Origin: an uncultured Planctomycetaceae bacterium
Lineage (GTDB): Bacteria; Planctomycetota; Planctomycetia; Planctomycetales; Planctomycetaceae
Assembly (NCBI GenBank): GCA_913031625.1
Contig: CAJWGB010000008.1
Location: 1-55,470 of the forward strand
Length of the DNA stretch: 55,470 bases
Reading direction: 5' to 3'
The position numbers were made by a program, and so were the translations under genes. This document shows positions 1 to 55,470 of the stretch, one piece after another. The notes beneath the pieces are model-generated. The model worked only from the letters and a program-made list of their open reading frames with translations, was not told the origin of the DNA and did not search any database. Numbering within the stretch: the stretch's first letter is position 1; each line of letters begins with the position of its first letter.

Positions 1-675
1 AGGTTGTGGATCCTGCTGCTGGACCGTTGGACGCCGTGGGGGATTGATGACTGGCGGGCGATTCGTGTTTGTCTGCGTTGTTGTCTTTGTGTTGCCGCTT
101 TGAGTTGTCGAACCGCTGGCTCCTGAGCCGGATACAGCAGAATCCGCTCGATCTGGATTCTGGCCGCCAACTGCCGGGGGTGTCTGCCCCGAGTCCTGAC
201 TTCCAGGACGAATGGGCCTGTTGTTGGTTGTTCGAGTCACTTCCGGAACGCGAGGCGGAGAGGTGACGTCGCGTGAGTCATTCGCTGCTACGTTGTCAGG
301 TACTTTGGGGGAATTCAGTGAGACGACTCCCCAGATCACTGCACCGACGACCAGCAGGACGGACACAATGGCTGCTCCCAGGACAATCGGGTTAGGGCCA
401 TTCGAAGTTGCCGTTCTTCCGGGCGCATCTTCGTAGCCGTCATCGCCTTCATATCGATCGTCGTAGCTGTCATCGTAACCATCATCGAGCTCATCCCAGT
501 CTGCCCCCGGACTCCGTGAGCCGGATGATCTCCTGGTGGACGTTTCTCGCCGGCCGGAAGCTCTCGGCACGACAATTCGTTCGCTGCAATCCGGACACTT
601 GATCGCTTTACCGCGTGTCGTTTCGCGAACGTTGACGACTCGGCCGCACGCGGTACATGAAACTCGAACAGGCAT
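1..675 (-). CDS. Zinc-ribbon, single-pass membrane protein (C-terminus cut off by window edge)
   Basis: The frame is open from an ATG at 675 down to base 1 (225 codons, no stop), so the C-terminus lies outside the window. The N-terminus has two CxxC pairs (C7/C10 and C27/C30), a small zinc ribbon of the kind found at the start of many planctomycete membrane proteins. An Asp/Tyr-rich low-complexity stretch follows (about residues 59-83), then one hydrophobic membrane segment (about 97-120). The rest is a Ser/Thr/Pro/Asn/Gln-rich tail, presumably outside the membrane. A cytoplasmic metal-binding head on a membrane anchor would suit a sensor or scaffold, but no catalytic domain is visible and the function is unknown. 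Confidence 0.75.
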   Translation of the reverse strand, partial: MPVRVSCTACGRVVNVRETTRGKAIKCPDCSERIVVPRASGRRETSTRRSSGSRSPGADWDELDDGYDDSYDDRYEGDDGYEDAPGRTATSNGPNPIVLGAAIVSVLLVVGAVIWGVVSLNSPKVPDNVAANDSRDVTSPPRVPEVTRTTNNRPIRPGSQDSGQTPPAVGGQNPDRADSAVSGSGASGSTTQSGNTKTTTQTNTNRPPVINPPRRPTVQQQDPQP

Positions 676-781
676 CGAACTGCTTTCGGGAAGAGGAAAC
701 GTTGTTACCAATTCTATGTCGCAGGCACACGCCTGTAATCCACCAATTCACAATTAGACTGAAGGTGAATTGCTTTGCCCG

Positions 782-2218
782 TCAGAAACTGCTCAACAGT
801 GGCACAAAGGCTGCCAGCCGTTCAAGGGTTTCATTGATGTCATCTTTGGTGGTCAGCGGATTGATGATGCACAGGCGAAGAACATCCTGACCTTTCAGAG
901 TTGTGGACGAGACAGCCGCGAATCCGGACTCTGACAGTCGAGCAGCCAGCTGTGTATGGACATCTTTTCCCGATGCCGACTCGATGTCAGGCTGCAGACG
1001 GAACGTCAGAATACCGAGCTGTGCAGGAGTAATCAGCCGCCACGTTTCAGGCGATTCTGTGATCTTCTGCTGAGCGTACCTGGCCAGACTCAGACAACGC
1101 TGAATCGATTCCTGAATCCGATGAACACCGTAGGTTCGCAGAGTCGTCCACAGTCGGACTGCCCGTCCCTGTCTTGTCAGCTCCAGGCTCCGGTCAAAGA
1201 AGTTGACCTGATCCGAATCGCCGCCCACATCACGAAGGTACTCAGGGTTGATGGCGAAGCTATCTGCGAGAAGTCCGGGGTGACGCACCAGCGTACATCC
1301 TGCCCCGTATGGCTGAAACAGCCACTTATGAGGGTCCAGAACGAGTGAGTCAGCGAGGTTGATTCCATTCAACAGCTGTTCACCTTCCGGACAAATGTAT
1401 GCCGGTGCTCCGTAGGCTCCATCCACATGGAGCCACATACCACTTGCCAGACACAGGTCTGCAATTTCGGGGATAGGATCCACGGCTCCTGTATTTGTTG
1501 TTCCTGCGGTGGCAACGACCATCAACGGCAGGCGACCTGCTCCACAATCATCAAGGACAGCGATCGACAGCTCCTGAATTGACATTCGAAACTCGTCGTC
1601 GGTCGGAATGACTCGAATGTCGCCCGGAGGAAACCCCATTGCCAGCAGGCCACGCCGGATGCATGCGTGAGTCTGGTCACTGATGTAAACGATGCCCGGA
1701 CCACGCTCAGTTCGTGCTGCCGCCATGGCGGTCAGACTGGCCATCGATCCGCCACTGACAATCACACCCTCAGTGCGATCAGGCATTCCCATGAGTTGTC
1801 GAAGCCAGTCACAGACGACGAGTTCCAGCGTGGCGGGGCCGGAACTCCCCAGCCATGAGGCCACATTGACATTGAATCCAGTAGCGAACCACTCGCCCAG
1901 AATGGCTGCGAAGGATGAAGGGCCCGGTACTCTCGCAAAGTACCGCGGGTGATCACCGTGCTGCATGTGTGTGAAGGCTGATTCGGTCAGCAACCGAATC
2001 ACTTCTTCCGGATTGCCGGCCTCCAGAGGAACGGGACCGCCAAGGGCAGACCGTAGTTCAGTGGGACTACCGGTGTGTATGGCAGGCTGTTCCTGACGAT
2101 TCATCAGATGGTCGACGACCTTGTCCACCATCTGATATCCCAGTGCCCGCATCTGGGACTCAGACATCCCCAGCGTATCTGCCTGACTGGAAATCCGCTC
2201 CGGCTCCTGAGTACTCAA
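782..2218 (-). CDS. Group II PLP-dependent amino-acid decarboxylase (aromatic-L-amino-acid decarboxylase-like)
   Basis: The 478-residue protein has the full fold of pyridoxal-phosphate decarboxylase group II, which removes the carboxyl group from aromatic or related amino acids. The PLP lysine is K298 in the DPHKW motif. D266 in the HVDGAYG motif should contact the pyridine nitrogen, and H184 in the SDQTHACIRRG segment should stack on the cofactor. The length matches the family (about 470-510) and no signal peptide is seen, so it is cytoplasmic. The start appears to be a TTG at 2218 with a GGGGAAG ribosome site upstream; an ATG at 2167 is the alternative. It stands alone between a membrane protein and an intergenic gap. 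Substrate (tyrosine, tryptophan, DOPA or glutamate-like) cannot be told from sequence alone. Confidence 0.9.
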   Translation of the reverse strand: MSTQEPERISSQADTLGMSESQMRALGYQMVDKVVDHLMNRQEQPAIHTGSPTELRSALGGPVPLEAGNPEEVIRLLTESAFTHMQHGDHPRYFARVPGPSSFAAILGEWFATGFNVNVASWLGSSGPATLELVVCDWLRQLMGMPDRTEGVIVSGGSMASLTAMAAARTERGPGIVYISDQTHACIRRGLLAMGFPPGDIRVIPTDDEFRMSIQELSIAVLDDCGAGRLPLMVVATAGTTNTGAVDPIPEIADLCLASGMWLHVDGAYGAPAYICPEGEQLLNGINLADSLVLDPHKWLFQPYGAGCTLVRHPGLLADSFAINPEYLRDVGGDSDQVNFFDRSLELTRQGRAVRLWTTLRTYGVHRIQESIQRCLSLARYAQQKITESPETWRLITPAQLGILTFRLQPDIESASGKDVHTQLAARLSESGFAAVSSTTLKGQDVLRLCIINPLTTKDDINETLERLAAFVPLLSSF

Positions 2219-2761
2219 CGCTCGGCTTCCCCATTTCTAAACAAGACTGATGTCTGAATTTGTATGTTGAGTACAGCTCGCGATCAATGGGCCTCAGTCC
2301 GGTGAGCAGGAATCACTCATTCACCACAACCCGCAGCCAGGTGGCCTCATACCTGAATTGACTCTCCGTGGAGCAAAAAACCGGTTGATCCTGTTGTTGA
2401 CATAATCTCCGAGCTCATCAGTCAGTGATTGTACCTCAATTCGGGGGTTGGCCAGATGTCGAGTACCAGATGTTGTGGTCGCTGGTGAGGCGAATTCTGC
2501 CGGAGCATGTCAGCACGGATTACCCAGAACACCAGGACTGACAGAGCAGGACAGGCCCGATTAAACGAAAATAATTCCCAGCTTGAGTGATCGTTCTGCC
2601 GCGCGTACAGTTCCGGGTAATCAGAACGTGGCGGATATTCTTACAGAACCTTTTCTGCTGAAAGTCGTTCTGAAGCAAAGACAAACCGGCAACCTGCAGC
2701 AGGACGGATTGAGCAGTAACAGGAAGTTGCTGATCCTGCGAGGTCGATCAGGGAAGAGACG
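2219..2761. other. Intergenic region, no gene recognised
   Basis: About 540 bases separate the decarboxylase start from the zinc-ribbon gene. A 60-codon open frame at 2583-2765 ends inside the next start codon, but its composition is not protein-like and it has no convincing ribosome site. Promoters for the two diverging genes should lie here, but I could not identify a clear consensus. Confidence 0.5.
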
Positions 2762-3112
2762 ATGAACCGGATCCAATTGCGAATCTATGAGCCTCCGGCA
2801 GAAGCAACGGAGGACGTAAAGCCACCGGAAGCAGAAGAACGATGGATTCTGCCATTCTCCAGTTCCGAAAAGACGACGATCATCAGCGGCCGGATAACGC
2901 CGCCTGCTGAGCGTGCGCGGATCATTCGTGAAAACTCTTGTTGCCCGGAATGTTCGTCATGTACGGTCGAGCCGCTTGAACTTCGAGATGCGATTCTCAG
3001 CCCGCGCAATCGGCAGCCCATTCCGGGAACCGCCACCATCGTTGGATTTCATTGTGAGAACTGTGGCACCGAATGGCCTGTCTATGAATTGACGTCCCGA
3101 CGTCCGGGCTAA
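2762..3112 (+). CDS. Small zinc-ribbon protein, function unknown
   Basis: This 116-residue soluble protein has two CxxC knuckles, C61/C64 and C98/C101, about 35 residues apart, which should form one zinc ribbon in the C-terminal half. The first 55 residues are charged and proline-rich with no recognisable domain. There is no signal peptide or membrane segment. The ATG at 2762 follows a GGGAAGAG purine run that can act as a ribosome site. A bidirectional hairpin terminator lies about 85 bases after the stop, separating it from the convergent YHS-like gene. Zinc ribbons of this type occur in nucleic-acid-binding and structural proteins; nothing here distinguishes these. Confidence 0.65.
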   Translation: MNRIQLRIYEPPAEATEDVKPPEAEERWILPFSSSEKTTIISGRITPPAERARIIRENSCCPECSSCTVEPLELRDAILSPRNRQPIPGTATIVGFHCENCGTEWPVYELTSRRPG

Positions 3113-3195
3113 GCCCTGTTCCTTACAACTGAGTTGGGTCAGGTAGCATCTGCCGAACAGTGACCAGGTGGATGTGATGTTCTCCCGGCCAATAC

Positions 3196-3233
3196 AAAAA
3201 GCCGGCCTTCACATGACGTGAAAGCCGGCTTTT
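3196..3233. terminator. Bidirectional rho-independent terminator
   Basis: A 16-base arm starting AAAAGCCGGC pairs with GCCGGCTTTT about 20 bases later (one mismatch, short ATGA-centred loop). It is flanked by A-runs on the left and T-runs on the right, so it can end transcription from both sides. It lies between the convergent genes at 2762-3112 (+) and 3267-4646 (-). Confidence 0.85.
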
Positions 3234-3266
3234 CTCCTGCGCCGTTGATCGTCTGAATCGAGTCCT

Positions 3267-4646
3267 CTATCGAACAAATCGAGCTGGGCTGCGGGAAAAG
3301 ATCTGCTGCGTTTCTCGTGAGCTGAACAGGTAGAGCCTGTCGCGATACCAAAGGCAGAAATCAAGACTGCCTTTCACGGGCTCTTCCGTGTTTGTCAGCA
3401 CGACGACGTCTGCTCCGCCTGCAGCTGGAGCGAACCGAGCCGGATCTGCTTCGAATTCAGCTTTGGCTTCTGCGGAACTCAGGTAGTAAGTATTCAGGCC
3501 GTAGCGGGCAGCGAACCTGTCACTACTGTCGATCAGCTCTCGTTTGTTACGAAGCTGAACCGGGCAGAATCCCTTGAACCCCTTCTGTCCGCTGCGTTCC
3601 AGAATCTGCTGACGCTGTTTGGCACGTTTCTGGGCTGGAGTCAGCTGCTTTTCCTGCTTTGGAGCGGGGGTTGTGTCCGCGATCGGTGTTTCGGTCTTCG
3701 TGACGTCTACTGGCTCTGCTTCGACAGCCGCCGGAGGATTGATGTCCGTTGGTGGCAACAGCGGAACTTCGGCTGTCACAGGTTCCTCTTTTTCAATCAC
3801 GATCGGGTCTGGTGTTGTTTCAACAACAGCCTCTTCGATTTCGATGGGGTCCTGGGCCTGCGGAATAACGGCTTCTGCCTTCTCCGGCTCAGCGTTGTTG
3901 ATTTCCACAGGAGCGAGCACAGCGGCTCCCTCTTCGGCGGGCGTAACGACTGCCAGTTGGTCCTTACCAGCGGAAGCCAGCTTTACAGGGATCTCCGACT
4001 CTTCATTCGCAACCGCTTTCTCTCGTGCGATCAGCGAATCGAGATCCAGTAGAACATCCTGCTTCGGAGCGGTCTGTTCCGCTTCAAAGGGGCTGACAAA
4101 CCGGTTGCTGTGACCTTCCGCCTTCGCCACACCTTTTGGTGATGAGACGACTTTACTCTGGCTTGCCAGTCGAGCCGGAACACCGCTGGTGGTCAGCGAA
4201 CCGTCAGCAGTTTTGTAATGCAGTGCTGGCGGGCGAGGCACGGGAGCAGGCTTCTGAGTGGCCGGTTGTGGCTCTTTCGCTTTTTCTTCGTCGCCTCCAA
4301 ACAGCCTCTGCAACAGACCTGGGGGCTTTTGAGCACGCCATGCACGTCGGGCAGCGAGGCGTCTATCGCGATCTGTGCTGGATCGCTCTTCCTGAGCCTT
4401 TTTTGCTTTGGCTTCCTGGAGTTTCTGCAGCTCGGCCGAAACCGTTGACTTATCCGTCTTGTCGTCCTGGAACTGGACCTGCTCCACAGGCTTTCGAAGG
4501 CCGAACAGAGAACGAATGGGCACTGACTTGAGACCGCCGCTGGGAGCAAGTTTCAGCTCCTGAGCGTTTGCCGACCCGGCGAACTGCGAAAGTGCAAACA
4601 CTGCCGACAGCAGGACTGCCCGACTGAAGACGCGTTCTTTCTTCAT
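3267..4646 (-). CDS. Secreted protein with proline/acid-rich linker and C-terminal YHS-like domain
   Basis: The 459-residue protein starts with a clear signal peptide (MKKERVF then a hydrophobic core ending SANAQ), so it is exported. Residues about 65-110 are Lys/Arg/Gln-rich and helical. Residues about 130-350 form a long Pro/Glu/Ala/Val/Thr-rich stretch that looks like a disordered spacer. The C-terminal 105 residues carry a GFCPVQLR segment, an YYLSSAEAKAEFEADPARF segment and then a second FCLWYRDRLYLFSSRETQQIF half. Each half resembles the YHS/TRASH-type metal-binding module (Cys near a Phe-x-Ser-x-Glu/Ala pattern). A metal-related envelope role is a guess. The ATG at 4646 is the only start that gives the signal peptide. 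Confidence 0.7.
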   Translation of the reverse strand: MKKERVFSRAVLLSAVFALSQFAGSANAQELKLAPSGGLKSVPIRSLFGLRKPVEQVQFQDDKTDKSTVSAELQKLQEAKAKKAQEERSSTDRDRRLAARRAWRAQKPPGLLQRLFGGDEEKAKEPQPATQKPAPVPRPPALHYKTADGSLTTSGVPARLASQSKVVSSPKGVAKAEGHSNRFVSPFEAEQTAPKQDVLLDLDSLIAREKAVANEESEIPVKLASAGKDQLAVVTPAEEGAAVLAPVEINNAEPEKAEAVIPQAQDPIEIEEAVVETTPDPIVIEKEEPVTAEVPLLPPTDINPPAAVEAEPVDVTKTETPIADTTPAPKQEKQLTPAQKRAKQRQQILERSGQKGFKGFCPVQLRNKRELIDSSDRFAARYGLNTYYLSSAEAKAEFEADPARFAPAAGGADVVVLTNTEEPVKGSLDFCLWYRDRLYLFSSRETQQIFSRSPARFVR

Positions 4647-4931
4647 GATTCTTCTTCCTGAGGAGGCAAACTCGGCCTACGAAAAATTGATCCGGCTCGG
4701 TGCGAGGAGACCATGGGATCGCTACTCCGTGCATTTATCGTCTTTCCGACAGGACCCGCTCGTTCCTCCCAATCAGAATCACCCTCGTTGCGACAGATGC
4801 ATCTGCTAACCGTGTGACAACCAAGAGAACCCGCAGAGTCTTCCAGGTTTGCCTTGCTTCACATCCGCGCCCTGATGAGTCAAGATCCAGCACGCAACGA
4901 CATTGGACATTGTTTTCGCGGAAACTGAGCG

Positions 4932-5996
4932 ATGGCAGATCAGAAACAGCCTGAAACACCGCCTCCGAAAGAGGTTCAAACACTGCAGCCAGGTGACTCA
5001 ACACGGGTTGAGGGGCCCGTCATTGTGCAGGTGGAAACAGGCCGCCGAGAAGCGTCCGGATGGAAGAAAGTGATCTTTGCGGTGACCGTCACTTCATTGT
5101 TCATGAACGTGATCCTTGGCTACCTCTTCTGGATCGACGTGACCGAAGTAACAGGCCCGGAAAGACACGTTCAGGGAACTGAAGGTGCCTCAGACCGAAT
5201 CGCCGTCATCAGATTCACAGGAACCATTTCTCCTCCGTTCACCGGGATGTGGATCAAGCAGATTCAGAAGGCTGCTGAGGACGATCGCGTTCGTGGTGTA
5301 TTGATGGTGATTGACAGCCCAGGCGGACTGGTGGCTGACAGTCATCAGATTTACAACGAACTCCTGAAGCTGCGAGAGAAGAAACCGATCTGGGTACAGA
5401 TGAAACGCATCGCCGCGTCCGGCGGTTATTACATTGCGATGGGAGCCGGTGAGGACGGGCGAATCTATGCGGAGCCGACGACATGGACGGGATCCATCGG
5501 TGTCATTGTTCCTCATTACAACATGAAGGAACTGGGCGAGAAATTCGGAGTCACCTCGGACCCACTGACCACCGGACCCTACAAGGATTCCCTGAACCCG
5601 TTTCGCGATCTGTCTGAACCGGAACGTGCAGTCTGGGACCTGATCCTTGCGGATGCATTCGATCGATTTGTGGGCGTCATCGCGGACGGCCGAGCAGGGC
5701 TTGATGAGTTAGCCGTCAGGAAGCTTGGGACCGGGCAGATCTACACCGCAAATCAGGCGAAGGAAAACGGAATGCTCGATGAGATCGGGTATACCGAAGA
5801 TACGCTGGACGAGTTTGCGGAATCGCTTGAGCTTAAGAACTGGGAGGCGGTTGAATACGCGCCTCCTCCGAATCTGCTGTCGTTGATCGTCAGTAACGTG
5901 AAGGCTGATGACTCCATCACCAGCCAGATTATGGAAGCCAGTATTCCCAAGGCAATGTACTACTGTTCGTGGAATCCATGGGTACCCGCCAACTGA
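4932..5996 (+). CDS. sppA: Signal peptide peptidase SppA-type serine protease (family S49)
   Basis: This 354-residue membrane protease should degrade cleaved signal peptides and membrane fragments with a Ser/Lys dyad. The nucleophile is S163 in the ASGGYYIA motif, and the general base is K218 in TGPYKDSLNP, 55 residues later, as in short bacterial SppA. A D-S-P-G-G segment (about 128-132) and TGSIGV (about 186-191) are the usual S49 features. One membrane anchor lies at about 47-69, after a proline-rich cytoplasmic N-terminus, so the catalytic domain is outside. The length fits the short, single-domain SppA type. The downstream hydrolase gene starts inside the last codons of this one, so the two are probably translated together. 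Confidence 0.92.
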   Translation: MADQKQPETPPPKEVQTLQPGDSTRVEGPVIVQVETGRREASGWKKVIFAVTVTSLFMNVILGYLFWIDVTEVTGPERHVQGTEGASDRIAVIRFTGTISPPFTGMWIKQIQKAAEDDRVRGVLMVIDSPGGLVADSHQIYNELLKLREKKPIWVQMKRIAASGGYYIAMGAGEDGRIYAEPTTWTGSIGVIVPHYNMKELGEKFGVTSDPLTTGPYKDSLNPFRDLSEPERAVWDLILADAFDRFVGVIADGRAGLDELAVRKLGTGQIYTANQAKENGMLDEIGYTEDTLDEFAESLELKNWEAVEYAPPPNLLSLIVSNVKADDSITSQIMEASIPKAMYYCSWNPWVPAN

Positions 5997-7003
5997 CAAC
6001 ATTGTTGCTGTTTCAGCAGCTGCTTCACGTTCCCGTCTGCTCGCAGCCGCCGGAGCTTCCGATCGGTGGTTCATTCGAGTCACGTGACACATTAGCAAAA
6101 CCTCGGGATTCAAAAGCCGACGCCGTTGAGTGTCTGCGAAACCTGCAATGGCTGAACGCAGAATTCACGGTCCGTATTTCGAATGCGGAGGAGACGGACG
6201 CGGATGCCATCGTGCGATTCCCGTCCTCCCGCCCCGGCCCTCATGAAACCGCAAACGACGTTGTTCTGGAATGGTTCGCCGCCAAAGATGAGTCAGGGAC
6301 GCCCATCACAGCTCCTGGCGTAGTCGTTGTTCACGAATCAGGCCGCGCAATGACCGTGGGGCGGCTCATCGCTCGACGACTGCGACTGCGACGTGTTCAC
6401 ACGTTTATGATTCAGCTTCCCTACTACGGACTCCGAAAACCAAAGGGGGTCTCCATCGACAAACTCTCGTTCGCGGACGTGATGAAACAGGGCATCGGTG
6501 ACATTCGACGCAGTTACGACGCTGTTCGTGTTCTGCCACTCGTCAATTCGGAGAGGATTGCTCTGCAGGGCACAAGCCTCGGAGGATTCCTTGCAGCCTC
6601 CGCATCCGGCATCGACAGGGTATGGAATCAGACCTTTATTCTGCTCGCCGGAGGCGATCTGCCGAAGCTTCTGATGACAGGTAAGAAGGAGACTGCTCAA
6701 CTGCGTGAGCGTCTCGAGCGTCAGGGATTTGAAGGGAAGAAGCTGGAGGATTTGCTTTACCAGTTTGAACCCAATCGGCTGGCTCACAGAATTCCGGCCT
6801 CACGGCTGTGGCTGTTTAGTGCGAAGTACGATACGACCGTTCCCCCGGCGCACGCGGATTCGTTTGCGGCGGCGGCATCGCTTCCGGAAGATCATCACAT
6901 TCGACTTCCGGCCACGCATTACTCCGGCGTGATACTGCTACCCGCAGTGCTGGACCGTATCGCCTCGAAGGTCGATGGGGTACCGCTTTCCGACGTCCAG
7001 TGA
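5978..7003 (+). CDS. Exported alpha/beta hydrolase (esterase/peptidase-like)
   Basis: The protein has the alpha/beta-hydrolase triad in order: Ser in GTSLGG (about residue 200), Asp in FSAKYDTTVP (about 285) and His in PATHYSG (about 314). An HESG segment near residue 120 is a likely oxyanion-hole region. The first 25 residues form a hydrophobic, signal-peptide-like segment. The ATG at 5978 (a GTG at 5969 is also in frame) lies inside the end of sppA, so the two overlap by 19 bases and are likely translationally coupled. Substrate is unknown; acyl-ester, acetyl-sugar or peptide hydrolysis would all fit the fold. It may process material in the same envelope compartment as SppA, but that is inference from linkage only. 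Confidence 0.85.
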   Translation: MGTRQLTTLLLFQQLLHVPVCSQPPELPIGGSFESRDTLAKPRDSKADAVECLRNLQWLNAEFTVRISNAEETDADAIVRFPSSRPGPHETANDVVLEWFAAKDESGTPITAPGVVVVHESGRAMTVGRLIARRLRLRRVHTFMIQLPYYGLRKPKGVSIDKLSFADVMKQGIGDIRRSYDAVRVLPLVNSERIALQGTSLGGFLAASASGIDRVWNQTFILLAGGDLPKLLMTGKKETAQLRERLERQGFEGKKLEDLLYQFEPNRLAHRIPASRLWLFSAKYDTTVPPAHADSFAAAASLPEDHHIRLPATHYSGVILLPAVLDRIASKVDGVPLSDVQ

Positions 7004-7189
7004 GCTGTCAGTGACCCGAACGGCTCTGGCAAATTCATGCCAGGATTCACGAGCACAGCGACAAGGTCCGGCCACTGAAGGCCACGTTTAATGAGACTGT
7101 TGCGTGATACAAGCCCGGAGCGCAACAGGAAATTGCAGCCTTCGTTGTAACTTGCTGCAACAATAGCCTTGCTGCAGGAAGTACCTCTT

Positions 7190-7325
7190 ATTAGCGGAAG
7201 TGCGCAAGCACTCCGGCCGAACCATCTTCCGAGTTCGAATTGACCAATGCAGCAGCCGACTCGTAAGCGCGCTCGGCCGGGCGGCTCGCGCCGCTCCGCT
7301 ACGATGCTGTCATTAGATAGCCGAA
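7190..7325 (+). repeat. Dispersed intergenic repeat, copy 1 (inverted relative to copy at 34.2-34.3 kb)
   Basis: The core GCGGAAGTGCGCAAGCACTC followed by CGGCCGAACC is identical on the opposite strand at 34291-34320. Similarity continues through a TTCCxxGTTTCGAA-like segment and a GGCCGGGC block for about 110-130 bases. The core itself can fold (AGTGC / GCACT with a four-base loop). Copy 1 has a three-base insertion (CTTATTAGCGG against CTTAGCGG). Confidence 0.7.
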
Positions 7326-7353
7326 GGCAAAGGTAGATAGCCGAAGGCAAAGG
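7314..7353. repeat. Perfect 20-base tandem duplication
   Basis: The 20-mer TAGATAGCCGAAGGCAAAGG occurs twice back to back (7314-7333 and 7334-7353), immediately after the dispersed repeat. This is a recent slippage or duplication event. Confidence 0.9.
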
Positions 7354-7501
7354 CCTCAGGTGGCAACGAGCGGTCCGACAATGGGTTTTCCCCCGACGCC
7401 TGCGCGTCTCGGCGACCAAAAGCGACGCTGCCAAACGACTCTTGTCGACAGATGCAATTTCCGGGCAGGCAGGGGGTGCCAATGCCGTTGTTCTCCTCAG
7501 C

Positions 7502-8485
7502 CTACCATGTGGCGATCGGATTTAACGGGGACCCGGTTCCGCCTTCGACTGACAGAGGAGCGGCCGTCAGCAGAAACTCCCAGCGTTCCATCTCCTCAGC
7601 CTTCTTTGCCGCTGCCTGCAGATCGCAGTTGTCAAAGATGTGCACACCCATCGCGTGTAGTGTCAGGATGTGAATTGGAAAATCAACGCCCTCTACGCCG
7701 GACGGAATCACGTCGCTGGCAGCATCACTGCCCAGCATGGCAATGTCTCGTTCACGCAGCCATTCAGCACATGAGGCATGAAGACCGGCAGCACCACCGT
7801 TCTCAACACTCCATGGTCCGGCGATTGCTCGACGCGCCCAGCGTCCCGTCCTAATAAAGACAACGTCTCCCGGCTGCACTTGCACTTTGGCGAACTGCTC
7901 CCATGCTTCCAGATCTTCTGGATAAATGGCGGTTCCTGGTTCCAGAAAACGAACGCCCCTGAGCAGGGGAATATCAAACAGAATGCCGCGAGTAAAAATG
8001 CCGGACTTGGCATTTCTGATCATCAACACTTCTGCACCATCTGGTCCGACCTGTTCGCGTGAGAAGCCGTTGTACATCTTTCCCTTGTAGAACAGGTGAC
8101 ACAACGAATCCATATGCGTGTGTGCGAAGCCGTGATAGTTGACGCTGTAATTATCAGAGGCCCATTGACCATCGGTACCGCGACCAAAATTGATCATCCT
8201 GTGTTCGAAAGGTGATGGGTTGTCCGGAGCCTCCTGTTTCACAACATCACGAAACATGGATACGGACACACCATTCCTGACCAGTTTCGCTGCTTCGATG
8301 CGCTTTTGTGGTGTGATGAGGTTGAGTGCTCCGAGCTGGTCATCCTTGCCCCATCGCCCCCAGTTTGAGAGTTCCTTAATTTGTCGTTCAACGTCGGCTT
8401 TCGTCATTTTGTGCTTCTCCTGAGCATTGCCGGACGAAACAACCAGTGCAAACAGCGACAGAGTGACAACTGAGATTCGGGTCAT
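7502..8485 (-). CDS. Secreted cyclase-family (kynurenine-formamidase-like) metal hydrolase
   Basis: The protein belongs to the 'putative cyclase' family (PF04199), metal-dependent hydrolases that include bacterial arylformamidase KynB. The metal-binding signature is seen as H122-T-H124-M-D126-S-L-C-H130, the family's HxHxDxxxH-type motif. A WGRWGKDDQLGALN segment near residue 42 is typical of the longer members of this family. The ATG at 8485 is chosen because it gives a clean signal peptide (MTRISVVTLS... ending SSGNAQ); a longer start at 8533 would bury it. Export argues against a simple cytoplasmic tryptophan-degradation role. No kynureninase or tryptophan dioxygenase gene is nearby, so the substrate is open. 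Confidence 0.85.
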   Translation of the reverse strand: MTRISVVTLSLFALVVSSGNAQEKHKMTKADVERQIKELSNWGRWGKDDQLGALNLITPQKRIEAAKLVRNGVSVSMFRDVVKQEAPDNPSPFEHRMINFGRGTDGQWASDNYSVNYHGFAHTHMDSLCHLFYKGKMYNGFSREQVGPDGAEVLMIRNAKSGIFTRGILFDIPLLRGVRFLEPGTAIYPEDLEAWEQFAKVQVQPGDVVFIRTGRWARRAIAGPWSVENGGAAGLHASCAEWLRERDIAMLGSDAASDVIPSGVEGVDFPIHILTLHAMGVHIFDNCDLQAAAKKAEEMERWEFLLTAAPLSVEGGTGSPLNPIATW

Positions 8486-8516
8486 GTTGAAGTCTCCACG
8501 GATTATTCGTTTGACA

Positions 8517-8951
8517 ATGGCTGATCCGGACAAGCGCCCGGCCGTTCCTCACCATACTGTTGTGCACGCCGAAGCAACAGTATCGGCCTCCGCCGAGAGG
8601 GATATTCAATCGCAGTTCAAGGACGCTGGTACGTTTGAGTTCGTGGATCCGCTACTCGCGGAACTGGAACAGGCGTTGAACACGGACGAACGATCCCACG
8701 ACCCGATCGTCGACGGGACGTCAGAGATCGGACGCCTTTGCGTGACGGCGAATAAGAAGCAGGGACTGGACCAGTTAATCCACGAGGAGGCGGGGCTTGA
8801 TCCGCTCCTGACCCTCAAAGCCATTGTGCGGACGTGTGACGAAGTGCTGCAATCAGACACTCCAGATGCTGCGACTCAGCTGGGGCCGGAAGATGTGAGG
8901 TGGCTGAAACTGCTTCGGGCGATCGAAGTTCAGGATGAGCAGCAGGAGTGA
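8517..8951 (+). CDS. Acidic hypothetical protein
   Basis: A 144-residue, strongly acidic, soluble protein with no recognised motif. Residues about 15-60 and 95-140 look helical; the middle contains a VTANKKQGLDQLIHEEAGLDPLLTL stretch. There is no signal peptide or membrane segment. It is transcribed away from the cyclase gene, with the two starts only about 30 bases apart. If the upstream in-frame ATG at 8484 is used, the two start codons overlap on opposite strands. The later ATG at 8517 is preferred because it does not run into the cyclase coding region. It converges on the sulfatase gene. Confidence 0.55.
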   Translation: MADPDKRPAVPHHTVVHAEATVSASAERDIQSQFKDAGTFEFVDPLLAELEQALNTDERSHDPIVDGTSEIGRLCVTANKKQGLDQLIHEEAGLDPLLTLKAIVRTCDEVLQSDTPDAATQLGPEDVRWLKLLRAIEVQDEQQE

Positions 8952-9000
8952 TGCCTCAGTCAGCAAACCATGCTGAAGGGTGGGCTTGAGGAACTCTGGA

Positions 9001-10752
9001 CTACTTGATTTCCACGACCCGAAACGGAACCGCCGGCGAGTGGATCTGGTGCACCGTTCCATCCCGACTTTCCACAACGAACACGCCTCCGATTCTGGCC
9101 TTGATTCTTACTTTCTGGCCAGGCTTCAGGGCGATTGCACGGCCACGTCTCCCGAGCGGAGTGATCGGGTAAACGGTGACGGCCGTATCTTTCTGATTAT
9201 GAAACGCAAGGTCTGCCTGCCAGCGCCCGGCATTTGGGTTTGAATGAACGGCCGGCACCATCTGCAGCGGCCGTCGTGGGTGGTCTTTCAAGAGTTTCTG
9301 CGCCAGTTCTTTGACTGTGTCAGGCGCAGTCTCGGCAATGTTTTTGGACTCTGAATGATTTGCCGTGTGATCGTAGAGTTCCGTCGCAGTTACTTTGCCG
9401 GTTGAAAACTCACGCCACTCAACAAATCGGTGAGTCCGTGTGCGAATGGCGTACCCCATATACTCAGCGTCTTCATGGCGCCGGTAGTACTGGCTGAATG
9501 CAGCCCCGGATAGCTGCGCCGATCTGTCCTCCAGAACGTCCAGCAGACTCTCACCATCTGTAAACTCCGGGCGCGGTACTCCTGCCAGTTCACAGATCGT
9601 TGGAAACAAATCCAGCAACTCAACCGGCTGCTCGCAGCTCTCACCGGCTCGCGCCATCTGAGGAGCAGAGATAATCAGCGGAACGCGAGTATCGATTTCA
9701 TAGTTCGACATCTTGCCCCAGCCATTGAATTCGCCGAGCTTCCAGCCATGGTCACTCCAGAGCACAACGATGGTGTTGTCGGCTTCCCCCGTTTCTTCAA
9801 GAGCGTCAAGAAGCCGCCCGATCTGAGCATCCACATAACTGACACATGCATAGTAGCCGTGCATCAGATGTCGCGCCTGATCCTCAGTGACACGTTTTTC
9901 GTCCCAGGGTCCGGGGAAATCGACAAGGTCGACGTAATGAGTCAGCTCATAACTGTTTGACAGCGCGTACGGGGGCGTATTCGGCGTGACATTCTGGTCG
10001 GTAATCACCGGTAAGAGTTGTGGGTCGTGCAGATCCCAATACTTTTTCGGTGCGATCCATGCGAGGTGCGGCCGGATATAGCCCATCGCGAGGAAGAAGG
10101 GAGCATCCTCAGCGGCCAGCCGTTTCAGATCCTGGATGGCCATGTTTGTCCGCGCCCCGTCGATAAGGCGGTTGTCTTCCACGTCCGGCGCAGCTGTGCT
10201 GGGTCCGCGCAGATTGTTCTTTCGCCAGTCACTGGCGGGCAATTCCTGTTGAACTGCTTTGATCCGCTGAGGAGTTCCTGCGGGATACGGAGTCTGGATC
10301 CGAGGTGACTGGCGAATTGGCTCGCTCCATGACTGCGGATCAGGCGTTGGATTGTGAAAGATCTTGCCATGACTCACTGCCGTGTAGCCAGATCGTCTTA
10401 ACCACTGAGGCAGCGTCACTGCATCAGGCTTTGCTTCCCGGAAATGAATTGGCAGCGTCCAGACACCCAGTTTGTCGGGCCTGAGTCCTGTCATCAGACT
10501 TGCGCGAGACGGATTACAAACAGCCACCTGACAGTGAGCATTGTCAAACCGCATGCCACGTGACGCCAGACGATCGATATTTGGCGAGACTGCGTGCTCG
10601 TCTCCATAGCACCCTAAAGAAGGCCTGAGGTCGTCGACGGCAATGAACAGAATGTTGGGGTGGCCGGCCTCATCGGCGAATTGTTGAGGCAACTCCAACA
10701 TCACAACAGACGCCATCGAAATGGCTGCAAGCAATCTCAATACAGAATCCAT
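9001..10752 (-). CDS. Exported type I sulfatase (iduronate-2-sulfatase-like)
   Basis: The 583-residue enzyme should hydrolyse sulfate esters on polysaccharides. The formylglycine-forming cysteine is C79 in C-N-P-S-R, so an anaerobic or aerobic sulfatase-maturing enzyme is needed elsewhere in the genome. Metal ligands include D40-D41 (FIAVDDLRP) and the later WSDHGWKLGE segment. The N-terminal 25 residues form a signal peptide. The start at 10752 is set by a GGAGG ribosome site nine bases upstream; an open frame runs on to 10914 but lacks such a site. The gene diverges from a beta-lactamase-like hydrolase. Planctomycetes carry many such sulfatases for algal polysaccharide breakdown; substrate here is unknown. 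Confidence 0.93.
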   Translation of the reverse strand: MDSVLRLLAAISMASVVMLELPQQFADEAGHPNILFIAVDDLRPSLGCYGDEHAVSPNIDRLASRGMRFDNAHCQVAVCNPSRASLMTGLRPDKLGVWTLPIHFREAKPDAVTLPQWLRRSGYTAVSHGKIFHNPTPDPQSWSEPIRQSPRIQTPYPAGTPQRIKAVQQELPASDWRKNNLRGPSTAAPDVEDNRLIDGARTNMAIQDLKRLAAEDAPFFLAMGYIRPHLAWIAPKKYWDLHDPQLLPVITDQNVTPNTPPYALSNSYELTHYVDLVDFPGPWDEKRVTEDQARHLMHGYYACVSYVDAQIGRLLDALEETGEADNTIVVLWSDHGWKLGEFNGWGKMSNYEIDTRVPLIISAPQMARAGESCEQPVELLDLFPTICELAGVPRPEFTDGESLLDVLEDRSAQLSGAAFSQYYRRHEDAEYMGYAIRTRTHRFVEWREFSTGKVTATELYDHTANHSESKNIAETAPDTVKELAQKLLKDHPRRPLQMVPAVHSNPNAGRWQADLAFHNQKDTAVTVYPITPLGRRGRAIALKPGQKVRIKARIGGVFVVESRDGTVHQIHSPAVPFRVVEIK

Positions 10753-10761
10753 ATGTCGTTT

Positions 10762-10766
10762 CCTCC
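10762..10766 (-). promoter_or_regulatory. Ribosome binding site that sets the sulfatase start
   Basis: GGAGG on the minus strand, nine bases before the ATG at 10752. It favours the 583-residue protein over a 637-residue version starting at 10914. Confidence 0.8.
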
Positions 10767-10862
10767 GTACCGGTGGGACTCGATGTCCCTGCCACTTATT
10801 GGTAATTGCACGGTATTCCCGGTATGAACTTATTTGGGGCCATTCATCATGCCACAACAAAT

Positions 10863-10866
10863 GGAG
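10863..10866 (+). promoter_or_regulatory. Ribosome binding site supporting a TTG start
   Basis: GGAG lies seven bases before the TTG at 10874. No in-frame ATG exists between the sulfatase start and the signal peptide of the beta-lactamase-like protein, so this site points to a TTG start. Confidence 0.55.
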
Positions 10867-10873
10867 AACACAA

Positions 10874-11989
10874 TTGGCACCATCATCATTGGCAATAATT
10901 GGGCTCTGTCTCATCTCGGTTCAACTGCCAGCACTCGCGGACGAAGCTCGTCTTACGGACCAGATCAGGGAAACGATTTCAAAGACAATTGACCGCGAAG
11001 GAATTCCCGGCCTGAGTCTCGCGGTCGCGAAGGACAACAGAATTATCTACTCCAGAGCATTTGGCCTGGCGGATGTAGAGAACGACGTTTCTGTGACGAC
11101 CGAAACTCGGTTTCGGACGGCCTCGATCGCCAAGTCAATGACGGCCACACTGATTCTGAAACTGTCAGAGGACGGGCTCCTTGATCTCGACGAAGGAGTC
11201 CAGAAGTACGTCCCTCAGTATCCTGACAAGAAATGGAAGGTGACCAGCAGACAGGTGCTTGGACATCTTGGCGGAATTCGGCACTACAAGTCAAAGTCGG
11301 AAGCATCTTCAACGGAATACTTCAACAGTCTGAAGGCTGCTCTCAGGACATTCGCCGACGACCCGCTTCTGCATGAGCCGGGGACGAAGTTTCGATACTC
11401 CTCATTCGGCTACAATCTGCTGGGCTCAGTGGCAGAAGGCGCAGGCAAAAAGGACTTTATGACATTGCTGAACAAGCATGTTCTGACACCGGCCGGCATG
11501 ACACAAACGGAATCAGATGATCACTTTCGAATCATCAAACGCCGCGCTCGTGGCTATATCCGCCTCGCGCAGCCTGTTCACCAGATTCTTTCGGACAGCA
11601 ATAAAGTTCAGGGGCGACTACTGAACGCTGCGCTTCATGACACCAGCATGAAGATTCCCGGGGGAGGACTGGTCTCCACTCCGGAAGACCTTGTGCGGTT
11701 TGCCATTGCTGTGAACACCCACAAACTGCTGAAGGATGAGACCGTCGGCATGATGTGGACGGCCCAGCAAACGGATGACGGCAAGTCCACAGGCTACGGG
11801 CTTGGGTGGGGCGTTGGGAACAGTGGCAGCCGAAAGACGGTCTCTCACAGTGGGGGGCAGTCGGGCACATCGACAATGCTCCACATGCTGCCCGACAGTG
11901 GCACCTGCGTGGTCATCATGTGTAACCTGCAAGGCGTCAAACTGAGAGCAGCGGCCGCTGAAATCGCGAAACTCGTCTCACCAGAGTAG
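10874..11989 (+). CDS. Secreted serine hydrolase of the beta-lactamase/D-aminopeptidase (class C-like) family
   Basis: This family includes esterases, D-stereospecific peptidases and penicillin-binding proteins. The catalytic S-x-x-K motif is S84-I-A-K87, the Tyr motif is in the FRYSSFGYNLLG segment, and HSGG near residue 330 takes the place of the KTG box. A signal peptide ends in LPALA before DEARL. The start is uncertain: the only in-frame codon that fits is a TTG at 10874 with a GGAG site upstream; its N-region lacks the usual positive charge. An ATG at 10721 is in frame but would overlap the sulfatase. The length (371) suits the family. Divergent pairing with the sulfatase suggests a shared control region. 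Confidence 0.85.
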   Translation: MAPSSLAIIGLCLISVQLPALADEARLTDQIRETISKTIDREGIPGLSLAVAKDNRIIYSRAFGLADVENDVSVTTETRFRTASIAKSMTATLILKLSEDGLLDLDEGVQKYVPQYPDKKWKVTSRQVLGHLGGIRHYKSKSEASSTEYFNSLKAALRTFADDPLLHEPGTKFRYSSFGYNLLGSVAEGAGKKDFMTLLNKHVLTPAGMTQTESDDHFRIIKRRARGYIRLAQPVHQILSDSNKVQGRLLNAALHDTSMKIPGGGLVSTPEDLVRFAIAVNTHKLLKDETVGMMWTAQQTDDGKSTGYGLGWGVGNSGSRKTVSHSGGQSGTSTMLHMLPDSGTCVVIMCNLQGVKLRAAAAEIAKLVSPE

Positions 11990-12000
11990 GTCAGTGTTAA

Positions 12001-12016
12001 CCCGACAGATGTCGGG
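12001..12016. terminator. Short hairpin between convergent genes, possible terminator
   Basis: CCCGACA-GA-TGTCGGG is a perfect seven-pair stem, placed 12 bases after the beta-lactamase-like stop and about 50 bases before the end of the convergent flavoprotein gene. It lacks a long T-run, so it is only a candidate. Confidence 0.35.
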
Positions 12017-12068
12017 AAAGACTCTCTGATGCCAGTGAATTCGATGCCTGAACAGAGAGCAGAGAGGG

Positions 12069-13667
12069 TCAGGAGGAAATCGAACCTGTTGTCAGGTCAA
12101 GCACTTTCATGGCCGCATTGTGGCCTGGGATGCCGCTGACAGCGCCGCCGCGTGCCGCCGATGAGCCGCACAGGAAAATGTTGGCATGGTTGGTTTCCAC
12201 GCCCCATGTTCCCGCACGATCCGGATCATCCGTGAATGGCCAGGTCAGATCTCCGTGAAAGATATTTCCCCGGGGAAGTCGAAGCTCAGACTCCAGATCC
12301 ACGGCACTCTTTGCTTCGACGCACAGGTCACCATTTGCATCAGTCGCCAGACAGTCCTCGATGGGTTCGTCAAGGTACTCGTTGATCCCGGCAAGAAAAG
12401 ATCCCGTCGCCCTGCCGCGCAGTCCTCCGTTATCCTCGGCAAACAGCCGATACGGCATATCCAATCCAAACAAAGTGATTGTATGGAATCCCTGTTCTCG
12501 CAGGTCGGACGACAGGATCGAGTCATCTGTCAGAGTGTGGCAGTAGATTTCTCCCGGAGGCCGGGATGGGAGCGTACCGGTGAGCGTCTGTTCATACGCC
12601 TCAATCTGCTGCTGATACCCTTCATTGAGATGAACCGTACCGGCAAACGCGCTGGCTGCTGAGGTGCGGGTTGCTCTTAATCGCGGCAGGCGTTTCAGCA
12701 GCATATTGATCTTGAATCCCGCGCCTTCAACGCCGTCCTGTGTTTCACTTTGATCCTGCCCCATAAATCCATCAAGCACGTCAGCGGATGCGTTACTGAG
12801 CACGAAGCGCCCGTCGACACAAAACTCCTGTTCGTCAGTGGTGTAGCGGATTGTGCAGTATTTCGGGCCAGGCTCGATGCCGCACACCTCAGCACCCGTC
12901 AACAACTCAGCACCCGCATCGACAGCTGCCGTCGTGAGTTGATTAACAAGTGTCCCCATTCCGCCAACCGGGACCCGCCATTCTCCTGTTCCATTGCCAA
13001 TTACGTGATACAGGAAGCACCGGTTCTGCAGCAGGCTTTCTTCATGCGGATGAACAGACACTCCAATGCGAGCATCCGTCAGCACGAGTCCTCGAACTGC
13101 ATCGTCCTGAATTTCTCGTTCAATGACGCGACCAATGGGTTCCTCAATCAGGGCCTGCCATGCGGCTGTCGCATCCGACGGCAGGCGACTCTTCATCTCC
13201 TGACGAGTCAACAGTGGCTGGGTGAGCCCCGGCCAGACAAGCGAAGCTAACTGTTGCTGCATCTCCTCCAGATGCTGACACCCGCGGTAGTCCTGATCGT
13301 GGCCACAGAACTCACGAAACGCTGCCAGGTTGGCGCCAGGGTCATTGTTTCGAATCAACAGATCACGCCGCCGACCCTCCGCATCAACCACGGGCGTCCA
13401 TGAAGCAGTCTCTCGACTGCGCAGCTTCAGGTTGAGCGATAGATCGTTAACGATCTTCCCCGGAAACAGACTGACGAGGTAAGAATAAACGGACAGTCGC
13501 GCATCGAGCCCGGAGAACACCTGCTTCGACCGTGTCGCTCCGCCAATGGCAGAGTTTCGCTCAAGAACAGCGACTGACAATCCTGCCTTTGCCAGATAGC
13601 ACGCAGACACCAGGCCGTTGTGCCCCCCTCCAACAATCACCACATCATAGTTCGTTTGCTTCGTCAT
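12069..13667 (-). CDS. FAD-dependent oxidoreductase, PYROXD2/phytoene-desaturase-like
   Basis: The 532-residue flavoprotein has an N-terminal dinucleotide-binding fold, VVIVGGGHNGLVSACYLA (about residues 9-26), with the acid E37 closing the second strand and GGATRS just after. The C-terminal FLCGSSAARGGAVSGIPGHNAA segment is the second FAD-contacting block seen in carotenoid desaturases, retinol saturases and PYROXD2 proteins. The HNGL variant of the glycine motif and the SRASY-like block (LSVYSYLVSLFPGK) fit the PYROXD2 branch best. No signal peptide is present. There are no carotenoid biosynthesis genes next to it, so a carotenoid role is not supported by context. It is divergent from a Gfo/Idh/MocA gene. 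Confidence 0.85.
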   Translation of the reverse strand: MTKQTNYDVVIVGGGHNGLVSACYLAKAGLSVAVLERNSAIGGATRSKQVFSGLDARLSVYSYLVSLFPGKIVNDLSLNLKLRSRETASWTPVVDAEGRRRDLLIRNNDPGANLAAFREFCGHDQDYRGCQHLEEMQQQLASLVWPGLTQPLLTRQEMKSRLPSDATAAWQALIEEPIGRVIEREIQDDAVRGLVLTDARIGVSVHPHEESLLQNRCFLYHVIGNGTGEWRVPVGGMGTLVNQLTTAAVDAGAELLTGAEVCGIEPGPKYCTIRYTTDEQEFCVDGRFVLSNASADVLDGFMGQDQSETQDGVEGAGFKINMLLKRLPRLRATRTSAASAFAGTVHLNEGYQQQIEAYEQTLTGTLPSRPPGEIYCHTLTDDSILSSDLREQGFHTITLFGLDMPYRLFAEDNGGLRGRATGSFLAGINEYLDEPIEDCLATDANGDLCVEAKSAVDLESELRLPRGNIFHGDLTWPFTDDPDRAGTWGVETNHANIFLCGSSAARGGAVSGIPGHNAAMKVLDLTTGSISS

Positions 13668-13772
13668 GTGCGGATTCTGACACGTTCGACTCGTGACGCA
13701 ACCGGTCGTTTGCCTACTGACGAGCAGTGACGCGTGATACGATCCTCACTTCATTACTTAGGGAGTATTCTC

Positions 13773-15029
13773 ATGTCGCGATTGTCTCGACGTTCATTCA
13801 CATCTGCACTGGCGGCTGCTCCGGCGGCTCTCGCTGCTGCTGCCAATCCGGTTGTCCTGCCGGATGAACGAGTGCGAATTGGGGCCATTGGTGTTGGCGG
13901 TCGCGGAAGAGGGATTACTCAGAATGCGGCCAGGTATGGCGATGTAGTCGCCGTCGCGGATGTTGATTCTCAGCGAGCGGGCGTCAGTGCGGAGAAGTAT
14001 AAGGCGGACGCTGTCGAAGACTATCGCACCATCCTGGACCGCAAAGACATTGACGCCGTCGTTATTGCCACTCCAGACCACTGGCATTCAAAGATCACAA
14101 TCGACGCGATGCTGTCTGGGAAAGATGTGTACTGTGAGAAACCACTTACACTGACGATCGATGAGGGCAAGCAGATTTGCCAGGTTGTACAACGCTCAGG
14201 CCGGGTCTGTCAGGTGGGAACTCAGCAGCGCAGTGAGTTTCGCCTGTTCTTTCTACAGGCTATTGCCATGATCCGCGACGGCCGGATCGGACAACTCAGG
14301 AAGGTCGTTGCATCGACCGGAGGCGGTCAAACGGGAGGCCCGTTCAAGACGGCTGCTGTGCCGGGGCATCTGAACTGGGACATGTGGCTTGGGCAGGCAC
14401 CGAAGGTTCCCTACACGCCGGAGCGCTGTCATGTGAACTTTCGCTGGTGGCGCGAATACGCGGGAGGTCAAATGACCGACTGGGGCGCTCATCATGTCGA
14501 CATTGCGCTGTGGGCCATTGGTATCCCGGAAAAGGGACAGATGAAGATATCGGGCAAGGGAGACGTACTTCAGGTCGCCAACGGTTACAACATGCCCGCT
14601 CAGTTTGATGTCACCTGCACCATGCCGAACGGGCTCCCGCTCCAACTGGTCACCGGACAGCGTCAGGGCATCCTTTTTGAAGGTGACAAGGGTCGGTTCT
14701 TTGTGAATCGGGGAGGGATCTATGGTGCTCCTGTCGATGCCCTGAAGGATTCGCCCCTTCCTGAGAACGCGATCAGCGATGTCTACGGAGGACGCCAGCC
14801 CGGAGATCATATGCGGAACTTCTTTGAATCCATTGCCTCACGCAAACAGCCGATCTCGGACGTGTTCAGCCATCATCGTGCAGTCTCTGTTCTGCACCTT
14901 GCTAATCTCTGCCTGCTGCTTGGTCGAGAGCTCACCTGGGATCTGGCGACCGAGCAGATCGTCGGCGACAAAGACGCACAACAACAACAGTCTCGTGAAC
15001 AGCGGAAGGGCTATGAGATCACGGTGTGA
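13773..15029 (+). CDS. Tat-exported Gfo/Idh/MocA-family oxidoreductase (copy A)
   Basis: The 418-residue protein has a twin-arginine signal (SRLSRRSFTSALAAAPAALAAA), then an NAD(P)-binding fold starting VRIGAIGVGGRGRG, a TPDHWHSK segment and the VYCEKPLTLT motif whose lysine is the usual catalytic/cofactor residue. The ATG at 13773 has GGGAG eight bases upstream; an in-frame ATG at 13734 would hide the Tat signal. Enzymes of this family oxidise or isomerise sugars and inositols, and Tat export means folding with cofactor before transport. A paralogue with the same layout lies at 47786-49093. Sugar substrate unknown. Confidence 0.9.
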   Translation: MSRLSRRSFTSALAAAPAALAAAANPVVLPDERVRIGAIGVGGRGRGITQNAARYGDVVAVADVDSQRAGVSAEKYKADAVEDYRTILDRKDIDAVVIATPDHWHSKITIDAMLSGKDVYCEKPLTLTIDEGKQICQVVQRSGRVCQVGTQQRSEFRLFFLQAIAMIRDGRIGQLRKVVASTGGGQTGGPFKTAAVPGHLNWDMWLGQAPKVPYTPERCHVNFRWWREYAGGQMTDWGAHHVDIALWAIGIPEKGQMKISGKGDVLQVANGYNMPAQFDVTCTMPNGLPLQLVTGQRQGILFEGDKGRFFVNRGGIYGAPVDALKDSPLPENAISDVYGGRQPGDHMRNFFESIASRKQPISDVFSHHRAVSVLHLANLCLLLGRELTWDLATEQIVGDKDAQQQQSREQRKGYEITV

Positions 15030-15062
15030 CGAGTCCCCGGCGTTCCTCGTCCGTAGTCGCCG

Positions 15063-16448
15063 CTACACTTCGAAAGACTCACCAAACTGAGGCACAATTG
15101 GCGGATGATCACATGTGTCGGCGATGAGTTCCGCCAGTGCTTCGGCTCCGCCCTGTTCGCCGTGCACGATGAAAGCATGCCCACAGCCGCCCTGCTTCTG
15201 CATCTCCCCAAACCACCAGCGGAAATCTTCAGCGTCTGCGTGCGCCGAGAGTCCGGATATTGTTCGCACCTCGGCATTGAGTTCAAACCGACGACCAAAG
15301 ATGTAGACATGCTCTCGGCGATCTACAATCTGGCGACCGAGTGAACCTTTGGCCTGAAAGCCGATGATCATGATGATGTTGTCAGGATCGCCCACGGCAT
15401 TTTTGAGATGATGGACGACTCGACCGTTCTCACACATCCCACTGGCTGAGATCACGACAAATGGTCCCGGTCGCTTGTTAAGTGCGATACTCTCATCACG
15501 ACCACGGGTGTAAGTGAGCCCATCAAAGTCAAAGACGTCGTCGTCGAACTTCAGAGTCTCCTGGACGTCTTCGTCCATGAACTCCTGGTGATCTCGATAG
15601 ATTTCGGTCAGGCGGGTCGCCAGCGGGCTGTCGATGAAAACGGGAACCCGACAAAGAGTATTCTCGTTGCGTAGTTCATTGAGCAGATAGACGAGCAGTT
15701 GTGTTCGCCCCAGGCTGAATGCGGGAATGATAACTTTCGACTGACGTTCGGCTGCGAGCGAAATTACTTCCTGTAGTTCCGCCTTTACGTCTCCGGTGTC
15801 CGGATGGATGCGATTCCCGTAGGTTGACTCGGTGATCACAACGTCACAGCGTTCCTGAGGCACCGGATCATTCAGCAGAGGTTTGTCTCGTCGCCCAAGG
15901 TCTCCCGTGAAGATCAGACGGCGCCATTCTTCGCCGTCGAGGATCTCGATCTCCGAGATCGCCGAACCGAGGATATGGCCGGCATGATGAAAGCGAACTC
16001 GGATCTCCGGGTCGATGGTCTCCCATTTGCCAAACGGCACGTAACGGAATCGCTGCACAACTTCCCGGGCTTCCTCCTCCGTATAGAGCGGCTCCACAGG
16101 TCGGTTTTCTTTCGCGGACCGATAGGCAGCGTCTTCCTTTTGAATCTTCGCACTGTCACGCAGCATCATGGACGCGATGTCGGCGGTCGCCCGGGTGCAG
16201 TAGATATCGCCTTCGTAGCCCGCTTTGATAAGCCCGGGAAGGTTGCCGCTGTGGTCAATGTGGGCATGGGAGAGGATGACGGCATCGAGTCTTCGGGGCG
16301 CGCAGTGGAACCTGGCGTTTTTAGGCCCGGTCTCTTCGTCTCGGCCCTGAAAGAGTCCGCAGTCCAGCAGCAGGCGGCGGGATTCTGTTTCAACAAGGTG
16401 CTGGCTGCCGGTGACTTCGCCGGCAGCTCCAAGAAATGTTAATTGCAT
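15063..16448 (-). CDS. Beta-CASP metallo-beta-lactamase-fold ribonuclease/exonuclease
   Basis: The protein carries the zinc signature SHAHIDHSGNLP (HxHxDH, about residues 60-65). Later metal-binding residues include the TGDLG segment and a HAGHILGS block. A beta-CASP insertion follows, with ISASGMCENGR and a C-terminal SGLSAHADAEDF motif and VHGE, as in RNA-processing MBL nucleases (RNase J/CPSF-73-like, YSH1-type). It should cleave or trim RNA in the cytoplasm. The start at 16448 (MQLTFLGAAGEVTGS) matches where the fold begins; an ATG at 16466 would add six residues. At 461 residues it fits the bacterial CPSF-like subgroup rather than the longer RNase J. Confidence 0.9.
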   Translation of the reverse strand: MQLTFLGAAGEVTGSQHLVETESRRLLLDCGLFQGRDEETGPKNARFHCAPRRLDAVILSHAHIDHSGNLPGLIKAGYEGDIYCTRATADIASMMLRDSAKIQKEDAAYRSAKENRPVEPLYTEEEAREVVQRFRYVPFGKWETIDPEIRVRFHHAGHILGSAISEIEILDGEEWRRLIFTGDLGRRDKPLLNDPVPQERCDVVITESTYGNRIHPDTGDVKAELQEVISLAAERQSKVIIPAFSLGRTQLLVYLLNELRNENTLCRVPVFIDSPLATRLTEIYRDHQEFMDEDVQETLKFDDDVFDFDGLTYTRGRDESIALNKRPGPFVVISASGMCENGRVVHHLKNAVGDPDNIIMIIGFQAKGSLGRQIVDRREHVYIFGRRFELNAEVRTISGLSAHADAEDFRWWFGEMQKQGGCGHAFIVHGEQGGAEALAELIADTCDHPPIVPQFGESFEV

Positions 16449-16804
16449 AGCTAGACGTTCATTCACACTCGGGCATAGCCAGGGGCGTTATTTGCGGGCG
16501 TTCAAAGGGGTAGCAACGGCCGTATTTGTCCGCGCGGACGCCCTCAATTGAGTCGAACTCTCTGGTTTGGCACAAATGGTGAAATATTTGGGGGATCACG
16601 TCCAGGGCAGGTGATTCCGGATCACTCTGAGTTCTGAATCGATAAAATCCGGCTGTGGCCCTTTGTTTGGGCCGAAAACCCTGTCAAATTGCGGTAATTC
16701 TGGCAAACCGGGAAATAGCGGTCAGAATTGCACGAACATTTTCGACCTGATCTGCGGTAGTGGGTCAGCGACCCATGAACATCCTGATTTCAGGAGCCGA
16801 ACGT
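16449..16804. other. Divergent intergenic control region
   Basis: This 356-base gap separates the ribonuclease from the DUF1549/DUF1501 unit and should hold promoters for both. The perfect 12-base palindrome GTCCGCGCGGAC (16528-16539) stands out. The A+T-rich stretch at about 16670-16745 is the likeliest promoter area for the rightward genes. No recognised sigma consensus could be assigned. Confidence 0.45.
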
Positions 16805-18472
16805 ATGAAAAACCTGCCACGACGGATTGAACGCATGGCACCATTTGCCGTCGCAGCGTTGATTTTTTGCCTCACACCTCAGTTGAGTGCTCAGGACGAC
16901 GCCGAGGCGGAAGAGGTGGATGAATCGAAACTGTCCCCTGTCGCCTACATCAACCACAAGGTTCAGCAGGGATACGAAGAGAACGAGATTACTCCGTCGC
17001 CGATGGCAGACGATGAAGAGTGGCTTCGTCGCGTCTACCTTGACATTGTCGGTCGTATTCCGACTCTGGAAGAATCCAAGAATTATCTGAAAGATGAGAG
17101 TCCTCGTAAGCGATTCTCTCTCGTAAGCGACTTGCTGGAGAGTTCTGACTACATCCGAAACCTGACAACGGTCTGGAGCAACAACTGTGTTGGTCGAGGA
17201 ACTCCTCGGGGCAACAACGCTGCATTCAGCCGCCGTGGTATGGAGAAGTTCTTCCGTGAAGCATTTGCGAAGAATCGCCCATGGAACGACGTGGTTGTCG
17301 ATCTCGTCGCGAGCGAAGGTCACTGGGAAGAAAACGGAGCCGTCAACTTTGCTCTGGCTCAGATGCAGATGGACGACGATGCCGTTCAGTTGACCGCCAA
17401 GACAACTCGACTGTTCCTTGGCATGCAGGTGCAGTGTACTCAGTGTCACGACCACCCCTTTAATAAGTGGGAGCAGAGCCAGTTCTGGGAGTTCAACAGT
17501 TTCTTCCGTCAGGTTCGAAACCGAAACGTTCAGCGAACCAACCCCACGACTGGTCGTCGTGAGCAGGATTATCGAGAACTGTATCTTGTGGACTTCGAGG
17601 GTCCTGTCTTTTACGAAAAGCGAAGTGGCCTGATGCAGGTTGCCTTCCCCAAGTACGAAGGCAAGGCAATTGCTCCAGACTCATTCGACCGTCGCAAAGA
17701 GTTCGCTCGCCTGCTTGTCTCAGCTGACAACGGTGAAACTCCTCTGATTGCCAAAGCATTTGTCAACCGCACGTGGGGACAGTTCTTCGGCCACGGCTTC
17801 ACTCGTCCGGTCGACGACATGGGCCCGCACAACTCGGCCTCCCATCCGGAGCTGCTGGACCGTCTGTCAGAAGAATTCGTCAAGACGGGCTACAACGTCA
17901 AAGAGCTGTATCGCTGGATTGCTGTCTCCGAGCCTTATGCTCGATCCAGCAAATTTGGTGCAGACAACGAAATTGACAATCCCGGTGCTGGCGAAATGCC
18001 ACTGTTCAGCCACATGTACCTCAAGTCCATGCAGGCTGAGCAGCTTTATGACTCACTGATCGTTGCGACAAACGCTCAGAAGTCTGGTCGAGGCGGCTGG
18101 GATGCTCAGGAAGCACAGCGACGTCGCTGGATGCAGCAGTTTGTTGTGGCCTTCGACAACGATGAGAACGATGAAGCAACCACCTTCAACGGCACAATTC
18201 CTCAGGCTCTGATGATGATGAACAGTGAACTCATCAACAAAGCTGTGAGCGCTGAGCGAGGCAGCTTCCTCAACGATACTCTGAGTGCTCGCGGAAGTGA
18301 GACAGAGAAACTGAATGACCTGTACCTTGCAGCTCTGACGCGACGTCCCTCACGGAACGAAGCACGAGCTGCTCAGACTGTGATGAAGGCGTACCGAGGC
18401 AACAAAGTGGCAGCGTATCAGGACCTGTTCTGGGCACTGTTGAACTCGAACGAATTCATCTTTAACCATTGA
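16805..18472 (+). CDS. Secreted DUF1549/DUF1553 protein with one CxxCH motif
   Basis: This 555-residue protein has a signal peptide (MKNLPRRIERMAPF core ending QLSAQ), then the planctomycete PSCyt2/DUF1549 domain (about 40-245) and DUF1553 (about 300-545). A single C211-T-Q-C-H215 motif, followed by DHPFNKW, is the conserved CxxCHDHPF of this family and could bind haem c or act as a redox/metal centre. Start choice: the ATG at 16805 has GGAG eight bases upstream. The Tat-exported DUF1501 protein follows after 74 bases, the standard partner arrangement. Codons ending in T look enriched compared with the paralogue at 20502, hinting at high expression. The biochemical activity of these proteins is not known. 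Confidence 0.9.
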   Translation: MKNLPRRIERMAPFAVAALIFCLTPQLSAQDDAEAEEVDESKLSPVAYINHKVQQGYEENEITPSPMADDEEWLRRVYLDIVGRIPTLEESKNYLKDESPRKRFSLVSDLLESSDYIRNLTTVWSNNCVGRGTPRGNNAAFSRRGMEKFFREAFAKNRPWNDVVVDLVASEGHWEENGAVNFALAQMQMDDDAVQLTAKTTRLFLGMQVQCTQCHDHPFNKWEQSQFWEFNSFFRQVRNRNVQRTNPTTGRREQDYRELYLVDFEGPVFYEKRSGLMQVAFPKYEGKAIAPDSFDRRKEFARLLVSADNGETPLIAKAFVNRTWGQFFGHGFTRPVDDMGPHNSASHPELLDRLSEEFVKTGYNVKELYRWIAVSEPYARSSKFGADNEIDNPGAGEMPLFSHMYLKSMQAEQLYDSLIVATNAQKSGRGGWDAQEAQRRRWMQQFVVAFDNDENDEATTFNGTIPQALMMMNSELINKAVSAERGSFLNDTLSARGSETEKLNDLYLAALTRRPSRNEARAAQTVMKAYRGNKVAAYQDLFWALLNSNEFIFNH

Positions 18473-18546
18473 TCCTTTCGCGAAGCATTCTGCTTCGCTG
18501 ACTATCCGAAACTCTTCGAACACTCTTTTTTTCCGGGAGACTGACC

Positions 18547-19872
18547 ATGGCACTTTGGAATAACTACGGCATGGATCGACGTCACTTCATGCAGCACATG
18601 GCGGCTGCAGCGGCAACGATTCCTGCAATGAACTTCCTGTCACACGTACAGGCCAACGCGGCAACGCTGAAAGAAAACAACAAGTCCTGCATCCTCATGT
18701 GGATGGGCGGTGGTCCACCAACCATTGATATCTGGGACCTGAAGCCCGGCACCAAGACGGGTGGTGAATTCAATCCCATTCAGACAGCTGCTCCAGGTGT
18801 TGGCATTAGTGAGCACATGCCGGAAACAGCCAAGGTCTTCAAGGATCTGTCCATCGTTCGCTCAATGAGCACACGAGAAGCAGACCATGGACGCGGCCGT
18901 TATTACATGCACACCGGCTTCGTTCCCAACCCAACTGTCGTTCACCCAACCTTCGGTTCAGTTGTGAGCTACGAACTGGGACGTAAGCGTTCTGCTCTGG
19001 AGATCCCATCCTTCGTTTCTGTCGGTGGTGGTTCCGGTCAGGCTGGTTTCCTCGGCATGACTCACGCACCATTCGTCGTGGGTACTGACGGCCGCATCAA
19101 CAACGCTCCTGGTGATGAAGCCAAGAAGCGGCTTCCGGGTCGTCTGGAAATGCTGAAGGTGGTTGAGTCCAACTTCATCAACTCCAAACGTGGTGAGCTG
19201 CCAGAGGCTCATAAGGATGTTTACAAGAGTGCTGTTAACCTGATGACTTCCCGTCAGATGGCAGCGTTCAACATTGAAAAGGAAGATCCTTCACTGGGGC
19301 TGCAGGCGGAAACCGAAGCCACCAAAGCGATGTACATGGGTGATGGTGCTGGCGGCATGGGCGGAAATGGCTTTGGCCGCAGCCTCCTGATGGCTCGCCG
19401 ACTGGTTCAGGTTGGTGTTCCGTTCGTCGAAGTGAACCTCGGCGGTTGGGACCTGCACAATAATGTCTTTGCAACGCTGCGTGATCAGCGTCTGCCAACT
19501 CTCGACCGTGGTATCGGGGCTTTGGTCAATGACTTGAAGCAGCGAAACATGCTGGACGACACTGTAATCGTCTGGATGGGTGAGTTCGGCCGAACGCCTC
19601 GCATCAACCAAAACGTTGGTCGTGACCACTGGGCAGCCAGTTGGTCAAACGTCATCGGTGGTGGTGGCCTGAAGAATGGGCAGGCTGTTGGTGCAACCAA
19701 CGAAGACGGTACTCGCGTTGCTGACAACAGCAAGGCATACCTGCCGGGCGACATCTGGGCCACGGTTGCATACGCAATGGGTATTCCTCTGAATACTGTC
19801 CACACATCCAAGCGTGGACGTCCGATGAAGCTCGCTAACGGCGGAACAGCGATCAAAGAACTGATCGGCTAG
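18547..19872 (+). CDS. Tat-exported DUF1501 protein
   Basis: The 441-residue protein has a twin-arginine-type leader ([20 protein letters not shown]) and the DUF1501 fold, which is related to the alkaline-phosphatase/sulfatase superfamily. Visible blocks are [17 protein letters not shown] near the start, a [13 protein letters not shown] segment, and [12 protein letters not shown]...GRDHW near the C-terminus, placed like metal-binding parts of that superfamily. A GGGAG site lies just before the ATG at 18547. It forms an operon with the DUF1549/DUF1553 gene before it and ends in a strong hairpin terminator. Substrate and reaction are unknown; the pairing is a planctomycete and verrucomicrobial hallmark. 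Confidence 0.9.
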
Positions 19873-19901
19873 TCGACGCTGTTCGAATTGGAATTGCGAC
19901 G

Positions 19902-19932
19902 GGGTCCCGATCACTGATCGGGACCCTTTTTT
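19902..19932 (+). terminator. Strong rho-independent terminator after the DUF1549/DUF1501 operon
   Basis: GGGTCCCGATCA pairs perfectly with TGATCGGGACCC across a one-base loop centre, followed by TTTTTT. It isolates the upstream operon from the sigma-factor gene that starts 22 bases later. Confidence 0.9.
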
Positions 19933-19953
19933 GTCCCAGGTCTGCAGACTGCC

Positions 19954-20502
19954 ATGTCAAAGAGTTCAGACAATTCGACTCGAACACCGGATGAACACTT
20001 CATTAGAGAGTTCACTCAGGCTCAGCGACCGTTGTATCTGTTTATTCTGCCGTTGACCGGAAACCCGACCGACGCTGATGAGGTTCTTCAGGAGACAAAC
20101 CTTGTCGTCTGGGCCAAGTGGAACCAGTTTCAGTCCGGAACAAACTTTCTTGCCTGGGCTCGGGCAATTGCCCGACTGGAAGTTTTTCGGTTTCGCCGCA
20201 CCAAAAAGACCAAAGGTGCAATCAACGACGAAGGATTGCTGAGTCAGATCGCGGAACGGGCTGAGGTATTGAGCGACCAGACGGATGCACGACAGCGGGC
20301 GTTGACGATGTGTATGGAGCGACTTCGTCCACGAGATCGGGAACTGATTCAGATGAGATACGCTGCCGGGCAGAACGGTGACCGGGTTGCCAAACAGCTT
20401 GGTCGTCCTGCAAACTCTGTTTACCAGTCGCTCAGTCGAATTCGCCGCACACTGACCGAGTGTGTTCAGCACCGACTGTCGGAATCAGGAGGAGTGTCCT
20501 GA
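19954..20502 (+). CDS. ECF-type RNA polymerase sigma-70 factor
   Basis: The 182-residue protein has sigma region 2 (about residues 15-90, with QRPLYLFILPLTGNPTDADEVLQETNLVVW and the NFLAWARAIARLEVFRFRR promoter-melting block) and region 4 (about 115-175, with LRPRDRELIQMRY and an SVYQSLSRIRRTL helix-turn-helix). It lacks regions 1 and 3, so it is an ECF sigma factor of the planctomycete kind. Its stop overlaps the next start (TGATG), so it is coupled to the membrane protein behind it, which is probably its anti-sigma regulator. It starts right after a terminator, so it must have its own promoter in or just before the hairpin. The regulon is unknown. Confidence 0.92.
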   Translation: MSKSSDNSTRTPDEHFIREFTQAQRPLYLFILPLTGNPTDADEVLQETNLVVWAKWNQFQSGTNFLAWARAIARLEVFRFRRTKKTKGAINDEGLLSQIAERAEVLSDQTDARQRALTMCMERLRPRDRELIQMRYAAGQNGDRVAKQLGRPANSVYQSLSRIRRTLTECVQHRLSESGGVS

Positions 20503-22574
20503 TGGATGCCAAAGAAGAAGTATTTCGCATTGTCGGCCTGATGGTCGAAGGTCAGGCGACTCAGGATGAGATTGAACAGCTGACTGATCTGTTGAAATCA
20601 GACCAGTCGCTGGTGGACATTTACACTCAGTATATGTGTCTGCACAGCCAGCTGACCTGGGACACGGCACACACGCAGCACTCTCTCCCTGAGACAGAAG
20701 TGCCCGCTGAAGTCCGTGAAGTCGCAGTCACAGTCGCCAGACGAGATACGCAACGACCATTGAGAGCCGCCGTCGCGGCTGCTGTGGTCGCGTGCGCTGC
20801 AGTCCTGCTTGCCATCCCGTTTCTCGTACCAGGTGACGAAGGCAACGAAGTCGCGGACAATGATCGAGTTACCCCAGTCGACAACAGGCCTGAGGTTCAG
20901 CCGCAGCAGCCTGAAAACGACGATACTGATCTGACTCCGATTCGTCCGATCCAGGTCACTGAAAACACCAACAGGCAGAATGATCCTCGCCATTCGACAG
21001 AAGTCGTTGAGAATCATCCGCGGGAACCACGGTTGAAGGACGGATTTACCGACGCCGAAGTGATTGCATCCATCAACAGACTGCTGCACAAGTCGTGGGA
21101 AGAGAATGAACTGACCCCTGCCCCGGTTGCTTCGGACTCGGAGTTTATTCGCCGTGCAACACTGACGATTGCCGGCAGAATTCCGACCCTGCAGGAATCC
21201 CGGAAGTACCTGTCATCGAAGAGTCCACGTCGCAAGACAGAATTGCTGAATGATTTGCTCGCCAGCACTGCACGGGCAGATCATCTGGCAACCATCTGGA
21301 CCAACCTGCTGGTAGGCCGCACCGAGCGCCGAGGCGTAAATCGGGAATCACTGTTCGATTTCCTTGCCGACTCCTTCGAGGATAACACTGCATGGATCGA
21401 CATCACGGGGGACCTGATCACGGCGACCGGCCGCAACGACGAGAATGGAGCGACCAACTTTCTGCTGGCTCACCTCAATAACGAGGCGACTCCGGCCACT
21501 GCCGTAACAGCACGGTTGTTTCTTGGTGAACAGATCAGCTGTGTACAGTGCCACGACCATCCGTTTACAAAGGGAATTCGTCAGGAAGACTACTGGGCAC
21601 TCAATGCTTTCTTTAAGGATACTGTGCGAGAAGTCGTGCGGGAGCCGCGTCAACAGGGACGCTATATGACCTGCCGACTTGTCGACCGACAGCAGGTCGA
21701 ACGGATCACTCATTTCGAAGCTCGAAACGGTGAGCAGCGAGCCGTGCTTCCTCGGTACGACAACGTCACACTACCGGCATCCGATCAGGAGAGTCGCCGA
21801 CGTCGTCTCGCATCTCTGTTGGCTCGGGATTCAAACACAAAGATCTCGCGGTCCATGGTGAATAGAATGTGGGCCCACTTCTTTGGATACGGCTTTACCC
21901 CGGCGGTCGACGATATGGGACCTCACGCCGATGTCAGCCACCCGGAGCTGCTGGACCTGCTGACGGAAGCGTTTGCGAAATCTGATTACGACCTTCAGCG
22001 GTTGTCGCTCTGGATTGTCAGCAGCGAAGCCTGGCAGCTTTCCGGTGCATCCACGGGAGACCGAGATGTGCCCGAACATGGAGAGCTACCCCTCTTCAGT
22101 CGTGTCTATCCTCGCAGAATGTCGCCCGAACAGGTCTACGAATCTGTGCGTGTCGCCATTCGTTCTTCTTCCGGGCAGTCATTAAGTTATGACTCAGGGG
22201 GCCTGCAACATCGCAGAGAATGGGTGGGCCAGTTTGCTCAGAATTATGACACAGATGAAAACGACGAGTCGGTTAATTTTGAAGGCACAATTTCCCAGGC
22301 CCTGGTCATGATGAATGGCGTTGAGGTGGAATCTGCCATTCAGATGGCCACAAAAGCCGTCCTGACTGAGGTCTCTCCAGCGCCAGCGAAGGCACTGGAA
22401 ACAGTCGCTCTTGCAATCCTGAGTCGTGAGCCAACGTCTGCTGAAGAAAAGGCATTTCGCCGACACCAGATGGTGCTTGCTCGCCAGATGCCGGGACCGC
22501 AGGTATTTCCTCGTGCTGTTGAGGACATGATGTGGGCATACCTGAACAGCAGCGAATTCGTCCTGGTGCAGTAA
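20502..22574 (+). CDS. Membrane anti-sigma-like protein fused to DUF1549/DUF1553 (receptor form)
   Basis: The 690-residue protein has a cytoplasmic helical N-terminus (about 1-75; EEVFRIVGLMVEGQATQDEIEQLTDLL) resembling the short anti-sigma heads found next to planctomycete ECF factors. One membrane helix (about 88-111) and a Pro/Asn/Asp-rich spacer (about 112-180) follow, then complete DUF1549 and DUF1553 domains outside the membrane. The outer half is clearly paralogous to the secreted protein at 16805-18472: both have EENE(I/L)TP, GRIPTL(E/Q)ES and one CxxCHDHPF (here C347-V-Q-C-H351). The ATG at 20502 shares a base with the sigma factor's stop. The layout suggests that the state of the outer domain releases the sigma factor. 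Confidence 0.85.
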   Translation: MDAKEEVFRIVGLMVEGQATQDEIEQLTDLLKSDQSLVDIYTQYMCLHSQLTWDTAHTQHSLPETEVPAEVREVAVTVARRDTQRPLRAAVAAAVVACAAVLLAIPFLVPGDEGNEVADNDRVTPVDNRPEVQPQQPENDDTDLTPIRPIQVTENTNRQNDPRHSTEVVENHPREPRLKDGFTDAEVIASINRLLHKSWEENELTPAPVASDSEFIRRATLTIAGRIPTLQESRKYLSSKSPRRKTELLNDLLASTARADHLATIWTNLLVGRTERRGVNRESLFDFLADSFEDNTAWIDITGDLITATGRNDENGATNFLLAHLNNEATPATAVTARLFLGEQISCVQCHDHPFTKGIRQEDYWALNAFFKDTVREVVREPRQQGRYMTCRLVDRQQVERITHFEARNGEQRAVLPRYDNVTLPASDQESRRRRLASLLARDSNTKISRSMVNRMWAHFFGYGFTPAVDDMGPHADVSHPELLDLLTEAFAKSDYDLQRLSLWIVSSEAWQLSGASTGDRDVPEHGELPLFSRVYPRRMSPEQVYESVRVAIRSSSGQSLSYDSGGLQHRREWVGQFAQNYDTDENDESVNFEGTISQALVMMNGVEVESAIQMATKAVLTEVSPAPAKALETVALAILSREPTSAEEKAFRRHQMVLARQMPGPQVFPRAVEDMMWAYLNSSEFVLVQ

Positions 22575-22701
22575 AACGCCCCGGATCGCTTTCCCCGGCT
22601 ACCAGCACGCGGTGCCTTTGGGCAGAATAACGATTGTCCGGTCGAATATTTGACACGGAAGTCCGAATAGCACTTGTCTAACCACCTCATGGACCGTGTT
22701 C

Positions 22702-23538
22702 ATGCCTTCATCGTCTTCAGAGAACTGGCAACTGCCTGTTTTGTTGTGCGCAGCGCTGATCTTTGCACCGATGGTCGGTTGTACGCCTGATGACTCGGAC
22801 TCGGATCAGTCCGGTGAAACGGATGGAGAGCAGTCCGACACTGACGATGGGGATACAATATCTGAACTCGCGGATTCCGCCTCGGACGCACTCAGCGACA
22901 CCTGGGATGTCATTGTGGAGAAGACTCAGTCCGGACTCACGGTCGTGGGCCAGAAGATGTCTTCCGGCGCCCAGACAACCATGGATGCGACGAAGGCCGC
23001 CTGGGTCTGGTCGGCCGATCAGTCGGCTGAGGGTTGGGACTGGATTGTTGAAAATGCGGGTGACGCCACGGAATGGGCCAGGGACACGGCAGCTGACACC
23101 TGGGCCGTCACGAAGCAGAAAAGTGGCAAAATGAGCCTGTGGGTGAAAGTGAAGGCAAAGGGTGGCGTTGCATGGGCCAGGACAGCGCTGCCCGAAGCGT
23201 GGGAGGTCACGAAGGACGCAGCTGGCAACGCATGGGTGTGGGTTGGAGAGCATAAAGTCGAGATGGCGGTCGCAGCTGCAGTCGTGGCGGTAGTCGTTGC
23301 AGGATTAATTGTGGCGCCCGAAGGAGTCGGTCCGGCTGTCGTCAAGGGAGCCGTTGCCGGAAGCGCATCTCATGGCGTCAGGTTTCTGGCTGCGGCATGG
23401 CGAGATCGCGAGAGTACTGAGGAAGGTCAGTCGCTCGGCGAAGCAAGTCGGGACGTATTCATGGCCATTGGGAAGTCAGTTCTGACATCCTGTGGCTCTG
23501 AGGTGCTGGGCAGTATTCCCGGCGATGCGGAAGCGTAA
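22702..23538 (+). CDS. Lipoprotein with repeated tryptophan-rich amphipathic segments
   Basis: About 278 residues. A signal peptide ends in the lipobox PMVGC (Cys about residue 27), followed by an Asp/Ser/Glu-rich linker, as expected for a lipid-anchored envelope protein. Residues about 60-190 contain at least six irregular repeats of 12-17 residues built on a TW-x-V-x-x-K or W-x-W core (DTWDVIVEKTQ, AAWVWSADQSAEG, WDWIVENAGDATE, DTWAVTKQKSG, EAWEVTKDAAGN, NAWVWVGEHK). A small-residue hydrophobic helix follows (about 193-215), then a charged tail. No known family is recognised. The start could also be the GTG at 22696. Confidence 0.7.
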   Translation: MPSSSSENWQLPVLLCAALIFAPMVGCTPDDSDSDQSGETDGEQSDTDDGDTISELADSASDALSDTWDVIVEKTQSGLTVVGQKMSSGAQTTMDATKAAWVWSADQSAEGWDWIVENAGDATEWARDTAADTWAVTKQKSGKMSLWVKVKAKGGVAWARTALPEAWEVTKDAAGNAWVWVGEHKVEMAVAAAVVAVVVAGLIVAPEGVGPAVVKGAVAGSASHGVRFLAAAWRDRESTEEGQSLGEASRDVFMAIGKSVLTSCGSEVLGSIPGDAEA

Positions 23539-23619
23539 CAGACATTGCGAGGCGGCGCTTGATTTCGGTGCACAACAAAGGTCTGATTCTCAGGTAACCC
23601 TGTTTTCCTGAGGACGCAA

Positions 23620-24570
23620 ATGTTTCGACTCCTGATTCTCTCTCTGGCACTCGCTGTCTTTCCCGCACTACCGACGCCCGCTGCTGATGCGCAGGACTCT
23701 AAGAACAAGCCCGCGGCGAATGCCGGAAAGCCAAAACAGAAAAAGCAGCCCGGTCCGTTTCGCTGGGTGAATCCGCTTAAGCAGGAACTGCCTGGCGTGA
23801 AGCATGCCACGTTTCGCAGCCCGTCCATGAAGATTGATGTCGGGTATTGCCTTTACCTGCCGCCGGAGTACTTCGAGGTCGCTCACAGTAAGAAGCGGTT
23901 CCCAGTGGTTTACTACCTGCATGGTGGGCGACCGGGCAATGAGCTCAAGAGCATCAAACTATCGACACATATTCACAAACAAATCACTTCCGGAAAGGTC
24001 CCGGACATGATCTATGTGTTTGTGAATGGCGGCCCGGTGAGTCATTACAACATGCCCGAGCGAAAAAACGCGATGGGTGCGGACGTATTCATCAAAGAAC
24101 TGATTCCGCATATAGACAGGACTTACCGCACAATTGTCGAGCGAAGCGGTCGGGGTCTGGAAGGTTTCAGCCAGGGAGGCCGCGGAACGACCCGACTCAT
24201 GTTTCGGTATCCGGAGTTATTCGGCAGTGCCGCACCAGGCGGGGCCGGACACGCGACCGAGAAACGGATCAGTGAAGAAGATGGACGCGAGAGTGAATCA
24301 CTCGTGTTTCAGCCGGGCGACAATACCTACGATCTCGCGAGAAAGTACGCGGCAACTCGAACGCCCGCACTGCCAATCCTGATTCATGTCGGAACGAAGG
24401 GGTTCAATTATGAGAACAACCTTGCGTACATGAAATTTCTCGACTCGCTAAAGGTGCCGTATCAGAAGCTGATCGTTCCGGACGTGCCTCACAGTGCGGC
24501 ACAGATCTACCAACAGGAATCACTTACTCTGATGAGATTCCATGCCCGCAATTTTGGCCTGATTGACTAA
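23620..24570 (+). CDS. Secreted esterase (esterase D/feruloyl-esterase-like alpha/beta hydrolase)
   Basis: The 316-residue protein has a signal peptide (MFRLLILSLALAVFPALPTPAADA) and a Lys-rich linker, then an alpha/beta hydrolase domain of the Esterase D/tannase-feruloyl esterase type. Visible features are YYLHGG (oxyanion-hole strand, about residue 100), the nucleophile Ser in GFSQGGRG (about 182-189), a late Asp and PHSAAQIY with the catalytic His near the C-terminus (about 290). It should release acyl or phenolic esters from polysaccharides outside the cytoplasm. It starts about 80 bases after the lipoprotein stop and may share its transcript. Confidence 0.88.
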   Translation: MFRLLILSLALAVFPALPTPAADAQDSKNKPAANAGKPKQKKQPGPFRWVNPLKQELPGVKHATFRSPSMKIDVGYCLYLPPEYFEVAHSKKRFPVVYYLHGGRPGNELKSIKLSTHIHKQITSGKVPDMIYVFVNGGPVSHYNMPERKNAMGADVFIKELIPHIDRTYRTIVERSGRGLEGFSQGGRGTTRLMFRYPELFGSAAPGGAGHATEKRISEEDGRESESLVFQPGDNTYDLARKYAATRTPALPILIHVGTKGFNYENNLAYMKFLDSLKVPYQKLIVPDVPHSAAQIYQQESLTLMRFHARNFGLID

Positions 24571-24679
24571 CCGCCGCCCGAAACCGATTCGAGTTGGCCG
24601 GAATAGGAGTCGCCCGTTTCAAGGGGACATCGACCGGCGTTCAGCGCCGCCCTGATCCCACCAGCATACGTTCTTCTGA

Positions 24680-24910
24680 ATCTGTCTCCATTGCTGGCCA
24701 CTGCAAACGGATACGCGCGCGGAATCATGGTGGTTTGTTGGATTCAGTGCGTGCTGGCTGCTGCTGATTCCCGTGTTATGTTTACTGCTGGGAAGGCGGA
24801 TCACATCGGGCGCAGGGAAAGCCGTGACGGTCCTTTGGGTACTTGCCTGCGGGATGCTGGCGCTCGCGTTCAACGGGTTTGCCTTTTACACGTGCTACGC
24901 AACGGTTTAG
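24680..24910 (+). pseudogene. Remnant of a small membrane protein
   Basis: A frame of 76 residues opens right after a TGA at 24677 and ends at a TAG at 24908. It encodes two strongly hydrophobic segments, SWWFVGFSACWLLLIPVLCLLLG and VLWVLACGMLALAFNGFAFY, separated by an Arg/Lys/Gly loop. That is hard to explain by chance, but no usable start codon precedes the first segment. Another frame just upstream (about 24625-24700) has an AALIPPAYVLLNLSPLLA-like hydrophobic stretch, so a frameshift may have broken a gene with three helices. It could instead be chance composition or use an unusual start. Confidence 0.4.
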
Positions 24911-24954
24911 ACGCGTCGACTGAAACGTCGTCAGTAAACGACGAGACACAACTT

Positions 24955-25085
24955 CGGGCCGCGAGCGGCGGCAGAAGGGGGGCAGAGCTGTCGCCGCTTC
25001 GCGGCTGGTGACAACGGAGCGGGGCGTTCTGCGGCTCTCGCCCGCAGCTATGTGCTATCGCCGCATTCGCGGCTGGGATGATATG
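24955..25085. repeat. GC-rich hairpin repeat cluster
   Basis: Three hairpin-capable units stand in a row: TCGCCGCTTCGCGGCTGG (about 24991-25008), CTGCGGCTCTCGCCCGCAG (about 25029-25047) and ATCGCCGCATTCGCGGCTGG (about 25058-25077). The first and third are near copies. This looks like a REP-like intergenic element; it may also weaken read-through between the convergent genes. Confidence 0.65.
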
Positions 25086-25114
25086 TATCACGTCAATCGA
25101 AACGCGCCAGGCTG

Positions 25115-28100
25115 CTAGCGTTTTCGCTGATTGTCCGGATGCTCATCGATCAGCTGCTGGTAAACCCGTCGAGCGTGATCGTAGGCTGCCTTTGCGTCAG
25201 CCTGTTCATCAGCTGCGTACGTTGGCTGCTTTGACTTCCAGCACTGTTCCACTCCGGCGAGACACCATCGAGCACTATCAACTGTCCCCCGAACAGGTTT
25301 GTCACCGACAACGACATACACAGGGTTCGTGTGAGCATTCGGGAATACTCGAATTGTGGCCCACCCGCTCTGTTCGAACTGATGTTCAAATTCCACTTTG
25401 CGAATCGAGCCATCGGCTTTCATGCTTTTGCTGGCCACTGGGTAGCCATTCACGATGAGTTCAACCAGCACGTACCCCACCTGATCGATCAACGCTGCTC
25501 CGTCCGTTGAGAGACGCACGCGTCCCGGCCTGCCGAGGCGCAGTTCGCTGCCATCGACTCCAACATCCACATGCCTGTCCGTCTTGATTGCGTGGGCCTG
25601 AAAATCCAGCAGGTGACACCGGCCGTCGCTCACATAGCTGCGCCCCGCGCCGATCGATCGGACCCATTTGTCGAACGTGAGACGTCCGTCTACCTTTGCA
25701 TAGACGCGACCAATGCCAACTCGTTCACCACTCATGCACGGAAAGTCCGTTTCGCCGCTGGCTGCAACTCGAAACCCACAGTTGAGCACGTGGTACCACA
25801 TGTTCCACTCGGCCACTCTTTCTGTATTCATCGTTGAGATGAAATCCACAGCGGGAACGGGCTTGCCATCTGGTCCCGGCACATTGTGAGTCACATCCAT
25901 CACAAACTCGTTGGCTCCGATCCCGTCGTAGGCGGGCACAAAGAAGTTTGGAATCGAATTCAACCCGTCTTTGCTGGGAGTATCCGGCAGGCGACCGATC
26001 GTGTGAGTCAATCCAATCGAAGAATGCGCCGGACCGCAGACTGCTCCCTGACGCTTAGCCCACTTCAGCGTATTCAATCCCAGTGTGGGCCAGTGATCCT
26101 TTGACTCGCCTCCAGGGTAAATCTGTTCTTTCAGATTGAGCAGATTCAGATGACCGGACGCATGAGACCCGAAGCCGGAAACCTCCACATCGTAGCGCAG
26201 CGTGTATGGATATTTTGACTGCTCCGCGACTTCCCCGGTGAAGAATCGTTTCTGAAAGTCAAAACATGGTCCCCATGTGAGGCAACAGCCAACTTTCAGG
26301 TCCTCGCCCATGATGTGCCTGATCATGTCCGCCGGCTCCACCCCCTGGGTTGGATTCTGATAATGGAGACAACCCGCAGCATGAATGTGATGATCCCCCG
26401 ACCACCATCCCGCTCGAGATGGATCAATCCAGCGATCGACTCGATAAACCAGTTCCGCCGGCTCATCACCCACTTTCAGTTCTTTGGTCTCACCGATTGT
26501 CTCGGGCCCCCGGGAACACCTGATCGTGTAGTCACCAGGCGGCAGAGAAACGGACTCACCGTCACCGCGATAGATATGCCGCTGAAAGAAGAAGTCCGGA
26601 GCAAGCCGCTTCGATTGCGTGGGATAAATCTGACCGGCGTCATCACGGATCTCAAAGCGCGCAAACGCTGGCAAGCCGTCCGCATCGATGACTCGAAACG
26701 TCACCTTTGACGCTTCCCTGCAATCGAAGTCCAGATTCAGTCTGGCTCGGTTGGCGATCTGGCCGGCCGAGACCAGATCAATCCAGTCAATTCTCATCGT
26801 TCCGGGTTTGACCAACGGGTCGAGGCGAACGCCGGCAAGCTCTCCTTCGGAATGAAAAGGCACTTCGTACAGATGTTCCTTCCCGGGTTCCAGCAGAAAA
26901 TTGGTCTGCCGCTGCCCGGTTGGTTGAGGAATCTCTTTCGTCCACCAGAACAACTGCCCCACACCTTCAACGTCAGTCTTCGCCCAGAACCGCAACATCA
27001 TGGGGCCGGAGGGCGACTGGACCTCAGCTCCCATGAATGGATCGTTGCCGGTAGAAGTTATGTTGAGAGACCCCTCATCCATCTCTATCTCAACCTGATT
27101 CATTTCAGACCAGCCGTCCTTGCCTTCGTCGAACCTCCACTCACGAATAAGTGCACCTCCCTCGTCGGTACCAGCGCTAACACCAAACTCGAGCAGTCCC
27201 TGTTTGCGGCCGGGATCGCGGCTGTAGATCTGTACGATGCGATATTCGAGTTCCAGCCCGCTCAGGTCAGCTTTAAGAGGTCGTCCTTCGAATGATGACA
27301 ACTGCATCCAGCGCGATTTTACCTGATCGGCAGGAGCGTGCGGCAGTGGCTGAGCATTCGGGCTGGTGATCTCAAGTCGCTTTGTGTGACCAGGACGGTT
27401 GATCACTTTAATGAGGAATGTCCGCCAGCCCTGCTCCAGCAATTCCGAAGCTGCCTTGCCCCGTGTGACAGCAGGAGGCCCCGTCCGGCGGAGCGAAACC
27501 GCAGCCAGGCACAGGGGATCCAGAAGTTTCTGAATGCGCCCGGCCAATTGTTTCGGATGATCCGTTGATCGAAGTTTTTTCAGTTCATCGGTCACCTGCG
27601 TCGGAAGTGGACTGCCAATATAGTCCATTGCATCGATGAGGCGTTGAGTCGACGCCAACAGGGGCTGTATCTCGACCGCTGAGACCTGAGGCAGCCGAGA
27701 TGCAGAAGCTGACGTGGATGGTATGGAGTTGGCGTCTTCATCCTCAGCAGCAGCCGCGTCAACTCGTGTCTTCCAGAAGAGGCGAGCATTTTCGTGAGGC
27801 TCAAGAACAGATCGCAGTTCCCGCTCATCGTTGACCGTCGCTCGTATTCGATCGATTCGTTCTTCGACCCAGTCAAGGAAGAACTGAGCCGAGCTGCGGC
27901 TCACTCTCAGTTCGCCATCCGACGCTGCGACGTACCATGGAGCCGTCGATGCGAAGCGAAAAGTGTGGTCAACATCTGAAATGGATCGCACAAGAAACCA
28001 CCCAGGCCCTTCAAGCGTCAACCGTGCCCGAAGGTTCTGTGAAGTGTCACCTGTGCAGCTGATCCGCTGCGCGATCTTTCCATTTTGAATGACCTCAATC

Positions 28101-29269
28101 TCCGAGACAGGGCTGGACGACACGAGCGAAATGTTGAGGTCAACCTGTGTTCCACCTGCCGATTTAAACTCATAGCCTGGCGGATGTTCATTTGCTGAAA
28201 CACTGAGTAATGGACCGTTGGTTACGAAGCAGCGTCCCTTTGCAAGCCCCTGGAACCACGATTCAGGAGTCAGCTTCTCTTCGCCGAGATGGACATACAC
28301 CCGGTTGTACCCTACGGGATTCGGAAGCACGCCCGAGGCGCTGCCCGCGGACGGCGGGATTTTCAAACCGGCATCGAGCGCGTGATAATAGATCTCCTGC
28401 GTCCAGAATCCGTTGCCACGCGGCGCAGGCAAGCGGCCTGCATTCCGGGGCCGGCCCCAGGCCTCGCTCTCAAACATCTGGCTGCGGCACATGTGGTTGT
28501 TGGCCAGACCAATAGAGTTCATTTGCCCGGACGCCAGCCATGTCGGAACGTCCCACCAGAACGGTTTCTCGATATCGATCCACACGTTGGGGTTGAGGCC
28601 ATGCGCTTCGCCCACAAACTTCATCGGCGACGGAAACTCTCTGCTTTTGACGCTCAGGTTCAGCGGAGTGTCGAGCCCAAAGTACAACAGAGCGCCCCCT
28701 TCCCGTTCATCTTCTCCTGCACAAACCTGATAGACACGATGGCCGTCAAACGTCTTTGTCGTCTGTTCGACGGGCGGAACGTTGCCTCCTCGGGCGTTCC
28801 ACCAGTCAATGACCGGAGCAAAGTCCAGGTCTTCTGCCCGCATCAGCAGCTCAATATCTTTCGCGGGTCGGTGAACGTGGAGATCTCCGCTGTACCATCC
28901 ATTCTGGCGGAGGGAGGAGATTCTTCTGAGCGTCTCTTCAACCTTCTGCCCATCGTCGCGAAGGCTCAGTGTCCCGGTAACGGGCAGATACTCTGGCCCC
29001 CGCTCGATTTCGTACTCGTAGTCGCCCGTCGGAAGTTTGAGGACTGCCTTACCCGGACAGACAAAGTGGTCCGACCAGAATGGCAGGCCTTCCGGCCGCT
29101 GAACCTCACCTCGCTGGTTCCTGAGGTGAACCCGACAGGGAATCAGACTGCCCTGTTCGTCATCAACCCGAATCTCAAGACTCTCATCGGCCACAGCCCT
29201 CGGACTCAGTGCCAACGCCAGAACCAGAATCACACAGGACACAAGGAAGTCTGCACACTGTCGAGGCAT
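25115..29269 (-). CDS. Very large secreted protein with two CehA/McbA-type PHP metallohydrolase modules
   Basis: The 1384-residue protein has a signal peptide (MPRQCADFLVSCVILVLALALSPRAVA) and two related halves. Each half starts with a beta-rich domain ending in an x-GDYEYEI/x-GDYTIRC strand, followed by a metal-type H-x-H: SGDLHVH (H131/H133) and SGDHHIH (about H961/H963). These match the first metal motif of the PHP fold in CehA/McbA-like hydrolases. Between them lie a helical segment (about 490-590) and a jelly-roll-like region (about 690-800). The second half has more family features (GAVCGPAHSSIG, SGETDFPCMSGERVG). The ATG at 29269 has GGAG eight bases upstream. Substrate unknown; phosphoester or carbamate hydrolysis fits the family. 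Confidence 0.8.
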   Translation of the reverse strand: MPRQCADFLVSCVILVLALALSPRAVADESLEIRVDDEQGSLIPCRVHLRNQRGEVQRPEGLPFWSDHFVCPGKAVLKLPTGDYEYEIERGPEYLPVTGTLSLRDDGQKVEETLRRISSLRQNGWYSGDLHVHRPAKDIELLMRAEDLDFAPVIDWWNARGGNVPPVEQTTKTFDGHRVYQVCAGEDEREGGALLYFGLDTPLNLSVKSREFPSPMKFVGEAHGLNPNVWIDIEKPFWWDVPTWLASGQMNSIGLANNHMCRSQMFESEAWGRPRNAGRLPAPRGNGFWTQEIYYHALDAGLKIPPSAGSASGVLPNPVGYNRVYVHLGEEKLTPESWFQGLAKGRCFVTNGPLLSVSANEHPPGYEFKSAGGTQVDLNISLVSSSPVSEIEVIQNGKIAQRISCTGDTSQNLRARLTLEGPGWFLVRSISDVDHTFRFASTAPWYVAASDGELRVSRSSAQFFLDWVEERIDRIRATVNDERELRSVLEPHENARLFWKTRVDAAAAEDEDANSIPSTSASASRLPQVSAVEIQPLLASTQRLIDAMDYIGSPLPTQVTDELKKLRSTDHPKQLAGRIQKLLDPLCLAAVSLRRTGPPAVTRGKAASELLEQGWRTFLIKVINRPGHTKRLEITSPNAQPLPHAPADQVKSRWMQLSSFEGRPLKADLSGLELEYRIVQIYSRDPGRKQGLLEFGVSAGTDEGGALIREWRFDEGKDGWSEMNQVEIEMDEGSLNITSTGNDPFMGAEVQSPSGPMMLRFWAKTDVEGVGQLFWWTKEIPQPTGQRQTNFLLEPGKEHLYEVPFHSEGELAGVRLDPLVKPGTMRIDWIDLVSAGQIANRARLNLDFDCREASKVTFRVIDADGLPAFARFEIRDDAGQIYPTQSKRLAPDFFFQRHIYRGDGESVSLPPGDYTIRCSRGPETIGETKELKVGDEPAELVYRVDRWIDPSRAGWWSGDHHIHAAGCLHYQNPTQGVEPADMIRHIMGEDLKVGCCLTWGPCFDFQKRFFTGEVAEQSKYPYTLRYDVEVSGFGSHASGHLNLLNLKEQIYPGGESKDHWPTLGLNTLKWAKRQGAVCGPAHSSIGLTHTIGRLPDTPSKDGLNSIPNFFVPAYDGIGANEFVMDVTHNVPGPDGKPVPAVDFISTMNTERVAEWNMWYHVLNCGFRVAASGETDFPCMSGERVGIGRVYAKVDGRLTFDKWVRSIGAGRSYVSDGRCHLLDFQAHAIKTDRHVDVGVDGSELRLGRPGRVRLSTDGAALIDQVGYVLVELIVNGYPVASKSMKADGSIRKVEFEHQFEQSGWATIRVFPNAHTNPVYVVVGDKPVRGTVDSARWCLAGVEQCWKSKQPTYAADEQADAKAAYDHARRVYQQLIDEHPDNQRKR

Positions 29270-29406
29270 GAGTTTTCTCCAACCCGGAACTACACCTGGC
29301 ACCAGACAATGCAGCACTGTCTTCGACCAGACTCAAGCATATCGACTCCGACCAGCGCATGCATCGGAAGCGCAAAGCGGCTTCAGAGAGGGCTCTCAGC
29401 TCTCAG

Positions 29407-29721
29407 TCAGCGAACAGCTTCACGGCGGTAAAGCCCACCGCGTGGGACTCCCGGACGGATCCCTTCGGGGCCTGATTGCATGCCGTGCAGCAACCGCAGT
29501 TCTGCGGCTCGCCGAGCCGAATTCCGCGGGCGATCATAGTCGCGAGGTCGTAGTCCCAGTTCCGGTCCAAGATCCGGAACCGGCAAAGGATCCTGAATCG
29601 CAAATGCTCGCTTCTCAGCCATCGGATGAGCAGGATACGCAACAGGCAGCCTTGAGAACTGAGGCGTCGTACACCCAGTCATCATGAGGCACAGAGCGAG
29701 CAGCAGCGCAGCCCGAAGCAT
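29407..29721 (-). CDS. Small lipoprotein, function unknown
   Basis: About 104 residues: a signal peptide (MLRAALLLALCLMM) ends in the lipobox MTGC, so the mature protein should be lipid-anchored. The rest is rich in Pro, Arg and Leu, with DLGPELGLRPRDYDRPRNSARRAAELR and an MQSGPEGIRPG ending that looks like short planctomycete lipoproteins. No catalytic motif is seen. It follows the HTTM gene after 52 bases on the same strand and is probably the last gene of that unit. An in-frame ATG at 29769 would extend it; the ATG at 29721 puts the signal peptide first. Confidence 0.6.
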   Translation of the reverse strand: MLRAALLLALCLMMTGCTTPQFSRLPVAYPAHPMAEKRAFAIQDPLPVPDLGPELGLRPRDYDRPRNSARRAAELRLLHGMQSGPEGIRPGVPRGGLYRREAVR

Positions 29722-29773
29722 TTTCACTGAGGAGCCGTGATGGAGAGTTTGTTGGTGCAAGATTCCCATCCCG

Positions 29774-31294
29774 TCAGTTCGTCAGAACACCTTCTTTGAG
29801 AATCAGATCTGGCGGCGTCCCGGTCACCCTGAATCCGCGACGGTAGACCTCATTGCGTCCGCTTCGCAATATCATCTGATATTGCCCGGGGAGCAGGTTT
29901 GATCCGATCGTGTACACGAAGTTGTACCGGAGCATGTCTCGAGTCACGATCTCAGTGGAGTGTTCGATCACGTGATCCTCGGTATCCATAAGAACACACT
30001 CGACCACCATGTCCTCGTGGGGAGGATTAAGATTGCACTGAGCAATCATCAGTTCACCGTAGGTGAATTCGGTCCGACGGTTGGCAAGCTGATTGCCGAT
30101 CATGACCGTTCCGATGTCAAAGCTGAAGAACTTGTCCTTTTCACGGACTTCAGCGGCTCCGTTGATCATGTGCGAAGCCCGCTCTGTGTCCATCTCTGTC
30201 AGCCTCATCTTTCCGGAGGCTGAGACCCCATAAATGTTGAACAGACGCTCGCCCTCAGTCATTGCCACTGAGGCTACGGCCAACAGCAGTCCCCATGTGA
30301 CAAGAGCAGGTGACCACGACGGGATTCCGGCAACTGTCTTCTCAAATTGAGCACCAGCGGCCGCAGTGAGTCGAGCAACGGGTTGAGTTGCCCGCCAGCG
30401 CCGCAGAGTGCTGCGGATCCGAATGAAGTCTTCTTCCGTGATAAACGCCAGATATCCGGAAATGCAGATCGTCGGAAAGATGTATAACCCCAGCGTGACC
30501 CAGGTCATAAAGTGAAACATCACTCCAAGTCCGATCATCAGGACCCGAGTTCGCTTCTGGAAGACCAGGAATGCAAACAGCATCTCCCAGACGACTGCAC
30601 AGTACGCACTTACAGGCAGAATCCATGACCAGAGTGCCATCTGCTCGCCAACGGGATTGTTGTAGTTCCAGTTGCTGAGCATCCAGTATCGCATCTGCTC
30701 TCCGGTAAAGAACTCGGCCGTCTGAATCTTGGTCACAGCAGCGCCGAAGTACACGAAACAGAACAGCAGTTGAATCAGTCGCGCTGCCCACACCGCGGTC
30801 TTCGGTGGCGGCTGAGGCAAAACGTTCTTTCGGCGATTCAGAATCGCGTCAACTGACCAGATCATCCCTGACTGAGAAACGGTAAGCAGGATCAGGAGAT
30901 GAGTTCCGATGACGCTGTACTTGGTCATCGTGCCGATCGCATCCAGCAGGTTGAAGTAAACATACAGTGGTGTGGCGATGAGGAACGACAAACGAGTGCG
31001 AAACCCCATCGAGGCAAACAGCAGACACAGCAGCATTACGCCATACAGCGGAACTGCAATTGCCGGAGAGAAGACCGGCAGGACGTTTCCGTTGCCGAAG
31101 AGTTCGAACAGCTGAGTCGGAGTGCCGTCTGATGTAAACAGTTCTCGCACGCGGGGCAGCCGAAACCACATTGGAACCGAAACAGCCAGCGGAACCACGA
31201 TGCGAGCCAGCGCGAGCCCAAACGGTGTCTCTTCACGAAAGAAGAAGTCGTTCAACAGATTCGATTGGGGTGTTTTCTTCATTTCTGCATCCAT
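29774..31294 (-). CDS. HTTM-domain multipass membrane protein (gamma-carboxylase-related)
   Basis: The 506-residue protein has an HTTM domain (horizontally transferred transmembrane domain, PF05090), the membrane part shared with vitamin K-dependent gamma-glutamyl carboxylase. About eight hydrophobic helices lie in the first 350 residues, including FGLALARIVVPLAVSVPMWF, the FLIATPLYVYFNLLDAIGTMTKYSVIGTHLLILLT block and WAARLIQLLFCFVYFGAAVTKI. The C-terminal 130 residues are soluble and beta-rich. It lacks the full carboxylase catalytic domain, so enzyme activity is doubtful. It sits 30 bases after the previous gene in a cluster headed by hemP, which suggests an iron- or haem-related role; that is inference. 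Confidence 0.85.
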   Translation of the reverse strand: MDAEMKKTPQSNLLNDFFFREETPFGLALARIVVPLAVSVPMWFRLPRVRELFTSDGTPTQLFELFGNGNVLPVFSPAIAVPLYGVMLLCLLFASMGFRTRLSFLIATPLYVYFNLLDAIGTMTKYSVIGTHLLILLTVSQSGMIWSVDAILNRRKNVLPQPPPKTAVWAARLIQLLFCFVYFGAAVTKIQTAEFFTGEQMRYWMLSNWNYNNPVGEQMALWSWILPVSAYCAVVWEMLFAFLVFQKRTRVLMIGLGVMFHFMTWVTLGLYIFPTICISGYLAFITEEDFIRIRSTLRRWRATQPVARLTAAAGAQFEKTVAGIPSWSPALVTWGLLLAVASVAMTEGERLFNIYGVSASGKMRLTEMDTERASHMINGAAEVREKDKFFSFDIGTVMIGNQLANRRTEFTYGELMIAQCNLNPPHEDMVVECVLMDTEDHVIEHSTEIVTRDMLRYNFVYTIGSNLLPGQYQMILRSGRNEVYRRGFRVTGTPPDLILKEGVLTN

Positions 31295-31324
31295 TCAGAA
31301 GCTGAAATCTGTTCCAGTCTCAAC

Positions 31325-31960
31325 TCAGTTTGTGCTCAGCCCAATGGCAGACTCATTCTGCGTTCGTGGGTTGAAGAATGTGTTATACATGCTGGTTGAA
31401 CTGCTGGCCTGTTGCCTGATGCGAGGGTTGTCGAATGTCGACGCCATCCGCTGGCGCGCGAACCAGTCCTGATACGACTGCACAGGCTGCCCGTTTGCAG
31501 CACACACGGCTCTCAGGTTGAAGTAGGAGACTTTGTCCTGCTCCTGCTCGAAATATTCACTGTAGAGTTTCGGTGGCAGGTTGTACTGCTTGGGCCAGAC
31601 CTCCTGAACAATGAACACTCGGTCAATTCGTTCGTGATCTGTGTGGGACAGGATGTTCTCGACATGTCGCGACAGCATGTGATTTGTATGGTCATATTGA
31701 ATTCGCCCACGGTGGCCAAAGGGTCGAAACTCGCCCCATGGCTCTTTCACTTCGTAGTACTTCCCGCTGCTGCCTTCGGCAATAATATGGGTTTCCTGAT
31801 CCCATGCACTCCAGCCGCAGAACATGTCCCACACGACGAAGTAGCTCAGCGTGTTGCCGCAGATTCCGACGCGGAGTGCATGGCCGACAATTCCAGCCCC
31901 CATGCAGCAGGCCCAGGCCGCGATAAATGCGCAGGCACCAATCTTTTTCCAGCGAGACAT
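31325..31960 (-). CDS. Signal-anchored hypothetical protein linked to the HTTM gene
   Basis: About 211 residues. A hydrophobic N-terminal segment (MSRWKKIGACAFIAAWACCMGAGIVGHAL) acts as a signal anchor. The rest is soluble and aromatic/His-rich, with five cysteines near the membrane (ACC, GICG, FCGW) and His clusters (FGHRGRIQYDHTNHMLSRHVENILSHTDHERID). Many His and Cys outside the membrane could bind metal or haem, but no known motif is present. The ATG at 31960 has an AAGG site seven bases upstream; an ATG at 31975 is the alternative. It is 30 bases before the HTTM gene, so the two are probably a functional pair. Confidence 0.7.
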   Translation of the reverse strand: MSRWKKIGACAFIAAWACCMGAGIVGHALRVGICGNTLSYFVVWDMFCGWSAWDQETHIIAEGSSGKYYEVKEPWGEFRPFGHRGRIQYDHTNHMLSRHVENILSHTDHERIDRVFIVQEVWPKQYNLPPKLYSEYFEQEQDKVSYFNLRAVCAANGQPVQSYQDWFARQRMASTFDNPRIRQQASSSTSMYNTFFNPRTQNESAIGLSTN

Positions 31961-32135
31961 GACCCAACCTTCCATGGAATGGGCGTGAATGAGAGACGTG
32001 AGTGAGAGGAGGAAAGGGGACTGAGAAATCCCCGCCGGCAGAATGGTCTGAAGACGCCGCGTAGAAGCGGAATCTGCCGGATATTCCCAAACAGGTCAAT
32101 ATGAAGTTGGCCGGGGAGACGGACTCAGGCTGACG

Positions 32136-32303
32136 TCAGCGATTGAGGATCAGACCACCGTTTCGCGTGGTCTTTAACCGGTACTCTTTTCCTTTGTACT
32201 GGATAATGACTTCCGTCTGCCCCCTGGCAATTTCAGCAAAGTCAACAATGGGTGGCGACGGTCGGGCTGACGTCTGAGACGTGTCACTGGGTGGGTGAGA
32301 CAT
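32136..32303 (-). CDS. hemP: Hemin uptake protein HemP (55 residues)
   Basis: The short frame reads MSHPPSDTSQT, then a proline-rich linker, then VDFAEIARGQTEVIIQYKGK followed by EYRLKTTRNGGLILNR. This ending is the HemP signature (x-E-V-x-I-x-H/Y-x-G-x-x-Y-x-L-R/K-x-T-R-x-G-K/G-L-I-L). HemP is a small cytoplasmic protein, normally iron-repressed, that supports haem uptake or synthesis in several bacteria. Length (55) is typical. A Fur-box-like palindrome lies 85 bases upstream. It heads a same-strand series with the signal-anchored protein, the HTTM protein and a lipoprotein, although 175 bases separate it from the next gene. No TonB-dependent haem receptor is in the window. Confidence 0.85.
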   Translation of the reverse strand: MSHPPSDTSQTSARPSPPIVDFAEIARGQTEVIIQYKGKEYRLKTTRNGGLILNR

Positions 32304-32387
32304 TTTTCCGAGTCATAACTTCGGAACTGTGCAGGTTGGAAAAGGCTGCACTGTCTTTCTCCCCTTTGCGAATACGGCTAGATTACT

Positions 32388-32406
32388 GATACTGAGTCTC
32401 AGTGTC
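32388..32406 (-). promoter_or_regulatory. Fur-box-like operator upstream of hemP
   Basis: GATACTGAGTCTCAGTGTC is a 9-1-9 inverted repeat with one mismatched pair. It has the architecture of the classical Fur box and agrees with it at 13 of 19 positions by my count. It lies 85 bases before the hemP start, where an iron-dependent repressor would act. Confidence 0.65.
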
Positions 32407-32460
32407 AAGTTTGTTGCCCGGATGCCGCCCCTGACTGAGGCTGGTCTCGCAGGCCCCTGA

Positions 32461-33033
32461 CTAGACGTCTACCACGATGGTCATGGAGCCTGTCTCGGAA
32501 TCCTCCGTAATCTGACGGATCTCACCGATCTGGGATGCCTTCAGTCGCAGAGCTGCTGCTGTTGCTCGGTTGACGGCCCTGTCGAGCTCCGCTTGTACAT
32601 CCCGCAGATGCCCTTCCAGCTCATCTGTGGCCTGCTGACGCAGCTTTTCATTCTCCCGGTCAGCGGCCGCCTCAAGGTGTTTCTGAGCCTCCTCTCGAAG
32701 ACGCTCTTCCGTGCGGATACGACCTGCTTCCCCAAAATCTTCGTCCCCCCATCCGTGGTGCGTTTCTTCGAGCTGAACTTCTTCGCTGAGGTCTGCAGAT
32801 ACTGTCACTTCATCCGTTTCGGTGTTCACCGAAATTCGGACGTTTCCGTCCTGCCGCACTATGGACCCATCACGCTCCTCAAAACCCAGTTCCACGAGCT
32901 CTGAGGTCAGGAGGGCAGTCATGTCCTTTTGAGGAAGAATCTCCAGCAGTTGCAACTGTGTGCTAACATGATCGGACCCGCGAATGACGGTTCGCAGTGA
33001 TTCAGAAACGCTGATGCGGTAGGCTCGACTCAT
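32461..33033 (-). CDS. Coiled-coil hypothetical protein, possibly like a 'ternary system' accessory protein
   Basis: About 190 soluble residues. The N-terminal 90 residues form an alpha/beta domain (MSRAYRISVSESLR..., LEILPQKDMTALLTSELVELGF, VRISVNTETDEVTVSADL). Then comes a long, charged coiled coil (about 100-165) and a short beta ending. The N-terminal pattern reminds me of the small accessory domains of the MoxR/FtsH-vWA 'ternary systems', but this is a memory of family style, and no MoxR, vWA or FtsH gene is nearby. Start: ATG at 33033; the frame extends to a TTG at 33048. It faces away from the DUF218 gene. Confidence 0.65.
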   Translation of the reverse strand: MSRAYRISVSESLRTVIRGSDHVSTQLQLLEILPQKDMTALLTSELVELGFEERDGSIVRQDGNVRISVNTETDEVTVSADLSEEVQLEETHHGWGDEDFGEAGRIRTEERLREEAQKHLEAAADRENEKLRQQATDELEGHLRDVQAELDRAVNRATAAALRLKASQIGEIRQITEDSETGSMTIVVDV

Positions 33034-33136
33034 CGCGGTATCTCTCAAAGGCGGCAGTAGGACCGAATCATACGACCTGTGCCATCAAATCAGTAGAGAG
33101 CATCTTCCCAACTTCGACTGAGAACTGGACCTTTCC

Positions 33137-34018
33137 ATGGCGAGCGAACAATCACCCGTGCGGTCGCCGGTTCGGATTCTGCTGACATCGGCGCTGTGGA
33201 CCGGTCTGCTGGCAATTGGCTTTACGGGCCTGGCCTGGGGGGTGGGAGGTCGGAGCGCGGCGGAGAAGACGGCAACAGCGCTAATACTTCCGGCTGGCTT
33301 CACTGCGTGGCTAATGACGTCGGCTGTTGTCTGCCTGATGCGACTGCGGCAACGTGGGGCCGCCTTTCTTCTCTTTGTTGTGCTGACCGTATATTACGTT
33401 CTGAGTTCTCCGTACACCGGTACGTTCCTCGGCCAGCAACTTGAGGCGCAATGGATCAGCTCTGATCCGCTTGAAGAAGAACACTTCGGCGCGGTCGTCG
33501 TCCTTGGAGGCGGTGTCTCAGCAGGAGGCAACGGCCGCAGCCAGGGCAACTCCGCCGGGGATCGCCTGATTCTCGCGGCGCAAATGTATCACGCCGGCCT
33601 CACTGATCAGATCATCTGCACAGGCCGCAGGATTGAGAGCCTCTCTCATGGAGGTGACCGGCATCCAGCTGACAGAGCACAGGAGCTGCTGGAAAAGCTG
33701 GGCGTTCCAAAGAACGTCATCAAAATGTCGGGTGGCAGAACGACAGCAGAAGAAATGGCGGATCTGGGACAGCAGTTCGATGCCGACAATTCACGTGTCG
33801 GCCTGATCACATCGGCATGGCACATGAACCGAGCGTTGCGACTGGCTCATCGATGTGACTTTAGACCTGTTCCTCTGCCGGCCGGCTTTGTGCTTGAAGA
33901 GGCTAAAGGAGAGCCAACAATGGCGCTCAGGTTTCATGCGTTGATTCCGTCAGCTGATGCCATGCACATGACTTCAATGCTGCTCAAAGAGTATCTCGCC
34001 CAACTCGCTGGCAGGTGA
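33137..34018 (+). CDS. DUF218 (YdcF/SanA-like) membrane protein
   Basis: The 293-residue protein has three hydrophobic N-terminal helices (about 12-38, 48-68, 75-95) and then a DUF218 domain with VVLGGG near residue 120, a conserved Asp/Arg block (GDRLILAAQMYHAG), the ADRAQELLEKLGVPKNVI segment, then SAWHMNRALRLA. DUF218 proteins (YdcF, SanA, ElyC) are linked to envelope integrity and polysaccharide carrier metabolism in other bacteria. The catalytic role here is not known. It is divergent from the coiled-coil protein with 100 bases between starts. Confidence 0.88.
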   Translation: MASEQSPVRSPVRILLTSALWTGLLAIGFTGLAWGVGGRSAAEKTATALILPAGFTAWLMTSAVVCLMRLRQRGAAFLLFVVLTVYYVLSSPYTGTFLGQQLEAQWISSDPLEEEHFGAVVVLGGGVSAGGNGRSQGNSAGDRLILAAQMYHAGLTDQIICTGRRIESLSHGGDRHPADRAQELLEKLGVPKNVIKMSGGRTTAEEMADLGQQFDADNSRVGLITSAWHMNRALRLAHRCDFRPVPLPAGFVLEEAKGEPTMALRFHALIPSADAMHMTSMLLKEYLAQLAGR

Positions 34019-34346
34019 TTCTGACCGGGGCCACTGGCTCCGACAGCGCAGTGCGGTTTTGAGATTGCTGCAGCGTCTTCGGGGAGACAACCGGCGAATA
34101 GGCTGGTCACCCGACGCTGGATCGGAAATTGCATTCGTTGGCGTAAGTCGTTGGCAACAATGCTTTCGTAATCTCAGTGAAGCGGAAATGTCGTCCGGCT
34201 AAATCCAGCTTATTCGCGGAGCACCGCAGGTTGCCCGGCCCGGCAATCTTATGAGTTGGAGCAGTTGTGATCGTTTCGAAACTGGAAAGTGGTTCGGCCG
34301 GAGTGCTTGCGCACTTCCGCTAAGAGGGCGGAGGTCTGAAGAAAGC
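34019..34346. other. Intergenic region occupied mostly by a dispersed repeat
   Basis: About 330 bases between convergent genes contain no gene. A block at about 34127-34165 (AAATTGCATTCGTTGG...) resembles 7127-7165 in the same orientation, and the section 34205-34326 is the inverted partner of 7190-7325. Confidence 0.55.
34205..34326 (-). repeat. Dispersed intergenic repeat, copy 2
   Basis: On the minus strand the core GCGGAAGTGCGCAAGCACTC then CGGCCGAACC matches 7193-7223 base for base. Weaker similarity continues through TTCGAAA and GCCGGGCCGGGC to about 34205. Confidence 0.7.
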
Positions 34347-35738
34347 CTAAGAGATTATCCCGAGTGAGCCGAGCACAGCGTAGGCGACAAAGACCACATA
34401 CAGCACGCACATCACCAGTGCCTTAAAACGTGTGATCTGTCGTTTGTGCCACATGATTGCGAGATTAACGATTGTCAGAAAGACCAGCAGGACCCGGAGT
34501 CCAACGATGCCAGGAATCGGCTTTCCGTCCTGTAGCAGACTCACCGGTTGCCAGTCAGTCAGCCATGAGTTGACCAGCAATGGAATCGACAGGCAGATGC
34601 AGATATCAAAGATGTTGGAGCCAAAGGCGTTGGATACTGCTCCGGAATCATCACCCCGTCTCGCGGCGGCGATTGCAAGGAATGTGTCAGGTACGGACGA
34701 AGCTGCAGCAGCCAGGATCACGGCGACGAAGAAGGTCGGTACTTCGAGAATTTCTGCGGTTTCAATCGTTGCTTCCACGAGAAAGTAGCAGGCGGCGGCC
34801 GCCAGAAGCGTGGACACAACCAATACGGCCGCAGTCGACACGCCGTTCAGTGGAACGCTGACATAGCCAAAGAACAGACCAGCCGTGTCTTCCTCCTCGT
34901 CGTCATCGTCTCCCTCTCCTTGTTCTTCCTGTGCTTTCAGGACAAAGTTTGCGGGGAGTCGCAGTCGCTGTTCTTTGGCTGACGCGACCACATCCTGAAT
35001 CGGAGTGTCCGAACCATGCTCTGCGAAGTATCCATTCAGGAAGTCCATTCTCTTCTGATAGCGACGAGCGTCAAAGTACAGCTGTCCGATGTAGAAGGCA
35101 TAGAGAGCCAGCAGACACACGCCCATCCACCACATCATGTTTTCCTGATACAGAAACATGATCAGCAGAATCTGAGTCGAGAGAAACCACACGCCGTCGC
35201 GAGAAATTACCTCATCCTCAACATCAATTGTTGGGCGTGACGGACGGGCAAATGAAATCACCAGCGCGCAGAACGCCGGGATCAGAATCATGTTGTAGAC
35301 GGCGCTACCGGCACAGGTCGCAATCGTGGATCCGTAGCCCTTGGCTGCGGCCGCTGCAAGTTCTTCATTCGCCGCACTCCCGGTGTCGCCACTCACTGCA
35401 GACAGAGCCGCCACCACAAAGAAGATGCCGCTGAACAGTTCAGGCATCGAACTGGCCACGGCGTCCAGCGTTGCGCCACGTACGGAACCCGGGAGACGAA
35501 ACCGCACGCCTACCCATTGAGCAGCATCCGCAAACGGATCGCATACCTGCCAAATGACGACCGAGATCACACACACCTGCAGCATTGTTTGAGGCAATGC
35601 CCACGGGCCGTCCGGCTGGCTCAACTGAAGCACCATGAAAACTGCCCAGACCGCGCAAATTACAGCGGATATGATGAGGGAAATCCGGCTTCCGCCTTCG
35701 TTCTTTTCGTCCGGGAGGTCTGTCGGATCAACGCTCAT
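34347..35738 (-). CDS. Sodium/calcium exchanger-family cation antiporter
   Basis: The 463-residue membrane protein has two copies of the Na_Ca_ex domain. The first contains VRGATLDAVASSMPELFSGIFFV (alpha-1-like repeat), the second LAAAASSVPDTFLAIAAARRGDDSGAVSNAFGSNIFDICICLSIPLL (alpha-2). The acidic residues in SSMPEL and SSVPDT are the usual ion-binding positions. About 10-11 helices and a cytoplasmic loop with an acidic run (GEGDDDDEEED, about residue 280) are present; such an acidic loop can sense Ca2+ in related exchangers. It probably exports Ca2+ or another cation using a Na+ or H+ gradient. Ion choice cannot be decided from sequence. Confidence 0.9.
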   Translation of the reverse strand: MSVDPTDLPDEKNEGGSRISLIISAVICAVWAVFMVLQLSQPDGPWALPQTMLQVCVISVVIWQVCDPFADAAQWVGVRFRLPGSVRGATLDAVASSMPELFSGIFFVVAALSAVSGDTGSAANEELAAAAAKGYGSTIATCAGSAVYNMILIPAFCALVISFARPSRPTIDVEDEVISRDGVWFLSTQILLIMFLYQENMMWWMGVCLLALYAFYIGQLYFDARRYQKRMDFLNGYFAEHGSDTPIQDVVASAKEQRLRLPANFVLKAQEEQGEGDDDDEEEDTAGLFFGYVSVPLNGVSTAAVLVVSTLLAAAACYFLVEATIETAEILEVPTFFVAVILAAAASSVPDTFLAIAAARRGDDSGAVSNAFGSNIFDICICLSIPLLVNSWLTDWQPVSLLQDGKPIPGIVGLRVLLVFLTIVNLAIMWHKRQITRFKALVMCVLYVVFVAYAVLGSLGIIS

Positions 35739-35834
35739 GGCAGCCGAAACTAGTCGACATGAACAGTGGAATCAAAAGAAGGGCTACGGATTCCACGAAA
35801 CACGGGAAAGTTCAGAGAGCCTGAATCCTGAGAC

Positions 35835-36428
35835 CTAGCCGGTCCGTTCGTCCTGCAGACGCTGCAACTTCGCTTTTAGCTCGGCGTCAGACGGCACGGA
35901 ACCATCCTGCTGATGCTGCCGCAACTGCGTCGCGAGGTCGTCCATGAGAGGCTGGATTTCAGGGACGTCAGCGGCATCCATGCGGTCCGGAAACATGACA
36001 CCATCGAGGTGATCGTATTCATGCTGAACCACTCGAGCTGGCATGCCCGACAGATCCATCTCAAATCCCTGGCCGGACAGATCAAATGCCTCCACAACAA
36101 TCCGCTCAGCGCGCGTGACCGGCCCATAGATTTCCGGAAGGCTCAGGCAGCCTTCTTCGCCGGTTTCGCTGCCATTTCGCTTCAGAATCTGTGGGTTGAT
36201 GAAGACCTGCTCAAGTTCACGCTCTTCCGGATCTCCGGATGGATTGATCACGAACAGACGGTAGGGCAGCGCGACCTGATTGGCAGCCAGCCCAATCCCA
36301 CGAGCCGCGTACATCAGCTCAAACATCTGCTCAACCCATGATTTCAGTTGAGCATCGATACGGGTGACGTCGCGAGACTTCCAGCGCAGAGCCGGATGGG
36401 GGTGATTGACGATACTGAGTTCAGACAT
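35835..36428 (-). CDS. def: Peptide deformylase
   Basis: The 197-residue cytoplasmic metalloenzyme removes the formyl group from new proteins. All three family motifs are present: GIGLAANQV (about 44-52), EEGCLSLP with the metal Cys (about 91-98) and QHEYDHLDG with the two metal His and catalytic Glu (about 134-142). It is longer than the usual 165-175 residues because of a C-terminal Gln/Asp/Leu-rich helical tail. No fmt gene is adjacent, unlike in many bacteria. It stands 96 bases before the exchanger on the same strand. Confidence 0.95.
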   Translation of the reverse strand: MSELSIVNHPHPALRWKSRDVTRIDAQLKSWVEQMFELMYAARGIGLAANQVALPYRLFVINPSGDPEERELEQVFINPQILKRNGSETGEEGCLSLPEIYGPVTRAERIVVEAFDLSGQGFEMDLSGMPARVVQHEYDHLDGVMFPDRMDAADVPEIQPLMDDLATQLRQHQQDGSVPSDAELKAKLQRLQDERTG

Positions 36429-36593
36429 GGTCCGACGGCAGAATCAGGAGTGGTGCAGGAATTCAATTCAGGAGTCGCCCGCTAAGGCGTCCGACTAAAG
36501 TATTTGTACCAGCTCCCCATCGAAATTCATGCCTGATCCCACGTCCGTGCGTCATTCCCCGAGCTTTGCCACTAGTGGGACTGTGAAATGCAA

Positions 36594-36619
36594 CGAGGCA
36601 GGTCAAATGACCTGCCTCG
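36594..36619 (-). terminator. Hairpin terminator after hppA
   Basis: CGAGGCAGGTCA pairs perfectly with TGACCTGCCTCG around a two-base centre, 25 bases past the hppA stop. The following minus-strand sequence (TTGCATTT) is moderately T-rich. Confidence 0.75.
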
Positions 36620-36643
36620 CACTGATCGAAGAACGATGATGGG

Positions 36644-38998
36644 TTACGCCCCGTTGGTGCCACCCGATTCTCCCTCGCCACCTCTGTCTCCATCCGCACC
36701 ATTCTCATCTCCGCCAGCGGCGTTGGCGTCTACAGGTGAATCACCTGAATCTGAATCACCTGCCTGATCGGCATCATCCGATGCCACTGCCGCAGCTGGA
36801 TCTGCATCGGGAGACGCGGCGGCTGCTTCAGTAACCAGCCACGGGGCGATAACGAGTGCCGTGACAGAAACCAGCTTCAGCAGGATGTTCAATGCAGGTC
36901 CCGACGTGTCCTTGAACGGATCGCCGACGGTATCACCGACGACGGACGCCGCATGAGCATCGCCGCCTTTTTTCACCACTTGATCACCAACCGTGACTTC
37001 GCCTTCAATCATCTTTTTGGCGTTGTCCCATGCTCCACCAGCGTTCGACTGAAAGATTGCCAGCAGAACACCGCTGACAGTCACCCCGGCCAGCAGACCG
37101 CCCAGCATAGTCGCATCACCAAGGAAGCCGGTCAGAATCGGAGCAATGATGGCAAGGAGTCCTGGCAGAACCATTTCTTTGAGTGATGCCTTAGTCGAAA
37201 TAGCGACGCACTTATCGTATTCCACTTTCTCCATGGCATCGGCCATCGCATCCTGCTCTTCCAAAGTCCATTCGCTTTGGCTGATACCTTCGTTCTTATT
37301 GCAGATCCCCAGAGCATGCTTAAGCTCGGGGATACTCGCGAACTGTCGTCTGACCTCAGTGATCATTTTCCGAGCGGCACGTCCGACAGCCTGCATTGCC
37401 AGTGCTGAAAACAGAAATGGCAACATCGCTCCCAGCAGCAGCCCCGCCATAACTCGTGGCTCAGCAATATTGATTTGTGTGATCTTCGCGGTAGCCATGA
37501 ATGCGGCAAACAGAGCCAATGCTGTAAGGGCGGCGGATCCAATTGCAAACCCTTTGCCGATCGCGGCGGTCGTATTCCCGACTGCATCGAGTTCGTCCGT
37601 TCGATTTCGAACCTCCGGAGGCAGGCCCGTCATTTCTGCGATTCCGCCGGCGTTGTCAGCGATCGGACCATAAGCGTCCACAGCCAGCTGGATGCCTGTA
37701 TTGGAAAGCATACCCACGGCTGCAATGGCGATCCCGTAGAGTCCAGCCATTTCGTAGGAACAGATAATCGCAATCGCGATCAGGATGATTGGAATTGCAG
37801 TACTCAGCATCCCGACGCCCAAACCGGCAATGATGTTTGTTGCGGCACCAGTGACGGACTGATCCACAATCTCCCTGACGGGCTTTTTGCCGGTGCCCGT
37901 GTAGTACTCAGTCACAATGCCGATCAGGATTCCGCATCCCAGCCCAACCAGGGTCGCCAGGAAGACTCCTGTCGAACTATAGAGATTGCCATTGAAGGTC
38001 CATGATGCGGGAAGGCAGGACTTAATGATGGCCAGGCTGGCAATGATCATAAAGCCGGCCGCGACAAGTTCACCGCGGTTGAGAGCTCGTTGTGGACTCG
38101 TGGAGTCATCGGCGTGAACAAAAAACGTGCCGACCACGGAGGCCAGAACACCGGCTCCTGCAAGAAACAGAGGCAGCAGAACAGGAGCGAGCCCCTTCAT
38201 GGACTCACTCAGCTCAGGAGCCCCAAAAGACAATGCGGCTCCCAGAACCATGGCTCCAATGATTGAACCAACGTAACTCTCGAACAGGTCTGCTCCCATA
38301 CCAGCGACGTCGCCCACATTATCACCGACATTGTCAGCGATCGTTGCCGGGTTGAGCGGATGGTCTTCAGGAATCCCTGCCTCAACTTTTCCGACGAGGT
38401 CTGCACCGACGTCTGCCGCCTTGGTGTAAATTCCACCGCCCAGACGAGCGAACAGAGCAACTGATGAAGCTCCAAACGAAAAGCCAGTCAGCACGTTGAT
38501 GCATTTTGTAAGTTGGTTTCCTTCTACGCCAAAGTAGTAGCTGTAACAGATAAAGAGCGTTCCAAGGCCAACGACACCAAGGCCAACCACGGTCAGCCCC
38601 ATGACTGTTCCGCCGGAAAACGCCAGTTTCAGGGCCGGTCCAATCCCCGTCCGAGCCGCATGAGCTGTTCGAACATTGGCCTGAGTGGCAATCCGCATTC
38701 CGAGGAATCCGGCGAGGCCGGAAAACACAGCGCCTACTGTGAACGACAAAGCAATCAGCGGATGCGAGTCAGCTCGGTTACCCGACGCAAACAGAAGTGC
38801 GCCAACAACAACGAGGAAGATCAGCAGAACACTGTATTCCGCCCGCAGAAATGCCATCGCGCCCTTTAGGATACGCGACGCAATCTGCTGCATCTGTGCG
38901 GTACCGGATTCCTGTCCAACTACCCACCAGTATCGATAGGCACTAAATGCCAGCCCCACCGCACCCAGCACTGGAACACAGAACGCAATAGGTGACAT
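36644..38998 (-). CDS. hppA: Membrane-bound ion-pumping pyrophosphatase (K+-dependent type)
   Basis: The 784-residue pump splits pyrophosphate and moves H+ or Na+ across a membrane. Visible signatures are [11 protein letters not shown] (197-206), [24 protein letters not shown] (about 222-245) and a final [26 protein letters not shown] block. In [10 protein letters not shown] (474-483), Ala478 and Gly481 occupy the positions that are Lys and Thr in K+-independent pumps, so this is the K+-dependent class, which includes both H+ and Na+ pumps. A 60-residue Asp/Gly/Ala-rich C-terminal tail is unusual. About 16 membrane helices are expected. It is a single gene with its own terminator. Confidence 0.96.
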
Positions 38999-39285
38999 CT
39001 TCCGATCCTTGACGTATTTGACGAGTTAGTTTTGATCAACTTTTGAGCTGCACGATCAGGAATCTCCCTGTGACGGTTCTTCCTTGGCTCCAGTGCCGGC
39101 AGTTCAAGCTCCTAATGCAGTGTGTTAACCTGACACGTCAAATCTGACCAGCCTTGATGCTAAACGTTTTGCTGACCCGCCGAAACAATTTTTTTACCCG
39201 AATCCGGCCTGAGTCTGTCTTGCAGTAAATTCCATTGCATGCTCTGACACAGACCGTATCAATCACCAATAGTTCACGATCATTT

Positions 39286-39987
39286 ATGACGGCCCGCTAC
39301 TATTGTTCTAATCTCACTGATAACAAGGTGACGCTCTCCCAGGCCGAATCTCATCACGCCATCCATGTCATGCGAGTCAGTGAAGGTGACACCATCATTC
39401 TGTTCGATGGACACGGCACAACGGCAGAGGGACAGATTCGGAACATCACGCGCCGCGACGTCAGTGTGGAGGTCGTCTCGAGACAAACTCACACACGCCC
39501 CACAGGAGAACTCCACATTCTTGCTGCTCCGCCCAAAGGCGATCGTCTGCGCTGGATGATTGAGAAGCTGACTGAATTGGGTGTCACGGCATTCCGTCCG
39601 TTGACGACGGCGCGATCAGTCAGACAGGGAGCGAACAGAAGTAACGAGAAACTGAATGCTGCTGTGATCGAAGCGGCCAAACAATGTGGCCGAAACTGGC
39701 TGATGGAAGTCGGAGAACCCATGACGCTGGATGAGGCCTGCAGCATGGCTGCAGAATCAGACCACCGGATCCTGGTGGCTCACCCCAGTGGTGACTCTTT
39801 TTCGCCGTCTGGATCGCAGCAGAAAACCACGATGCTGATCGGCCCGGAAGGCGGCTTTTCCGAAGACGAAATCAACCTGCTTCGTCAGGTCGGAGTCGTG
39901 ATCGTTTCGTGGCCCGGCCATATCCTGAGAACTGAAACCGCAGCCATTACGTTCGCCGCGTTGGCACTTTCAGAAGCCACACCGTGA
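39286..39987 (+). CDS. rsmE: 16S rRNA (uracil-1498-N3)-methyltransferase RsmE
   Basis: The 233-residue SPOUT methyltransferase modifies U1498 in 16S rRNA. It has an N-terminal PUA-like part (SHHAIHVMRVSEGDTIILFDG), the MIEKLTELGV segment, EAAKQCGRNW, then the knot-forming IGPEGGFSEDEI motif and the C-terminal LRTETAAITFAAL motif that binds S-adenosylmethionine. The ATG at 39286 (MTARYYC) is preferred; an in-frame start at 39235 adds 17 residues not expected in the family. It is convergent with a PhyH-type gene. Confidence 0.93.
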   Translation: MTARYYCSNLTDNKVTLSQAESHHAIHVMRVSEGDTIILFDGHGTTAEGQIRNITRRDVSVEVVSRQTHTRPTGELHILAAPPKGDRLRWMIEKLTELGVTAFRPLTTARSVRQGANRSNEKLNAAVIEAAKQCGRNWLMEVGEPMTLDEACSMAAESDHRILVAHPSGDSFSPSGSQQKTTMLIGPEGGFSEDEINLLRQVGVVIVSWPGHILRTETAAITFAALALSEATP

Positions 39988-40071
39988 GGTGGCGTGACTT
40001 CGCAGAAATCTCACGGATCCGGGAATTCTGGCGAATCCCAATACCGTCAATCCCACCACCTGAGGGCTATC

Positions 40072-40836
40072 TCAGCATCGGCTTTTGGACTGGTTCGATG
40101 GACCAAACTCAATCTCCGGCCGAAACCGAAATCCGTCAGGCCCTTCCCCCGCCTCACATGCCGCATCAGCATAGTGCAGCTGGATGGCCCGTCTGCGAAA
40201 CTGAGTTTGATTCTCCGGCGTGAAATGAAGCAGCTCGCCGTGAAATACCAGTGCGTCGCCGGGATTCAGGGGCACCGCGACGATCTCCCGCTCATCCGGA
40301 ATTACATCACTCCCGTATTCATCCCCCGGTCCACTATGAGCCTGCAGTCCCCCGTGGTGAGACCCCGGCACGATATGCATACACCCATTGGCGACGGTCG
40401 CTGGATCGCAGGCAATCCAGAAGCCAACCACCTTCGAAGGCGAAAGTCGAAAGTATGCATTGTCCTGATGCCAGACCTTAATTGTGCTGACGCCCGGGCT
40501 CTTCATCAGCAGCATCGATTGAGCAAGCCTCAGATGCTGACCTGTTAATGACCGGGCGACATCAAGAATGGCTGGATCGCTCGCGAGGTCGCGAAAGAAA
40601 GAGTCATGCCTGGCAATGCGAAAGAGCTTTCGGACCCCAAGTTCAAAGTCAGCCGGCTGCACCAGCCCTTCGCGGACAGCAGGCTCAATCTGAATCAACT
40701 CATCCCGGAGCTCGGACCGATGTTCACAGATCCAGCGAATACGATCAAAGACATCATCGACCCTGCCTGAAGAGATCAGGTCACGCAACACGATGTAGCC
40801 GTCTGCGGTAAATCTCTGAAGAGCACTCTCGTCCAT
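40072..40836 (-). CDS. PhyH-type Fe(II)/2-oxoglutarate dioxygenase
   Basis: The 254-residue enzyme belongs to the phytanoyl-CoA dioxygenase family, which hydroxylates small molecules or lipids with 2-oxoglutarate and O2. The iron ligands are the H-x-D in VWHQDNAYF and the distal His in ELLHFTPENQT; the 2-oxoglutarate-binding Arg is in FRRRAIQLHY. Length and absence of a signal peptide fit a cytoplasmic enzyme. It follows the FabZ-type gene after only 17 bases and ends the response-regulator unit. An acyl chain or lipid substrate would agree with the dehydratase neighbour, but that is inference from linkage. Confidence 0.88.
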   Translation of the reverse strand: MDESALQRFTADGYIVLRDLISSGRVDDVFDRIRWICEHRSELRDELIQIEPAVREGLVQPADFELGVRKLFRIARHDSFFRDLASDPAILDVARSLTGQHLRLAQSMLLMKSPGVSTIKVWHQDNAYFRLSPSKVVGFWIACDPATVANGCMHIVPGSHHGGLQAHSGPGDEYGSDVIPDEREIVAVPLNPGDALVFHGELLHFTPENQTQFRRRAIQLHYADAACEAGEGPDGFRFRPEIEFGPSNQSKSRC

Positions 40837-40853
40837 CGGGCCCCTCAGACGTG

Positions 40854-41282
40854 TTACTCGATTGCAGCGGCCGCACAGGTAAACTCGAGCCGCACGGACA
40901 CCTTTCCGTCAACGCTCACCTTGCCCCTCATGAAGAACGCATTGGCCAGCCGCTCAGTGAGCTCCGCTTCCAGAGTCAACGTCTCACCAGGGCGGACGAC
41001 GCGGCGAAACTGAGTGTTGTTCTGACGTGTCACCACCGGCACAAGACCGTCTTCAATTTCTGCGGTCTGAGCGATCAGTACGGCGCCGGCCTGAAAACAG
41101 GCTTCGCACTGCAGGACACCCGGAAAGATCGGCTGCCCGGGATAATGTCCCGCAAACACCGGCAGATCTTCGGGCAGGTACTTAATTGCCACGATTCTGG
41201 TGTCTGTCAGTTCCGTGACTTCATCCAGCCACAGAAATGGTGAACGGTGCGGGATGCTGGCCTTAATCTGTTCGAGATTCAT
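40854..41282 (-). CDS. fabZ: FabZ-type 3-hydroxyacyl-ACP dehydratase
   Basis: The 142-residue hot-dog-fold enzyme dehydrates 3-hydroxyacyl-ACP in fatty-acid synthesis. The PHRSPFLWLDEV opening, the catalytic H46 in FAGHYPGQPIFPGVLQCEA and the acid E60 are all present, although the usual motif is GHFP..MPGVL. The start overlaps the response-regulator stop by four bases (ATGA), so the two are translationally coupled, which is unusual for a FabZ. No other fab or lpx gene is adjacent. It may be a specialised paralogue rather than the housekeeping enzyme. Confidence 0.85.
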   Translation of the reverse strand: MNLEQIKASIPHRSPFLWLDEVTELTDTRIVAIKYLPEDLPVFAGHYPGQPIFPGVLQCEACFQAGAVLIAQTAEIEDGLVPVVTRQNNTQFRRVVRPGETLTLEAELTERLANAFFMRGKVSVDGKVSVRLEFTCAAAAIE

Positions 41283-42637
41283 GAGTTGCCCGACGATCCC
41301 AGCTCAATCTTGAGCTCTTCAATCTTCCGGTACAGACTGGAAAGCCCCAGCTTCAGTCGCTTCGCAGCTTCCTTCTTATCCGGACACTGTTTAAGCACGC
41401 GGGTGATGTGCAGCCGCTCGTAATGCCGCAGTGCCGATCGCAAATCGTCGGTATCGGGAAGACTGGCGCCGATCCCAAGCAAATCAGGTGGCAAATCAGA
41501 CGGTTGAATCTCTTCGCCCTCGCACATCATGACTGCTCGCTCAATAGCATTGTCGAGCTGGCGAACGTTGCCCTTCCAGTGAGCAGCCATCAGTGTACGA
41601 ATGGTTTCGCTGGTTGCCCCGGTCACTCGCTTGCCCATTGCTTCTGAGTGACGCGTCATGAAGTACTCGACCAGTTCCGGAATATCGTCGAGGCGTTCAC
41701 GCAGAGGCGGAATCCGAATCTTAACCCCGTCGAGACGATAGAACAGATCTTCCTGGAACTGCTCATCCGACACTTCACGCATCAGGTCACGAGATGTGGC
41801 CGCAATGATGCGAGCGTTCACTTTGACGGTCTCGGAAGCTCCAGCCGGCATGACTTCCTGGTATTCGATTGCTCTCAGCAGTTCTGACTGAGTCCCCAGT
41901 GGCAGTTGCGCGATCTCGTCGAGGAATACGGTTCCCTCACCAGCCGTACGGAAGAGGCCCGGCTGGCCACCTTCAACACCGAACAGCTGAGCTTCCAGCA
42001 GTTCGACGGGCCTTGTCCCACAGTTGACTGCCAGGAACTTCTCGTCCTTGTTTGGACCGGCTGTATGGATCTCGCGAGCAAATAGCTCTTTGCCTGTCCC
42101 TGTCTCACCCACCAGCAGAACGTTTGAATTGGTGGCCGCCACTTTACGAATGGTGTTCAGGGTATCCTGAAGTACTCGGCTGCTGCCGATGATCTGGTCA
42201 AAGCCTTCCCGGCGTTCCAGGTCTCTTCGCAGACGCTGGTTTTCAAGATAGAGATCCTGAAACTTGAACAGTCTCTTCAGTCGATTCACCAGCTCCGCAA
42301 AATTGACTGGCTTCACCAGATAATCAAAAGCGCCCGCAGTGAACGCTTCCACTGCATTCTCGACGGTGGCGTAGGCCGAAATAATCAACACGAACATCCC
42401 GGGATTGAGGCGATGGAGTCGCCTGAGCAACTGGACGCCGTCGCCGTCCGGCAGTTGAACGTCACAGATGCCGACGTCGTAGTCTCGCTCACGCACCATA
42501 TTCAGCGCGTCGGTCACGTTCGCTGCGGTCGCGACCTCGAACCCCTCTCCGGAAAGAAACTCCGACAAAGTTTCACGGATGATGTCTTCGTCTTCGACGA
42601 TCAGGATCGACTTGTTGAACAGATTGGGATCGGGCAC
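41279..42637 (-). CDS. NtrC-type response regulator with AAA+ domain but no GAFTGA loop
   Basis: The 452-residue protein has a receiver domain (phospho-acceptor D59; K109 in YLVKP), an AAA+ domain (Walker A GETGTGKE at 177-184; GTVFLDE Walker B at about 235-241; arginine-finger region LFYRLDGVKIRIPPLRER) and a Fis-type helix-turn-helix (about 415-445). Between LFG (218-220) and the Walker B strand there are only about 15 residues (VEGGQPGLFRTAGE). The GAFTGA loop that contacts sigma-54 is missing, so activation of sigma-54 promoters is doubtful. No histidine kinase gene is adjacent. It leads a coupled unit with a FabZ-type and a PhyH-type enzyme. Confidence 0.9.
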   Translation of the reverse strand: MPDPNLFNKSILIVEDEDIIRETLSEFLSGEGFEVATAANVTDALNMVRERDYDVGICDVQLPDGDGVQLLRRLHRLNPGMFVLIISAYATVENAVEAFTAGAFDYLVKPVNFAELVNRLKRLFKFQDLYLENQRLRRDLERREGFDQIIGSSRVLQDTLNTIRKVAATNSNVLLVGETGTGKELFAREIHTAGPNKDEKFLAVNCGTRPVELLEAQLFGVEGGQPGLFRTAGEGTVFLDEIAQLPLGTQSELLRAIEYQEVMPAGASETVKVNARIIAATSRDLMREVSDEQFQEDLFYRLDGVKIRIPPLRERLDDIPELVEYFMTRHSEAMGKRVTGATSETIRTLMAAHWKGNVRQLDNAIERAVMMCEGEEIQPSDLPPDLLGIGASLPDTDDLRSALRHYERLHITRVLKQCPDKKEAAKRLKLGLSSLYRKIEELKIELGSSGNS

Positions 42638-42998
42638 GATGAATCCTCTGACTCAGGGAAATCAGAAACGAAATCCGGTCTCCGAAGCGGACACACAACC
42701 CTGCCGTCTCCTTGCAAAGGTGCCGGACCAGAGCATTTCATTCCCGCAGAAACACGTACGGTTTCTCTTTCGCGAGATAATTGCAGCCTGCAAACTGCGA
42801 TTCAATCCGCGGTGGAAGGAAACCACGGACTTCGGTCGATTCCCCGTGGTAATCCGGACCGACTTTACAAAACTGAGGCTTTCCGATGGAATCGAGTTCA
42901 AATCCCGGGGGGCAAACCGGAGCAACTCTTGGTAGGGTCTTGTCTGAAATCTCTGATTTCCCTGAATTTCGGGCGGCAATCTACCAGGAGTGACCTCA
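42638..42998. other. Intergenic control region between divergent genes
   Basis: About 360 bases between the response regulator and the copper/redoxin gene should contain both promoters. I see no strong sigma-54 (TGGC-N-TGC) site, hairpin or known operator. The sequence is not protein-like on either strand. Confidence 0.4.
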
Positions 42999-44960
42999 AT
43001 GAAGAGTCGTGCTTTCGCTCTGTTTCTGTCAGCCACAACTGTCTGTATGGCCAGCCCCGCGGACCGGCTCGAGTTTGGTCTGAGCGACTATCGAGGCAAA
43101 TTACATCAACTCAGCGACTATGAGGACTCGAAAGTCGTTGTGCTGGCGTTCACCGGAACAGAGTGTCCGCTGGTGAAACTGTATGGCCCCGTGCTCTCGC
43201 GCATGTCGGACGAGTTCGCAGGAAAGGGAGTGACGTTCCTTGGCATCAATGCCAATCGACAGGATTCACTGACGGAGATCGCCGCATACGCTCGCCGATC
43301 CGGAATTCGATTTCCAATCCTCAAAGACCTCCGAAACAAGCTGGCGGATCAAATCGGCGCGACTCGTACTCCGGAAGTTGCTGTTCTCAATGAAAGACGT
43401 GAAGTGGTCTATCTTGGGCGTATCGACGATCAGTACGGCTACACATTTAAACGCGCAGAGCCGATTCATACGTGGCTGAAAGATGCAATCACCAGCACGC
43501 TTGAGGGAAGGTTCCCGGCCCAAAAGCAAGTCCCTGCAGAGGGGTGCCTGATTGGCCGTCAGCGAAAGACAGACAATAACAGCCCAATCACCTACACCAG
43601 CCACATTGCCGGAATTTTGAATCGTCACTGCGTTAACTGTCACCGCCCTGGTGAGATTGCTCCGTTCTCACTGACCGACTACGAAGAAGTTGCAGGCTGG
43701 GCGGACATGATTCGTGAAGTGACCCGCGACAACCGAATGCCCCCGTGGCATGCAGATCCGGCTCACGGCGAGTTCGCCAATTCACGTGTTCTGACTGCCG
43801 AAGAGAAGCAGCAAATCGACTTGTGGGTACGAGCCGGTGTCCCTGCAGGTGATCTGAGCGATCTGCCCACGCTGAAGCCAAAAGCCGAGGGATGGCAGCT
43901 GGCGTCTCAGCCGGACATCGTCATTGATATGGGCAGGACGTTTAACGTGCAGAGCGAGGGAACTGTTCGGTACAAATACTTCGAAGTGGATCCAGGATTT
44001 AAAGAACACAAGTGGATTCGTGCGGCGGAGCTGAAGCCCGGCGATCCGGAAGTGGTCCATCACATTCTGGCATTAGTACGCAAGCCGGGACTGGACCGCC
44101 GCGGTCTCGCTGGAGGCGGCGAGTTCCTTGCCGCTTATGTGCCCGGACTTCGGGCGGCTCCTTATCCGAAAGGCGCGGCAAAGTTTGTTCCTGCCGGTTC
44201 CAAACTGATCTTTCAGCTGCACTACACGCCGATCGGAGAGGCTCGAAAAGACAGGAGCAGGATTGGCCTGTATTTCGCTGATGACGATGAAGTCGAAAAA
44301 GTCGTTCTCACTCAGCGGGCATCAACTGGTGGGAGATTGAGGATTCCTCCGGGGGATTCAAACTATCGAACAACAGCCAGTACTGCGTCTCGATACTCAT
44401 GCGAATTGCTCGCACTGATGCCGCACATGCATCTGAGGGGCAAGTCGTTTCGTTATGAACTTGAGCATGCAAACACACGTCAGGTCGTGTTGAACGTGCC
44501 GCAGTACGATTTCAACTGGCAGACCGTCTACCGACTCAGGGAGCCCATCCAGATCAGCCGCGGGACACGCATGCTTTGTACGGCCCATTTCGACAACTCG
44601 ACCGAAAATCTGAACAACCCTGATCCCGCTCGAACGGTCACATGGGGTGACCAGACCTGGGACGAAATGATGATTGGCTACTATGACATCGCAGTCGATC
44701 GTAGTCAGCTGCCAGCGGAGACATTTGAGCAACCGAAGAAGCCCAATCATCGTGAGCCGACCGAGGAAGAACTGAATGCCCGAACATTCCCACTGCTTAA
44801 CCGCTTCGACGCTGACGGAGACGGAAAGATTCAGAAGACTGAAGTGGACAACAATTACCAGTTCCTGTTCCGTCGCCTGGACTCCAACGACGACGGTGAG
44901 CTGACTCGAGCCGAGTTAAGCAGACTGCCAGCCGTTCGGAAAAAGAAAAACGAACCGTAA
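42999..44960 (+). CDS. Secreted multidomain redoxin / CxxCH / copper-monooxygenase-like / EF-hand protein
   Basis: The 653-residue protein has a signal peptide and four parts. (1) An AhpC/redoxin fold with one Cys, C56, in GTECPLVKLYGP. (2) A CxxCH region, C211-V-N-C-H215, followed by PGEIAPFSLTDYEE and NRMPPWHAD, as in planctomycete cytochrome-like segments. (3) A region matching the copper-binding pattern of PHM/DBH-type monooxygenases: H354-H355, H408, H476-M-H478 and a late Met (557/558), so both copper sites look complete. (4) Two EF-hand loops (604-615, 628-639) at the C-terminus. The ATG at 42999 has GGAG eight bases upstream. Likely a periplasmic redox enzyme; substrate unknown. Confidence 0.85.
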   Translation: MKSRAFALFLSATTVCMASPADRLEFGLSDYRGKLHQLSDYEDSKVVVLAFTGTECPLVKLYGPVLSRMSDEFAGKGVTFLGINANRQDSLTEIAAYARRSGIRFPILKDLRNKLADQIGATRTPEVAVLNERREVVYLGRIDDQYGYTFKRAEPIHTWLKDAITSTLEGRFPAQKQVPAEGCLIGRQRKTDNNSPITYTSHIAGILNRHCVNCHRPGEIAPFSLTDYEEVAGWADMIREVTRDNRMPPWHADPAHGEFANSRVLTAEEKQQIDLWVRAGVPAGDLSDLPTLKPKAEGWQLASQPDIVIDMGRTFNVQSEGTVRYKYFEVDPGFKEHKWIRAAELKPGDPEVVHHILALVRKPGLDRRGLAGGGEFLAAYVPGLRAAPYPKGAAKFVPAGSKLIFQLHYTPIGEARKDRSRIGLYFADDDEVEKVVLTQRASTGGRLRIPPGDSNYRTTASTASRYSCELLALMPHMHLRGKSFRYELEHANTRQVVLNVPQYDFNWQTVYRLREPIQISRGTRMLCTAHFDNSTENLNNPDPARTVTWGDQTWDEMMIGYYDIAVDRSQLPAETFEQPKKPNHREPTEEELNARTFPLLNRFDADGDGKIQKTEVDNNYQFLFRRLDSNDDGELTRAELSRLPAVRKKKNEP

Positions 44961-45074
44961 ACTGACTCAACTCAGACGGGCGTCCCACAATTGACTGGAT
45001 GCGTGATTGCAGACTGCTGTGGCATCGCAGCGCAAGCAGGTGACTGCACCTGGATCGCCTCCCCCCAAAAAAGA

Positions 45075-45106
45075 AAAAGCCGGCGCTCAGCTGACCGCCG
45101 GCTTTT
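45075..45106. terminator. Bidirectional rho-independent terminator
   Basis: AAAAGCCGGCG pairs perfectly with CGCCGGCTTTT around a ten-base loop. A-runs precede and T-runs follow, so it serves both the gene ending at 44960 (+) and the one ending at 45125 (-). Confidence 0.9.
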
Positions 45107-45124
45107 CGTTGCACCAAAAGTCAG

Positions 45125-46087
45125 TCAAACAGTCGCGCCGATCGGCTCAATTGTCTGGTCAAGTGCTGAAACAATCGCAGGTACGATTTCCTCCGCCTGT
45201 CCGGACGGAATCTGGCACGTGCCTGCAGCAGTATGACCACCGCCACCGTGCTCGAGGCACAGAGTGCCAACGTCTGTTGGGTTCGTTCGATTCAGGATCG
45301 ACTTTCCGATCGCGACCACAGTCGTGTCCGGCACACGGCTCTTCAGCAGATGAACCGAGATGTTGCTTTCTGGAAAGAGCGCATAAACCAGAAATCGGTT
45401 GCCGGAATAGATCGTCTCTTCGTTTCGATAGTCCATGACCACAACGTTGCCGTACACGCCGGAACAGCGGGCAATCTGCTCAAGGAAGTTCTCCCGCTGT
45501 GAGTTGTAAAGGTCGACTCGTTCCTTAACGTCAGGCAGGGCAAGAATCTGCTTAATGGAATGAGTGCGACAGAAGTCGACCAGAGCCATCATAAGCTGGT
45601 AGTTTGATATTCGGAAGTTGCTGAATCGTCCGAGTCCCGTGCGTGGGTCCATGATGAAGTTCAGCATGGACCAGTCACGGGGAGCAAGAATTTCATCACG
45701 TGTGAAGCGAGCCGAGTCAGCCTTGTCGACGGCTTCCATCATTTCCAGACTGATCCTGGGAAATCGCTCAGCGCCACCGAAGTAGTTAAATAAAACTCGT
45801 GCCGTTGAATCCGCGTCCGGGTCAAGGATGAGGTTTTGTCGAACCACATTTCCATTGCGGACCGCCTCACTGCAGTGGTGATCAAAGCACAGGTGACAGC
45901 CTTCTACATACGGCAGGTTTGTGATGATGTCGCGACTGGTCACTTCGATCAGCCCGTCCTGCATATCCTTCGGGTGAACGAACAGGATGTCATCCAGCAT
46001 CTGCAGTTCACGCAGGATCGCTGCGCAGACCAGACCGTCAAAATCACTGCGTGTAATGAGTCGGTATCGAAATGCTTCCGTTGCCAT
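45125..46087 (-). CDS. DHH/DHHA1-family phosphoesterase
   Basis: The 320-residue cytoplasmic protein has the DHH signature D69-H70-H71 in HLCFDHHCSE, an N-terminal metal-binding SDFDGLVCAA (D14, D16), the DKADSARF segment and a C-terminal DHHA1 domain with EHGGGGHTAAG. Family members are exopolyphosphatases, nanoRNases or cyclic-dinucleotide hydrolases. The overall length resembles NrnA/PDE-like proteins, but the exact substrate cannot be told. It is convergent with the copper/redoxin gene. Confidence 0.88.
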   Translation of the reverse strand: MATEAFRYRLITRSDFDGLVCAAILRELQMLDDILFVHPKDMQDGLIEVTSRDIITNLPYVEGCHLCFDHHCSEAVRNGNVVRQNLILDPDADSTARVLFNYFGGAERFPRISLEMMEAVDKADSARFTRDEILAPRDWSMLNFIMDPRTGLGRFSNFRISNYQLMMALVDFCRTHSIKQILALPDVKERVDLYNSQRENFLEQIARCSGVYGNVVVMDYRNEETIYSGNRFLVYALFPESNISVHLLKSRVPDTTVVAIGKSILNRTNPTDVGTLCLEHGGGGHTAAGTCQIPSGQAEEIVPAIVSALDQTIEPIGATV

Positions 46088-46341
46088 GGGATTGGCTTTC
46101 TGAGTGAAGACAGCAGAAAATAGTGGCCCAGGGAGCGCAGCCCATTGTCTAAAACTAGCCCGTCGTTGAAGAGGCCGTCGAAATGGGTACCGGTGTGCAC
46201 AAAAAACATCTTCTGTCCGGATAGACTGTTAGAGACAGCGCGATTGTGAGGGTCGCAGCGGCAGCTGTTTCAGCTTCTCCTGACGTGATTGAAGCCGACA
46301 ATTACAGGTCAGTTCCTCCGTCCGGCTAAGTCAAAGACACG

Positions 46342-46902
46342 ATGAACGTAACACAGAAAGTCGAAGTCCATTTTCATCAGACAGACCGGCTGTCAGTGAT
46401 CCACTCATCCGACACGAACGCCGAGGCCGACGAGCAGTTCGGTGAGATTGCGCTGACGATCTACAGCACCATGAAAGTGCTCGGGAATTTGGGGGCATCA
46501 AAGCTGACCGCAATGGTTGCTCAGGTGCTGATCGACGGAGACAGAACAATTCCAGTGTTCGCTAACGGGTCTGCGACAGGAGGCTTTGAATTCCTCAGGG
46601 AACCCGCAGAAGCGAAACGCAGGATCACGGCGACTATCGAACTGACCGAATCAAACGTCACGTTCCGCCATCGAAACAGGGGCTTTGGCCTGTTGTCTCG
46701 CGGACTCCAGCAATCTGCGGCAATCTCTACACTCGCACTGATTCGGTACTTTGCCATCAAGCGTGCAGACGATCAGGCGTACCTGAGCTCACTTGCAACA
46801 GCTGCGGTCAACTGCGGAAAACATGCAGCATTCAGGAAGAAGGACCGTCTTGCCGTGAGTGCTGAAATCCTGATCGCGACGTTTCGGGATCGCTACAGCT
46901 AA
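46342..46902 (+). CDS. Hypothetical protein
   Basis: A 186-residue frame with a His/Gln-rich start (MNVTQKVEVHFHQTDRLSVIH), a beta-rich centre (TIPVFANGSATGGFEFLREPA; TATIELTESNVTFRHRNRGFG) and two helical segments at the C-terminus. It has no signal peptide, membrane segment or known motif. It has no clear ribosome site, but it is followed by a good hairpin terminator at 46979-47011. No equally good frame exists on the other strand. Reality of the gene is moderately supported. Confidence 0.5.
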   Translation: MNVTQKVEVHFHQTDRLSVIHSSDTNAEADEQFGEIALTIYSTMKVLGNLGASKLTAMVAQVLIDGDRTIPVFANGSATGGFEFLREPAEAKRRITATIELTESNVTFRHRNRGFGLLSRGLQQSAAISTLALIRYFAIKRADDQAYLSSLATAAVNCGKHAAFRKKDRLAVSAEILIATFRDRYS

Positions 46903-46978
46903 ACAAGGTTTCAGCCAGTCGTAATGCATGCCGGGGCATACCGTTTCACAGCAGCAGGTTTCAAGGGCGCATGAAAAG

Positions 46979-47011
46979 GCCGCACCTGAATCCTTAGGTG
47001 CGGCTTTGTTT
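46979..47011. terminator. Rho-independent terminator
   Basis: GCCGCACCT pairs with AGGTGCGGC around an eight-base loop, followed by TTTGTTT on the right and with AAAA on the left. It lies between the hypothetical gene (+) and csrA (-) and can serve both. Confidence 0.85.
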
Positions 47012-47076
47012 CATTACCGGAAACTCCGCGGTCACGGTGGGGACGGGAACTGTGCGGAGTGTTCCCGGCAGACCGT

Positions 47077-47274
47077 TTAGTCGACCGTTGGTTTTTCGGC
47101 AGGTCCTGTTTCTTCTCGTTTGATGGCGTCGTAGATCTCTTCGCGATGTACTGTGACATCTCGCGGGGCGTCAATTCCTAATCGGACCTTGTCGCCTCGG
47201 ATTTCGATAACCATCAGAGTGATGTTGTCGCCAATTACAATCTTCTCATCTTTTTTTCGACTGAGTACCAGCAT
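47077..47274 (-). CDS. csrA: Carbon storage regulator CsrA (RNA-binding translational regulator)
   Basis: The 65-residue protein begins MLVLSRKKDEKIVIGDNITL and continues VRLGIDAPRDVTVHREEIYD, the complete CsrA/RsmA sequence, including the conserved LSRK and the R(D)V-x-VHREE RNA-contact region. It binds GGA-containing mRNAs to control translation. Length is typical. GAGG lies six bases upstream of the ATG at 47274. The usual flagellar partner fliW is not in the window, so control by FliW cannot be inferred here. Confidence 0.95.
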   Translation of the reverse strand: MLVLSRKKDEKIVIGDNITLMVIEIRGDKVRLGIDAPRDVTVHREEIYDAIKREETGPAEKPTVD

Positions 47275-47785
47275 GATAAACCTCGGTCAATCTTTCTTCT
47301 TGAATGATCGCCGCCCGTCCCCAACTCGGTCCACTGCGACACATGCAGTAAACAAGGGCAAGCCGTGCCAAACAGAACGCATCCAGTTCGCCTGGTGAGT
47401 CCTTCAGGTTTGAGTCTATGAAGCTTTTTCGGCCGTTGGCGATGAGTTTCTGCGAAAATTGCCGCTGGCTGATGGCCGCCACTGCAATGTCCGCCGGTTT
47501 GTTCCGACAGCAACGCTTTTAGCGGGCCGGTTGTATCGATTAGAGAAGCCAGGCAGCCGAACGCACCGGGTTCTGTTACCAGGTTCTCCGGCTCCTCAGT
47601 GAGCTCGCCTTAACGAGCGAGGCCTCAGCATCCATGATCTTGAGGCGATTTGAACGTGGAAACAATCGGTGAGACCAACGCCCGTTTGACCAAGACGGTG
47701 ATGACTTCGATTGACAATCCAAACCGTCGTACGGAAAAAACACGTTCTTCACAGTTCCACGACCGTCATTCGGCTGCTGATCGTC
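47275..47785. other. Intergenic region, no gene recognised
   Basis: About 510 bases between divergent genes should hold the csrA promoter and that of the oxidoreductase. Open frames on both strands are short and not protein-like. A 34-codon frame at about 47419 contains a CxxC but has no ribosome site. I see no hairpin or known operator. Confidence 0.45.
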
Positions 47786-49093
47786 ATGCCAACTCCGTCT
47801 TCCTCCCGTCGATTGTTTCTCGGTTCTCTGGCTGCAGCAGCTGGAATGAGTCTCCGGCAGCCGGCCATGGCTTATACCAAACCACGAATGGTGTCCGAGA
47901 GAGCAGGGATTGGTGCTATCGGGCTGCGTTATCAGGGAAGCGTCATCGCTCACAAGGCTGCCATGTACGGCGACATTGTTGCCGTGTGTGACGTCGACAG
48001 AAATGTTCGCGACACTGCCAAATCAGCTTTCGGCAGCACGCCCAAAGACTATGAGAATTATCGACAGCTGCTTGAGCGTAAGGATGTCGACATCGTCACC
48101 ATCGGAACTCCCGATCACTGGCACACCAAAATGGTGATCGACGCCTGCCTTGCCGGAAAAGACGTCTATTGCGAAAAGCCACTCACGCTGACGATTGACG
48201 AGGGCATACAGCTTCGCGAGGTCGTCCGGAAAACAGGACGAGTCGTACAGGTCGGATCCTGGCAGAGATCGGATGACCGATTTCGGCAGGCAGTCGAGAT
48301 GGTTCACCAGGGACGGATTGGGAAACTCAAACAGGTCGATGTTGTTCTGGGGAAGAACAAGACGGGCGGTCCGTTCGCACAGCGTCCGGTCCCGGGCAAC
48401 TTCAACTGGAATCTCTGGCAGGGCCAGACGCCTGATGTACCCTACCTTGAGGAACGTTCTCATTACACGTTTCGCTGGTGGTATGAGTACTCTGGAGGTC
48501 AGATGACGGACTGGGGAGCTCACCACCTTGATATTGCTCAATGGGGCATCAACTCTCTGCCGGTTGAGATCACTGGTTCAGCGAAGTATCCATCCGTTGA
48601 AAATGGCTTCAATGTTGCGGTCGATTTTGATGCCTCGTACCGCTACGCCAATGGCGTGGTGATGAATGTTGCTGATAACGGACGCAACGGAATTATGTTC
48701 ACCGGTGAGGCCGGCCGCATCTTCGTAAACCGGGGTGTTATCCAGGGAAAGCCTGTCGAGGATCTGAAGCGGGATCCACTGCCACGAGAACAGTGGAGGG
48801 CCTACTCGTTCGACAATCTCAAACGTCCGCCTCGTGCCGGGAAACTCGATGCGATCATCAATCACATGGGGAACTTCTTCGACTGCGTTGAAGCCCGAGA
48901 ACGTCCGGTTTCTGATATTGAAAGCCAGCACCGAAGTGTATCGACCTGCCACCTCGGCAATATCGCGATGAAGACCGGTCGAACGGTGAAATGGGATCCT
49001 GAAGCAGAAACATTCCCAGGCGATGCGGAAGCTCAGCGGCTGATGAAGCGAGATCAGCGAGAGGGTTTTGAGACCGATACAGGTGTCGCCTGA
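47786..49093 (+). CDS. Tat-exported Gfo/Idh/MocA-family oxidoreductase (copy B)
   Basis: The 435-residue protein has a twin-arginine signal (PSSSRRLFLGSLAAAAGMS) and the same domain order as copy A at 13773: Rossmann start (GIGAIGLRYQGSVI), TPDHWHTK, VYCEKPLTLTIDEG, then HYTFRWWYEYSGGQMTDWGAHHLDIAQW. The glycine motif is altered (GLRYQG in place of GGRGRG), which may change the cofactor site. The ATG at 47786 puts the Tat signal first; an ATG at 47711 is in frame. The metallophosphoesterase starts three bases after this stop, so the two genes are probably co-transcribed and coupled. Confidence 0.9.
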   Translation: MPTPSSSRRLFLGSLAAAAGMSLRQPAMAYTKPRMVSERAGIGAIGLRYQGSVIAHKAAMYGDIVAVCDVDRNVRDTAKSAFGSTPKDYENYRQLLERKDVDIVTIGTPDHWHTKMVIDACLAGKDVYCEKPLTLTIDEGIQLREVVRKTGRVVQVGSWQRSDDRFRQAVEMVHQGRIGKLKQVDVVLGKNKTGGPFAQRPVPGNFNWNLWQGQTPDVPYLEERSHYTFRWWYEYSGGQMTDWGAHHLDIAQWGINSLPVEITGSAKYPSVENGFNVAVDFDASYRYANGVVMNVADNGRNGIMFTGEAGRIFVNRGVIQGKPVEDLKRDPLPREQWRAYSFDNLKRPPRAGKLDAIINHMGNFFDCVEARERPVSDIESQHRSVSTCHLGNIAMKTGRTVKWDPEAETFPGDAEAQRLMKRDQREGFETDTGVA

Positions 49094-49096
49094 CTG

Positions 49097-50260
49097 ATGT
49101 TGACCGGCCTGTTGATTCTGATCCTGGCTTCGGTTGGAAATGCAGAGTGGTGGGTCATCCTGATCAACCACAGGCATGCCCTCCGGATCACCGTGACCAG
49201 CGCGAAAAAGATCCGCTGGCTTCACGATGCAGCACTCGTATTCACACCGATCCTCTTCCTTATATTCGCAGGGTTGAGGACTAATGGGCTCCTCCGAGGT
49301 GGTACGTGGAGTGATCTGCCTGTGCTGTTGCAGCTGATACTCGGATTCGCAATTGCCGGTTGTCTGTCGTTACTCTGGTGCATGGTGCAGTGGCAGCTGC
49401 AGGCCCCCTGTCGAAAGCGAGAGGTTATAAAACTCTGCAACTTCAGCGCGGAATCGGACGTGAGAGGGTCTAAACCGTCGCCCTTTCTGAAGGTTCCCGG
49501 CAACCAGATCCTGAAGCTGGAAGTCAACAGGAAGCAAATCACCGTTCCACGTGAAGGGGCAGCAGCCGACGTTCTCCGCATCGCCCACTTTTCAGACCTG
49601 CATGTCTTTAACTGTCCTGGCCTGAGCTACTTTGACAAGACGTTTGAGGAGCTGAAGGAACTGACCCCGGACGTCTTTATCTTCACGGGAGACACACTGG
49701 ACTGCCCGGACCTGCTGGAGAATATTCTACCGTTCTTTAAAGAGCTGCTGACTGTTGCGCCGGGGTACTTCATCCTCGGCAACCATGATGCACTGTTCGA
49801 TCAGGAGGCGATCCGAGCCGGAATCGTCAGTACGGGCTGGACGAACGCAGGTGGTCTGGTTCTGGAAACCGACATTGCTGGACATTCAATTGTGATGGCC
49901 GGAAGTGAAGCACCGTGGATTGGAGAGAATCCAACGCCGCCCGCAGACGGGAACCATGGGCTCAGACTTCTCCTGAGTCACACGCCGGACCAGCGTGACT
50001 ACGCGGTCAAAGGGAATTACGACCTGATGCTAAGTGGACACAATCACGGAGGTCAGATCGTGCTGCCATTCATCGGCCCTGTTTATTCTCCCAGCCGGTT
50101 TGGGGTCAGGTACGCCGGTGGGCTATTCCAGCACGGACATCTTCACATGCACGTCTCACGCGGCGTCGCCTCGAAGGACCCACTCCGGATTAACTGCCTG
50201 CCGGAGATTTCGCTCCTTGAGATTCAGTGGGCCGGGAATTCCCAGCTCGATGAAAGCTGA
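49097..50260 (+). CDS. Membrane-anchored calcineurin-like metallophosphoesterase
   Basis: The 387-residue protein has three hydrophobic helices in the first 100 residues, then a metallophosphoesterase domain. The metal motifs are in order: FSDLHV (D, H), FTGDTLD (D), ILGNHD (N, H), LLLSHTPD (H) and SGHNHGGQ (H-x-H). YkuE/LpxH-like enzymes of this kind hydrolyse phosphodiesters, sometimes in lipids or cyclic nucleotides. The gene starts three bases after the Gfo/Idh/MocA stop. A link between a sugar oxidoreductase and a phosphodiesterase is not known to me; the pairing is only contextual. Confidence 0.9.
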   Translation: MLTGLLILILASVGNAEWWVILINHRHALRITVTSAKKIRWLHDAALVFTPILFLIFAGLRTNGLLRGGTWSDLPVLLQLILGFAIAGCLSLLWCMVQWQLQAPCRKREVIKLCNFSAESDVRGSKPSPFLKVPGNQILKLEVNRKQITVPREGAAADVLRIAHFSDLHVFNCPGLSYFDKTFEELKELTPDVFIFTGDTLDCPDLLENILPFFKELLTVAPGYFILGNHDALFDQEAIRAGIVSTGWTNAGGLVLETDIAGHSIVMAGSEAPWIGENPTPPADGNHGLRLLLSHTPDQRDYAVKGNYDLMLSGHNHGGQIVLPFIGPVYSPSRFGVRYAGGLFQHGHLHMHVSRGVASKDPLRINCLPEISLLEIQWAGNSQLDES

Positions 50261-50740
50261 CTGCGTAGCATGTGACTGACAAAATCCATCCGGAAAAATC
50301 CCACAGAGTCGCGGCCTCTCATCTGAATCACCTCGCGGCACGACGGAAACTGCTATCAATGCGAGAGTTATGGCTTTGTATGTAACTTGTCAGACGAGAC
50401 CGACCACCAACTGCCGGACTTCATCACTTCGTGTCTTATTGCGCGGCTAAGAGAAGTCGCCCCCGATTGCATCTCAGCCTGAAAGTTAATACCTGTCATT
50501 GATGTACGGTTCTCCCGCAGAGGACCCTGAAATACACGTGCGACAGGCAAGTGAGTGTGTCTGCTGAGGGAATGACACGTCTCTGAATCCTGCCCGCAGT
50601 TCAGGCTCGTCGACCTGTGTGGGTGTATGCTCCAACAGTCGCCGAAATCCTCTGACAAATTCAGCGGAATTAGCTAAGATCTGATGCTGGTTCGACGTCA
50701 GATCAGTGGGGCTGAGTGGCAGCAAGCGAGGAACACGAGA
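50261..50740. other. Intergenic region, no gene recognised
   Basis: About 480 bases upstream of msrA show no convincing gene on either strand. The minus-strand frame at 50368-50658 is not protein-like. A promoter for msrA should lie near its right end; no consensus was identified. Confidence 0.45.
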
Positions 50741-51307
50741 ATGGACGACAAGAAAAAAACGGCTGTGGCAACCTTCGCAGGGGGCTGTTTCTGGTGCACC
50801 GAGGCTGTGTTTGAGCGACTGAAGGGAGTTTCCAAAGTAACTTCCGGATATATCGGCGGCAGCGTTCCCAACCCAACCTATCGTCAGGTCTGCGAAGGCA
50901 CGACGGGACACGCAGAAGCGGTTCAGATCACCTATGACCCCACGGTGATCACATTCGAACAGTTGCTTGACGTTCACTTTCACACGCATGATCCCACGAC
51001 ACTCAATCGTCAGGGGGCGGATGTTGGGACTCAGTATCGTTCGGCTGTCTTTGTCCATGACGACAAGCAGAAGGCGACGGTCGAAAACATGATCACCAGG
51101 CTGGATAAAACAAAAGAGTTCAGCAGTCAGATCGTGACGACGATCGAAAAGTACTCGAAATGGTATCCGGCGGAGGACTACCATCAGGAGTATTTCAAGC
51201 TGAACCCGAATGCCGGGTATTGTCAGTTTGTGGTTGGCCCCAAAGTGGCCAAGTTTCAAAAGCGTTACAAAGATCTGCTGAAGCCAAAGAAGACGTCAAA
51301 ACCGTAG
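50741..51307 (+). CDS. msrA: Peptide methionine sulfoxide reductase A
   Basis: The 188-residue enzyme repairs oxidised methionine (S-sulfoxide). The nucleophile is C16 in GGCFWCTEAVF, with the family's Glu (E21) just after it. The family segments SGYIGG, TGHAEAVQI, FHTHDPTTLNRQGADVGTQYRSA and AEDYHQEYF are all present. A possible recycling Cys is in NAGYCQF near the C-terminus. The ATG at 50741 has GAGG about nine bases upstream; an in-frame ATG at 50684 gives an unlikely extension. Location is cytoplasmic. It precedes ddl by 43 bases. Confidence 0.95.
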   Translation: MDDKKKTAVATFAGGCFWCTEAVFERLKGVSKVTSGYIGGSVPNPTYRQVCEGTTGHAEAVQITYDPTVITFEQLLDVHFHTHDPTTLNRQGADVGTQYRSAVFVHDDKQKATVENMITRLDKTKEFSSQIVTTIEKYSKWYPAEDYHQEYFKLNPNAGYCQFVVGPKVAKFQKRYKDLLKPKKTSKP

Positions 51308-51350
51308 GTCCTGCGCCTGACTGATACCGCTCACATTCGGAAGGATCCAC

Positions 51351-52265
51351 GTGAGAATCGTTGTGATCGCCGGAGGTGATTCTGCTGAACGAGCAGTGAG
51401 CCTTGAAAGTGGAACTGCCGTTGTCGCTGCGCTGCAGGATCGTGGTCACCATGTCAGCCAGCTGGACCCGCACACGTCGGCCGTTGCTGACATGTCATCC
51501 GACACCGACATTGCCGTTCCCATGCTTCATGGCACCGGCGGAGAAGACGGCGTCCTGCAGCAGCAGCTTGATGAGGCTGCGATGCGATACACAGGTTCGA
51601 GTGCCGCTGCTTCTCGGCTGACCTTCGACAAGAATCTTACGAACGATTGCCTGCGAAACCACGGGTTGCCGGTTGCTGACAGTGTTGTGGTTAAGTCTGC
51701 CTCTCAGGAGGCCGCTTTGGAGTTTTTCGGGGCGACAGGTCCGGTGGTCACCAAGCCGGTTTGCCAGGGATCCAGTATTGGTGTTTCCATCGTTCAACAG
51801 GCGGGCAAACTGTCTGACGCTATCACGCTGGCGTTGCAGTTCGACGATCGTTGTCTGGTTGAATCTTACATTCCAGGACGTGAAATGACGGTGGCGGTGC
51901 TCAATGGAAAGCCTCTCCCGGCAATTGAGATCCGTCCCGCTGCTGGTGAGTGCGATGAAGCTGCCGGATGGTATGACTACGAATCCAAGTATCACGACGA
52001 TCGCACTGAGTACATCTTTGACGAAACTGAATTGGGGTCCACACTTGGGCAACTCGCCACCGATGCGTGCCGGGCGTGCGGCGTGACGGGGATCGCCCGT
52101 GTGGATTTTCGAGTGGATCCACAGGGTGTTCCGTGGGTTTTGGAAATCAATACGATCCCCGGAATGACGTCTCACAGCCTTGTTCCAATGGCAGGCATGC
52201 GAATCGGAATGAGTCTGGGTGAGGTGATCGAAGCGACGATTCATCAGGCTCTGGAACCTGATTAG
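51351..52265 (+). CDS. ddl: D-alanine--D-alanine ligase
   Basis: The 304-residue ATP-grasp enzyme makes D-Ala-D-Ala for peptidoglycan, consistent with the finding that planctomycetes have a peptidoglycan wall. Visible motifs are the N-terminal IAGGDSAERAVSLESG, the MLHGTGGEDGVLQ block, TKPVCQGSSIGVS (ATP-grasp lysine), GREMTVAVLNG and the metal/ligand ending VPWVLEINTIPGMTSHSLVP. The start is a GTG at 51351 with AAGGA close upstream. It is short, like the DdlB type. It follows msrA and may be co-transcribed, but no mur gene is adjacent. Confidence 0.93.
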   Translation: MRIVVIAGGDSAERAVSLESGTAVVAALQDRGHHVSQLDPHTSAVADMSSDTDIAVPMLHGTGGEDGVLQQQLDEAAMRYTGSSAAASRLTFDKNLTNDCLRNHGLPVADSVVVKSASQEAALEFFGATGPVVTKPVCQGSSIGVSIVQQAGKLSDAITLALQFDDRCLVESYIPGREMTVAVLNGKPLPAIEIRPAAGECDEAAGWYDYESKYHDDRTEYIFDETELGSTLGQLATDACRACGVTGIARVDFRVDPQGVPWVLEINTIPGMTSHSLVPMAGMRIGMSLGEVIEATIHQALEPD

Positions 52266-52316
52266 AGTCGAAGCCTCGAATGGAATGCGGTGAAGCTCCC
52301 GCTGAGGCGTTTTTGT

Positions 52317-52405
52317 GCGGCTTACTGCGGCTCGGCAGGAGCCTCGCCCTCCCACTTCATCATTGAATAAACAGAGCCTCGCAGGGGAATCCCTGCCCCT
52401 TGCTG
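52317..52405. repeat. Dispersed GC-rich hairpin repeat (GGCTCGGCAGGAGCCTCGCC type)
   Basis: GCGGCTCGGCAGGAGCCTCG is followed by CCCTCCC, then a second hairpin GCAGGG-GAAT-CCCTGC. On the other strand it reads GGGAGGGCGAGGCTCC..., whose translation MGGRGSCRA begins a spurious 286-codon frame. It is a recognisable planctomycete intergenic element and lies between the convergent ddl and rlmB genes. Confidence 0.6.
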
Positions 52406-52447
52406 GCGTGCGGGCTGGTGTCGGAAGAACACCACGGTTATCTCGTT

Positions 52448-53215
52448 CTAGCTCCGCTGACGGCTGATCTCGTACAGCAGAATTCCTGCGGCGACCGAAG
52501 CATTGAGAGAAGAGACTTGCCCAAGCATCGGCACGCGAACTCGGGTGTCACATTGTTCCAGCAGATCCTGAGCAATGCCCTCTGCTTCGTTGCCAATGAT
52601 GAGTGCCACGGAGCCTGTCAGGTCAGCGGACCACACTTCGGAGTCAGAGTGTTCCGATCCCGCAACGATCTTTACTCCGGCGTTCTTCAACTGAAGCACA
52701 CAGTCCAGGAGGCTCTCCGCGAGAACGATCGGGACAAAGTTGACTGCACCGGCAGATGACCGTGCAACCTGAGGAGTGACGCGTGACTGCCCGGACTCGC
52801 CCACGATGACCGCCTGTGCTCCAAGCGCGTCACAACACCGCAGGATTGCACCAAAGTTGTGGGTGTCCTGGATTCGATCGCAGATCACGAATAGTCCGTC
52901 GTCCGATTCTCCTTCGAGCGTTTCAGCAGTCCGGTACTCAAACGCGGCCATACGGGCAGCGACACCCTGATGATGATCTGCATGGCAAAGCTGGGCAATT
53001 CGATCTGCAGACTCAAGGTGAACTCGGACGCGATTCCCGGCCAGTTTCAGTAGCGACTCCCGTTCGGTCGGATCGAGTTCGTTGGCGAGATACAGCTCAT
53101 CCACGTCCCAGACACCTGCGGTCAGCGTTTCGGTCACGGCATGCCGCCCGATGAGCCAGTTTTTCTGATGGCTGGCTTTGAGCTGACGTCGACGACTTCC
53201 CGAACGACGCGTCAT
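52448..53215 (-). CDS. rlmB: TrmH/SpoU-family 23S rRNA 2'-O-methyltransferase (RlmB-like)
   Basis: The 255-residue protein has an N-terminal substrate-binding domain (GRHAVTETLTAGVWDVDELYL; HHQGVAA) and a SPOUT catalytic domain. It carries motif 1 (DTHNFGAILRCCDALG, with Asn and Arg), motif 2 (LIIGNEAEG) and motif 3 (SSLNASVAAGILLYEI, the knot). This is the RlmB/TrmH type that methylates a ribose in rRNA. Start at the ATG at 53215; the preceding RSGSRRRQLK stretch is basic and may bind RNA. It lies alone between the repeat and the lipoprotein cluster. Confidence 0.92.
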   Translation of the reverse strand: MTRRSGSRRRQLKASHQKNWLIGRHAVTETLTAGVWDVDELYLANELDPTERESLLKLAGNRVRVHLESADRIAQLCHADHHQGVAARMAAFEYRTAETLEGESDDGLFVICDRIQDTHNFGAILRCCDALGAQAVIVGESGQSRVTPQVARSSAGAVNFVPIVLAESLLDCVLQLKNAGVKIVAGSEHSDSEVWSADLTGSVALIIGNEAEGIAQDLLEQCDTRVRVPMLGQVSSLNASVAAGILLYEISRQRS

Positions 53216-53253
53216 CTGTGTTCCGTCCTTTAACGCGATCGGCGTTTCGGGGC

Positions 53254-53943
53254 CTATGTAGCGCTGGTAATGTCGTCGCCCGAACCGTGTGGGTAAAAGA
53301 GACGTCCAACTTCCTCTGCGAGTCGATTGAAGTACTCGTTGCGGAATGTCTCGTAGCTGATTTCGGCAGCAGATCGCGGGACCTGAATTGGATAGACGCT
53401 GTTCAGCTCTCGGTTATAGATTCGTTTGCCGTCTCCATCGGTCTCCATTTCGTAGACGCTGACGATCGCTTCACAGCGGCCTCGAAACAGAGTGTGTCCG
53501 GGAGGTTCGTACATGGAGTAAGCGCTCATGTCGACGAAGACGACATAATTGACGTCGAATTCACGTCCGATGTCGACCGCGTTGTCCCAGTCCGGGTTGT
53601 TCTCCATCCACGTCTGAACCTCCATCGGACTGATCGTCTTGATGTGATTGCGTGTCAGCAGAAGCGTCAGCCTTCTGGCCAGCATCTGATCAATATTGTC
53701 GTGGATTTTGGTCAGGTCATCTGGCGCATAACAGACGACGGCGACCTGCACGTTGCGGTCAGTAAAGGATTTGCCGGTTGCCTTTTCGAAGGCCGGCTCA
53801 ACCTGTGGAGGCCCACCGATCAGGTAACCCAGTACAATGAAATAGTTGCAGCCAGGCATGGCGAAGAGCAACAGCATTGCCAACGCCAGTTGAGTGGGGC
53901 GTTTAAGAATCTGTCGAAAGGGATGACGGGTGTGTGACATCAT
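53254..53943 (-). CDS. Lipoprotein, paralogue 2 of a tandem pair
   Basis: The 229-residue protein has a signal peptide with the lipobox FAMPGC (Cys near residue 31). The mature part aligns with its upstream neighbour: FEKATGKSFTDRNVQVAVVCYAP, a helical segment (NIDQMLARRLTLLLTRNHIKTISPMEVQTW), then FDVNYVVFVDMSAYSMYEP and GHTLFRGRCEAIVSVYEM. No catalytic residues are recognised; the fold looks alternating alpha/beta, possibly a GNA1162/CsgG-like secretion or envelope lipoprotein. ATGs at 53943 and 53940 are both possible starts. Confidence 0.75.
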   Translation of the reverse strand: MMSHTRHPFRQILKRPTQLALAMLLLFAMPGCNYFIVLGYLIGGPPQVEPAFEKATGKSFTDRNVQVAVVCYAPDDLTKIHDNIDQMLARRLTLLLTRNHIKTISPMEVQTWMENNPDWDNAVDIGREFDVNYVVFVDMSAYSMYEPPGHTLFRGRCEAIVSVYEMETDGDGKRIYNRELNSVYPIQVPRSAAEISYETFRNEYFNRLAEEVGRLFYPHGSGDDITSAT

Positions 53944-53981
53944 GTCTTCTCAGAGGGAGGTTTCGGAAACAGTCCATCAGG

Positions 53982-54671
53982 TCAAAAGACTGTTTCGTGC
54001 ATGCGATAGTCATGAAACCGTTGACTGATGCTGGTGGCTGTTCGATCCAGAAAGCCTTCAACAAACAGTTTGGCAGATCGCGTTTCTTCCGGAATCGGAT
54101 GTGCCTCGGGGTACTTCAAACGAAAGTTATGGTCAAAGACCATGGCGACAGGCTGAGCGGAGTCTTTCGACTCGGCAACTTTATGAACAGTGATGCGACC
54201 TTCAGTTTTGCCCTGTAGCAGGTGGGAACTCTTAGGGACGCGGTAATCAAACTCTCGAAGTTCGATATGAATGACGTAGGTGGCGTCGAATTCCTGTGCC
54301 ATTTCCGAATAGTCGCCCCACTCGCCGTTGTCGTCAAACCACGATGCCACATCCCCGGCTGGAACGACCTGAACGTTGCGTGCTTCAAGAATGCGTGTCA
54401 CCCTGTCTGCGATGTCCCGCTCAAGAGCTGGGACTGCGTTGAGGAGGCGATGAGGAGCGGTCGCGATAATTACGACTCGATCATCTGATTCGGTCAGGTC
54501 AGTTCCGGTTGTCTTCCTGAATTCAGCCGGGATCTCCGGGTCGCCAAGCACCATTCTACCCGCCATCACGAACAGCGAACAACCGGGGACCGTCAGCAGC
54601 ATGACGGCTGTCGCCAGCAGGATGATTGCTGGCGACTTTGTCTGTCGGAGATACCGGAAGAACTGATTCAT
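53982..54671 (-). CDS. Lipoprotein, paralogue 1 of a tandem pair
   Basis: The 229-residue protein has a signal peptide with lipobox TVPGC (about residue 31). It has the same length and layout as the gene that follows: FRKTTGTDLTESDDRVVIIATAP, a long helix (ALERDIADRVTRILEARNVQVVPAGDVASWF), FDATYVIHIELREFDYRVP and LLQGKTEGRITVHKV. The downstream paralogue starts 38 bases after this stop, and the DUF2752 gene stops only 7 bases before this start, so the three genes form one unit. Function unknown. Confidence 0.75.
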   Translation of the reverse strand: MNQFFRYLRQTKSPAIILLATAVMLLTVPGCSLFVMAGRMVLGDPEIPAEFRKTTGTDLTESDDRVVIIATAPHRLLNAVPALERDIADRVTRILEARNVQVVPAGDVASWFDDNGEWGDYSEMAQEFDATYVIHIELREFDYRVPKSSHLLQGKTEGRITVHKVAESKDSAQPVAMVFDHNFRLKYPEAHPIPEETRSAKLFVEGFLDRTATSISQRFHDYRMHETVF

Positions 54672-54678
54672 GTTCAGG

Positions 54679-55110
54679 TCAGAAGAGAAGCCGGATGATC
54701 CACATCAGGACTGTGCCGCCTCCAAAGAGGATGGCCGTCCAGACAATGATTCGAAATGGTCTGTTGGTCAGGAACCAGTGTCCGGTTGCCGCAGTGACCA
54801 GTAGCCATGGAATCGCTGCGCTCACTGCCAGGAACAGAGGGGCTCCCAGAGGGTTGGCGCTCCATGCCTGATCAAAATCGCCACGAATCGTCTGGCTGAA
54901 ACTGGTTGTCATACCGCAGTGCGGACAACTGACTCCTGTGTATTCACGTAAAAAACAGGGAGGAAGTCCCAGCTGCTGATGCGTGCCAAATCCACGCGGG
55001 TCGGGTGTGAGCCACGCGGAGAGAGCGATGATTCCGGAGAAACAAAGAGCAAGACCCGTTAGAAGGAGTCGCACCCAGGGCTTCGGCAGATCTGAATGAT
55101 CAGCAGACAA
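54679..55110 (-). CDS. DUF2752 membrane protein
   Basis: The 143-residue protein matches DUF2752, a small family with a CPHCGMTTSF motif (here C-P-H-C at about residues 63-66) preceded by PPCFLREYTGVS. It has three hydrophobic helices (about 12-32, 91-110 and 117-141). The motif may bind a metal or carry redox cysteines, but the family's function is not known. It leads the tandem lipoprotein unit, with seven bases between its stop and the next start. Confidence 0.88.
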   Translation of the reverse strand: MSADHSDLPKPWVRLLLTGLALCFSGIIALSAWLTPDPRGFGTHQQLGLPPCFLREYTGVSCPHCGMTTSFSQTIRGDFDQAWSANPLGAPLFLAVSAAIPWLLVTAATGHWFLTNRPFRIIVWTAILFGGGTVLMWIIRLLF

Positions 55111-55207
55111 GACCTGATCCTGTTGATGAAAGACGGTAGTTACCCTCAGGCGTAAGGTGTCTCAAGAGCAGTCAAACTGTCTTTTTCCTGAGCTCCCGAC
55201 CATTCGG

Positions 55208-55350
55208 CGGCAATTGCCGAAGATTGGGGATTCGACCGAAATTCTGAGCGTGCGGATGCAGCAATTGCCGAATTCCCCTCAATTGCAACACCAAAGCTGC
55301 GCTGCTGGCAGGAGGAAATCCGTTCGGCAATAATTGTCCCAAAGGGGACT
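55208..55350. promoter_or_regulatory. Repeated CAATTGCC/GCAATTG palindromic sites upstream of a divergent gene pair
   Basis: CGGCAATTGCCG is a perfect 12-base palindrome at 55208-55219. GCAATTGCCGAATT follows at 55261-55274 and a related CGGCAATAATTG near 55325-55337, all between the DUF2752 gene and the gene starting at 55355. The spacing suggests a candidate operator array; regulator unknown. Confidence 0.4.
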
Positions 55351-55354
55351 CTTT

Positions 55355-55470
55355 ATGGCGCGACTACAACTCGATCTGGATCTGCTGAAACAGAACGGTC
55401 AGCGAATGGCCGACGAAATCCGTTCGCTTGGCAAGCACTGGCGACCTCATGTGAAGGCCCATTCCCAGCC
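55355..55470 (+). CDS. D-threonine aldolase/D-serine dehydratase-like PLP enzyme (start only)
   Basis: The visible 38 codons read MARLQLDLDLLKQNGQRMAD and then EIRSLGKHWRPHVKAHSQ before the window ends. The LDLD start and the RPHVKAH segment (whose Lys is the PLP lysine in the alanine-racemase-like N-terminal fold) match the D-threonine aldolase/DSD1 family. An AAAGGGGA ribosome site precedes the ATG at 55355. The rest lies outside the window. Confidence 0.8.
   Translation, partial: MARLQLDLDLLKQNGQRMADEIRSLGKHWRPHVKAHSQ

Follow-up and report, generated by a model that had tools for sequence, protein, structure and literature searches.

A putative Fur-controlled hemP unit beside a possible two-subunit relative of the vitamin K-dependent carboxylase in a Planctomycetaceae bacterium

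In the 55,470-nucleotide stretch of Planctomycetaceae DNA analysed here (the window), a palindrome, a hemP gene, a gene for a 211-residue protein (referred to below as A), a gene for an HTTM protein and a lipoprotein-like ORF follow one another on the minus strand, and the question raised by this locus is whether they form a single iron-regulated membrane system, as was put forward in the original prediction, or whether units of different function happen to lie side by side. All of the features described earlier are present between positions 29407 and 32406 (Table 1). The proposed 55-codon hemP gene scores above the curated cut-off of its family, the palindrome described as near-perfect (32388-32406) pairs at 8 of the 9 arm positions and is located 84 bases from the hemP start, and the HTTM gene, which matches PF05090, begins 30 bases after the gene for A. 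The gap of 175 bases between hemP and the gene for A, which had been named as the weak point of the proposal, was also borne out. For the lipoprotein only part of the claim stands, viz. that an ORF with a lipoprotein-like stretch is present; its role as a third member of the system is rejected, as no relatives of this 120-aa ORF were found in the loci of 40 relatives or in 80 named loci.

Table 1. Positions of the genes, sites and codons discussed in the text
Feature	Position	Strand	Basis or remark
hemP, 55 codons	32136..32303	-	PF10636, 35.4 bits (cut-off 25)
Protein A, 211 aa (start 31960) or 216 aa (alternative start 31975)	31325..31960	-	Paired with HTTM
HTTM protein, 506 aa: GGCX-like helical core, further helix and C-terminal beta sandwich	29774..31294	-	PF05090, 75.7 bits (cut-off 27.7)
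Lipoprotein-like ORF, 120 aa	29407-29769	-	Lipoprotein-like stretch judged by eye
Putative Fur-type operator TTGACACTGAGACTCAGTATCA, upstream of hemP	32387..32408	-	Box conservation in hemP loci
Probable hemP promoter: TTGACA 32408-32403, 17-nt spacer, TAATCT 32385-32380	32380..32408	-	
Codons W44-D45-M46 of protein A	31823..31831	-	Proposed equivalent of GGCX W399-D400-M401
Codon K189 of HTTM protein	30728..30730	-	Equivalent to the GGCX K218 catalytic base
Codon K125 of HTTM protein	30920..30922	-	At the GGCX H160 position

If these genes constitute one unit, then hemP should be found beside A and its HTTM partner in related genomes. The gene for A is present in 90 of 101 genomes of the same family (G051 has only a divergent form, A'), and the 211-residue protein is thus conserved as the original prediction had asked to be checked, while hemP is present in 69 of the 101. 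The linkage that was to be examined in relatives is, in contrast, absent: hemP occurs around A in none of the 80 named loci, the two genes are adjacent nowhere else in the 101 genomes, and the closest spacing between them outside the window is about 18 kb (G013). Before A, the box described below scores 11 in the window; relatives reach no more than 15 of 19 letters, and 1 of 41 loci attains this value. Because the genes are unlinked in relatives and no box above background precedes A, an iron-regulated unit comprising both hemP and the HTTM pair is rejected. Hence, hemP and the A-HTTM pair are two neighbouring units, whose adjacency here is incidental. For the locus as a whole, the explanation to which we incline, with somewhat more confidence than doubt, is that a hemP unit under a Fur-type box lies next to a separate, two-subunit membrane enzyme related to the vitamin K-dependent carboxylase GGCX.

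The association of A with HTTM is highly consistent. In the sample used for the analysis of neighbours (40 loci plus the window), A is paired with an HTTM gene on the same strand in 41 of 41 cases, one of the HTTM partners being a 240-aa fragment, and the same pairing is seen in 79 of the 80 named loci, the genomes of which are partly shared with the 41; some of the ORF starts were assigned mechanically. The divergent A' family (11 weak second-class matches, of which nine were fetched, G077:C34 and G014:C313 being left out) immediately precedes an HTTM gene in 7 of 9 loci, and around one A' gene (L278) HTTM is missing. The neighbouring genes offer no hint of a substrate, since no third family accompanies the pair: the most frequent same-strand ORF family downstream of HTTM is present in 7 of 41 loci. 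VKOR, which in animals recycles vitamin K epoxide, was considered as a co-occurring partner and set aside, since it is present in 37 of the 101 genomes and does not track the 90 that contain A. Paper searches found no description of the A-HTTM pair, and few roles have, to our knowledge, been assigned to bacterial HTTM relatives of GGCX.

The HTTM protein is clearly homologous to GGCX. An hmmsearch comparison relates it to GGCX with an E-value of 6e-7, the first 15 Foldseek ranks for its model are all GGCX, and in VIA-align the model superimposes on the GGCX transmembrane fold with Z 22.2 (rmsd 4.0 over 295 residues), the best unrelated row having Z 12.0. Single-chain vitamin K carboxylases (VKGCs) of planctomycetes were obtained by searching 392 genomes, 37 of which contain PF22777 above cut-off; 30 loci were retrieved and 27 used (L265, L271 and L274 were left out), and L251 was dropped for length from the profile match and the active-site count, giving 26 proteins. 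To these the HTTM protein is homologous over TM1-TM8 (profile match, E 3.8e-19), with the confident part ending at about TM8, whereas the single-chain proteins contain TM9 and a luminal domain within the same chain. Similarly, GGCX is the product of one gene, in contrast to the two genes seen here, and confident homology of the HTTM subunit to it stops at about TM8. The PF22777 luminal domain of GGCX (PF05090 plus PF22777) gave no match in the HTTM protein at E-values up to 0.1 or in its own genome at E-values up to 0.01. The HTTM protein bears an added C-terminal beta sandwich, which matches other beta-sandwich domains, the GGCX rows stopping at model residue 359. Residues 325-347 of the protein form a further helix, which could itself be TM9, and this counts against A supplying TM9.

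The residues of the active site are partly kept and partly changed. One report identifies K218 as the catalytic base of GGCX and describes GGCX as the only enzyme of this type in humans (PMC12589487). The equivalent residue, which is K189 in the window, is lysine in all 36 HTTM proteins of the pair that were aligned (36 of the 41 loci were used in the alignments of A and HTTM), in all 7 paralogues and in all 26 single-chain VKGCs, and the F286/H287 pair of GGCX is also conserved in the HTTM protein. A different pattern is seen at the position of human H160, the histidine that activates glutamate: all 36 pair HTTM proteins and all 7 paralogues have lysine here, although the pairwise alignment with GGCX places K125 one residue off, on N159. 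In the single-chain planctomycete VKGCs, unlike the pair, the N-H at 159-160 is kept (H in 26/26). Due to this replacement in 36 of 36 proteins, the HTTM pair is not filed here as a glutamate carboxylase, and its substrate step is probably not ordinary glutamate carboxylation. At the level of single residues, the H160-to-K switch also allows relatives that are not glutamate carboxylases to be predicted.

If confident homology of the HTTM subunit to GGCX ends at about TM8, then the question arises whether A corresponds to what follows. The model of A consists of an N-terminal helix and a small domain, and its best match, a weak one, is to the GGCX stretch made up of TM9, the WDM linker and the luminal domain. 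The ten best VIA-align rows are all GGCX, but they are not independent because all represent one protein, and their Z of 3.8-4.9 lies below the 7-8 that the tool quotes as the typical best for models lacking a clear match. Five of these rows place A residues 49-167/176 on GGCX 402/404-505/512 (rmsd 3.8-4.6), and the other five place residues 1-170/181, with the helix included, on GGCX 356-506/515 (rmsd 9.2-9.4). When the first five rows are extended by five residues, the WDM of A falls on W399-D400-M401 of GGCX or no more than two residues away from it. All 36 A proteins share this motif without change, as do all 45 sequences when the A' paralogues are added. An order of helix, His, 17-18 residues and W-x-M is common to A and VKGC, 33 of 36 A proteins having the His 17 residues ahead of W and 25 of 28 VKGC alignment rows having it 17-18 residues ahead. 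Foldseek found no match to the A model with E below 0.7; the transthyretin-like rows returned for A by Foldseek and VIA-align look like a common beta arrangement and were discounted. A search of PDB sequences with A yielded nothing (best E 3.7, PrsA), and PF22777, the luminal domain of GGCX, gave no match in 36 A proteins at E-values up to 1. A profile-profile comparison does not link A to the VKGC luminal domain at a significant level (P 0.18, or 0.11 with the paralogues), the observed score being reached by 36 of 150 column shuffles, by 72 of 100 for the soluble part and by 14 of 100 with the paralogues. Thus, that A is the split-off luminal part of a GGCX-like enzyme is supported by structure, motif and pairing but not proven, the sequence profiles not reaching significance. 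The "many His and Cys" noted earlier are present in the window's protein; however, they are not a conserved property, as only C48, H27, H58 and H109 reach at least 80% among 36 aligned relatives, and A was for this reason not retained as a His/Cys-rich metal protein.

An alternative, which we regard as unlikely, is that the HTTM protein is a GGCX relative and A is an unrelated partner or its membrane-held substrate. The low structural Z and the lack of a significant profile link between A and VKGC are in keeping with this possibility, and the glutamates E62, E110 and E120 of A, conserved at 90% or more, could be modified. However, the structural ranking, the in-register WDM and the end of confident HTTM homology near TM8 all converge on the same stretch of GGCX, which argues against it.

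The best reading of the pair is that of a quinol-dependent relative of the vitamin K-dependent carboxylase, predicted to act with altered substrate chemistry and to consist of two subunits. A and HTTM would be the two subunits of one GGCX-related membrane enzyme, in which both the catalytic lysine and the helices that bind quinol would belong to the HTTM subunit. The pair resembles GGCX in the fold of the HTTM core, the K218 base, the F286/H287 pair and the presence of WDM in the segment that comes after the core. On this analogy the lysine is predicted to take a proton from a reduced naphthoquinone, presumably menaquinol in this bacterium, and the reaction of the deprotonated quinol with O2 to an epoxide would generate a strong base. 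Through the WDM linker A may shut the active site from the outer face, and its domain may hold the substrate, a task that in GGCX is carried out by the later part of the same chain. The fuller version of this proposal, viz. a near-core two-subunit enzyme of the vitamin K carboxylase type in Planctomycetaceae, which uses menaquinol to generate a strong base, has lysine in place of histidine, acts on a substrate other than glutamate and carries its luminal half as a separate protein, is advanced tentatively, as we doubt it slightly more than we believe it. Were the carboxylase naturally split into one subunit for quinol and base and another for the luminal side, its two half-reactions would be assigned to different genes.

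A further and decidedly doubtful explanation is that the pair works in the manner of SdpA-SdpB of Bacillus subtilis, a pair of membrane proteins responsible for maturing a hydrophobic peptide that is secreted, HTTM being the SdpB-like partner. The gene order of that system, with the smaller gene first, is the same. The HTTM protein has a weak SdpB match (TIGR04033, E 2.4e-4, 20.8 bits against a cut-off of 178.4), and PF05090 matches in Bacillus subtilis too. According to one study (PMC6818787), the smaller Sdp protein is encoded directly before the HTTM protein, and YitP-YitO-dependent processing of YitM has been suggested for an sdpABC paralogue. However, A matches no SdpA family: the 36 A proteins scanned match 8 families at E-values up to 1, the NCBIfam SdpA model not being one of them, and TIGR04034 finds nothing in the own genome, whereas the Bacillus subtilis control matches. 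With the SdpB score below its cut-off and the SdpA model unmatched, membership in SdpAB was not supported. Further, the pair has no conserved linked gene that could encode a peptide precursor (the commonest family being that at 7 of 41 loci), and its presence in nearly all members of the family would be unusual for a toxin cassette. Should SdpAB also turn out to be a GGCX-like enzyme in two pieces, this explanation and the carboxylase one could both hold. Lastly, it is very improbable that hemP, A, HTTM and the lipoprotein form one iron-regulated haem or iron membrane system of an undescribed kind, for although the genes share a strand behind the Fur-type box, and a scan flags no minus-strand terminator-like site between hemP and A, so that read-through is possible in this one species, such a system is refuted as a conserved unit by the unlinked genes, the low-scoring box before A and the lipoprotein without relatives at the 40 and 80 loci searched, and a different chemistry accounts for the HTTM pair.

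The remaining unit, hemP with its palindrome, is on comparative grounds a predicted Fur-type regulatory unit. HemP and Fur are named as the two known regulators of hemin acquisition in one report (PMC11002078), and the locus resembles HemP/HmuP (PF10636) systems under Fur control in its family match above cut-off and in the Fur-type box at its promoter. The profile search yielded 73 hemP matches in 69 genomes, the one in the own genome being single, and 51 loci were examined (30 retrieved, 20 chosen and the window). A 19-letter box pattern, drafted after inspection of the hemP upstream regions, is present at 15 or more of 19 letters in 48 of the 51 loci, and the palindrome thus proved conserved upstream of hemP orthologues. 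In a retest with the window's own 19-mer as the query, the best match reached at least 14 of 19 letters upstream of hemP in 45 of 50 relatives' loci, as against 1 of 40 loci upstream of the 211-aa gene. Two Fur-family genes are present in the own genome, and the earlier placement of hemP behind an iron-type box is upheld. The operator largely covers the 17-nt promoter spacer, and in an alignment of 48 sites the most frequent letter agrees with the window at every position of TTGACA and at the first two of the second hexamer; a consensus promoter scan missed this promoter because the second hexamer is too weak. Based on this overlap, Fur would be expected to bind at the hemP promoter, and induction of hemP by iron shortage is proposed. 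The palindrome was also flagged as terminator-like on the plus strand (0.6 expected by chance). However, the genes on both sides of it are on the minus strand, and a role as terminator of the upstream gene is implausible because in 29 of 51 loci the box separates hemP from a divergent prepilin-like (DUF1559-type) ORF. This facing arrangement in relatives is one difference from HemP/HmuP systems, and another is that, as the original prediction had remarked for the locus, no TonB receptor was found, PF00593 giving 0 matches over the whole assembly (96% complete). From the comparison a usable candidate Fur box is obtained for a family of bacteria in which the genome studied here has no TonB-dependent receptor by PF00593. 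The window contains no second copy of the palindrome at up to 3 mismatches (shuffled 100 times, it gave a mean of 0.00). In the own genome there are two further sites with 3 mismatches each, in a scan where a backwards control pattern gave one match; one lies beside bfd and the other beside a DUF1559/ExbD locus, and the DUF1559/DUF4198 and ExbD genes are candidates for iron uptake.

The genes for hemP, protein A (the 211-residue protein encoded beside the HTTM gene), the HTTM protein and a 120-aa lipoprotein ORF are transcribed in this order behind a Fur-type 19-nt palindrome (the box), and a re-reading of the window sequence confirms the distances between these features given in the original prediction, which regarded them as possibly one iron-regulated haem or iron membrane unit.

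Features of the hemP and HTTM region of the window
Feature	Position	Strand	Remarks
fvmX5, upstream of the hemP box	32461-33048	-	FtsH ternary system domain X5 (PF20003, 172.8 bits)
hemP	32136-32303	-	above Pfam cut-off
Protein A	31325-31960	-	no Pfam or NCBIfam match
HTTM protein	29774-31294	-	PF05090 above cut-off
120-aa ORF (lipoprotein)	29407-29769	-	no Pfam or NCBIfam match
CehA/McbA-type metallohydrolase, very long	25115-29275	-	1386 aa from start used (NF038032, two stretches)

Among 101 genomes of the same family, hemP is present in 69 and A in 90 (in G051 only as a divergent form, A'), and the two genes share a contig in 17 genomes, counted by eye and including that of the window. In the remaining genomes with both genes they lie on separate contigs, which does not by itself exclude linkage there. 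After the window, the closest spacing is about 18 kb (G013), followed by 85 kb (G050), 105 kb (G001) and more, and a search of 80 named loci around A, with flanks reaching 6 kb where the contig allows, yields no hemP match. Based on these results, the placement of hemP in one unit with the A-HTTM pair is not borne out, nor is that of the lipoprotein ORF, for which no relative is found in the examined A loci of relatives or in the 80 named loci. Upstream of A the box scores 11 of 19 at best in the window; the best scores in relatives lie between 11 and 15, the latter value being reached in 1 of 41.

The box upstream of hemP is itself conserved among relatives. Within 400 bases upstream of hemP, the motif GAYAYTGAGWYTCARTRTC is matched at no fewer than 15 of 19 positions in 48 of 51 loci (the others being L066, L073 and L081), and a search with the 19-mer of the window itself gives a best match of at least 14 of 19 in 45 of 50 hemP loci, as against 1 of 40 regions upstream of A and 0 of 51 shuffled regions. 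The window's box extends over the last bases of TTGACA and over most of the 17 bases that separate it from TAATCT; across the 48 sites, TTGACA and the initial two bases of the second hexamer are the letters most often found at these positions. The second promoter hexamer is weak and a generic promoter scan does not return this hexamer pair. A whole-genome pattern search allowing up to 3 mismatches identified two further box-like places in the window's own genome, with 3 mismatches each; as a backwards control pattern also matched once, either site alone could be due to chance. The first (L087/L241; contig C218, about 2267-2288) adjoins a gene encoding a BFD-type [2Fe-2S] protein, which is itself next to a ferritin-like gene, and the second (L084/L240) has a DUF1559 gene on one side and an ExbD gene on the other. 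All three of bfd, exbD and hemP belong to the classical Fur targets, and two Fur-family genes are present in this genome. Further, a prepilin-like ORF starts on the opposite strand within 600 nt of hemP in 29 of the 51 loci, all 29 of which contain the box, and both prepilin-like genes that were scanned (one hemP-linked, the other at an own-genome box) are of the DUF1559 type. The next gene in the scanned hemP-linked locus encodes DUF4198 and Kelch repeats; a DUF4198 protein follows the prepilin-like gene in some hemP loci (one scanned), examples of hemP loci being L223, L224, L225 and L232. Taken together, the conserved box, the own-genome sites and this neighbourhood identify hemP, at the sequence level, as an ordinary Fur-type gene; within the family its most frequent neighbour is a gene of the DUF1559 type and not HTTM. 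PF00593 receptors are absent from the own genome, and the DUF1559, DUF4198 and ExbD genes at Fur-type boxes are possibly an uptake system in a genome of this kind.

The HTTM gene follows A on the same strand in all 41 loci, including the window (in L110 as a 240-aa piece, probably due to a broken frame), and in 79 of the 80 named loci, whose genomes are partly shared with the 41; the exception stops at a contig edge. The pair is not accompanied by any other gene family, the most frequent third gene on its strand being found in 7 of 41 loci. When 294 planctomycete genomes were drawn and up to ten candidates in each were scored, 14 gave a match to the A profile, all from the window's own family, of which three further genomes showed no match. 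The A' family, with the same WDM(F/Y) core as A, is found in nine loci; in 7 the HTTM gene comes immediately after A', one locus lies at a contig end, and L278 (G032) has no HTTM gene nearby, which makes it the sole unpaired case observed away from a contig end.

The HTTM protein is a relative of GGCX, the animal vitamin K-dependent gamma-glutamyl carboxylase. A profile of 36 HTTM proteins matches GGCX in the PDB (E 6e-7), and GGCX occupies Foldseek ranks 1-15 for the AlphaFold2 model (pLDDT 86), which VIA-align superimposes on it with Z 22.2 (rmsd 4.0, 295 aligned; best unrelated row 12.0). Against 26 planctomycete single-chain homologues (VKGCs) the profile gives E 3.8e-19, with the confident part stopping around TM8, past which these proteins continue with TM9, a linker and the luminal domain. 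K189 of the window protein aligns with human K218, reported as the base deprotonating vitamin K hydroquinone (PMC12589487), and lysine is found at this position in 36/36 pair proteins, 7/7 A'-linked proteins and 26/26 single-chain VKGCs. At the N159-H160 pair, placed at the substrate Glu by the same source, N-H is present in 26/26 single-chain VKGCs, whereas the second residue is lysine in all 43 pair-type proteins; this lysine falls on H160 in the larger alignment and on N159, one residue off, when human GGCX alone is aligned. Single-chain VKGC homologues with the luminal domain are seen above cut-off in 37 of 392 planctomycete genomes, sometimes several in each (five matches in G042).

Protein A is probably the GGCX-like TM9, linker and luminal part in the form of a separate protein. 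In its model (pLDDT 82, pTM 0.65), a single N-terminal helix is followed by a small domain of mixed structure, and Foldseek found nothing with this model (best E 0.7). In VIA-align the ten best rows are all GGCX, at Z 3.8-4.9, where values below 8 are weak in general, and the next unrelated row is at 3.4. Five rows place model residues 49-167/176 on GGCX 402/404-505/512 (rmsd 3.8-4.6), and the other five, with the helix included, place 1-170/181 on 356-506/515 (rmsd 9.2-9.4). If the first five are carried five residues N-terminally, then W44-D45-M46, invariant in A, falls on GGCX W399-D400-M401 in two and one or two residues off in the rest. The order helix, His, W-x-M is common to A and single-chain bacterial VKGCs, the His preceding W by 17 residues in 33 of 36 A proteins and by 17-18 in 25 of the 28 aligned VKGC rows. 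However, aligning A with 28 VKGC luminal domains by hhalign gives no significant match (P 0.18; score reached by 36 of 150 shuffles), nor does the addition of paralogues make it significant (P 0.11; 14 of 100), and for the soluble part of A 72 of 100 shuffles reach the score. Due to this and the weak Z, set against the structural ranking, the WDM and the His spacing, the assignment is kept at probable.

The pairing, the HTTM-subunit homology and the residue patterns of that subunit rest directly on the data, and A and HTTM most likely constitute one enzyme, presumably as a complex. In this enzyme the HTTM subunit would oxidise menaquinol with O2 via K189, generating a strong base, and A would complete the active site and present the substrate, leading to a putative product. 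The pair thus proposed appears similar to vitamin K-dependent carboxylases in the base-generating half. However, it should not be filed as a Glu carboxylase, as two defining features of the latter, H160 and PF22777, were both tested and are lacking in the pair, PF22777 being without a match in the window's genome. Further, Glu carboxylation by GGCX is reportedly impaired by the H160A mutation (PMC12589487), and the conserved lysine at this position hence points to a different substrate or outcome. VKOR, although encoded in the own genome, occurs in just 37 of 101 genomes of the family, so epoxide recycling by it is not a general companion of the pair. An SdpA-SdpB-like system has a gene order resembling A-HTTM, but neither the SdpA nor the SdpB family test recognises the pair, and the enzyme reading is preferred. 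In a literature search on bacterial HTTM proteins, divided carboxylases and SdpB, with most subscription journals outside its coverage, such a pair was not found described. The own genome also encodes another, shorter HTTM protein of 340 aa (contig C80, locus L246), with a thioredoxin-like ORF, recognised by eye, nearby on the other strand.
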